64,000 nucleotides of DNA. Source: Desulfoscipio geothermicus. GTDB lineage: Bacteria > Bacillota > Desulfotomaculia > Desulfotomaculales > Desulfallaceae. The position numbers and the translations under genes were made by a program. The stretch lies in NCBI GenBank assembly GCA_016841905.1, contig JAENYF010000004.1, positions 1 to 64,000 of the forward strand, in the 5' to 3' direction. Under the pieces are notes generated by a model, which worked only from the letters and a program-made list of their open reading frames with translations, did no database searches and was not told the DNA's origin. Numbering within the stretch: the stretch's first letter is position 1; the number at the start of each line of letters is the position of its first letter. Below are positions 1 through 64,000 of this stretch, in pieces.

Positions 1-87
1 TTCCAGGAATAATTCACTGGATTCCTTTAAGTTTTGGGCGCTTGAAATCAGGGTTGCAAAGAAAATATCTTTCTTTTTAAATATCAT
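1..87 (-). CDS. DUF47 (PhoU-like) phosphate-transport accessory protein, N-terminal part
   Basis: Only the first 29 codons lie in the window. The start MIFKKKDIFF followed by an amphipathic helix rich in Ala, Glu and Leu matches the beginning of DUF47 proteins, PhoU-like helical partners of Pit low-affinity phosphate transporters. Two in-frame ATGs occur (93 and 87). The one at 87 is preferred because AGGAGG sits 8 bases upstream, whereas it is 2 bases from the other. The gene follows a broken arsC on the same strand and has its own candidate PhoP-type promoter. A pit gene would be expected beyond the left edge. The family call rests on a short stretch. Confidence 0.7.
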   Translation of the reverse strand, partial: MIFKKKDIFFATLISSAQNLKESSELFLE

Positions 88-174
88 TTGCATAACCTCC
101 TGCCTTATCGGAACAGAGTTCAGGTAGTACGGTTTAATGAAAAGATTATTAAGTTATCTTTGTTGATAATGAAA

Positions 175-223
175 AAAATAGCAAAAAATTGTTAAGCGGT
201 TTAAAATGGTTAAACCCTGTTAT
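175..223 (-). promoter_or_regulatory. Candidate PhoP-box promoter of the DUF47 gene
   Basis: On the minus strand ATAACA (218-223), TTTAAC (209-214), TTAAAC (199-204) and TTAACA (190-195) repeat every 9-10 bases. Nine bases after the last repeat is a -10-like TATTTT (175-180), preceded by TTGC. The repeat-to-minus-10 distance equals that seen before pstS and pstC here. Repeat spacing is tighter than the 11 bases usual in Bacillus, so PhoP binding is inferred. Confidence 0.45.
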
Positions 224-249
224 CCACTGCTGCGATTACTATCCTTTTG

Positions 250-674
250 TTAACAGTATCCTTTGTCTTTGTAATTATACCTTAGCCGCACAGAAAGTTC
301 TTTAACCTTTTTTTCGATCTGCTCAATTACTTGCTTAAACTCATCATCGCTTTTCCCTATTGGCTCTTCAAGTCCCCAGTCTTCCTCATGCTTACTTAGT
401 AGAATAGGGCAGCTAACTTCACAGCCCATTTTAATTACTACATCAACTGAAGGGATATCGCTTAATAGTTTTACATGATGTGTTTGCTCCATATCAATAG
501 AATAAAGCTCTTTTATCAGCCTAACTGCATCTTGATTAATTTTAGATTGTGTTTCCGTTCCGGCAGAAAAACTCTCAAAAACATCTCCGGCCAATGCTTG
601 GCAAGGGCTTCTGCTATTTGACTGCGGCAGGAATTATGAACACATATAAAGGCAACCTTGTATTTAATGGACAT
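250..674 (-). pseudogene. arsC: Arsenate reductase ArsC (thioredoxin-coupled, LMW-phosphatase fold), frameshifted
   Basis: Two frames together make one complete ArsC of about 140 residues. The first begins at the ATG at 674 and contains the P-loop CVHNSCR (CX5R) that holds the nucleophilic cysteine. It continues as SQIAEALAKH, then the match jumps frame to LAGDVFESFSAGTE. The second frame carries the resolving cysteines in GCEVSCP and the usual EDWGLEEPIGKSDDEF segment. One T missing from CATTGG (591-596) would explain the break. ArsC reduces arsenate to arsenite in the cytoplasm. No arsR or arsenite exporter is nearby; the neighbours are phosphate genes, which fits arsenate entering as a phosphate mimic. 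It is either a true pseudogene or a base-call error; both coding halves look intact. Confidence 0.85.
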
Positions 675-936
675 TTAATTAATCCCTCTCACTTTTACAG
701 TATTCCCTGCTTGGTCAAGATATCTTTGCTAAACAAATCGACAAAAATAAAAAAACTGCTGAGCAAGATAATCCTTAAACTGGCAGGTTATGTACAGATT
801 ATTTTATTTTGCATCATATGTATCAGATAGACAAGTGACCGTTAATAGTTAAACATTTGGCAAAATATATGTTATTTCACAGAAATTTGGCTGAAATTCT
901 CTAAAATAACGCAGTATATGCGAGGTGTTTTCAAAA

Positions 937-1680
937 CTATAGGGCAAGAGCAATTTGTTCCGACTGCTGTTTGTGGTAAGCCAAGAAATCAGCAATTCTG
1001 TGTGCTGAGGCATTTAGAATCTGCTCCTTGCGTATGCCGGCTTGTAGAGCCAGAGCCATTGCATTGGTATGTTCACCAACATTATAACAAATATGAGCAT
1101 CGCTGTTAATACATACTAACACGTTGTGTTTTTTGGCCAGCTTGGCGAACTGATTACAAAATGTGTAGCTGCCCGGTCTTACGGTAAATGAGCTATTATT
1201 AATTTCCAGTGCCTTGTTATGTTTTTTTGCTGCCAGCACTACTTTTTCGACATCAACCGGGTATTTGGGATTGCCGGGGTGCGTAATGATGTGTACGTAT
1301 GGGTTTTTAATGGCTGCTATCATGGCCTGAGTATTTTCATCAATATTGGTGCCAGTGTACCCAACCCCATTATGGAATCCTGCCAAAACGATATCCAGAT
1401 AATCAGTTATCACCCGCTCCGACATATCAATATTACCCCGCAGATCCAGGATATTAGCCTCCACACCCCGTAAAACCTCAACTCCCTGCATTACCCGTGG
1501 CAAAGATATCATATTCGTAAAATGATACCAATGCGGCGCCCCCGGCATTTGCAGCCCATGATCAGTAATAGCGACCATTTTCAAACCTTTTTGGCCGGCA
1601 CTTTCGACGATTTCTTTAATAGTGCTGTATCCATGACCACTAGCGATGGTATGAACGTGCAAATCAGCTTCTAACTTCAT
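937..1680 (-). CDS. PHP-domain metal-dependent phosphatase (YcdX-like)
   Basis: This 247-residue protein is a compact PHP domain of the YcdX type. Metal ligands appear in order: DLHVHT (near residue 6), AITDHG (about 37), a Glu in GVEANI, GFHN (about 101), ITHPGN (about 135) and NSDAH (about 192). Such proteins are trinuclear-metal phosphoesterases; the substrate of this branch is not certain. The ATG at 1680 has an excellent AGGAGGTGA. The gene is divergent from phoP-phoR, and its upstream region carries evenly spaced PhoP-like boxes, so it may scavenge phosphate under starvation (inference). Confidence 0.85.
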   Translation of the reverse strand: MKLEADLHVHTIASGHGYSTIKEIVESAGQKGLKMVAITDHGLQMPGAPHWYHFTNMISLPRVMQGVEVLRGVEANILDLRGNIDMSERVITDYLDIVLAGFHNGVGYTGTNIDENTQAMIAAIKNPYVHIITHPGNPKYPVDVEKVVLAAKKHNKALEINNSSFTVRPGSYTFCNQFAKLAKKHNVLVCINSDAHICYNVGEHTNAMALALQAGIRKEQILNASAHRIADFLAYHKQQSEQIALAL

Positions 1681-1704
1681 TAATTTATCACCTCCTTTGT
1701 CATG

Positions 1705-1778
1705 ATTATAAAAAATGAGTTTTAATTTAGTGCAATGTTTATGTAAAATTTTCGTAACAAATCTGTAAGGTTTATTAA
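1705..1778 (-). promoter_or_regulatory. PhoP-box array and promoter of the PHP phosphatase gene
   Basis: Minus-strand repeats TTAATA (1773-1778), TTACAG (1763-1768), TTACGA (1752-1757) and TTACAT (1741-1746) are spaced 10, 11 and 11 bases, the classical Gram-positive PhoP period. Eleven bases further is TAAATT (1724-1729), a -10 candidate placed as in the pst promoters here. A consensus TATAAT lies at 1705-1710, with TTGCAC at 1730-1735 as a possible -35. The boxes point to the PHP gene but could also bear on divergent phoP. Confidence 0.6.
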
Positions 1779-1929
1779 TTGAGCAAAAAAGTTGTATTTC
1801 TATTAACTAAGGACTGCAAACTTTGCTAAGCTTGACCAATATACATTACGCTTGACTCCCCCGGTATTATGATTTAGCATTTATCTGAACACCCAATTAA
1901 CATGGAAACACTATAGCGGGGGCTTAATT

Positions 1930-2640
1930 ATGGCATACAAGGTACTGGTTGTTGACGACGAAAAATCAATCGTCAGGCTGCTCACCTTCAATCTTGAAAA
2001 AGAAGGTTTTATGACTTCACAGGCTAGTAACGGCGAGGAAGCCCTGCGCCTAATCAACGAACAAAACCCGGACCTGGTAATCCTTGATTTAATGCTGCCG
2101 GTAATGGACGGCCTGGAGGTCTGCCGCCGGATCCGCCAGGAGGGCCGTCCGGTGGCGATAATTATGCTTACGGCCAAAGACCAGGAAATCGACCGGGTAC
2201 TGGGCTTGGAGCTTGGTGCTGATGACTATATGATCAAACCCTTCAGCCCAAGGGAACTGGTAGCCAGAGTCAAGGCGGTGCTCCGACGGACTTCAGTACG
2301 TGAAAATAAGTCACGCCAGGAGCAGCGTGAGTCCGGTGAAAAAATCAGCATTGATGGCCTGGTTATTGATGCTACCAAACATGAGGTAACCGTGAATGGG
2401 AAACCGGTAGAGGTTACCTTGAAAGAATTTGAACTGCTGTACGTTTTGGCCAGGCACGCCGGCAAAGTAATGACCCGGGACACCCTGTTGAACAACATCT
2501 GGGATTACGCTTTTGACGGCGATACCAGGATTGTTGACGTCCACGTGAGCCACCTCCGGGAAAAAATTGAGGCCAACCCCAAAAAACCGGTCTATATAAA
2601 AACGGTAAGAGGAGTGGGTTACAAATTCAAAGGGGACTAG
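1930..2640 (+). CDS. phoP: Phosphate response regulator PhoP (OmpR family)
   Basis: The 236-residue protein has a receiver domain (1-120) with the acidic pair D9-D10, phosphoacceptor D53 in LVILDLMLP, and a conserved Thr (MLTAKD) and Lys (MIKPF). A winged-helix OmpR DNA-binding domain follows (about 140-234) with the HVSHLREKIE recognition region and terminal VRGVGYKF. It sits 9 bases before the phoR start, next to pst genes, which identifies it as the phosphate regulator rather than another OmpR type. ATG 1930 follows GCGGGGG. The TTNANA repeat arrays nearby are its likely targets. Confidence 0.94.
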   Translation: MAYKVLVVDDEKSIVRLLTFNLEKEGFMTSQASNGEEALRLINEQNPDLVILDLMLPVMDGLEVCRRIRQEGRPVAIIMLTAKDQEIDRVLGLELGADDYMIKPFSPRELVARVKAVLRRTSVRENKSRQEQRESGEKISIDGLVIDATKHEVTVNGKPVEVTLKEFELLYVLARHAGKVMTRDTLLNNIWDYAFDGDTRIVDVHVSHLREKIEANPKKPVYIKTVRGVGYKFKGD

Positions 2641-2649
2641 GTACAAACA

Positions 2650-4428
2650 GTGTTCAAGTTTAAACGTTTAAGATGGAAATTTACCGCCACCTGTATCGGT
2701 TTGGTCATCCTGTCCGTGCTGATCCTGGGTGTTTACCTGCATCAATCCCTGGAAAAATACTACTACCATGATTTAGAAACCAGGCTGACCAACGAAGCCA
2801 GGTTAATCTCCAACCTGATTGATCGGCTGCCCAACAGCTGGAACGAACCTGCCCTGGAAAATATCGCCGACCAAATGGGCAGTGACATCAAGACCCGGGT
2901 GACCATTATAGACCTTAATGGCACCGTGCTGGGAGATTCTGAAGAAGACGCCGCTAAGATGGAGAACCACCTGACCAGGCCGGAACTGCAGCAGGTCCTA
3001 ACCGAGGGTTCGGGCATGGCGGTGCGTTATAGCAGCACTTTAAAAAGCGACATGATGTACGTAGCCGTCCCGGTTCAGGCCGGCGGTAAAATGACGGGCT
3101 TCGTCCGTGTCGCTGTATCCCTGTCTGCAACTAGTCAGGAACTATTTAGCCTGTGGTCGATGGTGCTGCTGGCTATTTTGTTGGTGATCCTGATCACGCT
3201 GCCGGTAACCCTGCTCATCGGCAGAAAGGTAACTGAACCGCTGGGCTCCTTAATAGATTTCGCCAAGCGCATTTCCGGCGGAGATTATGACCACCGGGTA
3301 AGTATCAAAAGCAGTGATGAAATAGGTGAACTGGCCAACACCCTTGATGTTATGGCCGGTACCATTCAAGAAAAAGTACAGCAGGTTACTGAAAGTAAAA
3401 ATAAATTAGAAGCAGTATTGGCCAGCATGACCAGCGGAGTCATCTTTGTCAACAAGAAAGGTCAGATCAGCCTGGTTAACCCGGCCGCCGAAAAGTTTCT
3501 TGCTTTTTTGGCCCCCAAGGATGCCGATATACCCCACGCTACTTCCATCAGGGACCCGAAACTGTCCTCGGGCATAAATGAAGCCCTGCAAACGGGTAAG
3601 CTTGTGCAAAAGCAGCTTAAAATACTCATCCCCCAGGAAATGGCCCTTGAGGTAACCATATCCCCCTTCCTGGACGAAAAAGGGCATTTAAACGGTGTTG
3701 TAGCCGTGCTCCACGACATTACCCAAATCAGAAAACTAGAAAGAATGCGCACCGAATTCGTGGATAACGTCTCTCACGAGTTAAAAACACCGGTTACCGC
3801 CATCAAAGGATTTACTGAGACGCTCCTGGATGGAGCCATGGACGAGCGCGAGACCTGCCGGGAATTTATCGGCATTATCGATCAGGAAACCGGCCGTTTA
3901 AGCAGGTTAATTCAAGATCTGCTTGATCTCTCCAGAATTGAACACAAAAGAGTTAATACCAGGCTCAAAATAGTAGACCTTTTAACCATTGTTCGCAGCA
4001 CCGCCTCTAAATTGCAGGGACATGCCGAGAATTCGGACATTGAGTTATCCCTGGACTTGCAGGAAAAAACAATGCCCGTTAAAGCAGATAGCGATATGCT
4101 GGAGCAGGTTTTATTTAACCTGATTGAAAATGCTATTAAGTACACACCGGCGCAGGGCAGGATTACGATTGAGGTTAACGAAACAGAAAAAAACTATACT
4201 GTCTGGGTACGTGATACCGGTATCGGTATCCCACCGGAAGACCGGGACAGGGTATTTGAAAGGTTCTACAGGGTGGATAAGGCCAGAAGCCGGGACATGG
4301 GTGGGACAGGTTTAGGACTCAGTATCGTTAAACATCTCATTGATTTCTACGGAGGCACCGTTGGCGTGGAAAGCACGCTGGGCCAAGGCTCCAACTTTTA
4401 TTTCACCTTACCAAAGGCTAACAATTAA
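2650..4428 (+). CDS. phoR: Phosphate sensor histidine kinase PhoR
   Basis: This 592-residue membrane kinase starts at GTG 2650. Order: TM helix (about 10-30), an extracytoplasmic domain of about 140 residues, TM helix (about 173-195), HAMP (about 195-247), PAS (about 256-360), HisKA with H376 in VSHELKTP, and HATPase with an N box (NLIENAIKY), DTGIGIP and GTGLGL. It phosphorylates PhoP. In this family activity is set by the Pst transporter and PhoU rather than by direct phosphate binding. The gene is co-transcribed with phoP and convergent with pstS. Confidence 0.93.
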   Translation: MFKFKRLRWKFTATCIGLVILSVLILGVYLHQSLEKYYYHDLETRLTNEARLISNLIDRLPNSWNEPALENIADQMGSDIKTRVTIIDLNGTVLGDSEEDAAKMENHLTRPELQQVLTEGSGMAVRYSSTLKSDMMYVAVPVQAGGKMTGFVRVAVSLSATSQELFSLWSMVLLAILLVILITLPVTLLIGRKVTEPLGSLIDFAKRISGGDYDHRVSIKSSDEIGELANTLDVMAGTIQEKVQQVTESKNKLEAVLASMTSGVIFVNKKGQISLVNPAAEKFLAFLAPKDADIPHATSIRDPKLSSGINEALQTGKLVQKQLKILIPQEMALEVTISPFLDEKGHLNGVVAVLHDITQIRKLERMRTEFVDNVSHELKTPVTAIKGFTETLLDGAMDERETCREFIGIIDQETGRLSRLIQDLLDLSRIEHKRVNTRLKIVDLLTIVRSTASKLQGHAENSDIELSLDLQEKTMPVKADSDMLEQVLFNLIENAIKYTPAQGRITIEVNETEKNYTVWVRDTGIGIPPEDRDRVFERFYRVDKARSRDMGGTGLGLSIVKHLIDFYGGTVGVESTLGQGSNFYFTLPKANN

Positions 4429-4479
4429 AAGATGGCAAGGCAGCAGTACTCAGATCCGGCCGGCGCAGAGTGTGGCCGC

Positions 4480-4493
4480 TTTTTGCGCAAAAA
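4480..4493. repeat. Perfect 14-bp palindrome between convergent phoR and pstS
   Basis: TTTTTGCGCAAAAA is fully self-complementary. It lies in the 126-base convergent gap and could act as a weak bidirectional terminator, but the GC core is only 4 bp. No better terminator is visible in this gap. Confidence 0.3.
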
Positions 4494-4554
4494 AAGAGGG
4501 CATCGCTCGCTATATAAAGTAGCTTGCCATGCCCTATTAAGCCGCTCTTATTGT

Positions 4555-5430
4555 TTAGTTGATACGAATGTAGCCAACTTCTTCAACAATGTCCTGACCG
4601 TCAGTGCTTAATCCGAAGTTTAAGTAAGCTTTGGCAATCCCTTCAGCTTCACCGACAGTATACATGTTCAGTTCGCGTACGATGGGGTACTCGCCGCTCT
4701 TAGCATTCTCCACGGTCGGTTCCACGGGGCTTTTACCCTCAGCGCTAACCGGCAAGGCTTTAACGGAACTATTTACAAAAGCCAGTCCCACATAACCAAT
4801 GGCTGTTTCTTCACCTTTTATGGAGTTGGCCATCGCAGCATTAGAGGCGGCACTACGAGCGTTAGCCGCAAATTCTTCGTCTTCCAGGACGCTCTCTTTG
4901 AAATATTCGTAGGTGCCGGAGCTGCTGTCCCTGGTATAAACCAGAATTTTCGCGTCACTTCCGCCCACGTCTTTCCAGTTGGTGATCTTGCCGGTAAAGA
5001 TGTCCTTTAATTGGGCAAGGCTAAGGGACTGTACGGGATTATCCTTGTGTACGGTAACTGCCAGGGCATCCAGACCCACAACGTATTCCTTAACTTCACC
5101 TTGGATCTGTGACTTTTCATCGTCTTTAATTTCGCGGGAGGCCATGGCAATATCAGTGGTACCATTGATCAGCGCGGCAATCCCGTTGCCGGAGCCGGTA
5201 CCTGAGATGACCACATCAACTTCCGGATTTTCCGCATTAAAGGTCTCCGCCCAACCCTGGGCAATGGGTGTTACGGTGGTGGAACCGTTAACCTCTATTG
5301 AACCGCTTAATTCCGAGCCGTTTTGCTGTCCCTGTTCTTTGTTGTCTCCGTTTCCGCAGCCTACCACCAAACCGGCAGCCAGCAGTAAACTAACCAACGT
5401 TAATGACATCCATGACCATTTTTTCAACAT
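4555..5430 (-). CDS. pstS: Phosphate-binding lipoprotein PstS
   Basis: The 291-residue substrate-binding protein of the Pst ABC importer begins MLKKWSW, with a lipoprotein signal ending LVVGCGNG, so it is anchored outside the membrane. Phosphate-binding segments are visible: NGSTTV, GSGNGIAAL, ASREI and TRDSSSGTYEYF. ATG 5430 is chosen over an upstream in-frame start at 5484 because GGGGAGA precedes it at good distance and the signal peptide then starts correctly. Unusually, pstS is last in the cluster rather than first, separated from phoU by a terminator, with its own Pho-type promoter. Confidence 0.95.
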   Translation of the reverse strand: MLKKWSWMSLTLVSLLLAAGLVVGCGNGDNKEQGQQNGSELSGSIEVNGSTTVTPIAQGWAETFNAENPEVDVVISGTGSGNGIAALINGTTDIAMASREIKDDEKSQIQGEVKEYVVGLDALAVTVHKDNPVQSLSLAQLKDIFTGKITNWKDVGGSDAKILVYTRDSSSGTYEYFKESVLEDEEFAANARSAASNAAMANSIKGEETAIGYVGLAFVNSSVKALPVSAEGKSPVEPTVENAKSGEYPIVRELNMYTVGEAEGIAKAYLNFGLSTDGQDIVEEVGYIRIN

Positions 5431-5474
5431 CCATATCTCTCCCCTTTTTAATTTTTTCAACCTGATCTTGAACC

Positions 5475-5537
5475 AATATAGCAAAAAGTTTTTAATTTAA
5501 ATTAAAAACTATGTAAATTAATTAAACTTTAGATTAA
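5475..5537 (-). promoter_or_regulatory. PhoP-box promoter of pstS
   Basis: Five minus-strand TTAA-type repeats occur at 10-12 base intervals: TTAATC (5532-5537), TTAATT (near 5523), TTACAT (near 5514), TTAATT (near 5503) and TTAAAA (near 5493). Nine bases after the last is TATATT (5475-5480), preceded by TTTTGC. There is no good -35, as expected for an activator-dependent promoter. Confidence 0.6.
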
Positions 5538-5560
5538 GGTTTTAATAATCTTGCTCGCAT

Positions 5561-5589
5561 AGAAAAACCGCCTGCAACAATAGGCGGTT
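5561..5589 (-). terminator. Rho-independent terminator after phoU
   Basis: An 8-bp perfect stem, AACCGCCT (5566-5573) with AGGCGGTT (5582-5589), has an 8-base loop. On the minus strand it is followed by TTTTTC. It ends the pstCAB-phoU transcript before pstS. Confidence 0.78.
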
Positions 5590-5600
5590 GGCTTAAAATG

Positions 5601-6296
5601 CTACGCTTCGGGTTGGTTGATAACTATCGTACTCATATCACCGAGTTCAAGTCTCTCCCCGGTAATCATATAGATAATCCATTCACTTAAATTAGTAGCA
5701 TGGTCGCCGATGCGCTCCAAATACCTGGCAATAAACATTAAGTAGACGGATTGCGTAACCGTACTGGTATTGGTATCTCTGGTGATTAATGCAGCTAACT
5801 CAGTAAAAGTATTCTTGTATAGTTTATTAATTTCATGATCATGCCCGGCGGCCTTCAGGGCCAAAGCACGATCCCGCTGCACAAAGGCGGTCAGATTCTC
5901 GCTGACCATTTGCCGCGTCAGCTTCGCCATGCGCGGCAAATCCACCATCGGCTTGATCAATGGCTCGCTGCCGATTTTCAGCATAATTTTGCTTATATTG
6001 CGGGCATAGTCGCCCATTCTTTCCAGATCAGTGTTAATTTTAAGCGCCGTACCAATAAATCTGAGGTCACGGGCCATCGGCTGCTGCAAGGCCAGGAGTG
6101 AAAAGCACCTGTTCTCGATAGCCAGCTGCAGTTGGTCTATGTTGTCATCCTCCACGACCACCTTCTCAGCCATCTCCAGATCCTGGTATTCCAGAGCTGC
6201 TGCTGTCATATCTATGGCGTTTTCCACCAGATTGCCCATTTGCAGCATGTCATTCCTCAATTGGCTTAGCTGTTCCTGAAAAGATTCTCTAACCAT
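5601..6296 (-). CDS. phoU: Phosphate signalling protein PhoU
   Basis: This 231-residue all-helical protein consists of two PhoU repeats (about 10-100 and 115-215). The typical repeated patterns are visible, such as ALEYQDLEMAEKVVVEDD in the first and YLERIGDHATNLSEWI in the second. PhoU links the Pst transporter to PhoR and damps Pho signalling when phosphate is plentiful. The ATG at 6296 follows AAGGAGATG; an in-frame start at 6317 lacks this and would overlap pstB. The gene lies 13 bases after pstB and ends just before a strong terminator. Confidence 0.93.
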   Translation of the reverse strand: MVRESFQEQLSQLRNDMLQMGNLVENAIDMTAAALEYQDLEMAEKVVVEDDNIDQLQLAIENRCFSLLALQQPMARDLRFIGTALKINTDLERMGDYARNISKIMLKIGSEPLIKPMVDLPRMAKLTRQMVSENLTAFVQRDRALALKAAGHDHEINKLYKNTFTELAALITRDTNTSTVTQSVYLMFIARYLERIGDHATNLSEWIIYMITGERLELGDMSTIVINQPEA

Positions 6297-6309
6297 ACTG
6301 CATCTCCTT

Positions 6310-7071
6310 TTAACCAAATCTGCCGGTAATATAGTCCTCAGTTTGCTTGACCCGCGGCGCTGTAAACATCGTATTCGTCACACTATACTCGATCATTTCG
6401 CCGTTCAGGAAAAAACCGGTAAAATCGGAAACCCTTGCCGCTTGCTGCATATTATGGGTAACAATAACAATGGTATAACTGCTTTTTAACTGATGAATCA
6501 GGTCTTCCAGCTTGGCGGTTGAAATAGGGTCTAGGGCAGAGGCCGGTTCATCCATGAGGATGACCTGCGGGTCAACCGCCAGCACCCTGGCAATTACCAG
6601 CCGCTGCTGCTGCCCTCCGGATAACCCCAGCGCCGATTTATGCAGCCGGTCTTTGACCTCATCCCAGAGCGCCGCTGCCTGCAAGCTCTTTTCCACGATC
6701 TCGTTTAATTCGTCCTTGTTTTTACGGCCATGAATGCGCGGACCATAGGCTATATTATCGTAAATAGACATGGGGAAAGGGTTAGGCCGCTGAAAAACCA
6801 TCCCGACCTGCTTGCGCAATACCACCGGGTCTACCTCGGCGTCATAAATATTCTCATCGTCAAGCAGCACTTCGCCCTCAATTCTAGTCCCGTCAATGAC
6901 ATCATTCATCCGATTCAAGGTGCGTAAAAAAGTCGATTTGCCACATCCCGAGGGGCCAATCAAGGCCGTGACCGTGTTTTCCTTAACAGGGAAACTGACA
7001 TTAATTAATGCTTGAAAGCCTTTGTAATACAGGTTGAGGTTCCTGGTTTCCATTTTATTTTTATCGCACAT
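6310..7071 (-). CDS. pstB: Phosphate ABC importer ATPase PstB
   Basis: The 253-residue ABC ATPase contains Walker [10 protein letters not shown], the Q loop [11 protein letters not shown] characteristic of PstB, signature LSGGQQQR, Walker [14 protein letters not shown] and the H-loop VTHNM. It energises phosphate import through PstC-PstA. ATG 7071 has AAGGGTGATC in front; the ATG 18 bases upstream has no comparable site. The gene is 25 bases downstream of pstA in the leftward pstC-pstA-pstB-phoU operon. Confidence 0.96.
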
Positions 7072-7096
7072 TTGATCACCCTTAAACACATTTTCA

Positions 7097-7945
7097 TTAC
7101 CGCAAACGTTTTAGCCTCATCCTCGTGCGTATAACCACCGCCACCAGATTCATCGCCCCCACGATGGCCAACAGCACCAGCGCCGCCCCAAAGGCCATAT
7201 GCTGAGATACGTTGGGCACTTCCGTGGATATTGCATAGAGGTGGTACGGCAGCGCCATCACCTGGTCATAGATGGAATCAGGCAGCCGGGGAGTATAAAC
7301 CACCGCCGCGGTGAACATAATCGGCGCTGTTTCACCCGCTGCCCGGCCAATACCAAGGATAGTCCCGGTTAGTATAGCCGGTAACGCTACCGGCAGCACC
7401 ACGCGGCGCACGGTTTGCCATTTGGTGGCACCCAGGGCCAGGCTGGCATAGCGATAGTTGTCCGGCACCGCCAGCAACGCTTCTTCGGCAGTGGAAATAA
7501 TGATTGGCAGGGTTAAAATACCCAGCGTCAGCGCACCGGCAGCCAGGGAGCGCCCCAGGCCCAGCGTCAGCACGAACATGCCCATGCCAAATAGGCCATA
7601 TACCACCGACGGCACACCGGCCAGGTTGATAATCGCTATTCTAATCAACTTGTTAAAAACATTCTCCCCGGCATATTCGACTAGGTAAATAGCCGTGCCA
7701 ATGCCCAGCGGCATAGCCACCATTATGGTCCCTACCGTCAGCGCCAAGGTACCGATAATAGCAGGATAAATCCCGCCCTCGGTCAAAAACTTGCGCGGTG
7801 GCTGCGTTAAAAACTCCCAGGTCAGCGCCGGCCAGCCTTGCCAGACCAGATAGCCGATTATGGCCAGCACCGGCACAACAGCCAGAAAAGTTAGCACCGC
7901 CAGCGCTCCGAAACCAGCTTTCTCCTTTAACCTTTTATTCATCAT
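7097..7945 (-). CDS. pstA: Phosphate ABC importer permease PstA
   Basis: This 282-residue membrane protein has about six TM helices and the binding-protein-dependent permease (EAA) loop [20 protein letters not shown], which docks on Pst[17 protein letters not shown] is typical of PstA. The start overlaps the pstC stop by four bases, so the two are translationally coupled. The next ATG, three bases in, is equally possible. Confidence 0.94.
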
Positions 7946-8841
7946 AATGAAGTGCCTCTCTTAACTGAAGAAGTTCTGGTAAAAATAAGGTCTGTGATCA
8001 AGTTAATGACAAAGGTAATGGTAAATAATACCACACCTAGCCCAAACAACGCCTGGTAATGCAGCCCGCCCTGGACCGTTTCCCCCATTTCCGCAGCTAT
8101 GCTAGCTGTGATGGTACGCACCGGGTCAAAAATGGAATGGGGAATAATCATGGCATTCCCGGCCACCATTAACACCGCCATCGTTTCACCAATGGCCCGG
8201 CCCAGTCCCAACATCGAGGCAGCCATTAAACCGGAACGGGCACTGGGCAGCACAATTTTAACGGTCGTTTCCCACTTGGTTGCCCCCAGAGCCAGTGAAG
8301 CCTCCCGATAATCTCGGGGTACTGCATCCAGGGCATCTTCGGAAATGCTAACCACCGTAGGCAGCGCCATGATGGCCAGGACCAGCGCGGCGGTAAAGGC
8401 GGTAAGTGCGCTGGGCAGGTTAAGCAAATCCTTAATTACCGGCGCCAGCACCGTCAAGCCCAAAAAACCGTAAACCACCGAGGGAATACCGGCCAGCAGT
8501 TCAATGACAGCTTTGGCCACTTCACGAACACTGCGCGGCGCCACCTCGGCCAGATATACTGCTATACCGATACCGGCTGGAATCGCCAGCATACCGGCGC
8601 CCAGGGTTACGATTATCGAGCCTATAATCATCGGCAGCGCCCCGAAAAAAGGCGTTTCAGAAACCGGCAGCCATCTAGTGCCCAAAATAAAGTCCATCAC
8701 GCCTACGTTACTAAAGACACCAAGGCCTTCCCGGAATAACAAGGAAAAAATCAGGAAAAGAAGCAATATCGAAGTTCCCGCAATTAAACCGAAAAAATAC
8801 TTAATACCTTTTTCATAGTAATTAGACAGCCTTGTTTCCAT
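7942..8841 (-). CDS. pstC: Phosphate ABC importer permease PstC
   Basis: The 299-residue six-TM permease pairs with PstA. It has the EAA loop [20 protein letters not shown] and the LGRAIGETMAVLMVAGN segment of PstC. ATG 8841 is chosen because GGAGG lies 5 bases upstream; an in-frame start at 8889 would prepend a hydrophilic tail with no ribosome site. It is first in its operon, behind a PhoP-like array. Confidence 0.94.
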   Translation of the reverse strand: METRLSNYYEKGIKYFFGLIAGTSILLLFLIFSLLFREGLGVFSNVGVMDFILGTRWLPVSETPFFGALPMIIGSIIVTLGAGMLAIPAGIGIAVYLAEVAPRSVREVAKAVIELLAGIPSVVYGFLGLTVLAPVIKDLLNLPSALTAFTAALVLAIMALPTVVSISEDALDAVPRDYREASLALGATKWETTVKIVLPSARSGLMAASMLGLGRAIGETMAVLMVAGNAMIIPHSIFDPVRTITASIAAEMGETVQGGLHYQALFGLGVVLFTITFVINLITDLIFTRTSSVKRGTSL

Positions 8842-8909
8842 TGGAGCCTCCATACTACACATAATCATGATTAACTGCCCTAACTCCAACCTTTACTAAC
8901 TTCATGTCT

Positions 8910-8960
8910 ACTTTAGCAAATAATTGTTAATATTAAATTAACTGTTTGTAAGATTTGTAA
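8910..8960 (-). promoter_or_regulatory. PhoP-box promoter of pstCAB-phoU
   Basis: Minus-strand repeats TTACAA (8955-8960), TTACAA (8946-8951), TTAATT (8936-8941) and TTAACA (8925-8930) are spaced 9-11 bases. The -10 candidate TAAAGT (8910-8915) starts nine bases after the last repeat and is preceded by TTTGC, the same geometry as before pstS. Confidence 0.57.
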
Positions 8961-8993
8961 ACGCTATATATAATTTTCATTATTAAAGGTAAT

Positions 8994-9019
8994 AAAAAAA
9001 GGCAACCTTTTTGGCTGCC
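8994..9019 (-). terminator. Rho-independent terminator upstream of pstC
   Basis: On the minus strand GGCAGCC and GGTTGCC form a 7-bp stem (one G-U pair) with an A5 loop, followed by seven T. It lies upstream of the pstC promoter boxes, so it ends a leftward transcript that starts to its right, where no gene is seen. Confidence 0.7.
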
Positions 9020-9121
9020 CCTGCTCTGCAGGCCCCGGCAAAAAACCGTGGGTTCTTAGCTATTTTTAACAAAAAAATTCTCCTGCCATGATTTACTTAA
9101 TCTTTTACGAAACCTATAGCT
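8994..9121 (-). ncRNA. Candidate small RNA of about 130 nt, divergent from the Fe-S gene
   Basis: A minus-strand promoter candidate TTAACA (9153-9158), 18-base spacer, TATTAT (9129-9134) is followed about 115 bases later by a good intrinsic terminator, with no convincing reading frame between. It overlaps the rightward promoter of the Fe-S gene back to back. No known RNA family was recognised. It may simply be a leftover leader; confidence is low without expression data. Confidence 0.3.
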
Positions 9122-9133
9122 AGCTGTTATAAT
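9105..9133 (+). promoter_or_regulatory. Promoter of the Fe-S protein gene
   Basis: TTACGA (9105-9110), a 17-base spacer and a perfect TATAAT (9128-9133) give a sigma-A-type promoter about 110 bases before the start at 9249. Confidence 0.5.
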
Positions 9134-9248
9134 AGATTCGTTGTATTTTAACTGTTAATAAAGTACTAAATTATTGACTGGAAATAGAAATATTCTCTGC
9201 AGTCTCAGCTGCGGGGAGATATGAAATAAATACAATGGAGGCTCATCA

Positions 9249-10358
9249 ATGGGGCATTTGGTGCATAACAAAGACGAGGTTTACCGGCTATTGGCCGAAC
9301 GACTAAACAGGAACCCGGTGGGGACGCCTATAAACGAGACCCTGATGGCTATCCTGCACCGCCTTTACACTGAATCCGAGGCCATGGTGGGCAGCAAATT
9401 TCCCATGGTACCGATAGCATTGGGGAAAATCGCCAGGCTTACCGACATTGAGGAAGGGCAACTAAAAATCATCCTCGACGGCATGGCGGAAAAAGGCTTG
9501 GTGCTGGACATTCCTCGCAAGGATTCTTATTATTACATGCTGGTCCCGATGGTAGTGGGTTTCTTTGAGTATACCTTCATGCGGGTACAGGATAGCGTAA
9601 AACTAAAAGATTTAGCTGAGCTCTTTCAAGCTTACTTCAACCACCCGGAGGCCAGGGAAGAATTCGCGGGTAAAGACACTAAAATGATGCGTACCCTGGT
9701 TTACGAACAGGTAATCCCGGTAGCCGTGGAAACCGAGGTGCTTACGTACGAAAGGGCCAGCGAAATTATCCGACAATCCGGCGGAGGAGCTATTTCTGTC
9801 TGCCCCTGTCGCCATGAAGCAGCTCACCTGGGCAAGTCCTGCGGGGCACCCCTGGAGGTCTGCACCTCCCTGGGCAGCGCTGCGGAATGGATTATCCGCA
9901 GGGGTTTGGGCAAACCGGCCACGGTGGATGAATTGCTGCAGGTACTGTCTAAAACTGAAAAGCTTGGCCTGGTGCATAACTGCGATAACGTGCTGAACAA
10001 ACCTGCTTACATTTGCCACTGCTGCGGGTGCTGCTGCGTAATTTTAACCGGCATCAATAAGACCGGCCAGTACGCCACCCAGCCCAGCAACTTCATGCCG
10101 GTATTTAACCCGGAAACCTGCACCGGGTGCGGAACCTGCGCCGAACGCTGCCAGATAAAGGCCATGACCATGCAAGTGCATAGCAGCGGCGCAGAGTTGC
10201 CGGTAGTAAATCAAGCAACCTGCTTAGGATGCGGAGTATGCGCCTCGTCCTGCCCCAGCGGCGCGTTAACCATGACCCGCCGTGCGATGCTGCACGTTCC
10301 GCCTGCTAATGCCCAAGAAAAGTTCTCTAGAATGGCCAGGGAAAAAGGCAGGGCTTAA
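9249..10358 (+). CDS. Multi-cluster 4Fe-4S protein with N-terminal helical/winged-helix region
   Basis: The 369-residue cytosolic protein has three parts. Residues 1-150 are helical and look like a winged-helix (segment IARLTDIEEGQLKIILDGMA). A middle Cys-rich region has CPCRH, a spaced CGAPLEVC and CHCCGCCC. The C-terminus is a 2x[4Fe-4S] ferredoxin with CTGCGTCAERC (about 285) and CLGCGVCASSC (about 320). Related proteins occur in sulfate reducers and other anaerobes, where their role is not settled; electron transfer or redox sensing is plausible. ATG 9249 follows ATGGAGG. The gene stands alone, divergent from pstC and convergent with a zinc-ribbon gene. Confidence 0.8.
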   Translation: MGHLVHNKDEVYRLLAERLNRNPVGTPINETLMAILHRLYTESEAMVGSKFPMVPIALGKIARLTDIEEGQLKIILDGMAEKGLVLDIPRKDSYYYMLVPMVVGFFEYTFMRVQDSVKLKDLAELFQAYFNHPEAREEFAGKDTKMMRTLVYEQVIPVAVETEVLTYERASEIIRQSGGGAISVCPCRHEAAHLGKSCGAPLEVCTSLGSAAEWIIRRGLGKPATVDELLQVLSKTEKLGLVHNCDNVLNKPAYICHCCGCCCVILTGINKTGQYATQPSNFMPVFNPETCTGCGTCAERCQIKAMTMQVHSSGAELPVVNQATCLGCGVCASSCPSGALTMTRRAMLHVPPANAQEKFSRMAREKGRA

Positions 10359-10386
10359 CAGTTAAACAGTTTCATCCACAACTCTA

Positions 10387-10653
10387 TTATTTATCGACTT
10401 TACATTTACAGGTAATCCATTGTTCACCACATACCGGGCATTGCTCTACACAACAGTTTAAATGGTGATATTTACCCAGTGGTGTTCCGCAATCCCGGCA
10501 GTTGGCCTCCGGTGTTATTTTATACAACTCCCATGCTGCTTCCTTGCCGTAGGGGATCGGTAAATATTCTATCCCGTTAATTTTCATCGGTCTTAATGTA
10601 CAGCCCTTGTAGCTTTGGTGAGTCCTCTTACAAGCTTTGCACTGACGTATCAC
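10387..10653 (-). CDS. Small Cys-rich zinc-ribbon protein, function unknown
   Basis: This 88-residue protein has three Cys pairs able to bind zinc: CKAC near residue 5, CRDCG near 52, and CPVCGEQWITCKC at the end. A GTG start at 10653 with AGGAGG seven bases upstream supports a real gene. I do not recognise the family; the spacing suggests one or two zinc ribbons, possibly for nucleic-acid or protein binding. It follows the polysaccharide deacetylase gene's far end on the same strand, with 143 bases between them. Confidence 0.65.
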   Translation of the reverse strand: MIRQCKACKRTHQSYKGCTLRPMKINGIEYLPIPYGKEAAWELYKITPEANCRDCGTPLGKYHHLNCCVEQCPVCGEQWITCKCKVDK

Positions 10654-10796
10654 AATAAAACCTCCTCGTCAATCAATTAGCCTGTAGCCTACAGGTGAAA
10701 GCCGCCCTGTTCTGATGTTTTCCGGGACAAGGCTAGCTTCCACCGAGGTCATAGGCAAGCAGTATGGCCTGCCATGCTATTTTCTCAAACCCAATC

Positions 10797-11756
10797 TCAC
10801 CTGGGCAACAGTTCATCCAGCTTCACCAACGTATAGCCGGCAGCCCTTAGCCCGGTAATAATCTCCGGCAAGGCACTAACTGTCTGGTAGCCTCCTACAT
10901 GCATTAAGACAATACCTTTAGCCGAGGCATTGTTCAGTACCCTGTCGATGAGGTACTGCTCGGTGACCTGGACGCCGTTCATCGTCTCGGCCCAGTCATG
11001 GGAGTCTACGGTCCACATCACGGTATATGCATAGCCCTGCTGCCCCAGCACATTGAGCAGCGTTTTATTGTATTCACCAAAGGGGGGCCGGAATAGATAA
11101 GGCGTATAGCCCACCATATTCTTGATGAGCCCGGTAGTTTCGGCAATATCAGCGGCCATCTGCTCTTTGGTCATACTCGCCATGTGGCCATGAGCCAGGG
11201 AATGATTACCGATCAAGTGTCCCCGGCTGGAAATGGCTTGGACAAGATCAGGATGGTCCTTGGCCCAACCCCCTCTTAAAAAGAAGGTGGCCTGGACCTG
11301 ATGTTGAGCCAGTACATCCAACAGCTGCATGGTTTGGGCATACTCCCAACCTGCGTCAAAGGTTAGAGCAATTGGTTTGCCCCCGGAACTGCTGATACCG
11401 CTCCAAACTAGTTTAGATGCTGGTCCTTCCAGATCTGTATTATTGTTGGTCACCGGAGCCGGAACAGGAGTTTCCACCGGGATCGGAGCTGGTGTTGCAG
11501 CAGGTTCCGGTGCCGGGGTCGGCTCTTCCGCCGGAGCCGGCTCAGGCTGTGGCTCAGGTTCTAGCCCTACTGACGGTGCAGGTTTAGAACCGGGCTCTGC
11601 TGCTGTCCCCTGCGGTACTTCAGCGTTTGGTTCAGGAGTGCCGCAGCCCCAAATTAAAATAATCAGCAGACTTAATAAGAGTACGGTAAAGATAAGTTTT
11701 TTATTGGCGCCGTGGCCAGGCCGCTTTTTGCTTTTTCTTTTTGCCTTTTGTTGCAC
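10797..11756 (-). CDS. Polysaccharide deacetylase lipoprotein (NodB/PdaA-like, CE4)
   Basis: The 319-residue protein has a basic N-terminus, a TM/lipoprotein signal ending IWGCG, a Pro/Glu/Ala-rich linker of about 75 residues (55-105), then a NodB domain. CE4 motifs are visible: TFDAGWE (second Asp replaced by Ala, as in PdaA-type enzymes), HSLAHGHM with the metal His pair, RPPFGEYN, and the late HVGGYQT. It probably removes N-acetyl groups from peptidoglycan outside the cell. GTG 11756 is chosen with GAGG eight bases upstream; GTG 11765 overlaps that site. In spore formers such enzymes often modify cortex, but nothing here shows sporulation control. Confidence 0.9.
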   Translation of the reverse strand: MQQKAKRKSKKRPGHGANKKLIFTVLLLSLLIILIWGCGTPEPNAEVPQGTAAEPGSKPAPSVGLEPEPQPEPAPAEEPTPAPEPAATPAPIPVETPVPAPVTNNNTDLEGPASKLVWSGISSSGGKPIALTFDAGWEYAQTMQLLDVLAQHQVQATFFLRGGWAKDHPDLVQAISSRGHLIGNHSLAHGHMASMTKEQMAADIAETTGLIKNMVGYTPYLFRPPFGEYNKTLLNVLGQQGYAYTVMWTVDSHDWAETMNGVQVTEQYLIDRVLNNASAKGIVLMHVGGYQTVSALPEIITGLRAAGYTLVKLDELLPR

Positions 11757-12268
11757 TTCGTACACCTCATTTAATGAAGTAGTTCGACATTATTTTACCA
11801 CCTTTCCATGATAACCAGCAATGTAATCCTGGTATTTTCAGCTAAAATCGGCTTAGTGACTTTGACAAGAGAATTCTTCTTACACCAATATATTTAGTAC
11901 CTAAGCATCTTGGCCGTTCATGTATATCATAACTGCTCAAAGCTCAATTTGTCATATTTATTCCAATAAAGTGCTGGAGTCAATCTATGCGCTTTTCCCA
12001 ATAAATATTGCCGATATTCCTAGAATAATAAAGTTTGGGTTAGCTACAGTCTAGTAGTATAATAGCAGGAAATTGGAAACCGGCAATGACGAATATACGG
12101 CATCCAAACATTAAACTATTGAGCAAGGGTGCAGCGGCAGGAGATATGTATATGTATTTACCGGGTTAGAGAAATTAAATATGGACCATTAAATGTTTAC
12201 ACTAATGAATAGATGCAGCCACACGCGCTGCCATACCAACGCTATAGGCTTACTAACGAGGTGCAATA
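11757..12268. other. Intergenic region between deacetylase and trkA
   Basis: The 512 bases hold no credible coding region. They contain the trkA promoter (12035-12063) and a leader of about 195 bases before the trkA start. I looked there for the c-di-AMP (ydaO) riboswitch, common before K+ transporter genes, and did not find its conserved segments. A promoter for the leftward deacetylase gene must lie near 11766-11900, but no clear one is seen. Confidence 0.5.
12035..12063 (+). promoter_or_regulatory. Promoter of trkA-trkH
   Basis: TTGGGT (12035-12040), a 17-base spacer and a perfect TATAAT (12058-12063). It implies an untranslated leader of nearly 200 bases before trkA. Confidence 0.6.
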
Positions 12269-13621
12269 ATGAAAACCACTGTTATTGGGGCAGGCAAAAT
12301 AGGCAAGGAAATAGCCTTGCGCTTACTGCAGGAAGGGCACGATCTGGTGATCATTGAAAAAAGCGAAACGAGGCTGCAAAAAATTGAAGATGATTTTGAT
12401 TGCCTCTGTATTAGGGGTAATGGTTCAACCGCTAAAATCCTCAGTTCACCAGACGTGGCCAAATCCGACCTGCTAATTGCGGTAACCAACAGCGACGAAG
12501 TCAACATGATCGCCTGTATGACCGCCAAACAGCTGGGCATACCGCGCACCGTCGCCCGCATCAGGGATCCGGATTATGCCCAAAATTTAATAATCAGCAA
12601 AGAAGCGCTGGGTATTGACCTGATCATTAACCCGGAATTCGCGGCAGCGCTAGAAATCAACCGTTTCCTCACCATGGCCTTGCCGGTCCATATGGAACCC
12701 TTTGCCAGAGGCAAGGTGCAGCTGGCGGATATAACTGTAAGCGAGAGCATGTCTTTATTAGCGAACAAAAAACTGATGGAGCTGGATATTCCCCCGTCAC
12801 TGCTCGTTGTAGCGATATCCCGCAACGGCAGCATGCTTATCCCCACCGGCCAGGATGTTGTTTTACCTGGTGATACCATCTACCTTCTGGGACATGCAGA
12901 CGCGATCAATAAGATTTGCGCCAGGGTGAAAAAGAAACGCGTCAGGGTGCAAAACGTGATGCTCCTGGGCGGCGGGCGCATCGGTTTTTACCTGGCCAAA
13001 AGGCTTTGCGCTCAGGGCATGAAGGTAAAGCTTATTGAACAGGACAGCCAGCGTTGTCGGGAGCTGGCCGAACAGCTACCCGAAGCCTTCATCTTATGTG
13101 CGGATGGCTCGGATCTGGAGCTGCTGAGCCATGAGGGTGTTAAGGATATGGACGCATTTGTCGCCGTTACCGGTCTTGACGAAGAGAATTTATTGCTGGC
13201 CCTACTGGCCAAGCAAATGGGTGCCAAAAGGGTGATCGCTAAGGTTAGCCGTCCCGGCTACGCGCCCCTAGTTGAACAGCTGGGTGTGGACTACGCCATC
13301 AGCCCCCGTCTGATCACGGCCAGTGAGGTACTGCGGTTTATTAAAGGCGGGCGCCTGCTCTCCCTTTCCCTTCTTCTCAATGAAAAGGCCGAGGTCCTTG
13401 AATTAATCGTCCAGCCAGACAGCAAAATTATCGGTCGCCCCTTGCACAAAGCCGGACTGCCGGCCGGCATGATCATCGGCACCATTATGCGGGACCACAA
13501 AATAATTATCCCCAAAGGTAATGATATCATCAAGGAGCATGACCGCTTAGTGGTCTTTGCTCTTTGTCATAACGTAAACATTATTGAAGCCATGTGTGGG
13601 CTGGGAGGAGTTTCGGCTTGA
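12269..13621 (+). CDS. trkA: Potassium uptake regulatory protein TrkA
   Basis: The 450-residue cytosolic gating subunit of the Trk K+ channel has two tandem RCK units. Each has a Rossmann nucleotide-binding fold (GAGKIGKEIA at residue 7; GGGRIGFYLAK near 234) followed by a TrkA_C domain. It binds NAD(H) or ATP and controls TrkH opening. ATG 12269 follows ACGAGGTG. The stop overlaps the trkH start by four bases. The BusR-like regulator at 49.9 kb shares the C-terminal domain type and could connect K+ or osmolyte control to c-di-AMP (inference). Confidence 0.95.
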   Translation: MKTTVIGAGKIGKEIALRLLQEGHDLVIIEKSETRLQKIEDDFDCLCIRGNGSTAKILSSPDVAKSDLLIAVTNSDEVNMIACMTAKQLGIPRTVARIRDPDYAQNLIISKEALGIDLIINPEFAAALEINRFLTMALPVHMEPFARGKVQLADITVSESMSLLANKKLMELDIPPSLLVVAISRNGSMLIPTGQDVVLPGDTIYLLGHADAINKICARVKKKRVRVQNVMLLGGGRIGFYLAKRLCAQGMKVKLIEQDSQRCRELAEQLPEAFILCADGSDLELLSHEGVKDMDAFVAVTGLDEENLLLALLAKQMGAKRVIAKVSRPGYAPLVEQLGVDYAISPRLITASEVLRFIKGGRLLSLSLLLNEKAEVLELIVQPDSKIIGRPLHKAGLPAGMIIGTIMRDHKIIIPKGNDIIKEHDRLVVFALCHNVNIIEAMCGLGGVSA

Positions 13622-15060
13622 ACAGGCCACTAGTCTTACGCGCACTTGGCCTGGTTCTGCTCTTTGAAGCGGGCTCCCTGCTGCCTGCCCTGGGCATTGC
13701 CCTGTATCTTCAGGAAAAGGCTTATCTCGCCTTTGTCCTAACCATCCTGCTCCTGACATTTGTTGGCCTGCCCTTATCACGCCGGCAGGTTCCCGCAAGC
13801 GATGTCGGATACCGGGAAGGTTTTGTGATAGCCTCGGCCAGCTGGCTGCTGCTGGCCTTGTTTGGAGCACTACCCTTCCTGGTCAGCGGGGCTATACCGG
13901 GGTTCATCGACGCCCTTTTTGAAGCCATGTCCGGCTTTACCACCACCGGAGCCACCGTGTTAAAAGATATTGAAAGCCTACCCAAGAGCATACTGTTCTG
14001 GCGCAGCACCACCCACTGGCTGGGCGGTATGGGCATCATCGTGTTAACCCTGGCGCTGATTCCTTCTTTAAAAATTGCCGGCCTGAAGCTATTTCGGGCT
14101 GAAGTGCCGGGGCCGAACAAAAGCAAGGTACTGCCCCGGGTCGCTCAGACCGCCCGGGAATTATACAAACTGTATATTATCGTCACCGTCGCCTGCCTTG
14201 TCGCCTTGAAAATAGCCGGCCTCAATTGGTTCGACTCTTTTATCCACACCTTTAGCTGCGTAGGCACCGGTGGTTTCTCCAATTATAATGCCAGTACAGG
14301 CGCTTTAAATAACCCGGCGGCCGAGTATATCATGATCTTTTTCATGTTCATCTGCGGCATGAACTTCACCTTGCACTACCATGCGATACGGGGCAATTTT
14401 GGCCCTTTGTGGAGAGATCCCGAAACCAAGCTGTACCTGGCCGTGACCTTAACTGCCTGTCTATTTATCAGCCTTAACCTGGTAACAGTGCTAGGCTATT
14501 CTGTGGGCACGGCACTGCGCCAATCTGCTTTCCAAACGGTATCAATTTTAACCACTACCGGCTTGGCCACCACCGACTATACCCTGTGGCCTACCTTCAG
14601 CCAGGGGGTAATTTTTCTGCTCATGTTTATCGGCGGTTGTGCCGGTTCCACCGCGGGCGGCATCAAAAACGTGCGTTACTTAATTTTGGTCAAAAGTGCC
14701 TTCCGCCAGGTAGCCAAGCTCATCCACCCCAAGGCGGTCATCCCGGTGCGCCTGGGCCGCAGTGTAGTATCGGAGGAGCTGGTGGAAAATGTGCAATCTT
14801 TCTTCTTTTTGTACTTCGGGCTGCTGTTTCTCTGCACCCTAATGATTACGGCCATGGGCGTGGACCTGTTCAGTGCCTTATCGGCTGTGGCCAGCTCCCT
14901 GGGCAATGTCGGGCCAGGTTTTGGCATGGTAGGTCCGGCCTCAAACTATGCGGTCATCCCAGAAGCAGGGCGACTGCTGTGTACTATCTGCATGCTGATG
15001 GGCCGCCTGGAAATTTACACGATACTGGTCTTCTTCAGCGCCCGGCTGTGGCGTTCTTAG
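13618..15060 (+). CDS. trkH: Potassium uptake channel subunit TrkH
   Basis: The 480-residue membrane protein has four M1-P-M2 repeats. Selectivity-filter-like segments are visible: GFTTTGATV, GTGGFSN, TTTGLATTDY and the late SLGNVGPGFG. It forms the K+ pore with TrkA. The TTG at 13618 is preferred because GGGAGGAG lies seven bases upstream and gives a four-base TTGA overlap with trkA. A GTG at 13594 would add eight residues. Confidence 0.93.
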   Translation: MNRPLVLRALGLVLLFEAGSLLPALGIALYLQEKAYLAFVLTILLLTFVGLPLSRRQVPASDVGYREGFVIASASWLLLALFGALPFLVSGAIPGFIDALFEAMSGFTTTGATVLKDIESLPKSILFWRSTTHWLGGMGIIVLTLALIPSLKIAGLKLFRAEVPGPNKSKVLPRVAQTARELYKLYIIVTVACLVALKIAGLNWFDSFIHTFSCVGTGGFSNYNASTGALNNPAAEYIMIFFMFICGMNFTLHYHAIRGNFGPLWRDPETKLYLAVTLTACLFISLNLVTVLGYSVGTALRQSAFQTVSILTTTGLATTDYTLWPTFSQGVIFLLMFIGGCAGSTAGGIKNVRYLILVKSAFRQVAKLIHPKAVIPVRLGRSVVSEELVENVQSFFFLYFGLLFLCTLMITAMGVDLFSALSAVASSLGNVGPGFGMVGPASNYAVIPEAGRLLCTICMLMGRLEIYTILVFFSARLWRS

Positions 15061-15190
15061 GTGTTAGCAGGCAGGCTATATAATTATCTTAAGCACACCG
15101 GACAGGACTTGCCCACTTATTGAAGGCTACGGGTTACTATGGCGCAGAGCAGGTTGGCACAGTTTAGGAAGGCGGCCCAAATACCGTTAT

Positions 15191-15949
15191 TTACTGCAAA
15201 TTAAAGGCAAAGGCGGATTGCCGCCATTTGTCCTCGCCCACTAAGGATTTCTCATAAAACTGCACTTCTCCGCCGGTGCTAATCAGGATGACGGTTTGAA
15301 ATTGGGTGCCATAATTTGTGACGTCAACATAAATTGCTGACAAAGCTCTCTCTTTTTCCAGAGTAAGCCCGGTCCGGGGCAGTTGTTCATCCGGAGTCAC
15401 TTCTCTATCCGCTAAAATATCAAAGAACTGTTGGACGGAAAAATCAGTCGCCAAGAGACCGGTTAAGCGTTCCTTGGCTTTGGTTACTTTAAACCAGGGA
15501 GTGTCCAGCAAAGCATTGCTTAAGCCATACACCCCCGGTTGCAGCAACCTAATTTTGTTTTCCAGATTAGAATAGTAATATAGCTCTTGAGGTGTGCCCA
15601 CGATTAAGTTAAAAGGATCATAAGCGCTGCACTGCACCTGGACATGCTGCAGGTAAGCAAGGGGTGGAATGGGTTTAATTAAAAAATCACGGGTTAAAGC
15701 GCCTCTGGAAAGGGTAGAGCTTCTAGGTAGAGAAAAATCCCGGTAGTTGGTGACAAAAGCCAGGCGTCCTTCTCTGGTAATGCCGGTCCAGGTCCCGCCT
15801 TTAATTAAATCAATCCCGGCCAGCAAATTTGGGTAAGAGGGCCAGAAATGAGCGGCACGAGCAGGTCTGTCTTTATATTCATCTCGATTGCCGAGGAATA
15901 TAAAATTGTACTTAGGATGAAATTTATACGCCATGAGCAGTATACACAT
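15191..15949 (-). CDS. NRDE-family protein (TANGO2-like)
   Basis: This 252-residue protein starts MCILLMAYKFHP and contains the family's hallmark GNRDEYKDRP (about 19-28) and the WTGITREGRLAFVTNYR stretch. Start Met-Cys suggests processing to an N-terminal Cys nucleophile, as in Ntn hydrolases. The physiological substrate is not established; eukaryotic TANGO2 has been linked to heme and lipid handling. ATG 15949 has GAGGTGAGAAGC just upstream; an upstream in-frame start at 16045 would add 32 residues before the conserved Met-Cys and is rejected. Confidence 0.86.
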   Translation of the reverse strand: MCILLMAYKFHPKYNFIFLGNRDEYKDRPARAAHFWPSYPNLLAGIDLIKGGTWTGITREGRLAFVTNYRDFSLPRSSTLSRGALTRDFLIKPIPPLAYLQHVQVQCSAYDPFNLIVGTPQELYYYSNLENKIRLLQPGVYGLSNALLDTPWFKVTKAKERLTGLLATDFSVQQFFDILADREVTPDEQLPRTGLTLEKERALSAIYVDVTNYGTQFQTVILISTGGEVQFYEKSLVGEDKWRQSAFAFNLQ

Positions 15950-16108
15950 GCTTCTCACCTCGGAATTTATCAAGAAAGCCACCCTATTGCCGGCCTGGCT
16001 CTGAGGCCAAAGCCCCGGAGGCGAACCTGGTAACTGGGTGGCCATTACGGCATTTCCAGGCTGACGGCATCCCTCCCGATCTAGGAAGTAAACGCCGGGC
16101 GATGGGCT

Positions 16109-16555
16109 TTATGGTCGTTTAATATTACAAGCTGGATTGGCATTTAACAAGTCGACCAGTTCTTTATTCTCAGCCTCAATGCGCGCTGAGATTTTATCCA
16201 ATAAGTCAGTTGTATCCCGGGCAAACTTCGGTATGTCTTCTCTGATGATATTGGGATTACCGATATACTGTTTAATATAAGCAGTGAGTTTTTGTGCCAG
16301 CCCGCCCATTTCTTCCATTAATGTATCGGCGGTTTCCTTGGTATAGTCATTATCGCTGGCCTGTAGGCAGGGGTAAAGAAATTCATCCTCGAACTTCAGG
16401 TGCGAGTAGAGGGCATGATTTAACTGACCCAGCCTTAAGGCAATTACCAGGGTATTTTCGAAAATATCTTCAACTGAATAAACATCCTCACGTAATTCCC
16501 TGATAATAGCAATGATCTCATTATGCTGCTCCTTGATTTTCTCAGTATATATCAC
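16109..16555 (-). CDS. Hemerythrin-like HHE-domain protein
   Basis: The 148-residue all-helical protein has a four-helix hemerythrin/HHE pattern. Candidate di-iron ligands are His in KEQHNEI (about residue 11), HALYSHLKFEDEFLYP (His and Glu residues about 47-57) and Glu/His-poor later helices. The last expected His pair is not obvious, so metal content is uncertain. Such proteins sense or buffer oxygen or NO, or protect Fe-S centres in anaerobes. GTG 16555 is preferred over GTG 16561, which overlaps the GGGG ribosome site. Confidence 0.72.
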   Translation of the reverse strand: MIYTEKIKEQHNEIIAIIRELREDVYSVEDIFENTLVIALRLGQLNHALYSHLKFEDEFLYPCLQASDNDYTKETADTLMEEMGGLAQKLTAYIKQYIGNPNIIREDIPKFARDTTDLLDKISARIEAENKELVDLLNANPACNIKRP

Positions 16556-16639
16556 AATCACCCCGGTTTTAAATCTTTTATTTAACTATTAATTATTATA
16601 ATATATCAGGCTCTAAATTGTAAAATGAAGTTGTGTGCT

Positions 16640-17836
16640 TTATTCTGTCGACACACTGGCAGGTGCAGTTAATAGGCCAATCTCCCGCATGTGTGCTTCC
16701 ACGGTAATATTAACCCCCGCCCGGGAAAATTCCTCGTCCCAGTTGTTTTGTAGTTCCAGCCAGTCCTTTTTGTACTTCCGGTGGAAAGCTTCCCCAAAGC
16801 CAAAGATGTCCACGCCATACTCCCACTGGGCTTTCTCAAGTGTAATGGTACATTTATTCCTAATTTCTTCGCTCATGGCGTTTTCCAGGGCATTGCTCTG
16901 CTCAGGTGTAGCTAAATCCACCAGGCTTTGCTGTTCCACCATGTCCCCTTCTACATAAATCTTAACATTAAACCAGAGGTTCTCCCCATCATATTCCGGC
17001 TCAATTTTCGCGCTGCTCCGCCTGATCTCAATGGATACCTCGCGTTCCGGTTCCCCCGGGCTGGGCACAGTAATCACACCCTTTTGGGCCTTACCCTTAA
17101 TCCAAAGCAGTCCCCTGGTTTCATGTGGATCCAGCCAGCCGATCAGCCTATCCTCTTTAAATACACCTACGCCGGAAAGTTCTACACCTTGCTGAGCCGG
17201 TGCTTTTCCTTCCGCCCCGGGGCCGCGGGCTTCCGCCACCTCCTTTACGGCCACTGCGGTAACCACTGGCTGCACCCCTTTATTTGCCAGCATTGCGCCA
17301 TATTCCCATATGTGCACAGAAAAACCTGCTGTTTCCATCCTGATTAAAAAGCCCGCCGCCTGGGCAGAGGTATGGGCAAGCCAGGGCTGTGCCTCCAGTA
17401 CTTCTTTGGCCTCTCCCCTGGCAACCATAAACCACATGATTTCCCGAGGCTGTCTGGAGCGGGTAAAGAAATTGGTCACCAGGCTGGTTCCTTGCCTGGC
17501 CATCTCCTCCCCGATCACTAAAATTACGCTGTGGCCCCAGTAAATCTCCCGGGGGACCTTCATGGCTAGGTAGCGCTCAGCATCCCGAATGGTTTCGCCC
17601 TCCGCCCAGACCACCCAGGCTGGGGCTTGTGTTCCACCAACTCCCGCTTCCCCACCGGCAACAAAGGCGCCGGGACTGGCAATCTGCACGGTCAGCCGCA
17701 CCTTCCCCTCTTCCGTCCAATCAACCCCCGTACCCAGCACAATGGCCTCCTCGATTATTTCGCTACGGCTCCAGCAGCCTCCCATTAGGACGGATAAGCC
17801 AAACACCAGCAAAAAGATAATGATTTTTTTGTTCAT
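16640..17836 (-). CDS. gerC: Spore germination lipoprotein, Ger(x)C family
   Basis: The 398-residue lipoprotein has a signal ending VLMGGCWSRSE; the CWS-x-x-E start of the mature protein is diagnostic of GerAC-type subunits. Two-domain structure with the usual GVDW, SRQPREIMWFMV and C-terminal DIFGFGEAFHRKY segments is visible. It is one of three parts of nutrient germinant receptors on the spore inner membrane. No gerA (permease-like) or gerB gene adjoins it: upstream is dtd on the other strand. ATG 17836 has GGAGGGCC upstream. Confidence 0.88.
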   Translation of the reverse strand: MNKKIIIFLLVFGLSVLMGGCWSRSEIIEEAIVLGTGVDWTEEGKVRLTVQIASPGAFVAGGEAGVGGTQAPAWVVWAEGETIRDAERYLAMKVPREIYWGHSVILVIGEEMARQGTSLVTNFFTRSRQPREIMWFMVARGEAKEVLEAQPWLAHTSAQAAGFLIRMETAGFSVHIWEYGAMLANKGVQPVVTAVAVKEVAEARGPGAEGKAPAQQGVELSGVGVFKEDRLIGWLDPHETRGLLWIKGKAQKGVITVPSPGEPEREVSIEIRRSSAKIEPEYDGENLWFNVKIYVEGDMVEQQSLVDLATPEQSNALENAMSEEIRNKCTITLEKAQWEYGVDIFGFGEAFHRKYKKDWLELQNNWDEEFSRAGVNITVEAHMREIGLLTAPASVSTE

Positions 17837-17994
17837 TTACTTGGCCCTCCTTTTCCCTGACTAGGGCAACGCTCAGCAAAAGCAGCGGCAGCCATTTTCC
17901 CATCCCTCGTTGAAGATAGATTTATTGGCTATTGTTTACTGGGGAAGTGATAATTATGTAAGCTAGGTAATTTATGCCTGGGGTATTCAGGCTG

Positions 17995-18078
17995 TCACAC
18001 CTCATCCGGCTGCAGGTGGAGTCTAAAGCCGCTGGCCACCGCCGCCTGCAAGACCTTTTGATGGGGCGTTGCTTCGAT
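17995..18078 (-). pseudogene. Possible C-terminal remnant of a lost gene
   Basis: Between a TAA and a TGA lie 27 sense codons with strongly gene-like GC-rich third positions, encoding ...TPHQKVLQAAVASGFRLH..., which reads like the end of a globular protein. No start, no upstream continuation. It could be the debris of the gene that once preceded gerC. Identity unknown. Confidence 0.2.
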
Positions 18079-18106
18079 TTATTGACAGGAAGTTAAAGTA
18101 TGCCTT

Positions 18107-18135
18107 TTACAGAAAAAAATTTTTCATGATATAAT
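18107..18135 (+). promoter_or_regulatory. Promoter of dtd
   Basis: TTACAG (18107-18112), 17-base spacer, perfect TATAAT (18130-18135), in an AT-rich stretch about 120 bases before dtd. Confidence 0.5.
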
Positions 18136-18254
18136 AATATTGTTTCGACAATTAAAATGAACGATTTTCTCATGTACAAATTCAAATAGAGTGCATAAAA
18201 TTATAGATAAGCTGCTTCCAGTAATACTGGTCGACCAGGTAAAAGGAGATTAAG

Positions 18255-18707
18255 ATGCGCGCAGTTATACAAAGGGTAAAAGAGGCGCAAGTGGTAGTTG
18301 ATGGACAGGTTGTGGCGCAAATAGCCAGGGGTTTGCTGGTGCTGGTGGGTATCGGCAGCAGCGACACGACCGACGCTGCCGATTATTTAGCCAACAAAAT
18401 CATCGAGTTGAGGATTTTTGAAGATGACGCGGAAAAAATGAATTTGTCCCTGCTGGATATCCAGGGCGAACTACTGGTGGTTTCGCAGTTTACCTTATAT
18501 GGGGACTGCCGTAAAGGCAAGCGGCCCTCCTTTTCAGGGTCCGCCCGGCCGGAAACCGCCAGGGTTCTTTACCATTACTTGCTGGATAAGCTCGGCAATT
18601 TGAGCATTGCTCGGGTGCAAGCCGGCGTTTTTGCCGCCCGTATGAATGTAGAGCTGGTTAATGATGGCCCCGTTACCATCTTGCTGGATAGCGATAAGAC
18701 CTTTTAA
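18255..18707 (+). CDS. dtd: D-aminoacyl-tRNA deacylase
   Basis: The 150-residue enzyme hydrolyses D-Tyr and other D-aminoacyl-tRNAs, and glycyl-tRNA-Ala, as a homodimer. Family motifs are intact: MRAVIQRV at the start, SQFTLYGDCRKGKRPSF (about 77-93) and the cross-subunit NDGPVTILLDS near the end. ATG 18255 follows AAAAGGAG. In many Firmicutes dtd follows relA; here it stands alone, convergent with the repeat-protein gene. Confidence 0.95.
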   Translation: MRAVIQRVKEAQVVVDGQVVAQIARGLLVLVGIGSSDTTDAADYLANKIIELRIFEDDAEKMNLSLLDIQGELLVVSQFTLYGDCRKGKRPSFSGSARPETARVLYHYLLDKLGNLSIARVQAGVFAARMNVELVNDGPVTILLDSDKTF

Positions 18708-18769
18708 CCATTTCCAGTTCCGGCTAGGACCGGCAGCAGAGGCCTTAATATAGCGCAAGCCGGCTGAGC

Positions 18770-19885
18770 TTACTGTACCAACTCCGTATCCCGACCGCCA
18801 TAAGTGCGGACCCGGTTGAGCATGCCGCCCTCCCGATCGTTCAGATAATAAATCCAGCCCCCTAAGACGTTGATACACAGAGACGCCTCACGATTGAGCA
18901 GGGCACGCTGGTTGCCGTCGGTGCGGATTTTATATAGCTTGTTGCCGTCACTGGAGTTAGTGTAATAAATCCAGTCCCCGGACACATTGAGACCGGCTGT
19001 CTGATCAATATTCAGACGGGTGCGCTCACTGCCGTCAGGGCGGATTTTATAAAGACTGCTGCCATCACTGGCGTTGGCGTAATATATCCAGTCCCCGGAC
19101 ACGTTGATGAAGGTTGAGTCATCTTTATTAAGCCGAGTGCGCCTACTGCCGTCGGTGTGGATTTTATACAGCCTCCTGCCGTCACTGGCGTTACTGTAAT
19201 AAACCCAGTCCCCGGACACGTTGATAAAGGTTGTTTGCTCTTCATTGAGCTGGGTGCGCCCGCTGCCGTCGGTGCGGATTTTATATAGCCTGCTGCTGTC
19301 ACTGGCGTTGCTGTAATATATCCATTCCCCGGCCACATTGATGAAGCTTTGGTCATCATTGTTGAGCCGGCTGCGCTGGCTGCCGTCGGTGCGGATTTTA
19401 TACAGCTTGTTGCCGTCGCTGGCGTTCACATAATAAAGCCAGTCCCCCGCCACATTGATGAAGGTTGATTTATCATCGTTAAGCCGAGTGCGCTCGCTGC
19501 CGTCAGCGTTCATTTTATACAGCCGCAAGCCAGCGCTGGGGTTCATATAAAAAACCCGGTCCTCCTGCTGAGCCACCAGGCCGCCATTGACGATATTATT
19601 GCCCTGGTGGGTAGTCACGGCAACCTCTTTGACCAGGTCCTCGACCGGCAACTGGACAAGATTGCCGCCCTTCAGGCCGCTGCCTACCTTCCAGGCGGCC
19701 AACCCGGCACCAATTAATAGCACCAAAACCACCAGAGTCATCCAGGTCCTGGATTTAGGGGCCGGTACCTGACCAGGAGGAGCCGCACCGCCGAGCTTAG
19801 TTCCGCCGCCTTCAAGCTGCGCCCCGCAATGCTTACAGAAACGGCTATTGTCATCTATTTCTTGGCCGCAATTTTTACAAAACAT
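18770..19885 (-). CDS. Zinc-ribbon, membrane-anchored DUF5050-like repeat protein
   Basis: This 371-residue protein begins with a zinc ribbon (CKNCG at 3, CKHCG at 17), followed by a Pro-rich linker and a single TM helix (about 48-65). The C-terminal part contains six 39-residue repeats (about 129-362) of the pattern DGSxRTRLN-x6-INVSGDWIYY-x-NASDGxxLYKIRT, preceded by a weaker copy. This is the DUF5050 type, predicted to fold as a beta-propeller outside the membrane. Ligand and role are unknown. Neighbouring repeats are very similar in DNA as well, pointing to recent tandem duplication. The last copy is the most diverged. Confidence 0.82.
   Translation of the reverse strand: MFCKNCGQEIDDNSRFCKHCGAQLEGGGTKLGGAAPPGQVPAPKSRTWMTLVVLVLLIGAGLAAWKVGSGLKGGNLVQLPVEDLVKEVAVTTHQGNNIVNGGLVAQQEDRVFYMNPSAGLRLYKMNADGSERTRLNDDKSTFINVAGDWLYYVNASDGNKLYKIRTDGSQRSRLNNDDQSFINVAGEWIYYSNASDSSRLYKIRTDGSGRTQLNEEQTTFINVSGDWVYYSNASDGRRLYKIHTDGSRRTRLNKDDSTFINVSGDWIYYANASDGSSLYKIRPDGSERTRLNIDQTAGLNVSGDWIYYTNSSDGNKLYKIRTDGNQRALLNREASLCINVLGGWIYYLNDREGGMLNRVRTYGGRDTELVQ
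18810..19501 (-). repeat. Six tandem 117-bp coding repeats
   Basis: The repeat-protein gene carries six copies of a 117-bp unit, recognisable on the plus strand by the recurring TGCCGTC...ATTTTATA and CCAGTCCCCGG...CACATTGA words. Copies differ by scattered substitutions, without indels. Confidence 0.75.
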
Positions 19886-20249
19886 ATTCTAAATCACCGC
19901 TTTCTCTGCTCATGATACCATAAGATGGTAGCATATTCATACGGCTAATTCAAGCCGGTTTATTTTCATCATCACCCGGGTAAAAAACAACTACTTTCAC
20001 TCATACTGCAAATGCGATAATCAGACCCCATCTCAAGCTCATCCCTCCAATTATTAATCATTAGTAATATTTTACAAAACATCCCAGCCGCGCTTCCCCT
20101 GGCAGTTTTACCATAGACGCCGGTTGACCGCCAATGGTTGAGTCATAACAGGCATTTTGCTGCATATAAAGTTTTTATATTTAGAAAATAAGGTTTTATC
20201 ATTTTTTGTAGTATGCTAAGTATGTAAATATTTTGGGGGGGGCATATAT
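19886..20249. other. Intergenic region before the small monooxygenase
   Basis: No gene is evident in these 364 bases. The last 100 are AT-rich and must hold the rightward promoter for the gene at 20250, but I cannot choose one. A run of eight G (around 20235-20242) forms an unusually strong ribosome-binding stretch just before that start. Confidence 0.4.
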
Positions 20250-20564
20250 ATGATTACAGCTATTGCCAAAGTAGTCGCTAAACCGAGCATGGAACGGTTG
20301 ATGAATGAAGTTCTTATAACCCTGGCGAAAGAGACCAAGGAAAATGAACAAGGTTGTTTGCAGTATACGCCATATGTTTCCTCAGAAAATCCCTTGGAAG
20401 TACTGATTGTCGGACAATATATCAATGAGGAAGCTTTAGAAGCCCACAGACAATCTTCTCATTTTCAGGTCGTTAAAGAAAAATTACCTGAGTTCGTGCA
20501 AGAGAAGGATAATGATGTCCTGGATGGGGAGCTGCTCGTACACATCTATAAAGAACTTGCTTAA
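20250..20564 (+). CDS. ABM-domain (YgiN-like) putative monooxygenase
   Basis: The 104-residue protein is a single ferredoxin-like alpha/beta domain of the antibiotic-biosynthesis monooxygenase type. It shows ITAIAKVVAKP at the first strand, ETKENEQGCLQYTPY and a terminal HFQVVKEKLPEF helix. Such proteins act as dimers on quinones or heme, or only as binding domains; no cofactor is visible here. ATG 20250 follows a G-run ribosome site. It stands alone, between a DUF5050-like gene and an SLH gene. Confidence 0.8.
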   Translation: MITAIAKVVAKPSMERLMNEVLITLAKETKENEQGCLQYTPYVSSENPLEVLIVGQYINEEALEAHRQSSHFQVVKEKLPEFVQEKDNDVLDGELLVHIYKELA

Positions 20565-20661
20565 ACAGCTGTTTAGAATTAGCTGCAGATAGAAAAAGTA
20601 AGATCGGCCCAGGACCACACACCTTAGGGCTGCCTTATTGAAAAACTTTGCTGTCCTAACC

Positions 20662-20718
20662 AATAACCCGGCAGGCAGAACACTGCTGATTAACCAGTGT
20701 TCTGCCTGCCGGGTTATT
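20662..20718. repeat. Perfect 24-bp inverted repeat with 9-base loop
   Basis: Arms 20662-20685 and 20695-20718 are exactly complementary (AATAACCCGGCAGG... and its complement) around the loop CTGATTAAC. It lies 98 bases after the monooxygenase gene and could end its transcript, but no T-run follows and the stem is far longer than an ordinary terminator. The rest of the 332-base gap shows no gene. Confidence 0.75.
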
Positions 20719-20896
20719 CATTTGCACTGGGCTGTACCTGGAATGGCCCGCGTCTTTGCTACCCATTGTGCTCAGCACAGCGAAAGCCTGATAATTATTT
20801 ACTCTTTTAATTAGCAATTGTGGTAAAATAATCTTATAGACAGTCTATGGTATTGTTCGGGTGGGCATCAAATAAGACAAAAGGGAGGTTTGACAT

Positions 20897-22276
20897 TTGA
20901 AAAAAATCACCTTATTCCTGATTACCGGGCTGCTGCTTATAATATTGTCGGCAAGTGCCGCTTGGGCGGTGCCGGACAATGCTGTAAAGGCAGGGAGCCA
21001 TGACAAGACCATTGCGGACAACGAAATTCCGGTGATGGGTAACAAGTTTAAGGATGCTGCAAATCTTTGGTGCAGCACTTCCATTCAGCGGATGGCAGAT
21101 ATAGGACTGGTCAGCGGCTACACTGACGGCAGTTTCAGGCCGCACGAAAACGTGAGCCAGGCGGAGATGATTACTCTGCTGATGAGATTGGTGGAGCTCA
21201 ATGGCTCTGCCGGCGCGGCCACGGGCAGTGACCAGCTGCAGGCAGTGCCTGGCTGGGCTAAAGCTGCGGTGCAGCAAGCTGTCGCTTTAAAAATAATCAG
21301 CCTGGACCAGTTCCAGCCTGACCAGCCGGCCACCCGGTTGCAAACCTGTTTGGCGTTGGCCAAAGCGCTGGAGGCCAAGGGTTTGTTGGAGCCGGTTAAA
21401 TACGCCAGTCCAACCTTTGCGGATAGTTCAAGGATCGACGAGGATGATTTGAAATACATTATAGCTATGTACCAGGCAGGCTATATTAATGGTACACCGG
21501 GCAATAGATTCCTGCCCCAGAATGGCATCACCAGGGGCGAAATGGCTGCCATTATGGCCAGAATCCAGGCCGATCTTGACCTGAAAATGGATGGCGCCGA
21601 TGATCAGGCAGGCCAATCCGAGCTGGAAAGCTACCTGTTGAGCCATCATGCCACCATTAAATATATACCGGTGGAAAAACTCACGCTGAACGGCAGCGCT
21701 GGCAAGGCCAGTGTGAAGGTATATGTCAACCTGGTCACTTATGCGGATGAGTGGGACGATTTAGAGAAAAATGATATCAAAAAATGGTTGAATTACCTGG
21801 TTCGCGATATCCACAACAAGCTGGCCAAGCAGACCCTGGTTAAGTGCGAAATTATCAATACCCACAACAATGACACGGTGATTAGATATGTTAAGAAAGG
21901 AGCCGGCGACCTGGCGGGAAGTTATAACGACCTTTCGGTGAATGATGTGTTTGAAGTGGAGGTTAAAGTAGACGGCGATAGATTTGATATCGGCGGCCTC
22001 ACCTTCGCAGTTGTTTTAATTAACTACGCCGAGAATGATGAAATTACCGTTGATTTAGCGGCGTTAAAATATTTTATCACCAGCCCCTGGGATGTAATGA
22101 AAAGCGATGACATAGAAGATAATGTGGTCGGCATCTGTGAAAAGATCGCCGCGGAATTTTACCGCCTGGCTGATGTTGAGCCGGTAACCGTTACGATTAG
22201 TTTTTATGATCATAAATCACAGTTGATGAAAAGCTATAAATATGACTTCGTCAAAGAATTGCTGGTTAGATTATAA
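20897..22276 (+). CDS. Exported SLH-domain protein with uncharacterised C-terminal domain
   Basis: The 459-residue protein has a Sec signal peptide ending ASAAWA. Three S-layer-homology motifs (about 50-230) follow, including SGYTDGSFRPHENVSQAEM and INGTPGNRFLPQNGITRGEM, which attach proteins to secondary cell-wall polymers. The C-terminal 220 residues start with KYIPVEKLTLNG, are rich in charged beta strands, and match nothing I recognise. TTG 20897 is used with GGGAGG eight bases upstream. Its stop overlaps the end of the decayed receiver gene on the other strand. Confidence 0.86.
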   Translation: MKKITLFLITGLLLIILSASAAWAVPDNAVKAGSHDKTIADNEIPVMGNKFKDAANLWCSTSIQRMADIGLVSGYTDGSFRPHENVSQAEMITLLMRLVELNGSAGAATGSDQLQAVPGWAKAAVQQAVALKIISLDQFQPDQPATRLQTCLALAKALEAKGLLEPVKYASPTFADSSRIDEDDLKYIIAMYQAGYINGTPGNRFLPQNGITRGEMAAIMARIQADLDLKMDGADDQAGQSELESYLLSHHATIKYIPVEKLTLNGSAGKASVKVYVNLVTYADEWDDLEKNDIKKWLNYLVRDIHNKLAKQTLVKCEIINTHNNDTVIRYVKKGAGDLAGSYNDLSVNDVFEVEVKVDGDRFDIGGLTFAVVLINYAENDEITVDLAALKYFITSPWDVMKSDDIEDNVVGICEKIAAEFYRLADVEPVTVTISFYDHKSQLMKSYKYDFVKELLVRL

Positions 22277-22596
22277 GAGGATGAATGAATGGAAGCAGCA
22301 TGTCCAGGTCCACCGGCTTGGCCAGGTACTGCTGAAAGCCTGCCGCCCCGGGCACGTTCCAGATCGTCCGGCTATGCGTAGAAGGTAAGCGCAATTAGAT
22401 AGACCTCCTTCAGCTCTTCGTCCTGACTAAAACTTTTTGCTACCGCATAGTCGATCATCACAGGCTGGCCGAGGACGATACCATCGTGAAAAATCACCTG
22501 TTTATTTACAAGCTTGAAGCAGGCACCCTTAAACCGGTGTGGCAGTCGAGGAATCTCCGGATTAACGCCATTAAAGACGATGGGCACTCTTTTCAT
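22266..22596 (-). pseudogene. Decayed response-regulator receiver domain
   Basis: Reading leftward from the ATG at 22596, the order of a CheY-like receiver can be followed. IVFNGVNPEI stands where IVDDNPEI is expected (acidic pair lost), then DGIVLGQPVMIDYAVAKSF in place of the phosphoacceptor loop, then ELKEVYLIALTFYA. A TAG (22372-22374) interrupts. After it PDDLERAR continues, and one surplus G in CGGGGCGG shifts frame to AAGFQQYLAKPVDLDMLL, the typical receiver end, stopping at 22266. It lies directly downstream of the histidine kinase gene and was probably its partner. The stop, the frameshift and the lost acidic residues argue against a sequencing error. Confidence 0.65.
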
Positions 22597-22658
22597 GATG
22601 CCGACAATGCGAATCTACTATGACACAGCAGAGTTGTCGGTACAACTCTTTTTCTGCC

Positions 22659-24062
22659 TCAGCTCACCTTAAACCGGACATAAACAGTCGTCCCATCCGG
22701 GCCCGAATCGATTTCCATTTGAGCGTTATGCCGCTGGGCAATGCTGTAACACACAGACAGGCCCAGCCCAGTTCCCGTGACCTTGGTAGTAAAAAAGGGC
22801 GTCCCGATTTGGCTGATCAGTTCCGGCTTAATGCCCACACCCCAGTCAGCTACGGCCAGCACCGCCTCAGCGCCATCCAAAAAAGTCTTCACTGTAACAC
22901 AGCCTCCCGGCTCCATCGCCTCCAGACCGTTGCGGACCAAATTGTGCAACAGCTGGCGGAGCTCATTTTCATCCAGCAGCAACTCGGGCAGCTCCGTTAA
23001 TTCTAAAAATATGGATTTACCCCTTACCAGGGCGTCAGCCTGGATTAACGGGTACATATCCATAATGATGCTGTTGAGCTGCTGCTCACTCCGTTCCACT
23101 TGTTTATCCCTGGCCAGGTTCAGGTAATCCGAAATCAGCACGTTGGCCCGATCCAACTCATCAATCATCAACTGCAAGGTGCTATGATGATCGGCAAACT
23201 CTGCCTTACCCTGAAAAAGTTGCAGGAAGCCACGCACTGAGGTCAACGGGTTCCGGATTTCATGCCCTAATCCCGCCGCCATCTCAGCGGCCAAGCGCAG
23301 TCGGTCAAGCCGGCACAATTCAACCTCCAGATTCTTCTCCCTGGTTAAATCTTTAATTACAGAGGATAACCGGCAGGCTTCGCCATTAAGCTGCAGAGGC
23401 CCGGTTGAGATAAGGGTATTTATTATTTCACCGTTCTTCGTGCGAAAATCTGCTTCATAGGTGAACAGCTTTTCCTTATTTCTGACGCGCTGATTAGCCT
23501 CTCGCCACCTGACTTGGGATATGCCGGAGATGATATTCAGCTCCGCTAGGGAACGACCCAGCACTTCTTCCCGGCTATACCCCATCACATCCAGCCAGGT
23601 TTGATTCACCTCAATATGGCAGTCATCTTTCTCTCTAATGATTGCCATCATAATCTTGCTGTTTTGGAATATATTTTTAAACCGCTCATCCGACTGACGC
23701 AAGACTTCTTCGCATTGCTTGCGTTTGGTGATATCCATATAATATACCGAGACGCCATCAGAATTAGGACAAACTAATAATCTCAGCCATATCTGAAAAA
23801 GTTCAGAATAAATTTCCAGTTCCTGTTTTTTGTTCTCCTCCATGGCCTTCCGGCCGGCCTTTAGTATCATAGGATTTAGCTCCGGCATCAAATCATTAAT
23901 GCTCCTGCCAACCATAGTTGCTCGCCCGCGGTCAAGCAGCTTATCTGTCTTATTATTGACGTAGATATAACGCAGGTTACGATCTAAATGGATAAAGCCG
24001 TCGCTGTTGCTTTCCAACTGCTCAACATTCTCCTGGCTGAACTTTCGCCTATCTGTTACCAT
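22659..24062 (-). CDS. Cytosolic PAS-PAS sensor histidine kinase
   Basis: The 467-residue kinase has no TM helix. Two PAS domains (about 15-115 and 120-240; DITKRK closes the first) precede HisKA with H267 in GLGHEIRNPLTSVRGF, the type found in KinA/AtoS-like kinases, and an HATPase domain with NLVRNGLEAM, DWGVGI and GTGLGLSV. ATG 24062 is preferred, with GGGGGA upstream; in-frame starts at 24092 and 24113 would add 10-17 residues. The only adjacent receiver is decayed, so the kinase may now phosphorylate a regulator elsewhere, for example in the Spo0A phosphorelay (speculative). Confidence 0.88.
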   Translation of the reverse strand: MVTDRRKFSQENVEQLESNSDGFIHLDRNLRYIYVNNKTDKLLDRGRATMVGRSINDLMPELNPMILKAGRKAMEENKKQELEIYSELFQIWLRLLVCPNSDGVSVYYMDITKRKQCEEVLRQSDERFKNIFQNSKIMMAIIREKDDCHIEVNQTWLDVMGYSREEVLGRSLAELNIISGISQVRWREANQRVRNKEKLFTYEADFRTKNGEIINTLISTGPLQLNGEACRLSSVIKDLTREKNLEVELCRLDRLRLAAEMAAGLGHEIRNPLTSVRGFLQLFQGKAEFADHHSTLQLMIDELDRANVLISDYLNLARDKQVERSEQQLNSIIMDMYPLIQADALVRGKSIFLELTELPELLLDENELRQLLHNLVRNGLEAMEPGGCVTVKTFLDGAEAVLAVADWGVGIKPELISQIGTPFFTTKVTGTGLGLSVCYSIAQRHNAQMEIDSGPDGTTVYVRFKVS

Positions 24063-24397
24063 GCTCCCTGATCCCCCATCGGTATTAAACATAATTGGAC
24101 AAGTTTTAGACAATTAACCAGATAAAACCTTCAGAGAAAATGTCATAATTGGTAGGTAAGAAAATATTTTTTGCCAAGCTTATTCAACCTCGAGCCGAGC
24201 GTAAACATTAACCATAAAATAACTCGCTCATTACCTGTTCCCCAGGTGCCCGGAGGCGTATTCTGCAAGCCGCAGGCACTTTTCGCTCCTGCTCAAGTAA
24301 GCACCTTTTCGCCGGCAGAAGCAAGACTGTTAAATAGGTACCAGGCAAAAAAAAGACGCTTTGCAGCGTCTCGGTATCCTTGGTTGATGATTTAATA
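24063..24397. other. Intergenic region between ftsY and the histidine kinase
   Basis: Contains the ftsY terminator at its left end. I see no gene, and no clear kinase promoter in the remaining 290 bases. Confidence 0.4.
24347..24371 (-). terminator. Rho-independent terminator after ftsY
   Basis: AGACGCT (24354-24360), loop TTGC, AGCGTCT (24365-24371); on the minus strand seven T follow. It closes the long fapR-to-ftsY transcript. Confidence 0.82.
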
Positions 24398-25339
24398 TTA
24401 ACTTACCTGCTCTGCTGTTTTATTATCCCTGGCAAAGAGGGCATCAACAAATTCCCGGGCGTCAAAGGGACGCAAATCGTCGATGCCTTCCCCAACTCCG
24501 ATCATCTTTATAGGGATATCTAAACCCTGTTTAATGGCAATCACTACCCCGCCCTTGGCGGTGCCGTCCAGTTTAGTCAGGGCGATTCCTGTCACTCCCA
24601 CAGCCTCCTTAAAAAGGCGGGCCTGGCTAATGGCATTCTGTCCTGTGGTGGCGTCCAGCACTAGCAAAACTTCATGGGGGGCATCCGGCATTTCCCGACC
24701 CAACACCCTGTGCACTTTTTTCAATTCTTCCATCAAATTGCTCTTGGTGTGCAGCCGGCCAGCGGTGTCCACTATCAGCACGTCAATCTTTCTGGCCTTG
24801 GCAGCATGCATCGAATCAAATGCCACCGCGGCGGGATCCGAGCCCTCGGAGTGCTTAATTACCGTCACTCCCACCCGGTTACCCCATATTTCCAGCTGGT
24901 CAATAGCAGCTGCCCGGAAGGTATCTGCAGCGCTGAGGAGTACACTTTTGCCATTAGCCTTATAAAAATGAGCCAGCTTACCAATGGTAGTCGTCTTGCC
25001 CACGCCATTGACCCCCACCACCATAATGACGGCCGGCTGGGCACTGTTAATATTGATTTCGGTGGATGCGACGCCCAAAATATCCTGGATCAGCTCCTTG
25101 AGCACGGCATACAGGTCTTCCGGGTTGCTGATCCGCCGTTTTTTGACCTCGGCCCGTAGATTTTCCACTAGTTCCAGCGAGGCATCGATGCCGACGTCCG
25201 CCTGGATCAAGGCTTCTTCCAGCTCCTCATATAGTTCTTCATCAATTACCTTACGGCCTGTGACAATGGAATCAATTTTTTCGACAAAGTTTTTTCTGGT
25301 CTTACTCAAGCTTTCCTTTAATCTACCGAAAAATCCCAT
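24398..25339 (-). CDS. ftsY: Signal recognition particle receptor FtsY
   Basis: The 313-residue SRP-type GTPase docks ribosome-SRP complexes at the membrane. It has the N domain, G1 GVNGVGKTTTIGKL (about 103), insertion-box residues around LLSAADTFRAAA, DTAGR, TKLDG and the terminal GVGEGIDDLRPFD. The acidic A domain of enterobacterial FtsY is absent, as in most Firmicutes. ATG 25339 follows GGGAGGATT. It follows rnc by 48 bases; smc, which usually stands between them, is missing. Confidence 0.96.
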   Translation of the reverse strand: MGFFGRLKESLSKTRKNFVEKIDSIVTGRKVIDEELYEELEEALIQADVGIDASLELVENLRAEVKKRRISNPEDLYAVLKELIQDILGVASTEININSAQPAVIMVVGVNGVGKTTTIGKLAHFYKANGKSVLLSAADTFRAAAIDQLEIWGNRVGVTVIKHSEGSDPAAVAFDSMHAAKARKIDVLIVDTAGRLHTKSNLMEELKKVHRVLGREMPDAPHEVLLVLDATTGQNAISQARLFKEAVGVTGIALTKLDGTAKGGVVIAIKQGLDIPIKMIGVGEGIDDLRPFDAREFVDALFARDNKTAEQVS

Positions 25340-25387
25340 TAGCTATAATCCTCCCGGTTAATCCTGTGCCAGCACGTTACTACACGG

Positions 25388-26098
25388 TTAAAGAATCTTG
25401 GGTGCGTAATTAATCAGAGCCATCCTGGCCGCCTGCTGTTCCGCTTCTTTTTTCGTCCGGCCGCGGCCCCAGCCCATTCTTTTACCCTGGTAATCTACCG
25501 CTGCAGTAAAGATTTTATCATGATCGGGGCCCTCTTCGTCAATAATCGAGTACTGGATGGGATCAGCGCTTTTCCGCTGCAGCATTTCCTGTAGATCGGT
25601 TTTATAATCACGCACAGTATGACCTAATTTTACCTCTTCAATAATATCGGCAAGCTGCTGTAGCACCACCCGGCGGGCCTCTTCAAAGCCCGCATCCAGG
25701 TAAACAGAACCCAGCAGGGCTTCAAAGGCGTCCGCCAGTAAGGCAGGTCTTTCCCGGCCGCCGGAGCGCTCTTCGCCCCGTCCCATAAAAATATAGCGTC
25801 CCAATTCCAGGCGTCGGGCTACCGCGGCCAAAGAAGGTTCACATACCGTCAGGGCACGCATTTTAGTGAGCTCACCTTCTGACTTGTGGGGTAAATGATT
25901 GTAATAATAATCGCTGATAATCAATTCCAGAACGGCGTCACCTAAAAACTCAAGTCGTTCGTTGTTTTGCTCTTGCCGGCCCCTGTTCTCATAAGTAAAA
26001 GAGCTGTGCACCAGCGCCTGGCGCAACAGTTCCGGGTTTCGCCAGGCGAAGTGCAATTTGGTTTGCAAACCATTAACTATCTCAGCAAAACACTCCAT
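25388..26098 (-). CDS. rnc: Ribonuclease III
   Basis: The 236-residue double-strand-specific endonuclease has an RNase III domain with signature ERLEFLGDAVLE (about 47-58) and catalytic Asp/Glu in LLADAFEALLGSVYLD, then a double-stranded-RNA-binding domain (about 160-232; TKKEAEQQAARMAL). It processes rRNA precursors and structured RNAs. ATG 26098 directly follows the fabF stop with AAAGGG upstream; an in-frame start at 26122 would overlap fabF. Confidence 0.95.
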   Translation of the reverse strand: MECFAEIVNGLQTKLHFAWRNPELLRQALVHSSFTYENRGRQEQNNERLEFLGDAVLELIISDYYYNHLPHKSEGELTKMRALTVCEPSLAAVARRLELGRYIFMGRGEERSGGRERPALLADAFEALLGSVYLDAGFEEARRVVLQQLADIIEEVKLGHTVRDYKTDLQEMLQRKSADPIQYSIIDEEGPDHDKIFTAAVDYQGKRMGWGRGRTKKEAEQQAARMALINYAPKIL

Positions 26099-26099
26099 C

Positions 26100-27356
26100 T
26101 TAGCTTTCCCTTTCCGCGACATACCTTTCTATCACCAGAGTAGCGTTATGACCGCCAAAGCCAAAGGAATTGGTCAAGGCCACAGCTAGATCAGCCTGGC
26201 GAGCGGTGTTGGGCACGTAGTCCAGATCACATTCAGGATCCGGCTCGATCAGGTTAATGGTGGGAGGAATCAAGCTATTTTTAATGGCCAGCACGCATAC
26301 CGCCGTTTCCAGGCCGCCGGCCGCCCCCAGCAGGTGTCCGGTCATGGACTTGGTGGAGCTAACAGCCAGTTGGCGGGCATGTTCGCCGAAAACTTCTTTA
26401 ATGGCCATCGTCTCCAGCTTATCACCCAGATCTGTGGAAGTGCCGTGCGCGTTAATATAATCCACCTTTTCCGGGGCGAGCCTTGCGTCCGCCATCGCTG
26501 CCCGCATGGACTGCGCGGCACCCCTACCTTCGGGATCGGGAGCAGTGATATGATAAGCGTCGCAGGAGGCACCGTAACCAGTAATTTCAGCCAGGATCTG
26601 AGCACCCCTGTTTAAGGCATGCTCCATTTCTTCCAGAATCAAGATCACAGAGCCCTCAGCGATGACGAAGCCGTCACGGCCTTTGTCAAAGGGACGGCTG
26701 GCCCCCGCCGGGTCATCATTGCGGGTGGAAAGGGCCTTCATGGAGCAAAAACCGGCCACGGCCAGCGGGGTTAGCGGTGCCTCAGTGCCCCCGCTGATCA
26801 TTATATCAGCCTGCCCATGCTGGATGATTTTAAAAGCATCCCCCAGGGCATTGGCGCTGGAAGCACAGGCGCTGGTGGTGGTCACGTTGCAGCCGCGCAG
26901 GCCGAAATTAATGCCCACCTGGCCGGAGGCCATATTGGCAATCATCATCGGGATAAATATCGGGCTTACCCGGCCCGGGCCGCGACCCATCAGCACCTTG
27001 TGCTGTTCTTCTAAGGTTTCGATACCGCCTACGCCGGAACCTAATATTACGCCGGCCCGGGTACGATCAATGGCAGCCAGGTCCAGCCCGGCGTTTTCGA
27101 TGGCCATACGGCTAGCCGCCACGGCGTACTGCGTAAAACGGTCCATTCGGCGGGCCTCTTTGCGGTCAATAAAATCCGCCGGCTTAAAATTTTTCACTTC
27201 GGCCGCAATAGTACTGCTATATCCTGTGGTATCAAACCGGGTAATCGGACCCACGCCGCTGATGCCGCCGGTTAAATTGCCCCAGCAATCCTCCAGGTTG
27301 TTACCTACCGGGGTTACCATCCCGATACCGGTAATTACTACTCTTTTAAACAACAC
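26100..27356 (-). CDS. fabF: 3-oxoacyl-ACP synthase II (FabF)
   Basis: The 418-residue elongating ketosynthase condenses acyl-ACP with malonyl-ACP. The Cys-His-His triad is visible in TTSACASSANAL (about 163), NAHGTSTDLGDK (about 303) and MTGHLLGAAG (about 340). A GTG start at 27356 follows GGGAGG closely; the TTG one codon later has better spacing. It lies after a terminator behind acpP, so its expression depends on read-through or a local promoter. Confidence 0.96.
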   Translation of the reverse strand: MLFKRVVITGIGMVTPVGNNLEDCWGNLTGGISGVGPITRFDTTGYSSTIAAEVKNFKPADFIDRKEARRMDRFTQYAVAASRMAIENAGLDLAAIDRTRAGVILGSGVGGIETLEEQHKVLMGRGPGRVSPIFIPMMIANMASGQVGINFGLRGCNVTTTSACASSANALGDAFKIIQHGQADIMISGGTEAPLTPLAVAGFCSMKALSTRNDDPAGASRPFDKGRDGFVIAEGSVILILEEMEHALNRGAQILAEITGYGASCDAYHITAPDPEGRGAAQSMRAAMADARLAPEKVDYINAHGTSTDLGDKLETMAIKEVFGEHARQLAVSSTKSMTGHLLGAAGGLETAVCVLAIKNSLIPPTINLIEPDPECDLDYVPNTARQADLAVALTNSFGFGGHNATLVIERYVAERES

Positions 27357-27402
27357 AAAACCTCCCGGGGTTACAAATTGAAATAAATGGGTATATGATT
27401 TG

Positions 27403-27435
27403 AAAAAAGCCCACCGGTGAACCGGCAGGGCTTTT
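27403..27435 (-). terminator. Intrinsic terminator/attenuator between acpP and fabF
   Basis: On the minus strand AAGCCC...GGGCTT arms enclose a nested CCGGT-CACCGG hairpin and are followed by TTTTTT. It lies just after the acpP stop; leakage would give more acpP than fabF message. Confidence 0.75.
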
Positions 27436-27439
27436 CACT

Positions 27440-27673
27440 TTACTGGTGATCCAACACGTATTGTACAGCTTCGCCCACCTTGTGTATCTTTTCTGCATCT
27501 TCATCCGGGATCTGCAGGTCGAATGCTTCCTCTAAAGCCATAACCAGTTCCACTATATCCAGAGAATCCGCTCCCAGGTCATCAACAAAGGAAGCTTCTG
27601 GTTTTACATCCTCAGGTTCTACACCCAATTGTTCAACTATAATATCCTTAACCCGATCAAAAATATCCGCCAT
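27440..27673 (-). CDS. acpP: Acyl carrier protein
   Basis: The 77-residue acidic carrier has the phosphopantetheine attachment Ser in [11 protein letters not shown] (about Ser37). It shuttles growing acyl chains between the Fab enzymes encoded around it. The ribosome site GGGAGGGGGTGA is the strongest in the operon, and a terminator follows directly, both fitting high ACP demand. Confidence 0.97.
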
Positions 27674-27695
27674 GATTTCACCCCCTCCCCTTTAT

Positions 27696-28439
27696 CTACA
27701 TGGACATGCCGCCATCTACGACAATAACTTGTCCTGTTATATAACCAGCCCATTCACTGGCTAGAAAAGCTACTGTCGTGGCTACATCTTCCGGAGTGCC
27801 CAACCGGCCCAGCGGCACACCGCTTAACAGCCGGGTTTTATTCTCCTCCGATAAATCCGCGGTCATATCCGTAGCAATATAGCCTGGTGCCACGGCATTG
27901 ACTGAGATATTTCGGGTGCCAAACTCCTTGGCCAGAGCTTTAGTAAAACCAATAAGGCCTGCCTTGGCGGCCGCGTAGTTGCTCTGGCCTGCGTTACCGG
28001 ACAGCCCCACCACTGAGCTAATGTTGATGATGCGGCCCCAGCGCGCTTTGAGCATGGGCCGCAGCGCCGCCTTAGTGCAATGGTAAGCTCCCTTTAAATT
28101 GGTATTCAGTACCGCATCCCAATCCTGCTCCCGCATCCGGGGCAGGAGGTTATCACGGGTAATGCCGGCATTATTGACCAGTATATCAATACGCCCAAAT
28201 TCCTGCAGCGCCTGCTGCATCATGGTGTCCACCTGCACCTGGTCTGCTACATCGGCCTGGAGTACCAGCGTTCTTACCCCCAGATCACGCACCAGCGTGG
28301 CAGTTTCCTCAGCCCCCTCGACATGGCCGGCATAATTCACTATTATGTGGGCGCCCAGCCCGGCTAAGGTCACGGCTACTGCCCGGCCAATGCCCCGGGA
28401 AGCCCCGGTGACCATGGCCACTTTACCGCCCAGCTCCAT
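27696..28439 (-). CDS. fabG: 3-oxoacyl-ACP reductase FabG
   Basis: The 247-residue short-chain dehydrogenase has cofactor motif TGASRGIG (about 12), NNAG, catalytic Ser in INISSVVG, and YAAAKAG with the Tyr-Lys pair (about 151-155). It reduces beta-ketoacyl-ACP with NADPH. ATG 28439 is four bases from the fabD stop, with GGAGG inside fabD. Confidence 0.96.
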   Translation of the reverse strand: MELGGKVAMVTGASRGIGRAVAVTLAGLGAHIIVNYAGHVEGAEETATLVRDLGVRTLVLQADVADQVQVDTMMQQALQEFGRIDILVNNAGITRDNLLPRMREQDWDAVLNTNLKGAYHCTKAALRPMLKARWGRIINISSVVGLSGNAGQSNYAAAKAGLIGFTKALAKEFGTRNISVNAVAPGYIATDMTADLSEENKTRLLSGVPLGRLGTPEDVATTVAFLASEWAGYITGQVIVVDGGMSM

Positions 28440-28443
28440 TTGC

Positions 28444-29379
28444 TCATGCCTCCTTCAGGCGCGTAATCAGCGGTTCCGGATCCCCTTCACCGTTTATATT
28501 AATGATTCCGCTTGGTTTGTCAATCTTTTTCAGCAGACCGGCAAGTACATTGCCAGGCCCGATTTCTACAAACATTTGATAACCGTCGGCGACGAACCGG
28601 CGCATGCTTTGTTCCCATAATACCGGGTTGGATACCTGACGGATCAGTCCGTCCCGTACCTGCTCCGCAGTGGCATAATAATTCGCATTGATATTAGCCA
28701 CCACCGGGACCTCCGGGTCCTTGATTTCCACCTTGGCCAGCTCAACCGCCAGCCTTTCGCCGGCCGGAGTCATCAGACTGCTGTGGAAAGGAGCGCTCAC
28801 CGGTAATATCATGCAGCGCTTCGCGCCCAGGCTTTTCAGGGTTTCCTGCGCTTTTTTCAGCGCACCAATTTCTCCAGCCACCACCACCTGCCCCGGGGAG
28901 TTAAAATTGGCAGCCTCTACCGTGCCGGCCTCGGCAGCCAACCGGCAGCCTTCCACTACTTTATCAGCATCCAGTCCCAGCACCGCCATCATGCCACCCT
29001 GGCCCAGAGGGACGGCTTCTTGCATAAATTGCCCGCGCAGCCGTACCAGCCGCACCGCATCGCTAAACGCCAGGGATCCGGCCGCCACCAGCGCAGTGTA
29101 CTCGCCAAGGCTATGCCCGGCAGCTGCCGCCGGCCAGATACCGGCCTTATTAAGCACCTGTAGCATAGCGACACTGGCGGTTAAAATAGCGGGTTGTGTA
29201 TTGGCTGTTTTCTGCAACTCCTCCGCCGGACCCTGGAAAATCAGCCCCGTCAGGGAAAAACCCAGCGCCCGGTCGGCTGTATCAAATATTTCTCGGACAT
29301 AATCATATTTCTCATACCAATCTTTGCCCATACCCACAAATTGTGAGCCCTGGCCCGGGAACATATAAGCCAGCATCAT
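28444..29379 (-). CDS. fabD: Malonyl-CoA:ACP transacylase FabD
   Basis: The 311-residue enzyme loads malonyl units onto ACP. Visible: FPGQGSQFVGMG at the N-terminus, nucleophile Ser in GHSLGEYTAL (about 91), Arg in RGQFMQEA (about 116), and His in SAPFHSSLM (about 200). The ATG overlaps the fabK stop (TAATG), implying coupled translation. Confidence 0.95.
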   Translation of the reverse strand: MMLAYMFPGQGSQFVGMGKDWYEKYDYVREIFDTADRALGFSLTGLIFQGPAEELQKTANTQPAILTASVAMLQVLNKAGIWPAAAAGHSLGEYTALVAAGSLAFSDAVRLVRLRGQFMQEAVPLGQGGMMAVLGLDADKVVEGCRLAAEAGTVEAANFNSPGQVVVAGEIGALKKAQETLKSLGAKRCMILPVSAPFHSSLMTPAGERLAVELAKVEIKDPEVPVVANINANYYATAEQVRDGLIRQVSNPVLWEQSMRRFVADGYQMFVEIGPGNVLAGLLKKIDKPSGIININGEGDPEPLITRLKEA

Positions 29380-30326
29380 TAATCCACCACCTTGCTGCTA
29401 TAGATTAAACGAATAGTTTTTTCTGCCTCAATTATTACACTTTTAATAATATCCCGGGCGGGCTCCACTTTCTGCACCATAGCAGCTACTTGCCCGGCCA
29501 TGACCGAACCCATATCGGTGTCGCCATCGACCATGGCAAGTTTCATACGCCCTACGCCCAGCTTCTCATATTCTTCCGCAGGCGCGCCGGTTTCTTCAAA
29601 CTCGATAAATTTTTTAGTGAGTTTGTTTTTCAGCACTCTGACGGGATGACCCGTAGGCCGCCCGGTAACAATGGAATCCCGGTCCTTGGACTTAATGATT
29701 GCATCCTTAACATTTTCATGGACGGTACACTCAGCAGCACAAATAAAGCGGGTACCCATTTGCACGCCCTCCGCCCCCAGCATCAAAGCTGCGGCCATCC
29801 CCCGGCCGTCGCAAATACCACCGGCAGCAATCACCGGTACTCCAACGGCATCCACGACCTGTGGCACCAGCACCATGGTGGTAATCTCGCCCACATGACC
29901 GCCGGATTCCATACCTTCAGCTATCAGCGCATCCACCCCGGAGCGGGACAACCTTTTCGCCAAAGCTACCGAGGAGACCACCGGGATCACTTTGCTTCCG
30001 GCGCTATGCAGTAGATTTAAATACTTGCCCGGGTTGCCGGCTCCGGTGGTCACCACCGCTACCCTTTCTTCCGCCAGCAGATTGATAATTTCCTCCGCGT
30101 AAGGCGAAAGCAGCATGACATTAACCCCAAAGGGTTTACCGGTCAACTCCTTGACCTTGTGCACCTGCTCTCGCACCCACTGGGGTGTAGCCTGGCCTGA
30201 TCCGATAATCCCCAACCCACCGGACTCGCTTACGGCGGCGACCAGCTCAGCGGTAGCTACCCAGGCCATCCCACCCTGCAATACAGGATACTCTATGCCC
30301 AGTAAATCGCATATGCGTGTCCTTAT
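29379..30326 (-). CDS. fabK: Enoyl-ACP reductase II, FMN-dependent (FabK)
   Basis: The TIM-barrel flavoprotein completes the elongation cycle in place of FabI. IEYPVLQGGMAW, AEGMESGGHVGE, AAGGICDGRG and GVQMGTRF are FabK features. The family N-terminus (RTRICDLLGIEYP) is present in frame, but there is no ATG, GTG or TTG before it. The only position with correct spacing, seven bases from GGAGGG (30334-30339), is an ATA at 30326. Starting there gives 315 residues, the normal length. The first standard codon, TTG 30281, would cut off 15 residues including the start of the first strand. I annotate the ATA start; a CTG inside DLLG is a weaker alternative. Confidence 0.88.
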   Translation of the reverse strand: MRTRICDLLGIEYPVLQGGMAWVATAELVAAVSESGGLGIIGSGQATPQWVREQVHKVKELTGKPFGVNVMLLSPYAEEIINLLAEERVAVVTTGAGNPGKYLNLLHSAGSKVIPVVSSVALAKRLSRSGVDALIAEGMESGGHVGEITTMVLVPQVVDAVGVPVIAAGGICDGRGMAAALMLGAEGVQMGTRFICAAECTVHENVKDAIIKSKDRDSIVTGRPTGHPVRVLKNKLTKKFIEFEETGAPAEEYEKLGVGRMKLAMVDGDTDMGSVMAGQVAAMVQKVEPARDIIKSVIIEAEKTIRLIYSSKVVD

Positions 30327-30338
30327 GCCTATTCCCTC

Positions 30339-31352
30339 CTACCCCTGCTTTTTAGCGTCGTACCACTTAATCAGCAGGCCGGCCCAAGTAAGTCCCGCAC
30401 CAAAACCAATGAGGACCACATTGTCGCCGTCTTTTATTTTACCGCCTTTTAACGCTTCTTCTAAGGCCAGCGGAACAGAGGCTGTGGATGTGTTGCCGTA
30501 ACGGTCTACGTTGACAGCCACTCGTTCCATAGGCAGTTTCATTTTTTTAGCGGCATACTCGATAATCCGAATATTCGCCTGGTGCGGTACTAAAAAATCC
30601 ACATCATCGTTGGTTAACCCTGCCCGGCGCAGCACCTCGACAGCGCCGTTCTCCATCGCCCGCACCGCAAATTTAAACACTTCCCGGCCGTTCATGTGCA
30701 AATAATTTAATTCTTGCGCTATCGTTTCGCTGCTAACCGGCAGGCGGGAACCACCTGCCGGCATATCGAGAAATTTGCCGCCGCTGCCATCGGAACCCAG
30801 CATCGAAGATAAAATACCCCGGTCGTGAGGTACCTGGCGCAGCACTACGGCACCAGCGCCATCGCCAAAAAGCACACAGGTGTTGCGGTCTTTCCAGTTA
30901 ATAACCCGCGACATGGTTTCCGCACCGACTACCAGAACAGTTTTAGCCGTTCCAGCGGAAATAAACTGCGCCCCGACGACCCCACCATAGATAAACCCGG
31001 TACATCCGGCCAACAAATCAAAAGCCCCGGCCTGGGTGGCGCCCAGCCTGTCTTGCACGAGGCAGGCGGTGGCGGGAAAAAGCATATCCGGTGTGTTGGT
31101 AGCCGTGATAATCAAATCTACTTCTTCAGGAAGCACGCCGGCATCTTCCAACGCCCTTTGGCAAGCAATTAGGGCCTGATCGGATGTGGCCTCATGATCG
31201 GCCGCGATTCGTCTTTCGCGAATACCTGAACGCGAATAAATCCACTCGTCACTGGTTTCCAGAGTTTTCGTTAAATCAAAATTAGTTAAAATCTGTTCCG
31301 GAGCATAGGTACCAATACCCACAATACCGGCGCGAATTGTTTCACCTGCCAT
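30339..31352 (-). CDS. fabH: 3-oxoacyl-ACP synthase III (FabH)
   Basis: The 337-residue initiating ketosynthase condenses acetyl- or branched acyl-CoA with malonyl-ACP. The Cys is in LLAGCTGFIYG (about 112), His in FLVPHQANIR (about 247) and Asn in DRYGNTSTASVP (about 277). ATG 31352 has AAGGTGGGG seven bases upstream; the in-frame start at 31394 lies inside plsX. Its stop codon forms part of the fabK ribosome region. Confidence 0.95.
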   Translation of the reverse strand: MAGETIRAGIVGIGTYAPEQILTNFDLTKTLETSDEWIYSRSGIRERRIAADHEATSDQALIACQRALEDAGVLPEEVDLIITATNTPDMLFPATACLVQDRLGATQAGAFDLLAGCTGFIYGGVVGAQFISAGTAKTVLVVGAETMSRVINWKDRNTCVLFGDGAGAVVLRQVPHDRGILSSMLGSDGSGGKFLDMPAGGSRLPVSSETIAQELNYLHMNGREVFKFAVRAMENGAVEVLRRAGLTNDDVDFLVPHQANIRIIEYAAKKMKLPMERVAVNVDRYGNTSTASVPLALEEALKGGKIKDGDNVVLIGFGAGLTWAGLLIKWYDAKKQG

Positions 31353-31356
31353 CGGC

Positions 31357-32361
31357 TTACCCCACCTTGTGCTCATTATTGTTAAGGCTATCACTGATGG
31401 CGCTGATCAGCCCATTTTCCACGGATTCCCGTGCCCGGTATACGGCGTTTTTAATGGCCAGCGCTTTAGAGCTACCGTGGCAAACAATTGCCACCCCATT
31501 AATGCCCAGCAGCGGCGCACCACCGTATTCAGAATAACTTAACTTTTTGCTTAATTTTTTTAGAGCTGGTAACGTCAAAGTAGCGCCAATTTTTGCCAGA
31601 CTACTCTCTTTCAAAGCCTGACTAATCATTTTCATTAAAAAGTCGGCCAATCCTTCGCTTGTTTTTAAAACCACATTGCCTAAAAAACCATCACAAACTA
31701 CCACATCAACGGTACCCTTAAAAATATCCCGGCCTTCCATATTGCCATAAAAATTTAGCGGCGCCTCCTGCAGCAGCTGGTAAGTTTCCTGAGTCAATTC
31801 GTTGCCTTTTGTACTTTCCTCACCAACGTTTAATAAACCCACCCGGGGGTTTTCAACGCCTAAAATCTTATGTGCAAAAAGAGAACCCATGACTGCAAAT
31901 TGGACCAGATGTTTAGGTTTACAATCCACATTAGCACCCACATCCAATAATATAGTCGCACCGCCTTCCGTGGGTATCACACTGGCCACAGCCGGCCGGG
32001 CAATGCCCGGGATGCGCCCCATGTGCAGCAGCGCTGCGGCCATAGTAGCGCCGGTGCTTCCGGCGGAAACAAACGCACTGGCCTGACCATTCCTGACCAG
32101 CTCAGCAGCCATCACCATCGAGGAGTTTTTTTTTCGCCTCACCGCCACGGCCGGTGCATCGTCCATGGCAATTACCTCATCGGCATGTACAATTTCTAAA
32201 CCGGCGCAGTTATCACCCAGCATTTTTAATTCACTTAATAAAATACTGCGGTTCCCGACCAGGATAATTTGCTGCCCGGTTTCCTGGTAAGCTTGCCAGG
32301 CACCCCGCACAATTTCCCGGGGGGCATAATCGCCACCCATAGCATCAATGGCTATTTTCAA
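31357..32361 (-). CDS. plsX: Phosphate acyltransferase PlsX
   Basis: The 334-residue enzyme makes acyl-phosphate from acyl-ACP, the first step of phospholipid synthesis with PlsY. Family start KIAIDAMGGDYAPREIV and the later GSTGATMAAALLHMGRIPGI, LLDVGANVDCKP and EGRDIFKGTVDVVVCDGF segments are present. TTG 32361 has GAGGAGG nine bases upstream and places the conserved KIAIDAMGG at residue 2. The reading frame overlaps the end of fapR by 17 bases, so the two are coupled. Confidence 0.95.
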   Translation of the reverse strand: MKIAIDAMGGDYAPREIVRGAWQAYQETGQQIILVGNRSILLSELKMLGDNCAGLEIVHADEVIAMDDAPAVAVRRKKNSSMVMAAELVRNGQASAFVSAGSTGATMAAALLHMGRIPGIARPAVASVIPTEGGATILLDVGANVDCKPKHLVQFAVMGSLFAHKILGVENPRVGLLNVGEESTKGNELTQETYQLLQEAPLNFYGNMEGRDIFKGTVDVVVCDGFLGNVVLKTSEGLADFLMKMISQALKESSLAKIGATLTLPALKKLSKKLSYSEYGGAPLLGINGVAIVCHGSSKALAIKNAVYRARESVENGLISAISDSLNNNEHKVG

Positions 32362-32938
32362 GCCGGTTAACCTCCTCGGATAGATCAAAGACCAAAAATT
32401 TTCCTTGAAACACTAATTCTTCTAGAACATGGGAACTAACTCTAATCATATATTTATTGTTTTTTCTTCGCGTGACTCGCGCCCGGGCTACTACTTTTTC
32501 GCCCTGAAAAACCGGCCTTTTAAAGCTAACCTTCGAAGTGCCGGTAAGCGCTACCTCGGTATCGATCAGGGCCAGGGCCAGTGAATTAGCCTGAGCAAAT
32601 AAATACTGCCCATCCAGCACCCTGGTCTTGCGCAAGGTCATATCCTCGGTAACTCTAAGCATGGACATGCCCTCTTGGCCAATTTCCAAGCCGACCAGCT
32701 CACCCACTACCTCATGATCCTCAATAGCTCTCAGTTTGGGGTAGGCTCCCCGGGCCATTTTTTTGACACGCTCCCGCATCTCGGGAATCTCCAGTTCCGC
32801 CCGGTCCAGCCTAACGGTTTGAATACTTACTCCCAGCAGCTGCGCCAATTCATCATCGGTTAAAAATGGGTTGCCAGTCAGATACCTCATTAATAAACTG
32901 TGTCGTTCAGATTTTACCACACTGCTTCTACCCATCAT
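32345..32938 (-). CDS. fapR: Transcriptional repressor of lipid genes FapR
   Basis: The 197-residue regulator has an N-terminal DeoR-like helix-turn-helix (TDDELAQLLGVSIQTVRLDR, about 27-46) and a C-terminal hotdog-fold effector domain that binds malonyl-CoA. FapR represses fab/pls genes until malonyl-CoA rises. ATG 32938 follows AAGGTG; the next ATG (32935) is equally likely. It heads the lipid operon and a FapR-type operator overlaps its promoter, so it is autoregulated. Confidence 0.93.
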   Translation of the reverse strand: MMGRSSVVKSERHSLLMRYLTGNPFLTDDELAQLLGVSIQTVRLDRAELEIPEMRERVKKMARGAYPKLRAIEDHEVVGELVGLEIGQEGMSMLRVTEDMTLRKTRVLDGQYLFAQANSLALALIDTEVALTGTSKVSFKRPVFQGEKVVARARVTRRKNNKYMIRVSSHVLEELVFQGKFLVFDLSEEVNRLENSH

Positions 32939-32965
32939 CAAACACCTTACCATAATACCTGCAAC

Positions 32966-33017
32966 TTTAGCACCAGGTATCAAATCAGAGTATATCAAAA
33001 CTGGGAAAAAAAAGCAA
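32966..33017 (-). promoter_or_regulatory. fapR-plsX promoter with FapR operator
   Basis: Minus strand: TTGCTT (33012-33017), 17-base spacer, TATACT (32989-32994), then the imperfect palindrome TTTGATACCTGGTGCTAAA (32966-32984) over the expected start point. It matches the known FapR site TTAGTACCTGGTACTAA at most positions. Position right after -10 means repression by occlusion. Confidence 0.82.
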
Positions 33018-33030
33018 CCTGTTTTAGTGT

Positions 33031-33060
33031 AAAAAAATAAGCCCCATTTAGAGCTTATTT
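33031..33060 (-). terminator. Rho-independent terminator after rpmF
   Basis: AAATAAGC (33035-33042) pairs with GCTTATTT (33053-33060); on the minus strand further T residues follow (seven in all). It separates yceD-rpmF from fapR. Confidence 0.8.
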
Positions 33061-33074
33061 TGGTAAATTCTGCT

Positions 33075-33251
33075 TTATTTTACCGCCACTACTTCTCTTC
33101 CCTTGTAGTAACCACAGCTGGGGCAAACCCGGTGCGGTGCCATCGGTTCATGGCATTGCGGGCAATTTGTCAGCTCGGGGGCGTCAATTTTCCAATGTGC
33201 CCTGCGCTGCCGTTTTTTTTGCTTGGATGTTCTCCTCGCTGGTACACCCAT
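33075..33251 (-). CDS. rpmF: Ribosomal protein L32, zinc-binding form
   Basis: A 58-residue basic protein starting MGVPARRTSKQKKRQRRAHW, with zinc ligands CPQC (30-33) and CPSC (43-46), i.e. the C+ form. It is a 50S subunit protein. ATG 33251 is preceded by GGGGGTGG. The yceD-rpmF-fapR/plsX order is widely conserved in bacteria. The four-Cys type is the one replaced by Zn-free paralogues under zinc starvation in some Firmicutes. Confidence 0.96.
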   Translation of the reverse strand: MGVPARRTSKQKKRQRRAHWKIDAPELTNCPQCHEPMAPHRVCPSCGYYKGREVVAVK

Positions 33252-33291
33252 ACTTCATCCACCCCCTTTTATTTATGACTTCATTCATGGC

Positions 33292-33804
33292 TTATTTCAA
33301 CAATTCTTGTAATTTAGCCAGGCGTGGGTCTAATTCCTGCTGAACACAGCTACACTGCTCCTGATTCAGGTCCACACCACACACCGCACATAATCCCTGG
33401 CACTGTTCACTGCAAATAAACCGCATGGGCAGGTTCATGATAACTGCAGTCAATACCTCCGGCGTAATATCGATGACATCACCGGAATAGGCCACCCATT
33501 CTTCAGTTTGACCACTGTGGGTTGGCTGGTTTTTTTCGTAATATGTTTCACTGAAAGGCAGGCTCAGGGTCAAAACAAAATCCCTCAAACAGCGGTTGCA
33601 AGGTACTTTCAGCGCAACCTGCACTTCCCCTTCTACATTTATTGCACTGTTGCCCACATTGGTTAAGGTAAGTGCAAACTGCGCCGGTTCCACAAAGTTA
33701 AACTCGCTGTCATCAAGCAACAACGCAGGTAATGAGTCCGAAAAAGTTACCTTCCGGCGTTCACCCTTCACCTTTTTCAAACGCTCTACATTTAAAAAGG
33801 GCAT
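33292..33804 (-). CDS. yceD: YceD/DUF177 family protein
   Basis: The 170-residue protein shows the DUF177 core with PCNRCLRDF (about 83) and a C-terminal zinc-like cluster CSEQCQGLCAVCG (about 132-145). YceD proteins are encoded next to rpmF across bacteria and have been tied to 23S rRNA or large-subunit assembly. ATG 33804 has GGAGGGG upstream. A weaker in-frame start exists at 33825. Confidence 0.9.
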   Translation of the reverse strand: MPFLNVERLKKVKGERRKVTFSDSLPALLLDDSEFNFVEPAQFALTLTNVGNSAINVEGEVQVALKVPCNRCLRDFVLTLSLPFSETYYEKNQPTHSGQTEEWVAYSGDVIDITPEVLTAVIMNLPMRFICSEQCQGLCAVCGVDLNQEQCSCVQQELDPRLAKLQELLK

Positions 33805-34071
33805 AGACACCCCTCCATAGTTCAACAGGTAAAATTATATAAAATTTGGAGGTTGTTTGTCAAGGGGGCACCCGGTCACCACCACCATATACACCCACAT
33901 TTTTAATTAAACATTAAGTGACAACTTATTCTCAATTTTTAATTTTCAATAATACAGCTGGTAAAATAGCCAAGCAAAACATTTATTGGTAATGATGCGT
34001 TGAAATAGTAATTAGGGTAGGCATTTGCACATAAATCTATAAGAGGTCTCTCTTGCATAGGGGGTTCGAAA

Positions 34072-35310
34072 TTGTTGAGACAGCACCCGAAAAAAAAACT
34101 ACCTGCCTCACTGCTGTGGACAGCTCTGGCTTTAGTATTTGTGGTGGCGATGATTACACATCCCAAGGATGTGTTCCAGGGTGCAACCATGGGGCTGAAA
34201 ACCTGGTGGGACTATGTATTTCCTTCATTATTACCGTTTTTTATTTCCGCTGAAATACTGATGCGCTTGGGTTTTGTTAAATTCTTAGGGGTCTTATTGG
34301 AGCCCATCATGCGACCCTTATTCAATGTGCCGGGCAGCGGGGCCTTTGTAATGGTAGTTGGTTACACCTCCGGTTTTCCCATTGGCGGCATGGTTACAGC
34401 TCAACTGCGCCAGCAAGGCTTATGTACCCGGGTGGAGGGCGAGCGGCTGATGTCGTTTACCAACAACTCGAGCCCTTTATTCATGCTGACCGCTGTATCT
34501 GTCGGCATGTTTGGCAAACCCGAGCTGGGCTTAGTTATTGCCGGGTCACATTACCTGGCCAATCTTCTGCTCGGCCTGGCACTGCGTTTTTACGGGCGCA
34601 GCGACCGGACCCAGCCGCTTATGGCAGGTGGTTCCTGGTCGGTGCGCAGCGCCTTTAGCGCCCTGCTGCAGCACCAGCGGACCGAGCAGCAGCCCCTGGG
34701 CAAGTTATTAGGTGAATCGGTGGCATCATCAGTCACTAAGCTGATTAATATCGGTGGTTTTATTATTTTATTTGCCGTTATTATCCGGCTGCTCAATGAG
34801 GCCGGTGTCATCGCCCAAATCGCCGCAGCGATAGGCCTGGTACTGGTTCCCCTGGGATTTGCACCCGATATTTTAACCGCACTGGCCAGTGGTTTTTTTG
34901 AAATGACCATTGGCAATAAATTAGCCTCGGAAGCGGCGGCCACTGAACTGCAGCAGTTGATGGCCGTGGGGATGATTCTGGGCTGGAGCGGTCTTTCAAT
35001 CCACGCCCAAGTGGCCAGTATGATAGCCCAGACTGACCTGCGCATGGGTATTTTTGTAGCTACCCGGATCACCCACGCCATGCTGGCTGCTTGTTTGACC
35101 TGGCTTTTTTACCAACCGATTAGCGCGGTCAACCTCTCGGCCGTACCGGTTGTATCCCCCGTGGTTACTTGGTCCCACTTTCATACCTGGGTTTTTTCGT
35201 TGCAATTATGGCTGGCCATGACGCTTATGCTAGTATTTCTAACCTTAATTGGTGTTTTTTATCAGGCTATTGCTTCATTTATACAAAGAGATCACCGGAT
35301 AAAATTTTAG
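34072..35310 (+). CDS. ylbJ: Sporulation membrane protein YlbJ (nucleoside-recognition/Gate domain)
   Basis: The 412-residue protein has about ten TM helices. It belongs to the Gate/nucleoside-recognition superfamily, with FPSLLPFFISAEILMRLG, GYTSGFPIGGMVTAQL and FTNNSSPLFMLTAVSVGMFG typical of YlbJ. In Bacillus, YlbJ is made in the mother cell and is needed for proper spore coat or cortex. TTG 34072 has AGGGGG seven bases upstream. In Bacillus ylbJ follows ylbH (rsmD) and ylbI (coaD); here these are close by but on the other strand. Confidence 0.88.
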   Translation: MLRQHPKKKLPASLLWTALALVFVVAMITHPKDVFQGATMGLKTWWDYVFPSLLPFFISAEILMRLGFVKFLGVLLEPIMRPLFNVPGSGAFVMVVGYTSGFPIGGMVTAQLRQQGLCTRVEGERLMSFTNNSSPLFMLTAVSVGMFGKPELGLVIAGSHYLANLLLGLALRFYGRSDRTQPLMAGGSWSVRSAFSALLQHQRTEQQPLGKLLGESVASSVTKLINIGGFIILFAVIIRLLNEAGVIAQIAAAIGLVLVPLGFAPDILTALASGFFEMTIGNKLASEAAATELQQLMAVGMILGWSGLSIHAQVASMIAQTDLRMGIFVATRITHAMLAACLTWLFYQPISAVNLSAVPVVSPVVTWSHFHTWVFSLQLWLAMTLMLVFLTLIGVFYQAIASFIQRDHRIKF

Positions 35311-35350
35311 CTCCGGCGATCCCCTGGCAGTGCTATGTATGCTTATTATG

Positions 35351-35803
35351 CTATTCCTTGGGGGCACCTTTTAATTCAGACCGGTTGACCTGTACCTGGA
35401 CCAAGATACTATTTAATGTTTCCTCCAGTTCGGCCAGCATTTCATCAGCATAATCCATTGCTCCCTGCTTGATGTGCCTTGCCACTTCTTCACTGCGCAA
35501 GCGAATTTCTTCGCCCATTTCTTGCGCCTTACGGGTAACTTCTGAGTCCACCGCCTTTTTCTCCAGCTGCATTTCGGCGTCCTCAATGATGCGCACTGCT
35601 TCGCGTTTAGAATCAGTGATCACCTTGTCCCTTTCCTGCAACACCCACTTAGCTTGGCGCAGCTCTTCCGGCAAGGATGCCCTAATCCGATCTAAATAAT
35701 CAAGTAACCTGTCTTCATCTACTAAAACCCGTTTGGTCATGGGAACTTTGGGACTGCTTTCAATTAATTCTTCCATTTCATTGATCACATTAAATAACTC
35801 CAA
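35351..35803 (-). CDS. Coiled-coil protein of unknown function downstream of coaD
   Basis: The 150-residue acidic protein is almost entirely helical. Heptad-like charged segments (about 55-110: DKVITDSKREAVRIIEDAE and following) predict a coiled coil resembling ATP-synthase b/E-type stalks, without a TM helix. The N-terminal ELFNVINEMEELIESSPKVP and KRVLVDEDRLLDYLDRIR stretches are typical of a Firmicute family found after coaD, whose role is unknown. TTG 35803 with GGAGG eight bases upstream is chosen; GTG 35812 overlaps that site. Confidence 0.7.
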   Translation of the reverse strand: MELFNVINEMEELIESSPKVPMTKRVLVDEDRLLDYLDRIRASLPEELRQAKWVLQERDKVITDSKREAVRIIEDAEMQLEKKAVDSEVTRKAQEMGEEIRLRSEEVARHIKQGAMDYADEMLAELEETLNSILVQVQVNRSELKGAPKE

Positions 35804-35816
35804 AACAGGCACCTCC

Positions 35817-36299
35817 CTAACGGTTTCTAAATTTTTCCTCCAACCTTTCCTGGATTACTGGCGGCACTAATTTATTCACATTACCGCCAAAGGTGATCAC
35901 TTCTTTGACTGCGCTGGAGCTGATATAGGAATATTCGGCCCTGGTCATTAGAAAAACAGTTTCCACTGAAGAATGCAAGCTTTTATTGGTCAAGGCCATC
36001 ATAAATTCAGTTTCAAAGTCAGATAAAGCCCTTAAGCCTCTGATGATTACCTGGGCGTCCTTTTGTTTAGCGTATTCAACTGTTAAGCCGTAAAATTGGT
36101 CCACAACCACATTAAAATATGGCCGGGTTACTTCTCTAATCATGTCCATCCGTTCTTCTGTAGTAAAAAGCGGGTTTTTACATATATTTGAAGATACAGC
36201 CACAATTAACCTATCAAACATTATTGCCGTGCGTTCAATAATGTCCAGGTGTCCATAGGTAACTGGATCGAAACTGCCCGGATAAATTGCTACTCGCAA
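35817..36299 (-). CDS. coaD: Phosphopantetheine adenylyltransferase
   Basis: The 160-residue enzyme transfers AMP from ATP to 4'-phosphopantetheine, the penultimate CoA step. Nucleotidyltransferase motifs: [14 protein letters not shown] (TxGH variant, about 9-22) and [12 protein letters not shown] (about 124). TTG 36299 has GAGGAGGG seven bases upstream. It forms an operon rsmD-coaD-coiled-coil gene, as in many Firmicutes. Confidence 0.95.
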
Positions 36300-36339
36300 G
36301 ACTTTGCCCTCCTCAGAATATCAGGTTAATAAACCTTTT

Positions 36340-36891
36340 CTAATGCTGTTCATAAAAAACCAGGGCTGTATCGCCATATTTAAGCCGGCGCTTTTGTTGA
36401 TACAGGCCTACCTGGTCAGGCATCTCTTCATCTGCCCCAATTTCTATGATAATTAAGCCGTTTAAACGCAATACAGGAAATTGATTTAAAGTATTCAACA
36501 CACCTGCCGCCAGTCCCTGCCGGTATGGCGGGTCAGCAAATACAATATCATAAGTATCTTGTTTGCGCATAGCCGCAGCCAGGGCTCTATCAACATTGCC
36601 CAGCACAACCTCAGCGCTCCCGCCTAGCCCGGTAATAGCTAGGTTATCCTTAAGGATACGCAGAACCCGGAGGTCTATTTCCACAAATAAAACCTTGGAG
36701 ACCCCGCGGCTCAGCGCTTCTATGCCTACACTGCCGGTGCCGGCATATAGATCCGCAAAGCTGCTGGCAGTCAACCGGCTGCCGAGGATACTAAACAAGG
36801 CTTCTTTAACCCGGTCCGACGTAGGCCTAACCGGAAGTTTACCCGGTGATTTCAATCGCCTTTTTTTGGCCATTCCGGCAATTACCCGCAA
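36340..36891 (-). CDS. rsmD: 16S rRNA guanine-966 N2-methyltransferase RsmD
   Basis: The 183-residue SAM-dependent methyltransferase has the SAM pocket FADLYAGTGSVGIEALSRG (about 42-60) and the catalytic IVFADPPYRQG (about 116). N-terminal RVIAGMAKKRRLKSP and PTSDRVKEALFSIL are family signatures. TTG 36891 follows AGGTAGGA. It is first in the leftward rsmD-coaD operon and divergent from gpr. Confidence 0.93.
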   Translation of the reverse strand: MRVIAGMAKKRRLKSPGKLPVRPTSDRVKEALFSILGSRLTASSFADLYAGTGSVGIEALSRGVSKVLFVEIDLRVLRILKDNLAITGLGGSAEVVLGNVDRALAAAMRKQDTYDIVFADPPYRQGLAAGVLNTLNQFPVLRLNGLIIIEIGADEEMPDQVGLYQQKRRLKYGDTALVFYEQH

Positions 36892-37093
36892 AACTATCCT
36901 ACCTTTCCATCAAATCTTATTAATTATACCATAAAAAGTTTGAAGCAAATAATTTAAAGACAGAATCATCAAAAAAACTGCATATAATTACTGATAGGGG
37001 TAAATATATTGACAAGTAGATAATAAAAACTGACTTTGCCAACAGGCTTTACCAAAACTCATCTTTAGATACGTGGAAAAGGGTGAATAAACA

Positions 37094-38047
37094 GTGCTCG
37101 ACAGCAAATTTTTAAACGCGATGAATATATCATTGGACCTAGCGCTGGAAGCCAGGGAAATTATCCGTGGGGAAACTGGACAGGAAATTCCCGGCGTGCG
37201 AGTGGACAAGGATACTTATGATCACGCCACCGTAACCACGGTGCATATTGAAGACCAGAACGCCCAGACGATTATGGGCAAACCGGTGGGTAAATACATC
37301 ACTATCGAGGCGCCGGTGATTAAGGAAAATAACCAGCAGGCGCACCGGGAAGTAGCCGAGATTCTGGCTGAGCAGTTAAAAAATCTGTTTAATCTGCCTA
37401 TGGAATTAAACGTACTGGTGATTGGGCTGGGTAACTGGAACGCCACGCCGGATGCGCTGGGTCCCAAAGTTGTCGACCAGTGCCTGGTCACCAGACATCT
37501 CTATAATTACGCGCCCCAGGATCTGCAGGGCGGCATGCGACCGGTAAGTGCCCTCGCACCGGGAGTGCTGGGCATCACCGGTATCGAAACCGCTGAAATA
37601 GTCCGCGGGGTGGTGGAAAAAACCCGTCCTTCATTGATTATAGCCATTGACTCGCTAGCCGCCCGCAGCGCGGATCGTATCGCCACCACCATTCAGGTGG
37701 CCGACACCGGAATTAACCCAGGCTCGGGCATCGGCAATAAACGGGCAGGCATTAACCAGGAAACCATGGGCGTACGTGTTATCGCCATTGGCGTGCCCAC
37801 GGTGACCCACGCGGCGATTATCGCTCAGGATGCCATCGAAAAATATATTCAAAGCACCGGAGGCCGACCCGGAGATGCCAGCTCAGCCATCAAAAATGTG
37901 CTGGAGCCTTTTGGCGGCAATCTAACGGTCACTCCCAAGGAAATTGACGCTTTAATTGAGGATACCGCTGAAATTATTGCCGGCGCCATTAATATGGCCA
38001 TGCATCCAGGCATCAGTCCGGAGGATTACGGGTATTACCTGCACTAG
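37094..38047 (+). CDS. gpr: Germination protease GPR
   Basis: The 317-residue zymogen-type endoprotease (family A25) degrades alpha/beta SASPs at spore outgrowth. The chain contains the family's VLVIGLGNWNATPDALGPKVV, LAPGVLGITGIE, IAIDSLAAR and NPGSGIGNKR blocks. A short N-terminal propeptide would end near GVRVDKDTYD. GTG 37094 follows AAAGGGTGA. Its presumed substrate gene lies just downstream on the opposite strand. A sigma-F/G promoter is expected, but only a CATATAA -10-like word at about 36987 was seen, without a fitting -35. Confidence 0.95.
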   Translation: MLDSKFLNAMNISLDLALEAREIIRGETGQEIPGVRVDKDTYDHATVTTVHIEDQNAQTIMGKPVGKYITIEAPVIKENNQQAHREVAEILAEQLKNLFNLPMELNVLVIGLGNWNATPDALGPKVVDQCLVTRHLYNYAPQDLQGGMRPVSALAPGVLGITGIETAEIVRGVVEKTRPSLIIAIDSLAARSADRIATTIQVADTGINPGSGIGNKRAGINQETMGVRVIAIGVPTVTHAAIIAQDAIEKYIQSTGGRPGDASSAIKNVLEPFGGNLTVTPKEIDALIEDTAEIIAGAINMAMHPGISPEDYGYYLH

Positions 38048-38063
38048 CCCATAAAAAGAGAAA

Positions 38064-38144
38064 ACAAGCGGCTTACCGCTTGTGGTTTGCCCTCTGCCAG
38101 GTGACCTAACTTAAACTAAACTCGGACCAGCCACCTGACAGAGG
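38064..38144 (+). terminator. Two consecutive hairpins between gpr and the SASP gene
   Basis: Hairpin 1: ACAAGCGG (38064-38071) with CCGCTTGT (38076-38083). Hairpin 2: CCTCTGCCAGGTG (38091-38103) with CACCTGACAGAGG (38132-38144), one mismatch, 28-base loop. Neither has a good T-run, though TTTT follows the second at a short distance. Probably ends one or both convergent genes. Confidence 0.5.
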
Positions 38145-38203
38145 CCTAATTTTAATATTTACGCAACATACAACACGATACTTGCAACCTTAAACCTTAA
38201 CCT

Positions 38204-38449
38204 TTAGGGAGTAGGCTGCTGGTTGGTAACCTGTGGGGTAGCCGGCTGCTGTCCCTGGGCCAAACTCTGTTCATAAGCAGCAACCATTTTCTTTACCATA
38301 TTGCCGCCAATCGCTCCATTGACCCGGGAAGGCAGATCGCCCATGTAACCACCCTGCGGAACCTGTACGCCCAGTTCACCGGCAGTTTCCCATTTGAATT
38401 GTTCCATACCCTGAGAAGGTATTAACTTTCTGTTACTATTTTGAGCCAT
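38204..38449 (-). CDS. Small acid-soluble spore protein, alpha/beta type
   Basis: The 81-residue DNA-binding spore protein has the two conserved alpha/beta SASP blocks: EQFKWETAGELGV (containing the GPR cleavage region) and SRVNGAIGGNMVKKMV. A Gln/Pro/Thr-rich tail follows. It coats forespore DNA and gives UV and heat resistance. ATG 38449 has AGGAGGTG nine bases upstream. A sigma-G-type promoter precedes it. It faces gpr, whose product would digest it. Confidence 0.92.
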   Translation of the reverse strand: MAQNSNRKLIPSQGMEQFKWETAGELGVQVPQGGYMGDLPSRVNGAIGGNMVKKMVAAYEQSLAQGQQPATPQVTNQQPTP

Positions 38450-38478
38450 GCTTGACACCTCCTTATTGTTGATGGAAC

Positions 38479-38508
38479 TAGTATGTGATTTTTGCGCTTA
38501 TCTATGAG
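38479..38508 (-). promoter_or_regulatory. Sigma-G-type forespore promoter of the SASP gene
   Basis: Minus strand: CTCATA (38503-38508), 17-base spacer, CATACTA (38479-38485). The -10 is identical to the Bacillus sigma-G consensus; the -35 shares ATA with TGAATA. Confidence 0.65.
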
Positions 38509-38560
38509 CGGTACATTTTGTGCAGACTGGTTTTGTTTGCGCAAAAATAAAATCATATTT

Positions 38561-40648
38561 TTAGCCGATATGAAAATAACTGCTCCCTTCTTGATTAAAG
38601 TGTTCCAGGGCGAGCCGCAGCAAATGATATTCCCCGATCCTTAATTCGGGATCGACACTAATTAAAGCTCTGGCCTGACGGCGGGCCTCCCTGAGCAACT
38701 CCCGGTCCCGGAGCAAATTAGCCAGCCTAAATTCGGGCAGGCCGGATTGTCTAACCCCGGCCATATCGCCCGGTCCCCGTATCTGTAAATCTTTTTCAGC
38801 GAGGTAAAACCCGTCCTGACTGGTCTTCATGGCTTTAATACGTTCCGCTGCCTCCCGGGAGCGCAGCCGTGCTGCTAATATACAGTGCGCCTGCTCGGCA
38901 CCCCGCCCCACCCGGCCTCTAAGTTGGTGCAGCTGGGCAAGGCCAAACCGATCGGCGTCGACAATGACCATCACACTGGCATTAGGCACATCCACCCCCA
39001 CTTCAATCACGGTGGTGCTGACCAGCACATCCAGCCGACCGGCCCTGAATTGCTGCATGATAACTTCCTTGTCGGCTCTTTTCATGCGCCCGTGCAGTAA
39101 CGCTATCCGGCACCTATGCAGCTCCCCTGCAGCCAGCTGTTCATATAAATTCACCGCTGCCTGCAGGTCCACTTTTTCCGACTCCTCCACCAGCGGGCAG
39201 ACCACATAAGCCTGGTGCCCCCTACTAACCTGTTGGGCCACGAATGTAAAAACCCTGGGCAGTTCTTCAGGGGCGACAAAATAAGTACGTACCGGCTGCC
39301 TGCCGGGAGGCAGAGCATCGATTACCGATACATCCAAATCACCGTAAACCGTCATGGACAAGGTGCGCGGTATCGGTGTAGCGGTCATAATTAATAAATC
39401 GGGATACACACCTTTTTTTTGCAAAATGCCCCGCTGTCTTACTCCAAAGCGGTGCTGCTCATCAATGACCACCACGGCCAGATTTTTAAAAACTACATCC
39501 TCCTGCAGCAACGCTTGCGTGCCTACCGCAATGGCCACCTCCCCTGCCGCAAGCTGTTCCAGTAGGGCGCGGCGCTCCCGGGCCGGCATTCCACCGCTGA
39601 ACAGGGCTACCCGCACACCCAGGGGGGCTAAAGCGTTGTCCATGGCCAGGTAATGCTGCTCAGCCAACACCTCGGTGGGCGCCATGAGCGCTCCTTGCAA
39701 TCCGTTTTCCACCGCCTTGAGCAGGGTCAACACGGCTACCACAGTTTTGCCCGAGCCCACATCGCCCTGCAGCAGCCTGTTCATGGGGTGGGGGCTGGCC
39801 AGGTCGGCCATAATTTCACCCACCACCCGGCTCTGGGCAGCAGTTAGGATAAAGCTTAAACCAGCTAGGTATTGCCGGGTCAGCCGGCTGTCCGAGCCAT
39901 AACGGTGCTGCTTTTCCACCCGCACGATCTGGCGGCGCAGCAGGGCCAACTGCAGCTGAAATAAAAACAGCTCCTCAAAAATAAAGCGCCGCCTGGCCTG
40001 TTCGGCCAAAGCGTGGCTGTCCGGAAAGTGTACCTGCTGTAAGGCCTCGGGCAAGGCCATTAAACCCACCTGCTCCAGCACCTGGCGGGGCAAAAATTCC
40101 CGGTAGCTATGGTGCCATTGTTCCAGAGCCGCGTGCACAAAGGTGCGCAGCATCCGCTGGGTTATTCCGCCGGTAGCATGGTAAACCGGCACAATGCGCC
40201 CAGCATGTATCGCATCACCCTCACCGGTGATTATTTCGTAGTCCTGCACCTGCACCTCCAGATGGCCAAAGTTCCGGTTTAATTTGCCGCTGATATACAT
40301 CTTAGCACCTGGTTTTAAAGTTCTTTTCATGTGCAGTCGGTTAAACCAAACGGCATAAAAAACACCCCGGTCATCTTCCAGCGCAGCCTTGGTGATGGTC
40401 AGATTTTTGCGGGTCCGGTTTTCCTGGCAGCTGAGCACCCGACCTAGCACGGTTACATTATCCCCGGCAGGCCGGTCAAAAGGAGAGAGCAGCTGGCTGC
40501 GGTCTAAATACTCTCTGGGGAAATGATACAACAGGTCATGCAAAGTAAACAATTTCAGCCGGGCCAGCTGCTCGGCCCGGCGGGGCCCAACCATTTTCAC
40601 GTGTTGAACCTGGATAGTATAAGGATCTTCTGTTTCCCTATTACACAT
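38561..40648 (-). CDS. recG: ATP-dependent DNA helicase RecG
   Basis: The 695-residue helicase remodels stalled forks and Holliday junctions. An N-terminal wedge/OB domain (about 1-250) is followed by superfamily 2 motor domains: Walker A GDVGSGKTVVA (about 294), APTEVLAEQH, motif II DEQHRFGVRQR, MTATPIPRTL, STTVIEVGVDVPNA and QLHQLRGRVGRG. Length is normal. ATG 40648 follows GGAG at a slightly long distance. Confidence 0.95.
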   Translation of the reverse strand: MCNRETEDPYTIQVQHVKMVGPRRAEQLARLKLFTLHDLLYHFPREYLDRSQLLSPFDRPAGDNVTVLGRVLSCQENRTRKNLTITKAALEDDRGVFYAVWFNRLHMKRTLKPGAKMYISGKLNRNFGHLEVQVQDYEIITGEGDAIHAGRIVPVYHATGGITQRMLRTFVHAALEQWHHSYREFLPRQVLEQVGLMALPEALQQVHFPDSHALAEQARRRFIFEELFLFQLQLALLRRQIVRVEKQHRYGSDSRLTRQYLAGLSFILTAAQSRVVGEIMADLASPHPMNRLLQGDVGSGKTVVAVLTLLKAVENGLQGALMAPTEVLAEQHYLAMDNALAPLGVRVALFSGGMPARERRALLEQLAAGEVAIAVGTQALLQEDVVFKNLAVVVIDEQHRFGVRQRGILQKKGVYPDLLIMTATPIPRTLSMTVYGDLDVSVIDALPPGRQPVRTYFVAPEELPRVFTFVAQQVSRGHQAYVVCPLVEESEKVDLQAAVNLYEQLAAGELHRCRIALLHGRMKRADKEVIMQQFRAGRLDVLVSTTVIEVGVDVPNASVMVIVDADRFGLAQLHQLRGRVGRGAEQAHCILAARLRSREAAERIKAMKTSQDGFYLAEKDLQIRGPGDMAGVRQSGLPEFRLANLLRDRELLREARRQARALISVDPELRIGEYHLLRLALEHFNQEGSSYFHIG

Positions 40649-40770
40649 TGCGCATTACTCTCCATTATTTTAATTGCTTCCATAATTAACGTCACCGGTT
40701 AAGCTTTTCTTGCACAGCTTGCCGATATCTGATAGAATATATAAGTGTTGTAAAGGAGGAGGTGTTGACT

Positions 40771-40962
40771 ATGGCCAGGAAATGCGAAATTTGTGGTAAA
40801 GGTGTTGTTGTCGGTATGCAAATCAGCCACTCCCACATCCGTACCAAAAGAACCTGGGCACCCAATCTGCAAAGGGTAAGAGCTATTGTAAATGGCTCAC
40901 CGCGTAGAATTATGGTTTGTACAAGGTGCCTCCGCAGCGGGAAGGTACAGCGGGCCATCTAA
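40771..40962 (+). CDS. rpmB: Ribosomal protein L28
   Basis: The 63-residue basic 50S protein starts MARKCEICGKGVVVG and has the second Cys pair in CTRCLRSGKV, so it is the zinc-binding form. SHSHIRTKRTWAPNLQ is the family core. ATG 40771 has AAAGGAGGAGGTG upstream. It is monocistronic with its own terminator. Confidence 0.96.
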   Translation: MARKCEICGKGVVVGMQISHSHIRTKRTWAPNLQRVRAIVNGSPRRIMVCTRCLRSGKVQRAI

Positions 40963-40988
40963 TATTCAACAACTAAAGGTAAAACAAC

Positions 40989-41010
40989 AAAACGGCGTAA
41001 GCCGTTTTTT
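40989..41010 (+). terminator. Rho-independent terminator after rpmB
   Basis: AAAACGGC (40989-40996), loop GTAA, GCCGTTTT (41001-41008), then TT: a compact hairpin with a T-run. Confidence 0.83.
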
Positions 41011-41055
41011 ACTTTTAGTTAATAGCTTTATTTATGTAACACACAAGGGTATATT

Positions 41056-41093
41056 GCGCAGCCGGCTCCTGCTCGTTCAGGCACCGGCTGCGC
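41056..41093 (-). terminator. Hairpin after ribH
   Basis: GCGCAGCCGG (41056-41065) and CCGGCTGCGC (41084-41093) form a 10-bp GC-rich stem with an 18-base loop, 33 bases after the ribH stop. No T-run follows, so termination is uncertain. Confidence 0.45.
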
Positions 41094-41126
41094 TGGTTAA
41101 TCATAGCGACAGGGCGGCATGGCAGA

Positions 41127-41600
41127 TTACGCCCCAAAGGTTTTGTTTAAATTGGCCATTTCAATAGCGGTTACGGCAGCATCCCAGCCTTTATTGCCCG
41201 CTTTTGTCCCGGCCCGCTCAATCGCCTGTTCAATAGTATCAGTGGTAACCACACCATAGATGGTGGGAGTACCTGTGTCCAGGCCTACCTTAGCGATTCC
41301 CTTGGACACCTCGGCAGCGACAAAATCAAAATGTGGAGTGGCGCCGCGAATGACTGCCCCCAGACAAATCACCGCGTCATACTTGGCCAGGTCGACCATG
41401 CGACGGGCGACCATTGGAATTTCAAAAGCTCCAGGCACCCAGGCCACTTCTACGTCCTGCTCAGCCACGCCGTGGCGGTTCAGAGCATCCAGGGCCCCGG
41501 AAAGCAATTTACTGGTGATAAATTCATTAAAACGCCCGACGACAATACCTACTTTTAAGCCCTCGCCAACCAGGTGGCCTTCATAAAACTTAGGCAACAA
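41127..41600 (-). CDS. ribH: 6,7-dimethyl-8-ribityllumazine synthase
   Basis: The 157-residue subunit forms the icosahedral lumazine synthase, joining the ribityl-pyrimidine and the butanone phosphate. [26 protein letters not shown] and [15 protein letters not shown] are family motifs; His in HFDF is catalytic. TTG 41600 follows AAGGAGAGG. It is last in the rib operon. Confidence 0.95.
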
Positions 41601-41638
41601 AAATCCTCTCCTTACGTTAATAAGTTGTTAGACAATGA

Positions 41639-42856
41639 TTAGGATAATTTTTTATTTACATCTTCCACGGATAATAAATGACCCATTTTTCGCTTCTTGG
41701 TGCTCAAATAGAATTTATTTTCCCGCCCGGGGGTAATCTCGATGGGCACCCGACCCACCACCTGCAGACCGTGTCCTTCCAGGCCGGCTATTTTTCTGGG
41801 GTTATTGGTCATCAATCTAATCTTGGTTAAGCCTAAATCCGCCAGGATCTGGGCGCCAATACCGTAATCCCGCAAATCGGCGGGGAAACCCAGGGCCTCG
41901 TTGGCTTCCACTGTGTCCTTACCCTCGTCCTGCAATTTATATGCTCTGATTTTGTTGTTCAGACCGATCCCCCGGCCTTCCTGGCGCATGTACAGCAGCA
42001 CACCAACACCTTCGTCTTCGATAATTTCCAAAGCCGTGGCCAGCTGGTCACCGCAATCGCAGCGGGTAGAGCCAAAAACATCGCCGGTCAAGCATTCCGA
42101 GTGCACCCTGACCAGCGGAGCCTCCACACTGGCTAGCTCCCCTTTAACCAGGGCAATATGCTCTTCATTGTCCAGCAGACTCTCATAAGCTACTGCCGTA
42201 AATTTGCCATACCTGGTGGGTAAATTGGCCGAATCCACCCGGCGGATCAACCTCTCGTGCCGGCGCCGGTATTCAATTAAATCGGCGATGGTGGCCAGTT
42301 TTAAATCATGCAGCCGGCAAAATTCAATGAGCTCCGGAATCCGTGCCATGGTACCGTCTTCCTTCATTATCTCGCAAATCACCCCTGCCGGGTACAAGCC
42401 GGCGAGCCGCACCAAATCCACCGACGCTTCGGTGTGTCCGGCCCGCCGCAGCACGCCGCCCTCTTTGGCACGCAGCGGGAATATGTGCCCCGGCCGCCGG
42501 AGATCCTCAGGCCTGGTATGGGGATTAATTAAGGCAGCCACCGTGGCCGCCCGCTCATGGGCGGATATGCCGGTGGTGGTATCCTTATGGTCCACGGAAA
42601 CGGTAAAGGCCGTACCGTGCGCATCGGTATTATGGGTTACCATGGCCGGTAAATCCAGTTCGTCCAATCTGACCCCGGACATGGGCACGCAAATTAAGCC
42701 TCTGCCATGGGTAGCCATGAAATTAATGACCTCCGGGGTGGCCTTTTCGGCTGCCACAATAATATCTCCTTCATTTTCCCGATCTTCATCATCAACCACC
42801 ACTAACATTTTGCCTTGCCTGATGATTTCAATAGCTTCTTCAGTAGTGCAGAACAT
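41639..42856 (-). CDS. ribBA: Bifunctional DHBP synthase / GTP cyclohydrolase II (RibBA)
   Basis: The 405-residue fusion has RibB (about 1-200: [41 protein letters not shown]) and RibA (about 205-400: zinc ligands in [20 protein letters not shown], then [17 protein letters not shown]). It supplies both substrates for lumazine formation, from ribulose-5-phosphate and GTP. ATG 42856 follows GGAAGGATG. It lies 45 bases after ribE. Confidence 0.96.
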
Positions 42857-42901
42857 TATATTTCATCCTTCCGTTAATTAATTGCAGGCAGCCATCATCA
42901 T

Positions 42902-43570
42902 TTAGATAAACCCGTGTTCCGCCAGCAGGTCCGCAGTTACGCCGCGTGGCCCTGTTTTTGCGTTTTCGTTCTCTTGGCGACCGGTCGCGCCCATCCAGCG
43001 CTCCACGTATTTGCCAATCATATCTCCTTCCAGGTTAACCTGATCCCCCGGTTTTTTTTGCCCTAAAATTGTAGCGTGGGCAGTATGGGGAATTAAAGAC
43101 ACTCTAAAGGAATCGTCATTATGATCCACCACTGTTAGGCTGGTACCATCCACAGCCACCGAGCCTTTAGTAACGATATAATGCATGACCTCCGGAGGTG
43201 CGGTAATAGTAAACAAAGTAGCGATATCCAGTTTTTCCAGGCGGGCAATGGTCCCGACCCCATCAATATGGCCGCTGACAAGATGTCCGCCCAGCCGGTC
43301 GCCCAACCGCAGTGCCCGCTCCAGGTTAACCCGGTCACCTGACTGCAGCGCGCCCAAATTGGTCTTAGCAAGCGTTTCGGCCATTACATCAGCGGTAAAG
43401 GATCCCACATCAAATGTAGTAACTGTAAGGCAAACACCATTGACGGCTATACTATCGCCCACCTGGATGCCATCAATAATCAACCCGGCCTTGATCTTCA
43501 AACGGGCTGAATCGGCCCCCCGACGCAGCGCAATCATTTGTCCTTTTTCTTCCACTAATCCGGTAAACAT
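42902..43570 (-). CDS. ribE: Riboflavin synthase alpha subunit
   Basis: The 222-residue enzyme dismutates two lumazines to riboflavin. Two lumazine-binding repeats are evident: MFTGLVEEKG with IAVNGVCLTV in the first (1-97) and SGHIDGVGTI with VAVDGTSLTV in the second. ATG 43570 with GGAGTG upstream is chosen over an in-frame start three codons earlier. Confidence 0.94.
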   Translation of the reverse strand: MFTGLVEEKGQMIALRRGADSARLKIKAGLIIDGIQVGDSIAVNGVCLTVTTFDVGSFTADVMAETLAKTNLGALQSGDRVNLERALRLGDRLGGHLVSGHIDGVGTIARLEKLDIATLFTITAPPEVMHYIVTKGSVAVDGTSLTVVDHNDDSFRVSLIPHTAHATILGQKKPGDQVNLEGDMIGKYVERWMGATGRQENENAKTGPRGVTADLLAEHGFI

Positions 43571-43598
43571 TTTAATCACTCCGTTGAAGCAAGTTCTT

Positions 43599-43630
43599 AA
43601 TTCAAGGGGAGATTCAACTCCCCTTGAATT
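43599..43630. repeat. Perfect 13-bp inverted repeat between ribD and ribE
   Basis: AATTCAAGGGGAG (43599-43611) and CTCCCCTTGAATT (43618-43630) with a 6-base loop; outer flanks GTTCT/AGAAC extend it imperfectly. It falls inside the rib transcript, so it may stabilise or partly terminate it. A T-rich tail is short on either strand. Confidence 0.65.
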
Positions 43631-43728
43631 TTAGAACTGCAAATGCATGACTTAATTGACGTTGTACTCCTACATTATTGGGTACATTCCTTGAAAAGGT
43701 GTGTCCCCTGACCGCTTAAGTGGGAGAC

Positions 43729-44847
43729 TTACGCCAAGTAGTCAGGTTTAACCGTATAACCTTCGACACAAATATCTTCCCCACATCGGGTTAGGTTAAT
43801 GTCTTGTATGGACAGCGCATCCTGCAAATAGACTATCCCCGGACCGCCCACCGGTCCAGGTGCGGATGCACCGCCGATAATCTTGGGGGCGATAAACCAG
43901 TACACTTTATCCACCAAGTGGCCGGTAATAAACGCACCGTTAACCCGGGCACCACCTTCCACTAACACACTGGTAATTTCACGCTGTCCCAATTCCTGCA
44001 GCAAAACTGCTAAATCAATGCCGTCTTTACCACCGGGCACTTCTAGAACTTGGGCCCCGGCTTCCTGTAACGATCGGACTTGCTCCGGCGGTGCTCCAGG
44101 GGCTGTAACAATAATGGTCGGGGCTTCCGAATGCTGGTTAACCACCTGGGCTGAAAGTGGGGTTCTGGCCTGGGAGTCCAACACCACCCGGACCGGGTCT
44201 TTACCCCCGCCTTCCGGTAAACGGGCAGTGAGAGCCGGGTCATCGGCCAGCACAGTGCCTACTCCCACTAAAATGGCATCATACCTATCCCGCAGTTGGT
44301 GTACATAAGCCCTGGCCTCTGTCCCGGTAATCCACCGGGATTCCCCCTGGACGGTGGCAATTTTGCCATCCAGACTCATAGCGGTTTTCAAAACGACATA
44401 GGGCAGGCGGGTGGTGATATATTTAATAAACACTTCATTGAGCAGACGCGCGTCTGACTCAAGTACGCCACTGGTTACTGCGATACCGGCGTCCTTTAAC
44501 TTTTGGATACCCTGACCAGCCACCAGCGGGTTTGGGTCAGTCATGGCCACCACCACCCGGCTAACCCGCGCCTGGATGACCGCTTCGGTACAAGGCCCGG
44601 TGCGGCCATGATGGCAGCATGGCTCCAGAGTCACATATAAGGTCGCATCCCCGGCCAGTTCCCCGGCTTCCCTCAGCGCGTGGATCTCCGCATGGGGCGT
44701 ACCGGCCCGGGCATGATAACCCCGGCCAACCACCCGGTCATCTTTAACCACCACGGCGCCCACCATGGGATTAGGGCTGGTGCGTCCCATCGCTCTGGCC
44801 GCCAGATCCAGTGCCATCTGCATGTATAGCTTATCTTCAATGCTCAA
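43729..44847 (-). CDS. ribD: Bifunctional riboflavin deaminase/reductase RibD
   Basis: The 372-residue enzyme has an N-terminal zinc deaminase (HAEIHAL at about 50; PCCHHGRTGPC at about 75-85) and a C-terminal NADPH reductase (MSLDGKIAT at about 168; LVEGGARVNGAFI). TTG 44847 follows AGAGGGTGG. It is the first gene of the riboswitch-controlled operon. A 143-base gap with a strong hairpin separates it from ribE. Confidence 0.95.
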   Translation of the reverse strand: MSIEDKLYMQMALDLAARAMGRTSPNPMVGAVVVKDDRVVGRGYHARAGTPHAEIHALREAGELAGDATLYVTLEPCCHHGRTGPCTEAVIQARVSRVVVAMTDPNPLVAGQGIQKLKDAGIAVTSGVLESDARLLNEVFIKYITTRLPYVVLKTAMSLDGKIATVQGESRWITGTEARAYVHQLRDRYDAILVGVGTVLADDPALTARLPEGGGKDPVRVVLDSQARTPLSAQVVNQHSEAPTIIVTAPGAPPEQVRSLQEAGAQVLEVPGGKDGIDLAVLLQELGQREITSVLVEGGARVNGAFITGHLVDKVYWFIAPKIIGGASAPGPVGGPGIVYLQDALSIQDINLTRCGEDICVEGYTVKPDYLA

Positions 44848-44910
44848 TTATCCACCCTCTTTAGCCTGTCAACATCAGGTTAGCTGCGTTAATTTTTTGC
44901 GCAGAAAACT

Positions 44911-44944
44911 AAAAATCCCCGAAGAAATCGAGCTTCTTCAGGGA
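44911..44944 (-). terminator. Riboswitch expression-platform terminator
   Basis: Minus strand TCCCTGAAGAA (44934-44944) pairs with TTCTTCGGGGA (44916-44926; one mismatch) followed by TTTTTAG. It stands between the FMN aptamer and ribD, so FMN binding can end the transcript early. Confidence 0.87.
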
Positions 44945-45008
44945 ATGCATAAACACATCAAGCACACTAAGCCCCGCGCCCGGAGCAAAATGAACCCAAT
45001 CGTTTAAC

Positions 45009-45129
45009 AACCTTCTTCCATCCAGACTTTACTGTCGGCCCCGGAATTACACCGGATCAACCCATTAGGGCTCGCGGGCTCGGATAAGACCTTACCGCCG
45101 GTACGGAATTTCACCAGTCCCTGAAGGTT
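45009..45129 (-). promoter_or_regulatory. FMN riboswitch (RFN element) controlling ribDEBAH
   Basis: Minus-strand sequence contains the conserved RFN blocks: CTTCAGGG..., GGCGGTAA, AGCCCGCGAGCC, GATCCGGTGTAATTCCGG, GCCGACAGTAAAGTC and GGATGGAAGAAGG. The closing stem P1 pairs 45009-45015 with 45123-45129. High FMN is expected to favour the downstream terminator. Confidence 0.95.
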
Positions 45130-45147
45130 ACATATTTATTTATAATT

Positions 45148-45176
45148 ATTATAGTAACCTGCATACGGTATGTCAA
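45148..45176 (-). promoter_or_regulatory. Sigma-A promoter of the rib operon
   Basis: Perfect TTGACA (45171-45176), 17-base spacer and perfect TATAAT (45148-45153) on the minus strand, about 15 bases before the riboswitch. Confidence 0.88.
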
Positions 45177-45290
45177 TATTCACGAATAATTAAAAGATAA
45201 TGTATTAAAATATGAGAATATTAACACTATTTTTGCGACCCTGCAATACTATTTTTATCAGGCTTTAATTCTCCATATTTTCCGCTTTCC

Positions 45291-45332
45291 TCAAAATAAA
45301 ATATGTTCTCTGTCTATCCAATTCTCATACAT
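45291..45332 (-). pseudogene. Very short ORF with ideal ribosome site, probably a gene remnant
   Basis: ATG 45332 stands eight bases after GGAGG on the minus strand but stops after 13 codons. Another frame then stays open for about 28 codons, suggesting a truncated or frameshifted former gene. Product not recognised. Apart from this, 45177-45441 shows nothing. Confidence 0.2.
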
Positions 45333-45441
45333 TTCACTCACCTCCAAATCTCAGTTCGAACTAAACAATAAAAGCGCACAAACTCATAACTAGTTTTAGC
45401 ATTTAACTCTGTTAATAATAATAATTTTAAATCTACCGATA

Positions 45442-45497
45442 TTTACAAACAGTAGATTTATTTATATAATAACCGTACTAATATTATTAGTACGGTT
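45442..45497 (+). promoter_or_regulatory. Promoter and 27-bp palindromic operator of the GntR-ABC operon
   Basis: TTTACA (45442-45447), 17-base spacer, perfect TATAAT (45465-45470). It is followed at once by AACCGTACTAATA/TATTAGTACGGTT around one central base (45471-45497), a perfect palindrome over the start point. This is the expected autoregulatory site of the GntR protein encoded next. A weaker inverted pair (AAATCTAC 45429-45436, GTAGATTT 45452-45459) overlaps the -35. Confidence 0.8.
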
Positions 45498-45518
45498 AAA
45501 ACGGAAAGGAGGGATTTA

Positions 45519-45902
45519 GTGTTTGAACTAGATTTAAGAAGCAGGAAACCCATTTATGAACAACTAGTAGAAAAACTAAAAGTACTGATTATCAGCGAAG
45601 TTTTAAAGACTGATGAACAGTTGCCTTCGGTGCGGGTTCTCTCTACCCAACTAACTATTAATCCTAACACTATTCAAAAGGCATACAGGGAACTGGAAAG
45701 ACAGGGCTATATCTATTCATTACCGGGGAAGGGTAATTTTGTCGCCCGGGTAACCCGCGACGGAAATACCGAGAGATTAGCCAAGCTGAGAGAGGAACTG
45801 GTTAAGATTTTATCTGAAGCTATTTATTTGGGTATGAAAAAAGAAGATATCATTAAAATCATCTCTGAAGTAGATGTTATGGTTAGGGGGGGAGAAAAAT
45901 GA
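45519..45902 (+). CDS. GntR-family repressor, YtrA type
   Basis: The 127-residue regulator has a winged helix (about 8-75; QLTINPNTIQKAYRELERQGY, SLPGKGNFVA) and only a short helical tail for dimerisation, as in the YtrA subfamily, which controls adjacent ABC transporters. GTG 45519 has GGAGGG upstream. It overlaps the ATPase gene by four bases. The palindrome at 45471-45497 is its probable operator. The inducer is unknown; YtrA relatives respond to cell-wall antibiotics or acetoin. Confidence 0.9.
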   Translation: MFELDLRSRKPIYEQLVEKLKVLIISEVLKTDEQLPSVRVLSTQLTINPNTIQKAYRELERQGYIYSLPGKGNFVARVTRDGNTERLAKLREELVKILSEAIYLGMKKEDIIKIISEVDVMVRGGEK

Positions 45903-46798
45903 TTGAAGCTAAAAACATCAGCAAAATGTTTGATGATTCAGCAGCGCTGACCGATGTCAGCATTAACGTTAAAAAAGGTTCCATTTATGGCTTGGTGGGT
46001 TCAAATGGCGCCGGGAAAACAACCTTATTAAAAATATTGGCCGGGGTTTATCGCCAGGACCAAGGAGAGGTCTTGATTGATAATCAAAAGGTCTTTGAGA
46101 ATATAGAAATCAAATCTAAAACAGTATTTATTCCTGATTCATTATATTTTTTCTCACAATATACTGTTAAAGATATGGCTATATTTTATCAAAGAATTTA
46201 TGCAAACTGGAACGAGGAACGTTACCAAATATTAAAAAATGCTTTTCAACTTGATGAGCATAAGAAAATACAGCAAATGTCCAAAGGAATGCAGAGACAG
46301 GCTGCTTTTTGGCTCGCTTTATCTATAACGCCTGATTTTTTGATTTTAGACGAGCCTTTAGATGGCTTGGACCCTATCATGAGGCAAAAAGTTAGAAATT
46401 TAATTATTCAGGATACCGCCGAAAGAGAGATGACCGTGTTAATATCATCCCACAATTTAAGGGAACTTGAAGATCTTTGCGACAATATAGGTATATTGCA
46501 TCAAGGCAGGTTGATTGTTGAAAAGGAATTGGACGACTTGAAATCAGACATACATAAAATACAAGCTGCTTTTCAAGGTGATCAACCAAAAAAGATATTC
46601 CAAAATAAGAATGTCCTATACCACGAAAAAAGAGGCAGCGTCCGGCTATTTATCATAAGAGGGAAAAAAGAAGAAATCATCCAAGAGGTTTCCCAATACC
46701 AACCCTTGGTATTAGATATTTTGCCTTTAACATTGGAAGAAATCTTCATTTACGAGATGGGGGGGATTGGCTATGAAATCAAAAACATCGTTATTTAA
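45899..46798 (+). CDS. ABC transporter ATPase
   Basis: The 299-residue ATPase has Walker A GSNGAGKTTLL (about 37), a degenerate signature MSKGMQ in place of LSGGQ (about 127), Walker B FLILDEPLDGLDP, and His in LISSHNLRELED. The C-terminal 90 residues resemble the extension of ATPases for peptide or antibiotic exporters. Base composition is clearly more AT-rich than the flanking rib and prkC operons, suggesting acquisition. It forms one transporter with the next gene, overlapping it by 26 bases. Confidence 0.93.
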   Translation: MIEAKNISKMFDDSAALTDVSINVKKGSIYGLVGSNGAGKTTLLKILAGVYRQDQGEVLIDNQKVFENIEIKSKTVFIPDSLYFFSQYTVKDMAIFYQRIYANWNEERYQILKNAFQLDEHKKIQQMSKGMQRQAAFWLALSITPDFLILDEPLDGLDPIMRQKVRNLIIQDTAEREMTVLISSHNLRELEDLCDNIGILHQGRLIVEKELDDLKSDIHKIQAAFQGDQPKKIFQNKNVLYHEKRGSVRLFIIRGKKEEIIQEVSQYQPLVLDILPLTLEEIFIYEMGGIGYEIKNIVI

Positions 46799-48854
46799 TA
46801 AAGGATTTATACTTAACGATTTTAGAAAGTACAGCTGGGTGGCGATTGTTAACACTTTGGCTTTACTTTTTATAATCCCATTACAAATAATCATGATCAA
46901 CAATAATGATTATATTTACAACGAAGCTTTAAAAAGTCTTTTTCTATTTGTCAATCAGGAAATGCAGTGCATTTTAATTTTAACTGTGCCGGTTGTACTG
47001 GCTGTTCTTTTATTTCGCTATCTGCAGGTGAAAACTTCATCCGATGCGTTACACAGTCTCCCCGTTAAAAGAAGTACTATTTATAGAAGTCATATTCTAA
47101 CCGGGATTGTTTTGTTAATCTTACCGATAATAATCACAGGCATTACATCCATTGCATTGAATATATTTCTTGATCTAGGCGGTTACTACAGTGCTAGTGA
47201 TGTATTCAGATGGCTGGGTATAACCACGCTAATGAGCTTAACCATCTTTTTTACCTGCGTATTTGTTGGCATGATGGTTGGACTTTCGGCAGTGCAAGGT
47301 GTTTTAACCTATATTCTTTTACTTTTCCCGGCAGGGATACTTGTTTTAATTAATTTGAATCTTGACTTTTTTGTTTATGGTTTTAGTTTTAATAATACTA
47401 ATTTGGATAAGCTTTCCCCTATTACAAGAGTTTTACAAGGGTTTAATCCTTTAAATGAGCGGAACATGAGCAGCATTGAAATACCGGCTTATTTGGCCTT
47501 CTGCCTTGTTTTATTCTTGCTGGCTGATTATCTTTATAAAGTTAGAAATTTAGAAAATGCAACCCAGTCAATTGCTTTTGGGAAGATGCGTAATGTCTTT
47601 AAATACGGTGTTACTTTTTGTTTTATGTTGCTGGGGGGAGTTTATTTTCAGCAAACTCAGCAGACTACTTCCTGGGTAATTTTTGGCTATTTAGCCGGTT
47701 CCTTAATCGGCTATGTGGTTGCCGAAACCGTGTTACAAAAATCTCTAGGGTTTTTTAAAGAACTGAAGAGCTTTAAAGGTTATGCAGTTTTTGGTGCTAT
47801 AATGGTAATTTTAATGGTGGGAATAAGGTTTGATCTAATAGGCTATGAAAAGAAACTGCCGCCGTTAGATGAAGTCCAACAAGTATATTTCAGTGATAGT
47901 TACTATATTTATAATAATAATGAAAAGTATCAAACAGACTCTTTCTCTGATCAAAACAACATTCAGCACATTTACCAGCTTCACCAAAAACTTATTAAAG
48001 ATAAGGAAATCAATTATTTAACCAAGGGCCAAAAGCAAAAACGAAATGCTGTTTTTATTTACCAATTAAGTGATGGAACAACAATGACCAGGGATTATGA
48101 AATTACCTATGATGAATATGCCAACTATTTAAAACCTATTTACCAATCCGAAGAATATAAGAAAATACATTATGATATTCTAGAAGTTAATCCAGCTGAC
48201 GTGGAAAAAATCACCTTACGGCCAAATATGAGCGCTGGTAAATATAAAGAAGCAGTAATATTGGATCCAGCTGCAATAGAAGAAGTAACAGAAATAATGA
48301 AGCAAGATGTGATGAATAAAACTTATGAACAGATGACCGAGCAAAAAGAACCCTGGGCTAGTGTAAGCATGTTAATTGATAATAACAAACTGAATAATTA
48401 TCCAAAGCTGTCTGAAACTATTGATCAGCCTGATAGAGATAAACAAATACATGCTTCCTGGGATAAATCTGGTTATTTGTTGGAAAACTGGCTGAAAGAG
48501 AAGGGTTATTATCAAAAAGCTAGAATTCTTCCTGAAGAAATAGCTTATGCTGTGGTCGAGAAAATAAAAAGTCGAGACCAGTGGGAAGAAAAAAGAAGGA
48601 CGGGATATAAAATAAATGAAAATGCAGCTGATAATAAATTTGATAGATTAGAAATTAGAGATAAAGACCAAATTGAAACTTGCTTAAGAGAATATCGCTC
48701 CGAATGGCTTTTAAGTGATTCTTTAAACCATAATACTGAGAGTAATGATAGTTACATTATTGGTTTTTATGGAAGAGATAAAGAAAATTTTGGTTATGGT
48801 AGTTTTGCAGGAAATAATGTTCCTGATTTTGTTAAAGAACATTTTAAAGATTAA
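46773..48854 (+). CDS. ABC transporter permease with large C-terminal soluble domain
   Basis: The 693-residue protein has an N-terminal membrane part of about 350 residues (roughly eight TM helices, with FRYLQVKTSSDALHSLPVKR between early helices, as in ABC-2-type permeases). A charged, Tyr/Asn-rich soluble domain (about 360-693) follows, probably outside the cell. I recognise similarity to permeases encoded with YtrA regulators but cannot name a substrate. ATG 46773 follows GGGGGG seven bases upstream. A terminator follows 62 bases after the stop. Confidence 0.8.
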   Translation: MKSKTSLFNKGFILNDFRKYSWVAIVNTLALLFIIPLQIIMINNNDYIYNEALKSLFLFVNQEMQCILILTVPVVLAVLLFRYLQVKTSSDALHSLPVKRSTIYRSHILTGIVLLILPIIITGITSIALNIFLDLGGYYSASDVFRWLGITTLMSLTIFFTCVFVGMMVGLSAVQGVLTYILLLFPAGILVLINLNLDFFVYGFSFNNTNLDKLSPITRVLQGFNPLNERNMSSIEIPAYLAFCLVLFLLADYLYKVRNLENATQSIAFGKMRNVFKYGVTFCFMLLGGVYFQQTQQTTSWVIFGYLAGSLIGYVVAETVLQKSLGFFKELKSFKGYAVFGAIMVILMVGIRFDLIGYEKKLPPLDEVQQVYFSDSYYIYNNNEKYQTDSFSDQNNIQHIYQLHQKLIKDKEINYLTKGQKQKRNAVFIYQLSDGTTMTRDYEITYDEYANYLKPIYQSEEYKKIHYDILEVNPADVEKITLRPNMSAGKYKEAVILDPAAIEEVTEIMKQDVMNKTYEQMTEQKEPWASVSMLIDNNKLNNYPKLSETIDQPDRDKQIHASWDKSGYLLENWLKEKGYYQKARILPEEIAYAVVEKIKSRDQWEEKRRTGYKINENAADNKFDRLEIRDKDQIETCLREYRSEWLLSDSLNHNTESNDSYIIGFYGRDKENFGYGSFAGNNVPDFVKEHFKD

Positions 48855-48916
48855 CTATCACGATATCAAAAACCGTAAACTATAGTAAATTGTATTTTAG
48901 AAACCACGTTTAAAAC

Positions 48917-48945
48917 AAAGAGCACCGAAATACTTGGTGCTCTTT
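48917..48945. terminator. Bidirectional terminator after the ABC operon
   Basis: AAAGAGCACC (48917-48926) and GGTGCTCTTT (48936-48945), 10-bp perfect stem with A and T tracts on either side; serves the rightward ABC operon and possibly the leftward gene at 49006. Confidence 0.7.
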
Positions 48946-49005
48946 CTATCTTAATACTTCAGAAATGTGGAGTTTATTTATTTATTTGGATAGCACCCGC
49001 ATGTG

Positions 49006-49683
49006 CTATGCTATCTCAGTTTTACTCAAGCTGCCTCTGTATTTTTGCAAATCGGAAATGATGCCGTTGATCCTGTCAATAGTTGCTTTACTTTTCCAAT
49101 AGCTCTGTCCATCAGTGCAGCGGTTGAGACAGCTGTATAAAACGCTCAAGCGCAAATAAAGCCTTCTGGGTAATAACGCCACATCACCACCCAGCTTATG
49201 CCAGGCTTCAGTGAAAAAAATGGTCTTGCTGAACTGCTCATGATGCTGATTATAAAGCTCACTATTCCCGGCTGCCAAGTCATTGATAATGGAGCGGTTT
49301 TTCTTGAGCTCCTCCAGCAGTTCATCAATGATAAACAGCCTTTTTTCAGTCACCTCCTGGACTCTAATTACTTGATAATACCAGACGGTCACAATCACGC
49401 CAAACAAGGTCAGCAGGCCACCCAGCGCGGCCTCGTTAAACCCCCTGGCAAATTGCGGCGTATTTACATGCTCACCCAGGGTATGAAACAGGCCGGGGAG
49501 GGCATTGGAAAGCCACTCCCAATTGGCTAAAATCACAATCAGTTCTCTGTTCAAGGATAAAATTACCCAAACAATCACCGGGCTGAAGATCATGAGCAGG
49601 CAGATAAGAACCATCTTGGCCGAGCGCAGCACTTTACGCAGCCAACGGTTGGACGCAGCTTTCGACAGGTTGTTGACATTCAT
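49006..49683 (-). CDS. Two-TM membrane protein of unknown function
   Basis: The 225-residue protein has a basic N-terminus, one TM helix (about 25-47: LICLLMIFSPVIVWVILSL), a second (about 86-104: ALGGLLTLFGVIVTVWYY), then a cytosolic helical region (about 110-220) with Lys/Glu-rich and Trp-containing segments. No family recognised; the overall look resembles small sensors or effectors that place a helical domain under the membrane. ATG 49683 has GGGGTGATTGC upstream. It stands between terminators, so it is probably a single transcript. Confidence 0.6.
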   Translation of the reverse strand: MNVNNLSKAASNRWLRKVLRSAKMVLICLLMIFSPVIVWVILSLNRELIVILANWEWLSNALPGLFHTLGEHVNTPQFARGFNEAALGGLLTLFGVIVTVWYYQVIRVQEVTEKRLFIIDELLEELKKNRSIINDLAAGNSELYNQHHEQFSKTIFFTEAWHKLGGDVALLPRRLYLRLSVLYSCLNRCTDGQSYWKSKATIDRINGIISDLQKYRGSLSKTEIA

Positions 49684-49718
49684 GCAATCACCCCAAAAAC
49701 CCTACCGATAATTCGCAA

Positions 49719-49796
49719 GAAAATCGCGCCCATTTGGTTCCCTCTGCGCGATTTTCAGTACTTTAATCCTTAGCGCTTGCCGTAAATATGGCAAGC
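49719..49796. repeat. Two hairpins in the 49.7-49.8 kb gap
   Basis: GAAAATCGCG (49719-49728) with CGCGATTTTC (49747-49756), and GCTTGCC (49775-49781) with GGCAAGC (49790-49796). Both are perfect stems in the 242-base gap upstream of the membrane-protein gene. Role unknown. Confidence 0.5.
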
Positions 49797-49813
49797 ATTA
49801 TTCCCTAAAGTAC

Positions 49814-49842
49814 AAAAAAAACCACCGTTTCTTAACCGGTGG
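49814..49842 (-). terminator. Rho-independent terminator after the BusR-like gene
   Basis: CCACCG (49822-49827) with CGGTGG (49837-49842), followed on the minus strand by eight T. It ends the leftward transcript through 49926. Confidence 0.75.
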
Positions 49843-49925
49843 CTTGTTTAGCTTATCCAGATTGAATGCATATTATCCTGTGCAAATGGTTCCCTCAAGC
49901 CGTCCCATGTCCAGGGAGAGCTGCT

Positions 49926-50618
49926 TCATTTTATACTTGTAGTTTCCGAATTATGGATATAATTTACTCCCTGAATATCCTCAAGGAGCATTTCTTCGCC
50001 GTTGACCATTTGATACACTCTATTAGCGGAGTCATGGGTGCCCACCATGAGCAGCACATCACCGGCCTGCAGGGTGGTTTTGGCTTCGGGAGAAAGCATT
50101 TCATGACCGTTACGGTAAATGGACAATATGGTAGCCCCGGTACGCACCCGAAAATCGGTTTCAGCCAGTGATTTACCCAGTAAGGGTGAGTTATGGGGCA
50201 CAGTTACCTCATCTAGCTTTTGGAGCCGCCCGGCCATTTTAAATGTGTAGTCTAATAGCTCATTGGTCAGGTGATCGATCTCGGTGTTCAGCTTTTCTCT
50301 TTCCTTTAACAGCTCGGTTAAACGTTCCTGAATATCCAGCAAGACTTTTTTTTGGTTGTAGTCCGCCAGGTATTCCCGGGCGGCAGAATCTGATTTCACC
50401 ACCACACCCACACCAGGCATAACATCAACGATACCCCTTTCCTGAAGTAGCGTTAACGACCGTCTAATGGTTTCCGGCGAAACATTGTATTTACCGGCCA
50501 GCGTGGATCGGCCGAATATCTTCTGGCCGATGCGGTATTCTCCCCGCACGATATGGGTGGCGATATCCACGGCAATGGTAATGTATCTGGCCAGGTGGAC
50601 ATGTTGTTGTTCCCGCAT
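49926..50618 (-). CDS. GntR winged-helix / RCK_C regulator, BusR-like
   Basis: The 230-residue protein joins a GntR winged helix (about 10-75; STLAGKYNVSPETIRRSL, then ERGIVDVMPGVGVVV), a coiled coil (about 85-130, DIQERLTELLKEREKLN) and an RCK_C/TrkA_C domain (about 140-215; NSPLLGKSLAETDFRVRTGA, AGDVLLMVG). This is the layout of BusR, the c-di-AMP receptor that represses osmolyte-import genes in lactic acid bacteria. That layout supports, but does not prove, c-di-AMP sensing here. No transporter gene adjoins; the trkA-trkH pair in this window is a candidate target. ATG 50618 follows GAGAGCG weakly. Confidence 0.82.
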   Translation of the reverse strand: MREQQHVHLARYITIAVDIATHIVRGEYRIGQKIFGRSTLAGKYNVSPETIRRSLTLLQERGIVDVMPGVGVVVKSDSAAREYLADYNQKKVLLDIQERLTELLKEREKLNTEIDHLTNELLDYTFKMAGRLQKLDEVTVPHNSPLLGKSLAETDFRVRTGATILSIYRNGHEMLSPEAKTTLQAGDVLLMVGTHDSANRVYQMVNGEEMLLEDIQGVNYIHNSETTSIK

Positions 50619-50672
50619 TAGTTTACGCTCTCCTCTTTTTTGATAATATAGCCAGCCAGCTCAGGCTTGCCA

Positions 50673-51386
50673 TCATTTTGATTGATTTTTTTGGACTGCT
50701 TGATGTATTTCGCCCGCTTCAACGCTCATTGCCGCTGCTGCTGCCTTCCTAATCGCCCGTACCGCAGCTGCCGGGTCAGCTGTGCCAAATACTGCCGAGC
50801 CGGCTACCAGCACGTTGGCTCCGGCTTCAGTTACACTGCGAGCAGTCTCGGTATTAATCCCGCCATCTACCTCCAGCCACACAGCCGGTTTGTGCTCCTT
50901 TATATACCTGCTAAGCTGCTGGATTTTCGAGAGCATTTGCGGGATAAACTTTTGGCCGCCAAAACCCGGATTCACAGTCATTACCAGTACCAGATCGAGC
51001 AGGGGCAAAACATAATCCAGCCCACTGGGCGGTGTGGCCGGATTAAAGGACACGCCGGCCTGCTTACCGGCTTGTTTAATTATTTGCAAAGTGCGGTGCA
51101 AATGGGGACATGCTTCAGCGTGCACAGTGATAATATCGGCACCGGCACCAATAAAGTCATCTATATACCGGTCTGGATTTTCAATCATCAGGTGCACATC
51201 AAAGACCATACCGGATAACGGCCGCAACGCCTGTACCACCAGGGGTCCAATGGTTAGGTTGGGTACAAAATGCCCATCCATGACATCAATATGTAAAAAT
51301 TCCGCGCCGGCTTGCTCCACAGCCCGCACCTGGTCGCCCAGGGCGGTAAAATCAGCCGACAAAATTGATGGGGCAATTTTAAGCAA
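50673..51386 (-). CDS. rpe: Ribulose-phosphate 3-epimerase
   Basis: The 237-residue TIM barrel interconverts ribulose-5-phosphate and xylulose-5-phosphate. Metal and substrate residues lie in [17 protein letters not shown] (about 32-48), [10 protein letters not shown] and [12 protein letters not shown], with phosphate-binding [11 protein letters not shown] 51386 has AAAGGAG upstream and begins one base after the rsgA stop. The C-terminal [12 protein letters not shown] tail is a little longer than usual. Confidence 0.95.
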
Positions 51387-51387
51387 A

Positions 51388-52266
51388 CTAATATCTCCTT
51401 TCCGCCTCCATAACTTCCGCCAAAAAATCCAGGTAATGCCGGTAACGCAGCGCGGAGATCTCCCCCTGCTCCACAGCAGCCTTCACCGCACAGCCCGGTT
51501 CCCGACTATGCAGACAGCCGGTAAACTTGCATCCTCCCTCAAACTGAGCAAACTCATTAAAATAACCTGCTAAATCCTCCCGTCGCATGACCGGCAGACG
51601 CATACTGGAAAAACCGGGGGTATCTGCAACCAGACCACCGCCGGCCAGGGTAATCAGCTCCACATGTCGGGTGGTATGCTTACCCCGTTTTAACTTAACA
51701 CTGATATCCCCTGTTTTTAGCGCCAAACCAGGCTGCAGAGCATTTAATAGGCTGGACTTTCCCACCCCGGATGGACCGGCGAACACGGTAATCCGTTCCT
51801 TTAAAACCGCCCGAAGAGCATCCACATAGGCCCCCGTTTTGGCGCTGACCCCAAACACCGGGATCCCTGTTTTCCGGTACTCTTTTACTATATCCAGTTG
51901 CTCAGTCTCAGCCAGACCGGATAAGTCGTGCTTATTAAAGCAAATCACCGGGCTAATGCCGGCAGCCTGTGACTGCACCAGAAAACGATCCAGCAGCACC
52001 GCACTTGGCTCCGGGTTACTGATGGCAAAGACAATCACTGCTTGCTCAACATTAGCCACCGGTGGCCTGATTAGTTCTGTACTGCGGGGAAGAATTGCCT
52101 CCACCACACCCTTTGTATCACTAACCTGCTGCACATTCACCCGGTCACCCACCAACGCTTGCCCGGTCTGCCGTCGAATTTTCCCCCGGATGGCGCATTG
52201 TAAAACTTGGTCTTTAGCCCAGACGAAGTAAAAACCACCATAGGCCTTTATTATCACACCGTCCAT
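51388..52266 (-). CDS. rsgA: Ribosome-assembly GTPase RsgA
   Basis: The 292-residue circularly permuted GTPase has an OB fold (1-65), G4-like FNKHDL (about 111) before G1 [14 protein letters not shown] (about 166), then DTPGFSS, and a C-terminal zinc site ([14 protein letters not shown]). It checks 30S subunit maturation. ATG 52266 follows AGGAGGGCC. In Firmicutes it commonly follows prkC, as here (10-base gap), and RsgA is a known target of that kinase in some species. Confidence 0.95.
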
Positions 52267-52276
52267 AAAGGCCCTC

Positions 52277-54148
52277 CTATTTTAAATTTTCTTCCCAGAT
52301 TAATTCTTTGTCGATATATACCTCTACCACCCCGCTGCCCAGGTATGTGATTCCCTGTACAATCCGGTCGCCGGCCACATGTGAGTTGGCGTATTGCACC
52401 TGGCGTCCCTGGGTATCTTCTACTATTATTTCCACCACGTGGGTATTTCCGTCATCCGGTATTTCATCTGATATTTTAACCTCTGCCGATCTTTGCACCG
52501 GTCCGGGACCGTTATTTATCACCACGCTGATCTTGGTTCCCTCTTTTACCTCGGTACCGGAAACCGGTTTCTGGTTGGTAATTTGTCCTTTTAAAAAGCC
52601 GGCGGCAAATTTCTGTTCAACATCATCTTCATTGAGCAGTAGATTCAGCTCCTTTAAAATTGACCTGGCCTCATCCAGGGTATGGCGAATTAAATCGGGC
52701 ACCTTTTGTAATCTAGGCTCCGGACCCTTACTGATGGTAACCTTGATCTCCGTATCTTTGGGCACCTGCTTGCCGGGGGTTACAGACTGCAGCACTACTT
52801 TGCCTTTGGCTACTTCATCGTGGAATATTTCATTATATGGACGGGCCAGCTTTAAACCTGCCTCGTTTAACCTGTATTCCGCCTCAAAATCACTCACATT
52901 GTACAAATCAGGCACTTCCCGCATTTCCGGGCCTTTGCTGACCGTCAGGATAACCTCCCGGGGCGGTTTAACGGCAGCATCCTCCGGTCCAATGCTCTGA
53001 GCGATAACGATGCCTTTTTCCTTTTCTGCATTATATGCTTCATTAAAGCTTACTGTAAGATCCAACGCTTCCAGCTTCGACTTAGCCAGCTCTTTGGTCA
53101 TATTAACAACACTGGGTACTTTCAAGGTCGGAGTATTCATAAAGTCATATAAACCATATAGCCCGCCTGCCAGCAGACCGGCCAGGATTACTACCACAAC
53201 CCAAAGCCAGTATCGCCGATCTGGTCCTCCGGTTTTACGGGGCGCTTTAACAGCACTCTTTTTATCGGCTGCCCCGGCTCCCGACCTGGCAATAACTTCA
53301 TCGGTGGGCAAAACCATCGTGGCCTGCCCTGTGTCCTCCAGGGCGAGTTCCAAATAGCGGGCCATCTCCCCGGCACTTTTATACCGGTCTTCAGGCTTCT
53401 TTTCCATGGCCTTCATCACTACAGCCGCCAATTCCGCAGGTACGTCTTGGTTAACTTCATTAACTGGCTGCGGGGTTTCTTGAATGTGTTTGATGGCTAC
53501 AGCAATAGGACTATCACCACTATAAGGCTGCCGGCCGGTCAGCATTTCGTATAATAAAATACCCACAGCGTAAATATCTGATTGGGTGGTGGGAATCTCA
53601 CCCCGGGCTTGTTCAGGACTCAAATAATGTACCGAGCCCACAATTGTATCCGTGCGGGTGATTGTTGACGCGGTAGCTTCCAGGGCAATACCGAAATCGG
53701 TCAGCTTAGCCCGCCCATCGTCGGCAATTAAAATATTGTGGGGTTTAACATCCCGGTGAACAATATGATTTTCATGGGCATGTTCCAGCGCTTCACAAAC
53801 TTGCATAGCAAAACGCACAGCATGCTCGGGTGCAAGTACGCCGTTTTTACGGATAACGTTCTTGAGATTATCACCCTGGACGTATTCCATGACCAGATAG
53901 TGAATATTCTCTTCCTGGCCCACATCATGAATATTGACAATGTTGGGATGGGACAGGCTGGCCACGGCCTGGGCTTCGCGTTTAAAACGCCGTATAAAAT
54001 CCTCGTCCGAGGTAAACTCAGGGCGTAAAACCTTTATGGTTACATAACGGTTTAAATAGGTATCCCGGCCCTTGTAAACAATGGCCATACCTCCGCCACC
54101 CAGTTTTTCCAGTATCTCATACCTGTTTCCCAGCATTTTGCCGATCAT
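52277..54148 (-). CDS. prkC: Membrane Ser/Thr kinase PrkC with PASTA repeats
   Basis: The 623-residue kinase has an N-terminal Hanks domain (1-270): GGGGMAIVYKG, Lys in VTIKVL, HRDVKPHN, DFG and SPEQARGE. A linker with Lys/Arg precedes one TM helix (about 317-337: WLWVVVVILAGLLAGGLYG). Extracellular PASTA repeats follow (about 345-545, three copies starting around VPSVVNMT, VPDLYNVS and VPDLIRHT), then a beta-rich tail of about 75 residues. PASTA domains bind muropeptides; in Bacillus PrkC signals spore germination. ATG 54148 follows GAGGAG. The operon also encodes its phosphatase Stp and FHA proteins that bind phospho-Thr. Confidence 0.96.
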   Translation of the reverse strand: MIGKMLGNRYEILEKLGGGGMAIVYKGRDTYLNRYVTIKVLRPEFTSDEDFIRRFKREAQAVASLSHPNIVNIHDVGQEENIHYLVMEYVQGDNLKNVIRKNGVLAPEHAVRFAMQVCEALEHAHENHIVHRDVKPHNILIADDGRAKLTDFGIALEATASTITRTDTIVGSVHYLSPEQARGEIPTTQSDIYAVGILLYEMLTGRQPYSGDSPIAVAIKHIQETPQPVNEVNQDVPAELAAVVMKAMEKKPEDRYKSAGEMARYLELALEDTGQATMVLPTDEVIARSGAGAADKKSAVKAPRKTGGPDRRYWLWVVVVILAGLLAGGLYGLYDFMNTPTLKVPSVVNMTKELAKSKLEALDLTVSFNEAYNAEKEKGIVIAQSIGPEDAAVKPPREVILTVSKGPEMREVPDLYNVSDFEAEYRLNEAGLKLARPYNEIFHDEVAKGKVVLQSVTPGKQVPKDTEIKVTISKGPEPRLQKVPDLIRHTLDEARSILKELNLLLNEDDVEQKFAAGFLKGQITNQKPVSGTEVKEGTKISVVINNGPGPVQRSAEVKISDEIPDDGNTHVVEIIVEDTQGRQVQYANSHVAGDRIVQGITYLGSGVVEVYIDKELIWEENLK

Positions 54149-54297
54149 AATTATTTCTCCTCAACATTCTACTGAATCATTGGCGTTTATTTAGTAATGA
54201 GTTTCGCCCCATCTGCAAGCAATTGTGCTCAGGCGCTGAGCCGCCTTCGTGCCCGGAGGTTATATCTCGCGATTTAAGAAGCCGGAGGCTTTGACAG

Positions 54298-55683
54298 TCA
54301 GCTGGCAGATAGCTCCAACGCCTGCCGAATAACCTCACGGGCTAGCGGGGCAGCCACGGCTCCACCTCCGCCGGCATTTTCCAGCAACACCGCCACCGCA
54401 ACCCGGGGATCCTGGGCCGGTGCAAAACCAACAAACCAGGCATGGGTCTGACCATGCGGGTTTTCCGCGGAACCCGTTTTTCCGGCCACCGTGATGCCAG
54501 GCAGCGCCGCCGCCTTACCAGTACCCAGTCTAACCACAGCCACCATGTCTTCGTTGATCGCAGCAGCCACCAGCGGATCCATGGCCTGCAGCCATTCCTT
54601 CGGTTGTATTTCTACTTGACCGTTGGACTTGCCATTATATCCTGACACGATATACGGCTGCATAATGACACCGTCATTAGCCACCGCTGCAGCCAGCATA
54701 GCGGCCTGTAGCGGGCTAATCAATACTTCGCCCTGCCCGATGGCACTGGAGGCCAGGTTCGGACCGTCCATTTTGCCGGCCGGGGTAATATTACCAGGAT
54801 ATACCGGAAGTGAAAAAGTAAAATTTTTACCAATGCCAAAGGCCTGCACCTGCCTGGTAAACTCCTCCGTGCCCACAGCCAGCCCGTATCGCGCAAAGGC
54901 TACGTTACACGACTTGGCAAAGGCTTCCCGGAAATCCACCTGACCATGTATCCCATTATCACGCAGGGTAAAACCGGTGATCTCTAATTGCCCCGCACAG
55001 TTTATTGTATCCCCCACCCGATCAGGTAAACCGGACCGGTACGCCGCTGCGGTAACAATCTTAAAAACAGAACCTGGCGGATAAGCACCCAGGGTGGCCC
55101 GGTTTAGCATCGGTGCATCCGGTTTGTTCATATAGTTTTCCAACTTGGCAGGGTCATAGTCCGGGTAACTGGCCATAGCCAGTACTGCACCGGTAGAAGG
55201 TTCCAGCACTACTATAGCTCCTTTTTGGCCGGCCAACAAACCGGTGACCTTTTGTTGCAGTCCGGCATCAACTGTCAGGCTCACATCATTGCCAATACCA
55301 GGGTGGCCTAATATTCGATCCCGCAGAGTAGATACACTATTGACCTCCAGGCCCAGCAAAATCTTGGCCATAGACTTTTCAATACCGGCAGCCCCGTATT
55401 TACTGGATTGATAGCCCACAATAAGCGCGGCAGCACTGCCCAGCGGGTATTCCCTGGCATAACCGTTGGCCACCGCTACGCTACGGGCCAGTACTGTGCC
55501 CTGCCTATCCACAATATTCCCCCGCTTAATTTGGCTTTCTCGGACAGCTATGCGCGGGTCCGCCGGCGCAAGGCCGCTGCTGGACACACGGTCAATAAAA
55601 TACGGAATTAAGCCCAGGTACACACAGATCACAACCAAGCCCGCCAGGATGACATATGCCAATTTGCACACATTACCCTTCAT
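54298..55683 (-). CDS. pbpA: Penicillin-binding protein (PbpA-type transpeptidase)
   Basis: The 461-residue class B enzyme has one N-terminal TM helix, a short dimerisation region (RGNIVDRQGTVLA) and a transpeptidase domain with S205-x-x-K (GSVFK), SCN (about 263) and KTGSAE (about 403). It cross-links peptidoglycan together with the SEDS protein encoded just upstream (four-base overlap). Mycobacterial and clostridial operons of the same order call it pbpA. Its length is short for the class because the N-terminal region is compact. Confidence 0.93.
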   Translation of the reverse strand: MKGNVCKLAYVILAGLVVICVYLGLIPYFIDRVSSSGLAPADPRIAVRESQIKRGNIVDRQGTVLARSVAVANGYAREYPLGSAAALIVGYQSSKYGAAGIEKSMAKILLGLEVNSVSTLRDRILGHPGIGNDVSLTVDAGLQQKVTGLLAGQKGAIVVLEPSTGAVLAMASYPDYDPAKLENYMNKPDAPMLNRATLGAYPPGSVFKIVTAAAYRSGLPDRVGDTINCAGQLEITGFTLRDNGIHGQVDFREAFAKSCNVAFARYGLAVGTEEFTRQVQAFGIGKNFTFSLPVYPGNITPAGKMDGPNLASSAIGQGEVLISPLQAAMLAAAVANDGVIMQPYIVSGYNGKSNGQVEIQPKEWLQAMDPLVAAAINEDMVAVVRLGTGKAAALPGITVAGKTGSAENPHGQTHAWFVGFAPAQDPRVAVAVLLENAGGGGAVAAPLAREVIRQALELSAS

Positions 55684-56936
55684 AGACTATCGGCCTCACC
55701 GGATATATTAAGCAGCATCCCGGCCAAAATAAAATTGGCCACCATTGAACTACCTCCGTAACTAATAAATGGTAAAGTGATCCCCGTCATGGGTAACAAT
55801 TTAGTGACCCCGGCAATGATAATCAATACCTGTAAGCCTAGAATGACCGTAAAGCCGGCCGCCATCAACCCGGCATATTCATCCCGCGCTGTCAGAGCGA
55901 TTTTAAAGCCACGGTAAATCAGCAGCATGTACAAAACCAAAATACCAATCCCGCCCAGCAAGCCGGTCTCTTCACAAATGGCGGAGAAAATAAAGTCAGT
56001 GTGCACCGCCGGAATAAAGCCGGGATATCCGGCCCCCAGCCCGGCGCCAAAAATACCGCCGTTATTGATCGCATAAAGGGACTGGATGATTTGATAGCCT
56101 GATTCCTGGGCCGTAGCCCAGGGGTTCAGCCAGATAGCCACCCGGGTATGCACATGGTCCACCAGCAGATAGGCCGCCGCCGCCCCGGCTAAAAACATTA
56201 AAGCTCCCAGCAGGCTATACATCCACCTGGCTGTAGCAATGTAAACCATAGCGAGAAAGGTGCCAAAATATATCAGCGCCGTGCCCAGGTCCTTTTGAAA
56301 CACCAGCACTAGCAGCGCCGTCAGCCACATCCCGACCAGCGGTCCCCATTGCTGAACACCGGGTAAAATATAGACCCGCTGCTCACCTCCCTGCAGCAGC
56401 ATGCGACTTTCCATTAAATAACTGCCCAGAAAAAAAACTAGCAGGAGCTTCACAAATTCTGAGGGCTGAAAGTGGAACAGACCCAGGTCTAACCAGCTTT
56501 TCGCCCCACCCAGTTCAATACCAAAAAATATCGGCAGCAGCAACGCTAAAATACCGGCTAAAACCACCAGGTACTTGTAATCTGCTAATTCCCGGTAGCG
56601 GCGCAGCAAGGTGGTGGTCAGGTACAAGGCAACCAGGCCAATAACCACCCAGGACAACTGCCTGTACCCGTAACCGGGATTCAAACGGAACAGGAAGACC
56701 ACCCCGGTACCGGCCAGGAAGCTGATTAAAGGGATGATGTACTGGTCAAAATTGACCCGCCGCCGCTGCCACAACGCATTGAGCAGCATAAATCCGGTAA
56801 ACATGAGCAGTGCTGCGGCTATAGCCCATTTGCCGTCCGTTCCGGTGGGTTCCTTCAGGTAGAGGATGCCCCCCCCTGTCAAGGTATACAGAAAAACCAC
56901 TATCAGCAATATACGCTCTTTACCACGCCTGTACAA
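55680..56936 (-). CDS. ftsW: SEDS glycosyltransferase, FtsW/RodA/SpoVE family
   Basis: The 418-residue polytopic membrane protein has about ten TM helices. SEDS motifs are present: GGAKSWLDLGLFHFQPSEF, KDLGTALIYFGTFLAMVY, NPWATAQESGYQIIQSLYAINNGG with the following GLGAG, and TDFIFSAICEETGLLGG. It polymerises lipid II with its partner PBP. Whether it acts in division, elongation or spore cortex cannot be told from sequence. TTG 56936 follows GGTGGA. Confidence 0.92.
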   Translation of the reverse strand: MYRRGKERILLIVVFLYTLTGGGILYLKEPTGTDGKWAIAAALLMFTGFMLLNALWQRRRVNFDQYIIPLISFLAGTGVVFLFRLNPGYGYRQLSWVVIGLVALYLTTTLLRRYRELADYKYLVVLAGILALLLPIFFGIELGGAKSWLDLGLFHFQPSEFVKLLLVFFLGSYLMESRMLLQGGEQRVYILPGVQQWGPLVGMWLTALLVLVFQKDLGTALIYFGTFLAMVYIATARWMYSLLGALMFLAGAAAAYLLVDHVHTRVAIWLNPWATAQESGYQIIQSLYAINNGGIFGAGLGAGYPGFIPAVHTDFIFSAICEETGLLGGIGILVLYMLLIYRGFKIALTARDEYAGLMAAGFTVILGLQVLIIIAGVTKLLPMTGITLPFISYGGSSMVANFILAGMLLNISGEADSL

Positions 56937-56937
56937 A

Positions 56938-57654
56938 TTAATCCACCGCCAGAAAAATAATGGTTATATTATCGTTGCTCCCGCAGGCAATGGCTTCCTT
57001 TAGTAGTAGATGAACACCTTCGTCAGGGTTTAAGGACTGCAGCATTAAATCGCCAATCCGCTGCTCCGGTACAAAACCGGTTAATCCGTCAGTACAAATA
57101 AGCAACCGGTCACCCCAGGCTAGTTCATATTCAAAGATATCGGCAGCCAGCCGGGGGCCGATGCCCAGCGCTCTGGTTAAAACATTGCGCCTTGGATGCT
57201 GCATGGCTTCCTTTTCGGAGATGCCGCCCCCATCGATCAGCTCCTGTACCAGCGAATGGTCGACAGTTAATTTACTAATTTTACCTGACCGCAGTAATAA
57301 TGCCCGGCTGTCACCTACATTGGCCACAATGATCTTAGCACCTTCGACCAAACAGGCGGTGATCGTGGTGCCCATCCCCTGCCGCTGGGGGCTTTCCCTG
57401 GCCGCCAGGTAAATAGCGTCATTGGCCTGCTGGATCGCTCTGGCCAGTCTTTCACGGCCGGACTTAATATTAACCCGGTTTTCTCTCAAATATTGTTCCA
57501 GTACCCCAAGCGCCATCCGGCTAGCGACATCCCCAGCCAGGTGACCGCCCATACCGTCCGCCACGGCAAATAAACCTAAATCAGGATAAACACAGAGCCA
57601 ATCTTCATTCCGCCGGCGCACTGGACCGCACTCGGTGATCTGACTCCACTTCAT
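56938..57654 (-). CDS. stp: PP2C-type protein phosphatase (Stp/PrpC)
   Basis: The 238-residue Mn/Mg-dependent phosphatase contains VADGMGGHLAGDVAS (about 32), GMGTTI, NVGDSRALLLR (about 115) and the terminal CGSNDNITIIFL. It removes phosphate from PrkC and its substrates. ATG 57654 has GAGGTGGGG upstream. The first 50 bases overlap the end of fhaB in another frame, an unusually long overlap. Confidence 0.94.
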   Translation of the reverse strand: MKWSQITECGPVRRRNEDWLCVYPDLGLFAVADGMGGHLAGDVASRMALGVLEQYLRENRVNIKSGRERLARAIQQANDAIYLAARESPQRQGMGTTITACLVEGAKIIVANVGDSRALLLRSGKISKLTVDHSLVQELIDGGGISEKEAMQHPRRNVLTRALGIGPRLAADIFEYELAWGDRLLICTDGLTGFVPEQRIGDLMLQSLNPDEGVHLLLKEAIACGSNDNITIIFLAVD

Positions 57655-58147
57655 AACCCCACCTCACAAACTTGAAAATAATCTCACCGATTCTAATTTG
57701 ATCACCATTGGCCAGTACCGTGGTCTCGGCAAGGGGTTTACCATTTAAATAAGTACCATTCTTGCTGCCCAGATCTTCCAACCAGTACTGCCCGTCCCGG
57801 TTATACAACCTGGCATGGCTGTTTGAAGCAAACCGGTCAGGCAAAATAATTTCGTTTTGCGGCCCACGACCTAACTTCAGTTCCCTGTCCAGGGCAAACT
57901 CCACACCCTCTAGAGCATATTCTTGTGGCGCAGACTCAACCCGCAGTAGTCCTGGACCACTTCGTTCAGTAGCAGCCGGGCGGGACATCCGCTCACCATC
58001 ATCAAGCGTAAAAGCATGGGCTGTTGTTTGGAGCTTTGCTGTGCTATGTAAATCCTTAATTAAATAAATTAAAACTATGCATATAAATACGTAGATTAAG
58101 ACCGTAAAAGAGGTGCGCAATACAAATAAAATAATATCCAAAATCAT
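57605..58147 (-). CDS. fhaB: Membrane-anchored FHA protein (FhaB-like)
   Basis: The 180-residue protein has an N-terminal TM helix (about 8-30: VLRTSFTVLIYVFICIVLIYL), a disordered linker, and an FHA domain (about 80-165) with LGRGPQNEI, the phospho-Thr-binding SNSHARLY and DLGSKNGTYLNG. It recognises targets phosphorylated by PrkC, in actinobacteria including cell-wall proteins. The start overlaps the fhaA stop by four bases. Confidence 0.88.
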   Translation of the reverse strand: MILDIILFVLRTSFTVLIYVFICIVLIYLIKDLHSTAKLQTTAHAFTLDDGERMSRPAATERSGPGLLRVESAPQEYALEGVEFALDRELKLGRGPQNEIILPDRFASNSHARLYNRDGQYWLEDLGSKNGTYLNGKPLAETTVLANGDQIRIGEIIFKFVRWGYEVESDHRVRSSAPAE

Positions 58148-58893
58148 TCCACCTTAAAGATCAATACCGTATTACCCATTTTAATCCTATCCCCATCGGC
58201 CAGCTCATGCTGGGCTATTTTCACTCCGTTAACATAGGTTCCATTAGTGCTGGCTCGGTCACTGATCATAAGCCGTCGGCCCGTACGGGTAATTACAGCG
58301 TGACGTCTGGATATACTGCTGTCCTGTAGACAGATATCGCAGATTTCTCCGCGACCAATGACTAACTGATTGCTGGACAGTACAAAACGTTGACCAATAA
58401 ACGTGCCCTCCGCTACCTCCAGTAAACCGGTTTTTGGACATGTCTCAGGTACACCACGCACCGGGATAAAACGCATCGTATCTTCTACTTCCACCTGCTC
58501 CTGCTCCGGCGCTGCTTCAACGCTCTCATCAAAAAAACTTTTTATCTGCAGCTCTCCCTGTGGCAAATCCTGCTGTTCTTTAAATGATACTGCCACCGGC
58601 CCCAGCATGGTATATTTTTTTTCGACCGCCTTGTTTTTTACATACTCGCTCATCTCAGCGGTAAACCGGTCCAGCAGCGGCTCAACTGTGGCAAAGTCCC
58701 CTGATGCTAAAGAGATTTCAAAACGGTTGGGCACGAAAATATTTTTAAGTCCGGACCGCCGCCGGTCACGCATTTCCCGCGCCAGTTTTTTGGCTATTTC
58801 CACCGGCTGTAATTCACCAGTGCCAAACTTATCCTTAAAAAAACCTTCAATATATTTTTCCAGGTTACCTTCCATCTCGGAAAAAAACCCCAC
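58144..58893 (-). CDS. fhaA: DUF3662-FHA protein (FhaA-like)
   Basis: The 249-residue cytosolic protein has an N-terminal DUF3662 domain (1-115; MGFFSEMEGNLEKYIEGFF, PVEIAKKLAREM), a linker of about 35 residues and an FHA domain (about 160-249) with IGRGEICDI, SSISRRHAVI and DRASTNGTYVNG. FhaA relatives bind phosphorylated PrkC/PknB and, in mycobacteria, the flippase complex. GTG 58893 follows GAGGTGATC. Confidence 0.87.
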   Translation of the reverse strand: MGFFSEMEGNLEKYIEGFFKDKFGTGELQPVEIAKKLAREMRDRRRSGLKNIFVPNRFEISLASGDFATVEPLLDRFTAEMSEYVKNKAVEKKYTMLGPVAVSFKEQQDLPQGELQIKSFFDESVEAAPEQEQVEVEDTMRFIPVRGVPETCPKTGLLEVAEGTFIGQRFVLSSNQLVIGRGEICDICLQDSSISRRHAVITRTGRRLMISDRASTNGTYVNGVKIAQHELADGDRIKMGNTVLIFKVE

Positions 58894-58907
58894 TGTAGAT
58901 CACCTCG

Positions 58908-59954
58908 TTAAGGTTTTTCGCTCCCCATTATCCGCCGACGCAGCTGACCGCAGGCTGCATCAATATCCAGGCCCATTTCTCGGCGCACTGTGACCGGGTA
59001 ACCGGCTTTTTCCAAAACCTGCTTAAAAACTTGGACTTCCCTGGCCCCGCTGCTCGCGATTCCTCGCTCGGGCACCGGGTTGGCCGGAATTAAATTCACA
59101 TGGCAGTGAATACCTCGCAAGATACCGGCCAGTTCTTGAGCCTGGGCCGCTTGATCATTAATCCCGCCCAATAAAGCATATTCAAAGGAAACCCGCCGTC
59201 CGGTAGCCTCAGCATAATCACGACAGGCCGGTAGCAGCTTTTCCAGTGGGTAAACCCGGTTAACCGGCACCAGTTGACTGCGCAGCGAATTATTGGGGGC
59301 ATGTAAAGAAACCGCCAGGGTAATGGCCAGATGCAGTTGCAGCAAATCGTAAATTCGCGGCACAATACCGCAGGTGGATAGGGTAATGTGCCTGTGGCCG
59401 ATACCCAGCCCGTAGGGTGCGCTAACCAGCGCCAAAAATTTAATTGTGTTAGCAAAGTTATCCAGGGGCTCGCCTGAGCCCATTAATACTATACGGCCGA
59501 TGCGCTGGCCAGATGCCTTTTGCATAGCCCAAATTTGATCAATTAATTCACCCGGAGTGAGGTTACGGACTAGCCCGTTAAGTCCCGAGGCGCACAGTTT
59601 ACAGCCCATGCGACAGCCTACCTGGGTGGAAAGGCAGGCGGTATAGCCATAATGATATTGCATCAACACGCTCTCTACGGTCTGGCCGTCCTCAAGCTGC
59701 AGCAGAAACTTGGACGCCTCGCCACCACGGGAAACCTTTTTATCCAGCACCACCAGCCCGCCCGGACTAAATTTGCCGGCCAGCATATCCCGCATTTCTT
59801 TAGGTACGTTGGTCATCTCGTCAAAAGAGGCCACACCCTTGCGGTGTATCCAGTCAGCTATTTGGGCGGATCTAAATTTAGCCAGGCCAAGAGCGATTAC
59901 CTCACCTTCCAGCTCTTCCAACGTCAAATCTTTAATATTGATTAATCCAGGCAT
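58908..59954 (-). CDS. rlmN: Dual-specificity rRNA/tRNA methyltransferase RlmN
   Basis: The 348-residue radical-SAM enzyme methylates C2 of A2503 in 23S rRNA and A37 in some tRNAs. The cluster motif is GCRMGCKLC (about 113-121), with GSGEPLDN and LAVSLHAPNN following; the methyl-accepting Cys lies in DIDAACGQLR (about 338). ATG 59954 has GGGGGA upstream. Confidence 0.95.
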   Translation of the reverse strand: MPGLINIKDLTLEELEGEVIALGLAKFRSAQIADWIHRKGVASFDEMTNVPKEMRDMLAGKFSPGGLVVLDKKVSRGGEASKFLLQLEDGQTVESVLMQYHYGYTACLSTQVGCRMGCKLCASGLNGLVRNLTPGELIDQIWAMQKASGQRIGRIVLMGSGEPLDNFANTIKFLALVSAPYGLGIGHRHITLSTCGIVPRIYDLLQLHLAITLAVSLHAPNNSLRSQLVPVNRVYPLEKLLPACRDYAEATGRRVSFEYALLGGINDQAAQAQELAGILRGIHCHVNLIPANPVPERGIASSGAREVQVFKQVLEKAGYPVTVRREMGLDIDAACGQLRRRIMGSEKP

Positions 59955-60009
59955 AAAAATCCCCCGTCGACATGTTTTGCTATTCTACATTACGCCGGCC
60001 AAATCCTGC

Positions 60010-61386
60010 TTAGTGGGTTAATCGCGAATTACCGCTTTTGACCAGCCTGGCCATAAAAAACCCATCCAGGCCATGGACATGGGGCAGTATTTGCATGTAA
60101 CCCCGGTCCAGGGTAGCTGTATGGTCAAGTGAACCAGGCAGTAATCCAGCCAGGGTATCACATTTAAATTCTGGATGTTGCTCTAAAAACAACTCCACCT
60201 GCCCCAGGTTCTCTTCCCGTGTAATGGTGCAGGTGCTGTAGACTAAAACCCCGCCGGGTTTTAACGCCGCCGCTGCCGATGCTAGAATTTGTGCCTGCAG
60301 CTCAGCTAAAGCGGCAATTTGTTCTTCTTGCTTGCGCCACCTGGCATCCGGGCGCCGGCGCAATACACCCAACCCGGAGCAGGGGGCGTCCACCAGCACG
60401 TAGTCGGCCCAGCCGGTGTACTTGGCTGGTATCTGCCGGGCATCGGCCAGCTCTGGCTGCACGATTTCTACACCCAGCCGCCGGCAGTTTTCGGCAATTA
60501 GCTTTATTTTATGCTCGTGTACATCCAAAGCGAGAATTTCGCCCTTGTTTTGCATCAGCTGGGCCAGGTGGGTGGCTTTACCGCCGGGGGCGCTGGCCAC
60601 ATCCAGCACCTGGGAACCCGGGTATGGATTTACGGCCTGTCCCACCAGGATAGAGCTTTCATCCTGAGCTTGGAACAGTCCTTCTTTAAAAGGCGCCAGG
60701 GAGCCCAGGGATACAAAACCTTGCAGCTGCATGCAGTCGGCAGCATATTGACCTCTTTGTGCTGTTACGCCCAGGACGGCCAGCCGTTCCATTAACTCGG
60801 CTGCATTGGTTTTTAACGTATTAACCCGCACGGTGTTTGGCGCGGGTTGATTGTTGGCGGCACACAGAGCCTCTGTTTCTGAATAACCAAAATCTTTGAG
60901 CCACCGGCGCACTAACCAGTCCGGATGGGAGTAGCGCAAGGCGATATAACGCACCGGGTCCTCAGCCGGGTCAGGGTAGCTTAAACGCTCCTTGCCCCGG
61001 GCTAAATTACGCAGCAAACCGTTGACAAATTTTACAATGCCTTCATGACCATGTTGGCGGGCTAGCTTAGCCGACTCATTAACAGCAGCGGAATCAGGTA
61101 CCCGGTCCATAAATAAAAGCTGGTAAGCACCTAAGCGCAAAATATTGCGCACTGCTGACGACAGGCCGGACAGGGGCCGCCGCAGATAGTGGCTTAAGGC
61201 CCAGTCCAGTGTATTTTGAGCACGTAAAGTCCCGTAAACCAATTCGGTGATAAACGACCGGTCTAATTTTCCTGGTTCCAACTTATCCAGCAACGCCCCC
61301 AGCGCTAGATTGGCATAAGCTCCCCGTTCTTCCACCGCCAGCAGGACTTGGAGAGCAGCCTCCCTGGGGCTTGTCTGATGATTCAA
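60010..61386 (-). CDS. rsmB: 16S rRNA cytosine-967 C5-methyltransferase RsmB
   Basis: The 458-residue enzyme has an N-terminal NusB-like domain (1-140) and a C-terminal methyltransferase (about 170-455) with DVASAPGGKATHLAQL, VDAPCSGLGVLRRRPD (general Cys) and YSTCTITREEN (catalytic Cys). TTG 61386 overlaps the stop of the DUF116 gene by four bases, with GGAAGTG upstream. Confidence 0.95.
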   Translation of the reverse strand: MNHQTSPREAALQVLLAVEERGAYANLALGALLDKLEPGKLDRSFITELVYGTLRAQNTLDWALSHYLRRPLSGLSSAVRNILRLGAYQLLFMDRVPDSAAVNESAKLARQHGHEGIVKFVNGLLRNLARGKERLSYPDPAEDPVRYIALRYSHPDWLVRRWLKDFGYSETEALCAANNQPAPNTVRVNTLKTNAAELMERLAVLGVTAQRGQYAADCMQLQGFVSLGSLAPFKEGLFQAQDESSILVGQAVNPYPGSQVLDVASAPGGKATHLAQLMQNKGEILALDVHEHKIKLIAENCRRLGVEIVQPELADARQIPAKYTGWADYVLVDAPCSGLGVLRRRPDARWRKQEEQIAALAELQAQILASAAAALKPGGVLVYSTCTITREENLGQVELFLEQHPEFKCDTLAGLLPGSLDHTATLDRGYMQILPHVHGLDGFFMARLVKSGNSRLTH

Positions 61387-62168
61387 CTGCGATCACTTCC
61401 GTTGTTTATAAAATATTGTACCGCTTCTTCTACCCGCTGCACCGAAAACCGCGTGTTCTGGCAGGGACCGTAAGGCCTTAAATTGGTGACGCCCAGCACC
61501 GGGATAGGGTTGGCATCTAAAATGCCGCTGGTTAAATCCCGTTCACAGGCTATGGCCACGATAGCCCTGGGACGGTAATCCTGCACATATTTACGGGCCA
61601 GGGTGCCCCCACTGGCTACCCCTATCCGAATACCATACCGGTCCCGGATCTGCAGTAGGTCGTTAACCATGCAGTCGCCACAGCGCCGGCAATTATCCAC
61701 ATTTCCCGTTATTTTATGCACACAGTCACTGTTTTGCAAACAATGCGGGGCCAACAGCAGCAATTGCTCCGGTGCAACAGTAATCTGCATCACCCACACC
61801 AGGTTATTGTTCACTTCAATAAATGAACTTTTTATCCGATTCATGTCTATTTTGAGCAGCCTGCCCAGCATTAAGACCACTGGGAAAAAGGTATTCAGTG
61901 CCACCCGTGTGGGACCCTGCAACAGGGCAAACGGTCTGGCACGGATGATTGTTAAAACTATAGCGGTCAGACCAAAGCCTGCCAGCATAATAGCAACCAG
62001 CAGCATTAGAGCAACCGCTAACAGCACCAATCTATAGACAAAAGAGCGTTCCGGACTAAAAATAAGGATCCAGATGGATAAGGCCAGTAAACCCACCACC
62101 AGCAGGCTGGCCACCAGTAGACCAATAAACAGCCTTTTGTGCGTGTGAACCGGTACCACGTTATACAC
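61383..62168 (-). CDS. DUF116 membrane-associated protein
   Basis: The 261-residue protein has two TM helices near the N-terminus (about 12-35 and 45-70) and a cytosolic DUF116 domain with C-rich NSDCVHKITGNVDNCRRCGDCM and the later VASGGTLARKYV and AIACERDLTSGI. DUF116 genes sit between fmt and rsmB in many Clostridia; function unknown. The Cys pattern suggests metal or redox binding. GTG 62168, five bases after AGGTGG and overlapping fmt by eight bases, is chosen; a start at 62285 would add 39 hydrophilic residues from fmt sequence. Confidence 0.82.
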   Translation of the reverse strand: MYNVVPVHTHKRLFIGLLVASLLVVGLLALSIWILIFSPERSFVYRLVLLAVALMLLVAIMLAGFGLTAIVLTIIRARPFALLQGPTRVALNTFFPVVLMLGRLLKIDMNRIKSSFIEVNNNLVWVMQITVAPEQLLLLAPHCLQNSDCVHKITGNVDNCRRCGDCMVNDLLQIRDRYGIRIGVASGGTLARKYVQDYRPRAIVAIACERDLTSGILDANPIPVLGVTNLRPYGPCQNTRFSVQRVEEAVQYFINNGSDRS

Positions 62169-63138
62169 CGCCGCCACCTGCCAATGGCTGTGCTTCGCCA
62201 AGCTTACTGCCGGCAGCCAGCTGGTTTCCCCGTATAAATTCGGCCGCCTGCATCCGTTTTTTACCCTGCAGCTGCAATTCATCAATCCTCAGTACGCCAT
62301 TGCCGGTCTGCACCAAAATACCCCGATTGCCGCAGGCAACCAAAACCTGGCCAGGTTCAGCAGAGCCGGCCGGGTAATCCTCCACAACAGATACCCGCCA
62401 TATTTTTAGCAGCTTATTCAACAAGGAAGTACGAGCGCCCGGCCAGGGATTTAAACCCCGGACCTGGTTTTTGATGGCCACAGCATCCCATTTCCAGTCA
62501 ACCAGTTCATCCTCCCGGGTAAGCATGGCAGCATAGCAGGAAAGGTGATCTTGCTGAGGTACAGACTGAACCCGACCGTTTTTCATCAGTTCCAGCGTTT
62601 CCACCAGCAGGCGCCCGCCCAGCTCAGCCAGCCGGTCATGCACCAGCCCTACCGTGTCCTCCGAGCCAATCGGCAACTCGCCCTGCAGCAGCATGGCACC
62701 GGTGTCCAGCCCCGGGTCCATTTGCATAATAGTAACTCCGGTTTGCCGCTCCCCATTGATAATGGCCCGGTGAATGGGTGCCGCCCCCCGGTAGGCGGGT
62801 AACAGCGAAGCATGTACATTTATGCAGCCATGCGGGGGCAGGTTTAAAATTTCCGCCGGCAATATCTGCCCAAAGGCGGCTACTACGATGATATCCGGGT
62901 TTAGCCCCTTAAGCACGTCAATAAAACCGGGCTCACGCACCTTTTCCGGCTGATAAACTGCTAATCCCGACGCAAGGGCAGCCATTTTAACCGGCGAGGG
63001 ACGCAGTTTTTTCCCCCGCCCGCCCGGCTTATCCGGCTGAGTAACCACAGCAGCCACTTCATAATTATTTTGCAGCATGGCCTGCAGCGCAGACACCGCA
63101 AAATCTGGTGTACCCATAAACACAACTCGCATATTCAT
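62161..63138 (-). CDS. fmt: Methionyl-tRNA formyltransferase
   Basis: The 325-residue enzyme formylates initiator Met-tRNA using 10-formyl-THF. Visible: VVFMGTPDFAVSAL at the start, the catalytic block NVHASLLPAYRGAAPIHRAI (about 107-126) and GVTIMQMDPGLDTGAML with the Asp. ATG 63138 follows AAGGAG; ATG two codons later is possible. The 30-base gap to def shows their joint role in the formyl cycle of translation. Confidence 0.96.
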   Translation of the reverse strand: MNMRVVFMGTPDFAVSALQAMLQNNYEVAAVVTQPDKPGGRGKKLRPSPVKMAALASGLAVYQPEKVREPGFIDVLKGLNPDIIVVAAFGQILPAEILNLPPHGCINVHASLLPAYRGAAPIHRAIINGERQTGVTIMQMDPGLDTGAMLLQGELPIGSEDTVGLVHDRLAELGGRLLVETLELMKNGRVQSVPQQDHLSCYAAMLTREDELVDWKWDAVAIKNQVRGLNPWPGARTSLLNKLLKIWRVSVVEDYPAGSAEPGQVLVACGNRGILVQTGNGVLRIDELQLQGKKRMQAAEFIRGNQLAAGSKLGEAQPLAGGGGV

Positions 63139-63169
63139 TAAACTCCTTCATAACCCCGAGCCAATATGA

Positions 63170-63622
63170 CTACACTTTTTTTAAATTCTTTGCCTTATCA
63201 ATAAATAAAATTCCGTCCAGGTGATCTATCTCATGCTGCAGGGCCCGGGCCAAAAAGCCTGTTGCTTCAAGCTCAGTTTCTTCTCCGGCCCGGTTTAAGC
63301 CTTTTACCCTAACCCACTCAGCCCGGGCAACATCGCCAATCATGCCGGGAATACTCAGGCAGCCCTCGCTATCAATTTGCTGGCCATCTTTTTCCGCCAG
63401 CACAGGATTGATGAACTCAACTAAACCTTTGCCTATATCAACCACAATCACTCGCTTAGCCACCCCAATTTGCGGAGCAGCCAGTCCCACACCCTGGTTG
63501 GCATACATGGTATCGCGCATATTATCCAGTAATTTATTAATATGGGGACCCAGCTTGGTTACCGTGATCGCCTTCTCCCTTAGTACATCATTCCCGACCT
63601 CAACAACTTTATATATCGCCAA
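63170..63622 (-). CDS. def: Peptide deformylase
   Basis: The 150-residue metal hydrolase removes the formyl group from new proteins. The three motifs are intact: GVGLAAPQIG (about 43), EGCLSIPG (about 87) and QHEIDHLDG (about 128), with Cys and two His binding iron or zinc. TTG 63622 has AAGGAGG ten bases upstream. Confidence 0.95.
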   Translation of the reverse strand: MAIYKVVEVGNDVLREKAITVTKLGPHINKLLDNMRDTMYANQGVGLAAPQIGVAKRVIVVDIGKGLVEFINPVLAEKDGQQIDSEGCLSIPGMIGDVARAEWVRVKGLNRAGEETELEATGFLARALQHEIDHLDGILFIDKAKNLKKV

Positions 63623-63662
63623 AGTTAAACTGCCTCCTTGTATAAAAACACAAAATTAATTT

Positions 63663-64000
63663 CTACATAATATACATCGGGTCCACATCTATGCTCATTT
63701 TTAATGCTTTGCCCGGCAAAGTGCCTCCGTTAGCCTGGGTGAACTGTTGCATCACCAGGTGCAATTGCCGGTAATCAGCACTCCACAGTATGATGTGCCA
63801 CCGGTAATCTTCCTTTAGCCTGGCTAACGGTGCCGGGGCAGGTCCTATTATCATTATTCTTCCCCCGCTCAGCCCTTCGGCAAACCTATCCAGACGAACG
63901 CGAATTCTGTCCGAGGCCTGCTGCACAGCTGACTCGTCCCTGCCATACACTAGTATCCTGACCATTTTGGCAAAGGGCGGGTAACCCATTTCCTTGCGCA
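63663..64000 (-). CDS. priA: Primosomal helicase PriA, C-terminal end
   Basis: About 112 residues reach the right edge with the frame open. RKEMGYPPFAKMVRILVYG, IIGPAPAPLARLKEDYRWHIIL and the terminal SIDVDPMYIM are the conserved C-terminus of PriA, which reloads the replisome at stalled forks. The ATG at 63989 is internal. The priA-def-fmt order is common in Firmicutes. Confidence 0.88.
   Translation of the reverse strand, partial: RKEMGYPPFAKMVRILVYGRDESAVQQASDRIRVRLDRFAEGLSGGRIMIIGPAPAPLARLKEDYRWHIILWSADYRQLHLVMQQFTQANGGTLPGKALKMSIDVDPMYIM

Follow-up and report, generated by a model that had tools for sequence, protein, structure and literature searches.

A BusR-type GntR–RCK_C regulator in Desulfoscipio geothermicus and its predicted bipartite operator before compatible-solute genes

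A 64,000-nucleotide stretch of the Desulfoscipio geothermicus genome (the window) carries a gene for a GntR-type regulator with an RCK_C effector domain. This is the architecture of BusR, known as a repressor of betaine uptake, and the locus raises the question of which genes such a protein controls here, and in response to which signal. The gene and its parts, in window coordinates, are as follows.

49926..50618, minus strand: busR-like gene, ATG start, 230 aa, GntR–RCK_C regulator (Pfam and phmmer)
50397..50579, minus strand: winged helix (GntR), residues 14–74 (Pfam PF00392, 41.8 bits, cut-off 27)
50223..50390, minus strand: coil helix, residues 77–132, a putative molecular ruler (AlphaFold2 helix)
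50010..50210, minus strand: RCK_C / TrkA_C effector domain, residues 137–203 (Pfam PF02080, 66 bits, cut-off 27)

Membership of the 230-residue protein in the BusR subfamily of GntR regulators is well supported. The order of winged helix, coil and RCK_C, which a sequence-only reading had recognised as the BusR plan, is borne out by Pfam, by an AlphaFold2 model and by near full-length phmmer homology to PDB sequences: S. mutans BusR (7wjg) matches residues 11–202 at 1.4e-27, and S. agalactiae BusR (7b5t) residues 2–201 at 4.3e-25. The model, built on a 17-row alignment (mean pLDDT 78.5, pTM 0.41), has the wHTH, one helix at 77–132 and the RCK_C fold. Its best 13 Foldseek matches are all BusR chains; the low global scores (TMq 0.33–0.48) we ascribe to hinge angles in the monomer model, and the RCK_C part superposes on that of c-di-AMP-bound BusR (7b5u) with an rmsd of 1.1 over 72 columns and a TMt of 0.88. 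The coil spans 60 residues between matched columns, compared with 61 in both S. agalactiae BusR (SgaBusR) and 7wjg. Six SgaBusR residues weaken DNA binding when mutated, namely K36, R38, R53, K54, G70 and G72 (accessible text of PMC8517857); R38, R53, G70 and G72 are identical here (4/6), K54 is replaced by R and K36 by F. The regulator is 92% and 91% identical to its counterparts at loci L002 and L003. The corresponding figures for the neighbouring rpe, rsgA and prkC are 79–82%, and ftsW, further upstream, also reaches 91%. The S. syntrophicum copy of the regulator (genome G400) is 98% identical to that of the window. Judged from these sequence identities, the gene is under constraint.

A bipartite element, ACAACT-N14/15-AGTTGT, recurs near relatives in the wider family, mostly upstream of opu, KamA-family aminomutase and busR genes. 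At eight loci where a wider-family regulator is divergent from a KamA-family gene, alignment reveals one strongly conserved intergenic block, roughly ACTAACAACT-N15-AGTTGTTAGTAGTCAA. The outer triplets of the element are RAC and GTY, 22 or 23 bp apart (RAC-N22/23-GTY), and published BusR sites read GAC-N22-GTC (PMC8517857, as far as accessible). When ACAACT-N-AGTTGT was counted in 60 loci (L084–L143) with at most one mismatch and spacers of 8–22, spacer 14 gave 8 sites, spacer 15 gave 16, spacer 22 gave 7 and each other spacer 0–4. All eight spacer-14 sites and 12 of the 16 spacer-15 sites are intergenic (together 20/24). They precede KamA-family genes (L084, L091, L099, L109, L110, L113), opu ATPase genes (L097, L104 with three sites, L116), busR itself (L089, L092) and lipoproteins that by eye resemble betaine-binding proteins (L115, L118, L142). 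At L140 (6653–6722) two operator copies separate a BusR-like gene from a dapB-type gene (Pfam), and two further intergenic sites (L114, L134) have no gene assignment. GACAAC-N16/17-GTTGTC occurs in 7 of 90 loci scanned, six times with N17 (GAC-N23-GTC) and once with N16, which is the exact GAC-N22-GTC (L140); near family genes, the exact GAC-N22-GTC is not enriched at the N22 spacing. Secondary half-site spacer peaks fall at 17 in relatives and at 22 in the wider family.

The core CAACT-N14/15-AGTTG was fixed from the wider family before any site in the D. geothermicus genome had been seen. It occurs exactly at two places in 3.08 Mb compared with eight for the reversed control, and therefore the core alone is not enriched in this genome. 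A refined Desulfotomaculia pattern, CARNCAACY-N15-RGTTG, tuned on six sites of which two are from this genome, finds two places here and none when reversed. One lies before ablA and the other before an EhuBCDA operon:

C72:126467-126495 (exact core C72:126471): ehuB-promoter site, about 80 bp upstream of ehuB
C50:25677-25705: ablA-promoter site, one mismatch, overlapping a TATAAT directly upstream of ablA

Downstream of the first site, the EhuB, EhuC, EhuD and EhuA genes each score above their NCBIfam equivalog cut-offs; the MscS-family gene that follows, below its own cut-off, is presumably co-transcribed with them. AblA behind the second site scores 595 bits (NCBIfam cut-off 525), and the ablB-like ORF after it (L147 4204–4728) is short, at 173 aa, and reaches 98 bits where the cut-off is 205. 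Contig C22 (L148) carries another ablAB pair, each gene exceeding its cut-off, without a clear operator. A third KamA homologue, on contig C55, is a glutamate 2,3-aminomutase (726 bits, cut-off 650) with a two-mismatch N14 site upstream. All KamA homologues were first read as AblA, a reading dropped when NCBIfam split those classified into two kinds: glutamate 2,3-aminomutases at L084 and L106 (beside busR), L149 and L210, and AblA at L147, L148, L195, L196, L200 and L203. The homologue at L184 is a cut protein whose best score, below cut-off, is for glutamate 2,3-aminomutase. The second exact core place, C77:12018 (L158 6001–6024), falls inside a 163-aa ORF, at its 3' end, some 40 bp ahead of another ORF of 679 aa; it was set aside as a presumed chance match. 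Within the 64-kb window, operator-like counts are not above those of shuffles, and no site is found at the busR-like gene itself. In the accessible part of PMC5924519, S. meliloti EhuABCD is described as substrate-inducible and not salt-induced, which counts against an osmolyte-regulon reading.

We consider it likely, reasoning from sequence, that the protein belongs to the BusR subfamily and represses the synthesis and uptake of compatible solutes through the bipartite operator, probably in response to c-di-AMP. From the observed domain plan, homology and coil length, and from the conservation and position of the operator and its co-occurrence with the regulator, we infer tetramer, DNA binding, direction of control and ligand as follows. 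A tetramer would form as in BusR, with the coil setting the distance between two DNA-reading heads. The heads would bind operators of the type GRCAACY-N14/15-RGTTGYC, with outer triplets 22–23 bp apart, on or near the promoter, and would repress genes that raise the cytoplasmic pool of compatible solutes. Predicted targets in this genome are ablA with the short ablB-like gene (N-epsilon-acetyl-beta-lysine) and the EhuBCDA-type ABC importer followed by the MscS-like gene; the glutamate 2,3-aminomutase (beta-glutamate) is a weaker predicted target. High c-di-AMP, meaning sufficient turgor, would probably bind the RCK_C dimer and promote DNA binding, and under hyperosmotic stress c-di-AMP would fall and the target genes be released. 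A co-repressor role for c-di-AMP appears the likeliest.

The ligand is the part of this mechanism on which the pocket residues bear most directly. The sequence-only reading had called the protein a probable c-di-AMP receptor and pointed to divergence in the dimeric RCK_C pocket as evidence that would count against this; divergence from BusR is largely what is found. Equivalent positions come from a 90-protein MAFFT alignment, with the SgaBusR residues taken from the accessible text of PMC8517857. A regulator ORF is present in 88 of the 90 loci of the neighbour survey (none in L115 and L119), and L114 was omitted from alignment and tree. The SgaBusR pocket, rim and interface set I153, G154, N157, V158, W159, H160, A164, T165, I166, P179, G180, P181, F182 corresponds in the window protein to L, A, D, F, R, V, A, T, I, P, E, A, K. 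Four of the 13 positions are identical, and W159, H160, G180, P181 and F182 have become R, V, E, A and K. Most of the relatives placed near SgaBusR in the tree, in which long-branch placement is unsure, retain W and PGP(F/Y/H); in the Desulfotomaculia clade FR precedes a variable stretch, and P-x-A is seen as well. The pocket departs from that of BusR, so that c-di-AMP is a putative ligand. On the alignment, this divergence from characterised BusR weakens c-di-AMP binding as a claim and does not refute it, and binding by the RCK_C domain of the window protein appears plausible. S. aureus KtrA binds c-di-AMP through D167, I168, R169, A170 and P191, among others (PMC7288161, Table 1, in the accessible part). 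In a register that we assigned ourselves, Arg at position 159 would correspond to KtrA R169, and D157 and I166 to KtrA D167 and I176. The genome is also equipped with c-di-AMP machinery, in the form of two DAC-domain genes and two ydaO riboswitches.

It is possible, if somewhat doubtful, that operator and regulon are as proposed and that RCK_C senses ionic strength, K+ or another nucleotide, or is only a structural brake. The diverged pocket positions favour such a protein, as does the response of L. lactis BusR DNA binding to ionic strength (accessible portions of PMC10243994). So do the regulators of L084, L090 and L091 (genomes G203, G119, G151), whose RCK_C pocket helix is changed or contains gaps, and genome G415, whose only BusR-like match is a 137-aa ORF without RCK_C (L213 2983–3396). 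The KtrA-like Arg, Asp and Ile, in the register assigned above, and the DAC genes and ydaO riboswitches of the genome argue for c-di-AMP instead.

Rfam scans of 12 loci place a ydaO (c-di-AMP) riboswitch immediately upstream of the aminomutase gene in seven (L084, L090, L091, L102, L107, L113, L184). At L084, L090 and L091, with their changed pocket helix, this looks like a shift of sensing from the protein to RNA; no close match to the operator is seen at L090. The scan found no ydaO riboswitch at the aminomutase loci L139, L168 (in the D. geothermicus genome), L195, L196 and L200, so stacked control is not shown at the own-clade loci L168, L195, L196 and L200. At L184 (G415:C1, 1405–1807), a Na+ riboswitch, a BusR-type operator (1501) and a c-di-AMP riboswitch stand in series before a KamA-family gene. 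Tandem Na+/c-di-AMP riboswitches are reported to control ablA, and eam and dapB are also under Na+ riboswitches (accessible portions of PMC9337991). What appears new here is a predicted protein operator beside these already described riboswitches on aminomutase genes.

The association of operator and regulator was surveyed in 41 genomes, that of D. geothermicus included, with BusR-positive genomes defined by a BusR match at E ≤ 1e-15. The refined pattern gave 52 rows (51 places) compared with 21 for the reversed control, a background that is not small; every one of the 51 places was inspected. Of the 43 places in the 28 BusR-positive genomes, 28 are intergenic and the other 15 fall within ORFs of 90 aa or more; of the eight in the 13 BusR-negative genomes, seven fall within ORFs and one is intergenic, ahead of a gene resembling UspA by eye. 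Osmolyte or glnH-type genes lie behind 20 of the 43 places in BusR-positive genomes versus none of the eight in BusR-negative ones. The first gene after the BusR-positive intergenic places is KamA-family at six, ehuB at three and ProV/W/X-like at four (G151, G252, G398, G408; two ProV above cut-off, the ProW- and ProX-like proteins below). Five sites precede glnH-type genes, assigned by similarity to the L010 protein, which is below all its NCBIfam cut-offs, and two precede a single sarcosine/dimethylglycine methyltransferase-like gene (188.8 bits, cut-off 550). One site each precedes an MttB-like gene (below cut-off), dapL (above cut-off) and a 134-aa gene resembling Asp23 by eye, and three have no near or named gene. 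An M23-peptidase-like gene begins about 50 bp after an operator-like site at two sites, L179 and L180 (G252, G276), which suggests cell-wall remodelling in the regulon.

Place counts in BusR-positive versus BusR-negative genomes differ at Fisher p values of 0.015 and 0.016, and genomes with an osmolyte or glnH-type site number 12/28 versus 0/13 (p 0.0075), in both cases with relatedness ignored. The input was a hand tally in which G415 counts as BusR-positive though its ORF is without RCK_C, and some BusR-negative assemblies are incomplete (e.g. G420 57%, G412 84%, G416 86%). With the six seeds removed from the 20, 14 of the 22 remaining intergenic places still fit. No refined-pattern site before osmolyte or glnH-type genes was found in 16 of the 28 BusR-positive genomes, and in S. 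syntrophicum, with its 98% identical regulator, the pattern was found nowhere. Among the matches listed, G399 and, judged by coordinates, G383 have a spacer-14 site upstream of glnH, G403 has one upstream of a glutamate 2,3-aminomutase gene, and G343 one upstream of a lipoprotein gene whose product looks betaine-binding by eye and has no NCBIfam match. In a spacer control on relatives (19 BusR-positive genomes, palindromic sites counted on both strands), the matches listed include at least 33 sites at spacer 15, at least 31 at spacer 17, and at least 12–16 at spacers 12, 13, 14, 16 and 18. An AT-rich plus C/T filter, chosen after the sites had been seen, leaves 22 at spacer 15 and 6 at spacer 17 among the matches listed.

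These counts bear on a further explanation, that the operator is owned by a different regulator and its association with the BusR-like protein is indirect. We regard this as unlikely. A refined-pattern site upstream of an osmolyte or glnH-type gene is present in only 12 of the 28 BusR-positive genomes, as such ownership would allow; however, the wider-family element is located in promoters of busR or of genes next to it, the identity and separation of its outer triplets are similar to the published BusR specificity, and seven of the eight places in BusR-negative genomes fall inside ORFs.

The neighbours of the gene in the window are as follows.

50673..51386, minus strand: rpe, the upstream same-strand neighbour (Pfam PF00834), 54 bp from the busR-like gene
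51388..52266, minus strand: rsgA (Pfam PF03193)
52277..54148, minus strand: prkC-type PASTA kinase (Pfam Pkinase and three PASTA stretches)
49814..49842, minus strand: terminator-like hairpin and T run, 3' of the busR-like gene, read directly from the sequence

The gene had been described as standing alone. The hairpin on its 3' side agrees with this, and is missing from the terminator scan because its 9-base loop exceeds the 8 allowed; the upstream side does not, with rpe 54 bp away on the same strand. In that gap the scan lists no terminator on the minus strand, and one weak 9/12 promoter-like match lies at 50673–50645 (three found in the region, 3.2 expected). The busR-like gene is probably the last, co-transcribed gene of a prkC-rsgA-rpe operon. 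Upstream rpe on the same strand is found in 17 of 30 loci (L001–L030, several ended by contig ends). It is the immediate neighbour in L001, L002 and L003, as in the window, and L012 has only a 0.36-kb gap; in the remaining rpe-bearing loci at least one of CheW, ABC-class ATPase and CBS-CBS-ACT genes (Pfam) lies between. A 225-aa gene at window 49006–49683 (minus strand), with no Pfam match at E ≤ 1e-6, is also found downstream in many relatives. The sole Rfam match of the window at gathering score is an FMN riboswitch at 45006–45132 (minus strand; RF00050, 118 bits).

In many relatives the regulator lies between a CBS-CBS-ACT gene, which we take to be AcuB-like, and acetyl-CoA synthetase (acs), the former upstream in 19 and the latter downstream in 15 of the same 30 loci, as might be expected if it controlled acetate activation. 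This is improbable. Close copies of acs and of the CBS-ACT gene are both missing from the D. geothermicus genome (93% complete), where the best-scoring acs match has 30% identity and the best CBS-ACT match 32% over part, yet the regulator of this genome is kept at 98% identity to that of S. syntrophicum, whose locus also lacks both genes. In addition, acs is found in both orientations and no common bipartite operator is seen before it; the GAC-N22-GTC 275 bp before acs at L004 is not common to other loci. Lacking close copies in the genome and a common operator before acs, acs and the AcuB-like gene were ranked low as targets. Upstream of acs in 13 aligned loci (L004–L028), a TTTAGAAWATTC-like element lies near the start in many, and we take it to resemble a CodY box.

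Control of K+ uptake by c-di-AMP is found in many Firmicutes, but control of the window's trkA/trkH genes, with trkA proposed as a target in the sequence-only reading, is very improbable: no operator-like site with up to two mismatches at spacer 14 or 15 lies before trkA, and window counts are not above shuffles.

Beyond this genome, we see an even chance that the BusR-type repressors of Desulfotomaculia and other Bacillota govern an entire compatible-solute regulon, synthesis as well as uptake, with stacking on or trading for riboswitches. Synthesis would comprise acetyl-beta-lysine, beta-glutamate, betaine by sarcosine/dimethylglycine methylation, and dapB and dapL of the lysine pathway; uptake would comprise Ehu, ProU and polar amino acids, with hydrolases of the cell wall and a mechanosensitive channel added in places. 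The aminomutase operator of some lineages would stack with a c-di-AMP riboswitch, and in one case with a Na+ riboswitch as well, so that one messenger could gate the same gene at initiation and at elongation; other lineages may trade the protein sensor for an RNA sensor. If true, an operator before osmolyte-synthesis genes would make BusR a general osmolyte regulator, provide a transcription-factor route from c-di-AMP to beta-amino-acid osmolytes, so far tied to it via riboswitches only in the accessible literature, and connect a single signalling system with a broader response to salt stress. The ablA and ehuB sites of this genome provide exact candidate promoter sites. A literature search, mostly outside subscription journals and partly limited to accessible portions of papers, returned none that joins BusR with these osmolyte genes.

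Comparison with known systems places the window protein among BusR proteins, with differences in pocket, operator and predicted targets. The riboswitch control of PMC9337991 is alike in the kinds of osmolyte gene under c-di-AMP; it is RNA-based, and its accessible portions describe no protein repressor alongside. The RCK_C domain of S. aureus KtrA (accessible part of PMC7288161) belongs to the same domain family and, in the register assigned above, shares an Arg and an Asp of the pocket with the window protein. KtrA, however, is a transporter regulator without DNA binding, and its P191 and N175 would correspond to Ala and Thr in the window protein. S. mutans BusR (7wjg) shares family and plan at 33% identity. 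L. lactis BusR likewise shares both; its regulon comprises busAB, with arsC, hom and thrB predicted (accessible portions of PMC7051946), and its gene adjoins busAB, unlike the window gene. Such adjacency had been taken as general for known BusR proteins, which is true of L. lactis and not of S. agalactiae, where the genes are 655 kb apart. S. agalactiae BusR (7b5t, 7b5y, 7oz3; accessible portions of PMC8517857 and PMC5919688) is alike in its wHTH-coil-RCK_C plan, in coil length, in four of six DNA-contact positions, in a bipartite operator about three helical turns long and in osmolyte-gene targets, which are only predicted for the window protein. The two proteins are about 30% identical, and W/H/GPF of the S. 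agalactiae pocket are R/V/EAK in the window protein. The window-type operator differs in having triplets 22 or 23 bp apart and an AACT/AGTT inner part, and the predicted targets include osmolyte synthesis (ablA, eam), not just betaine import.
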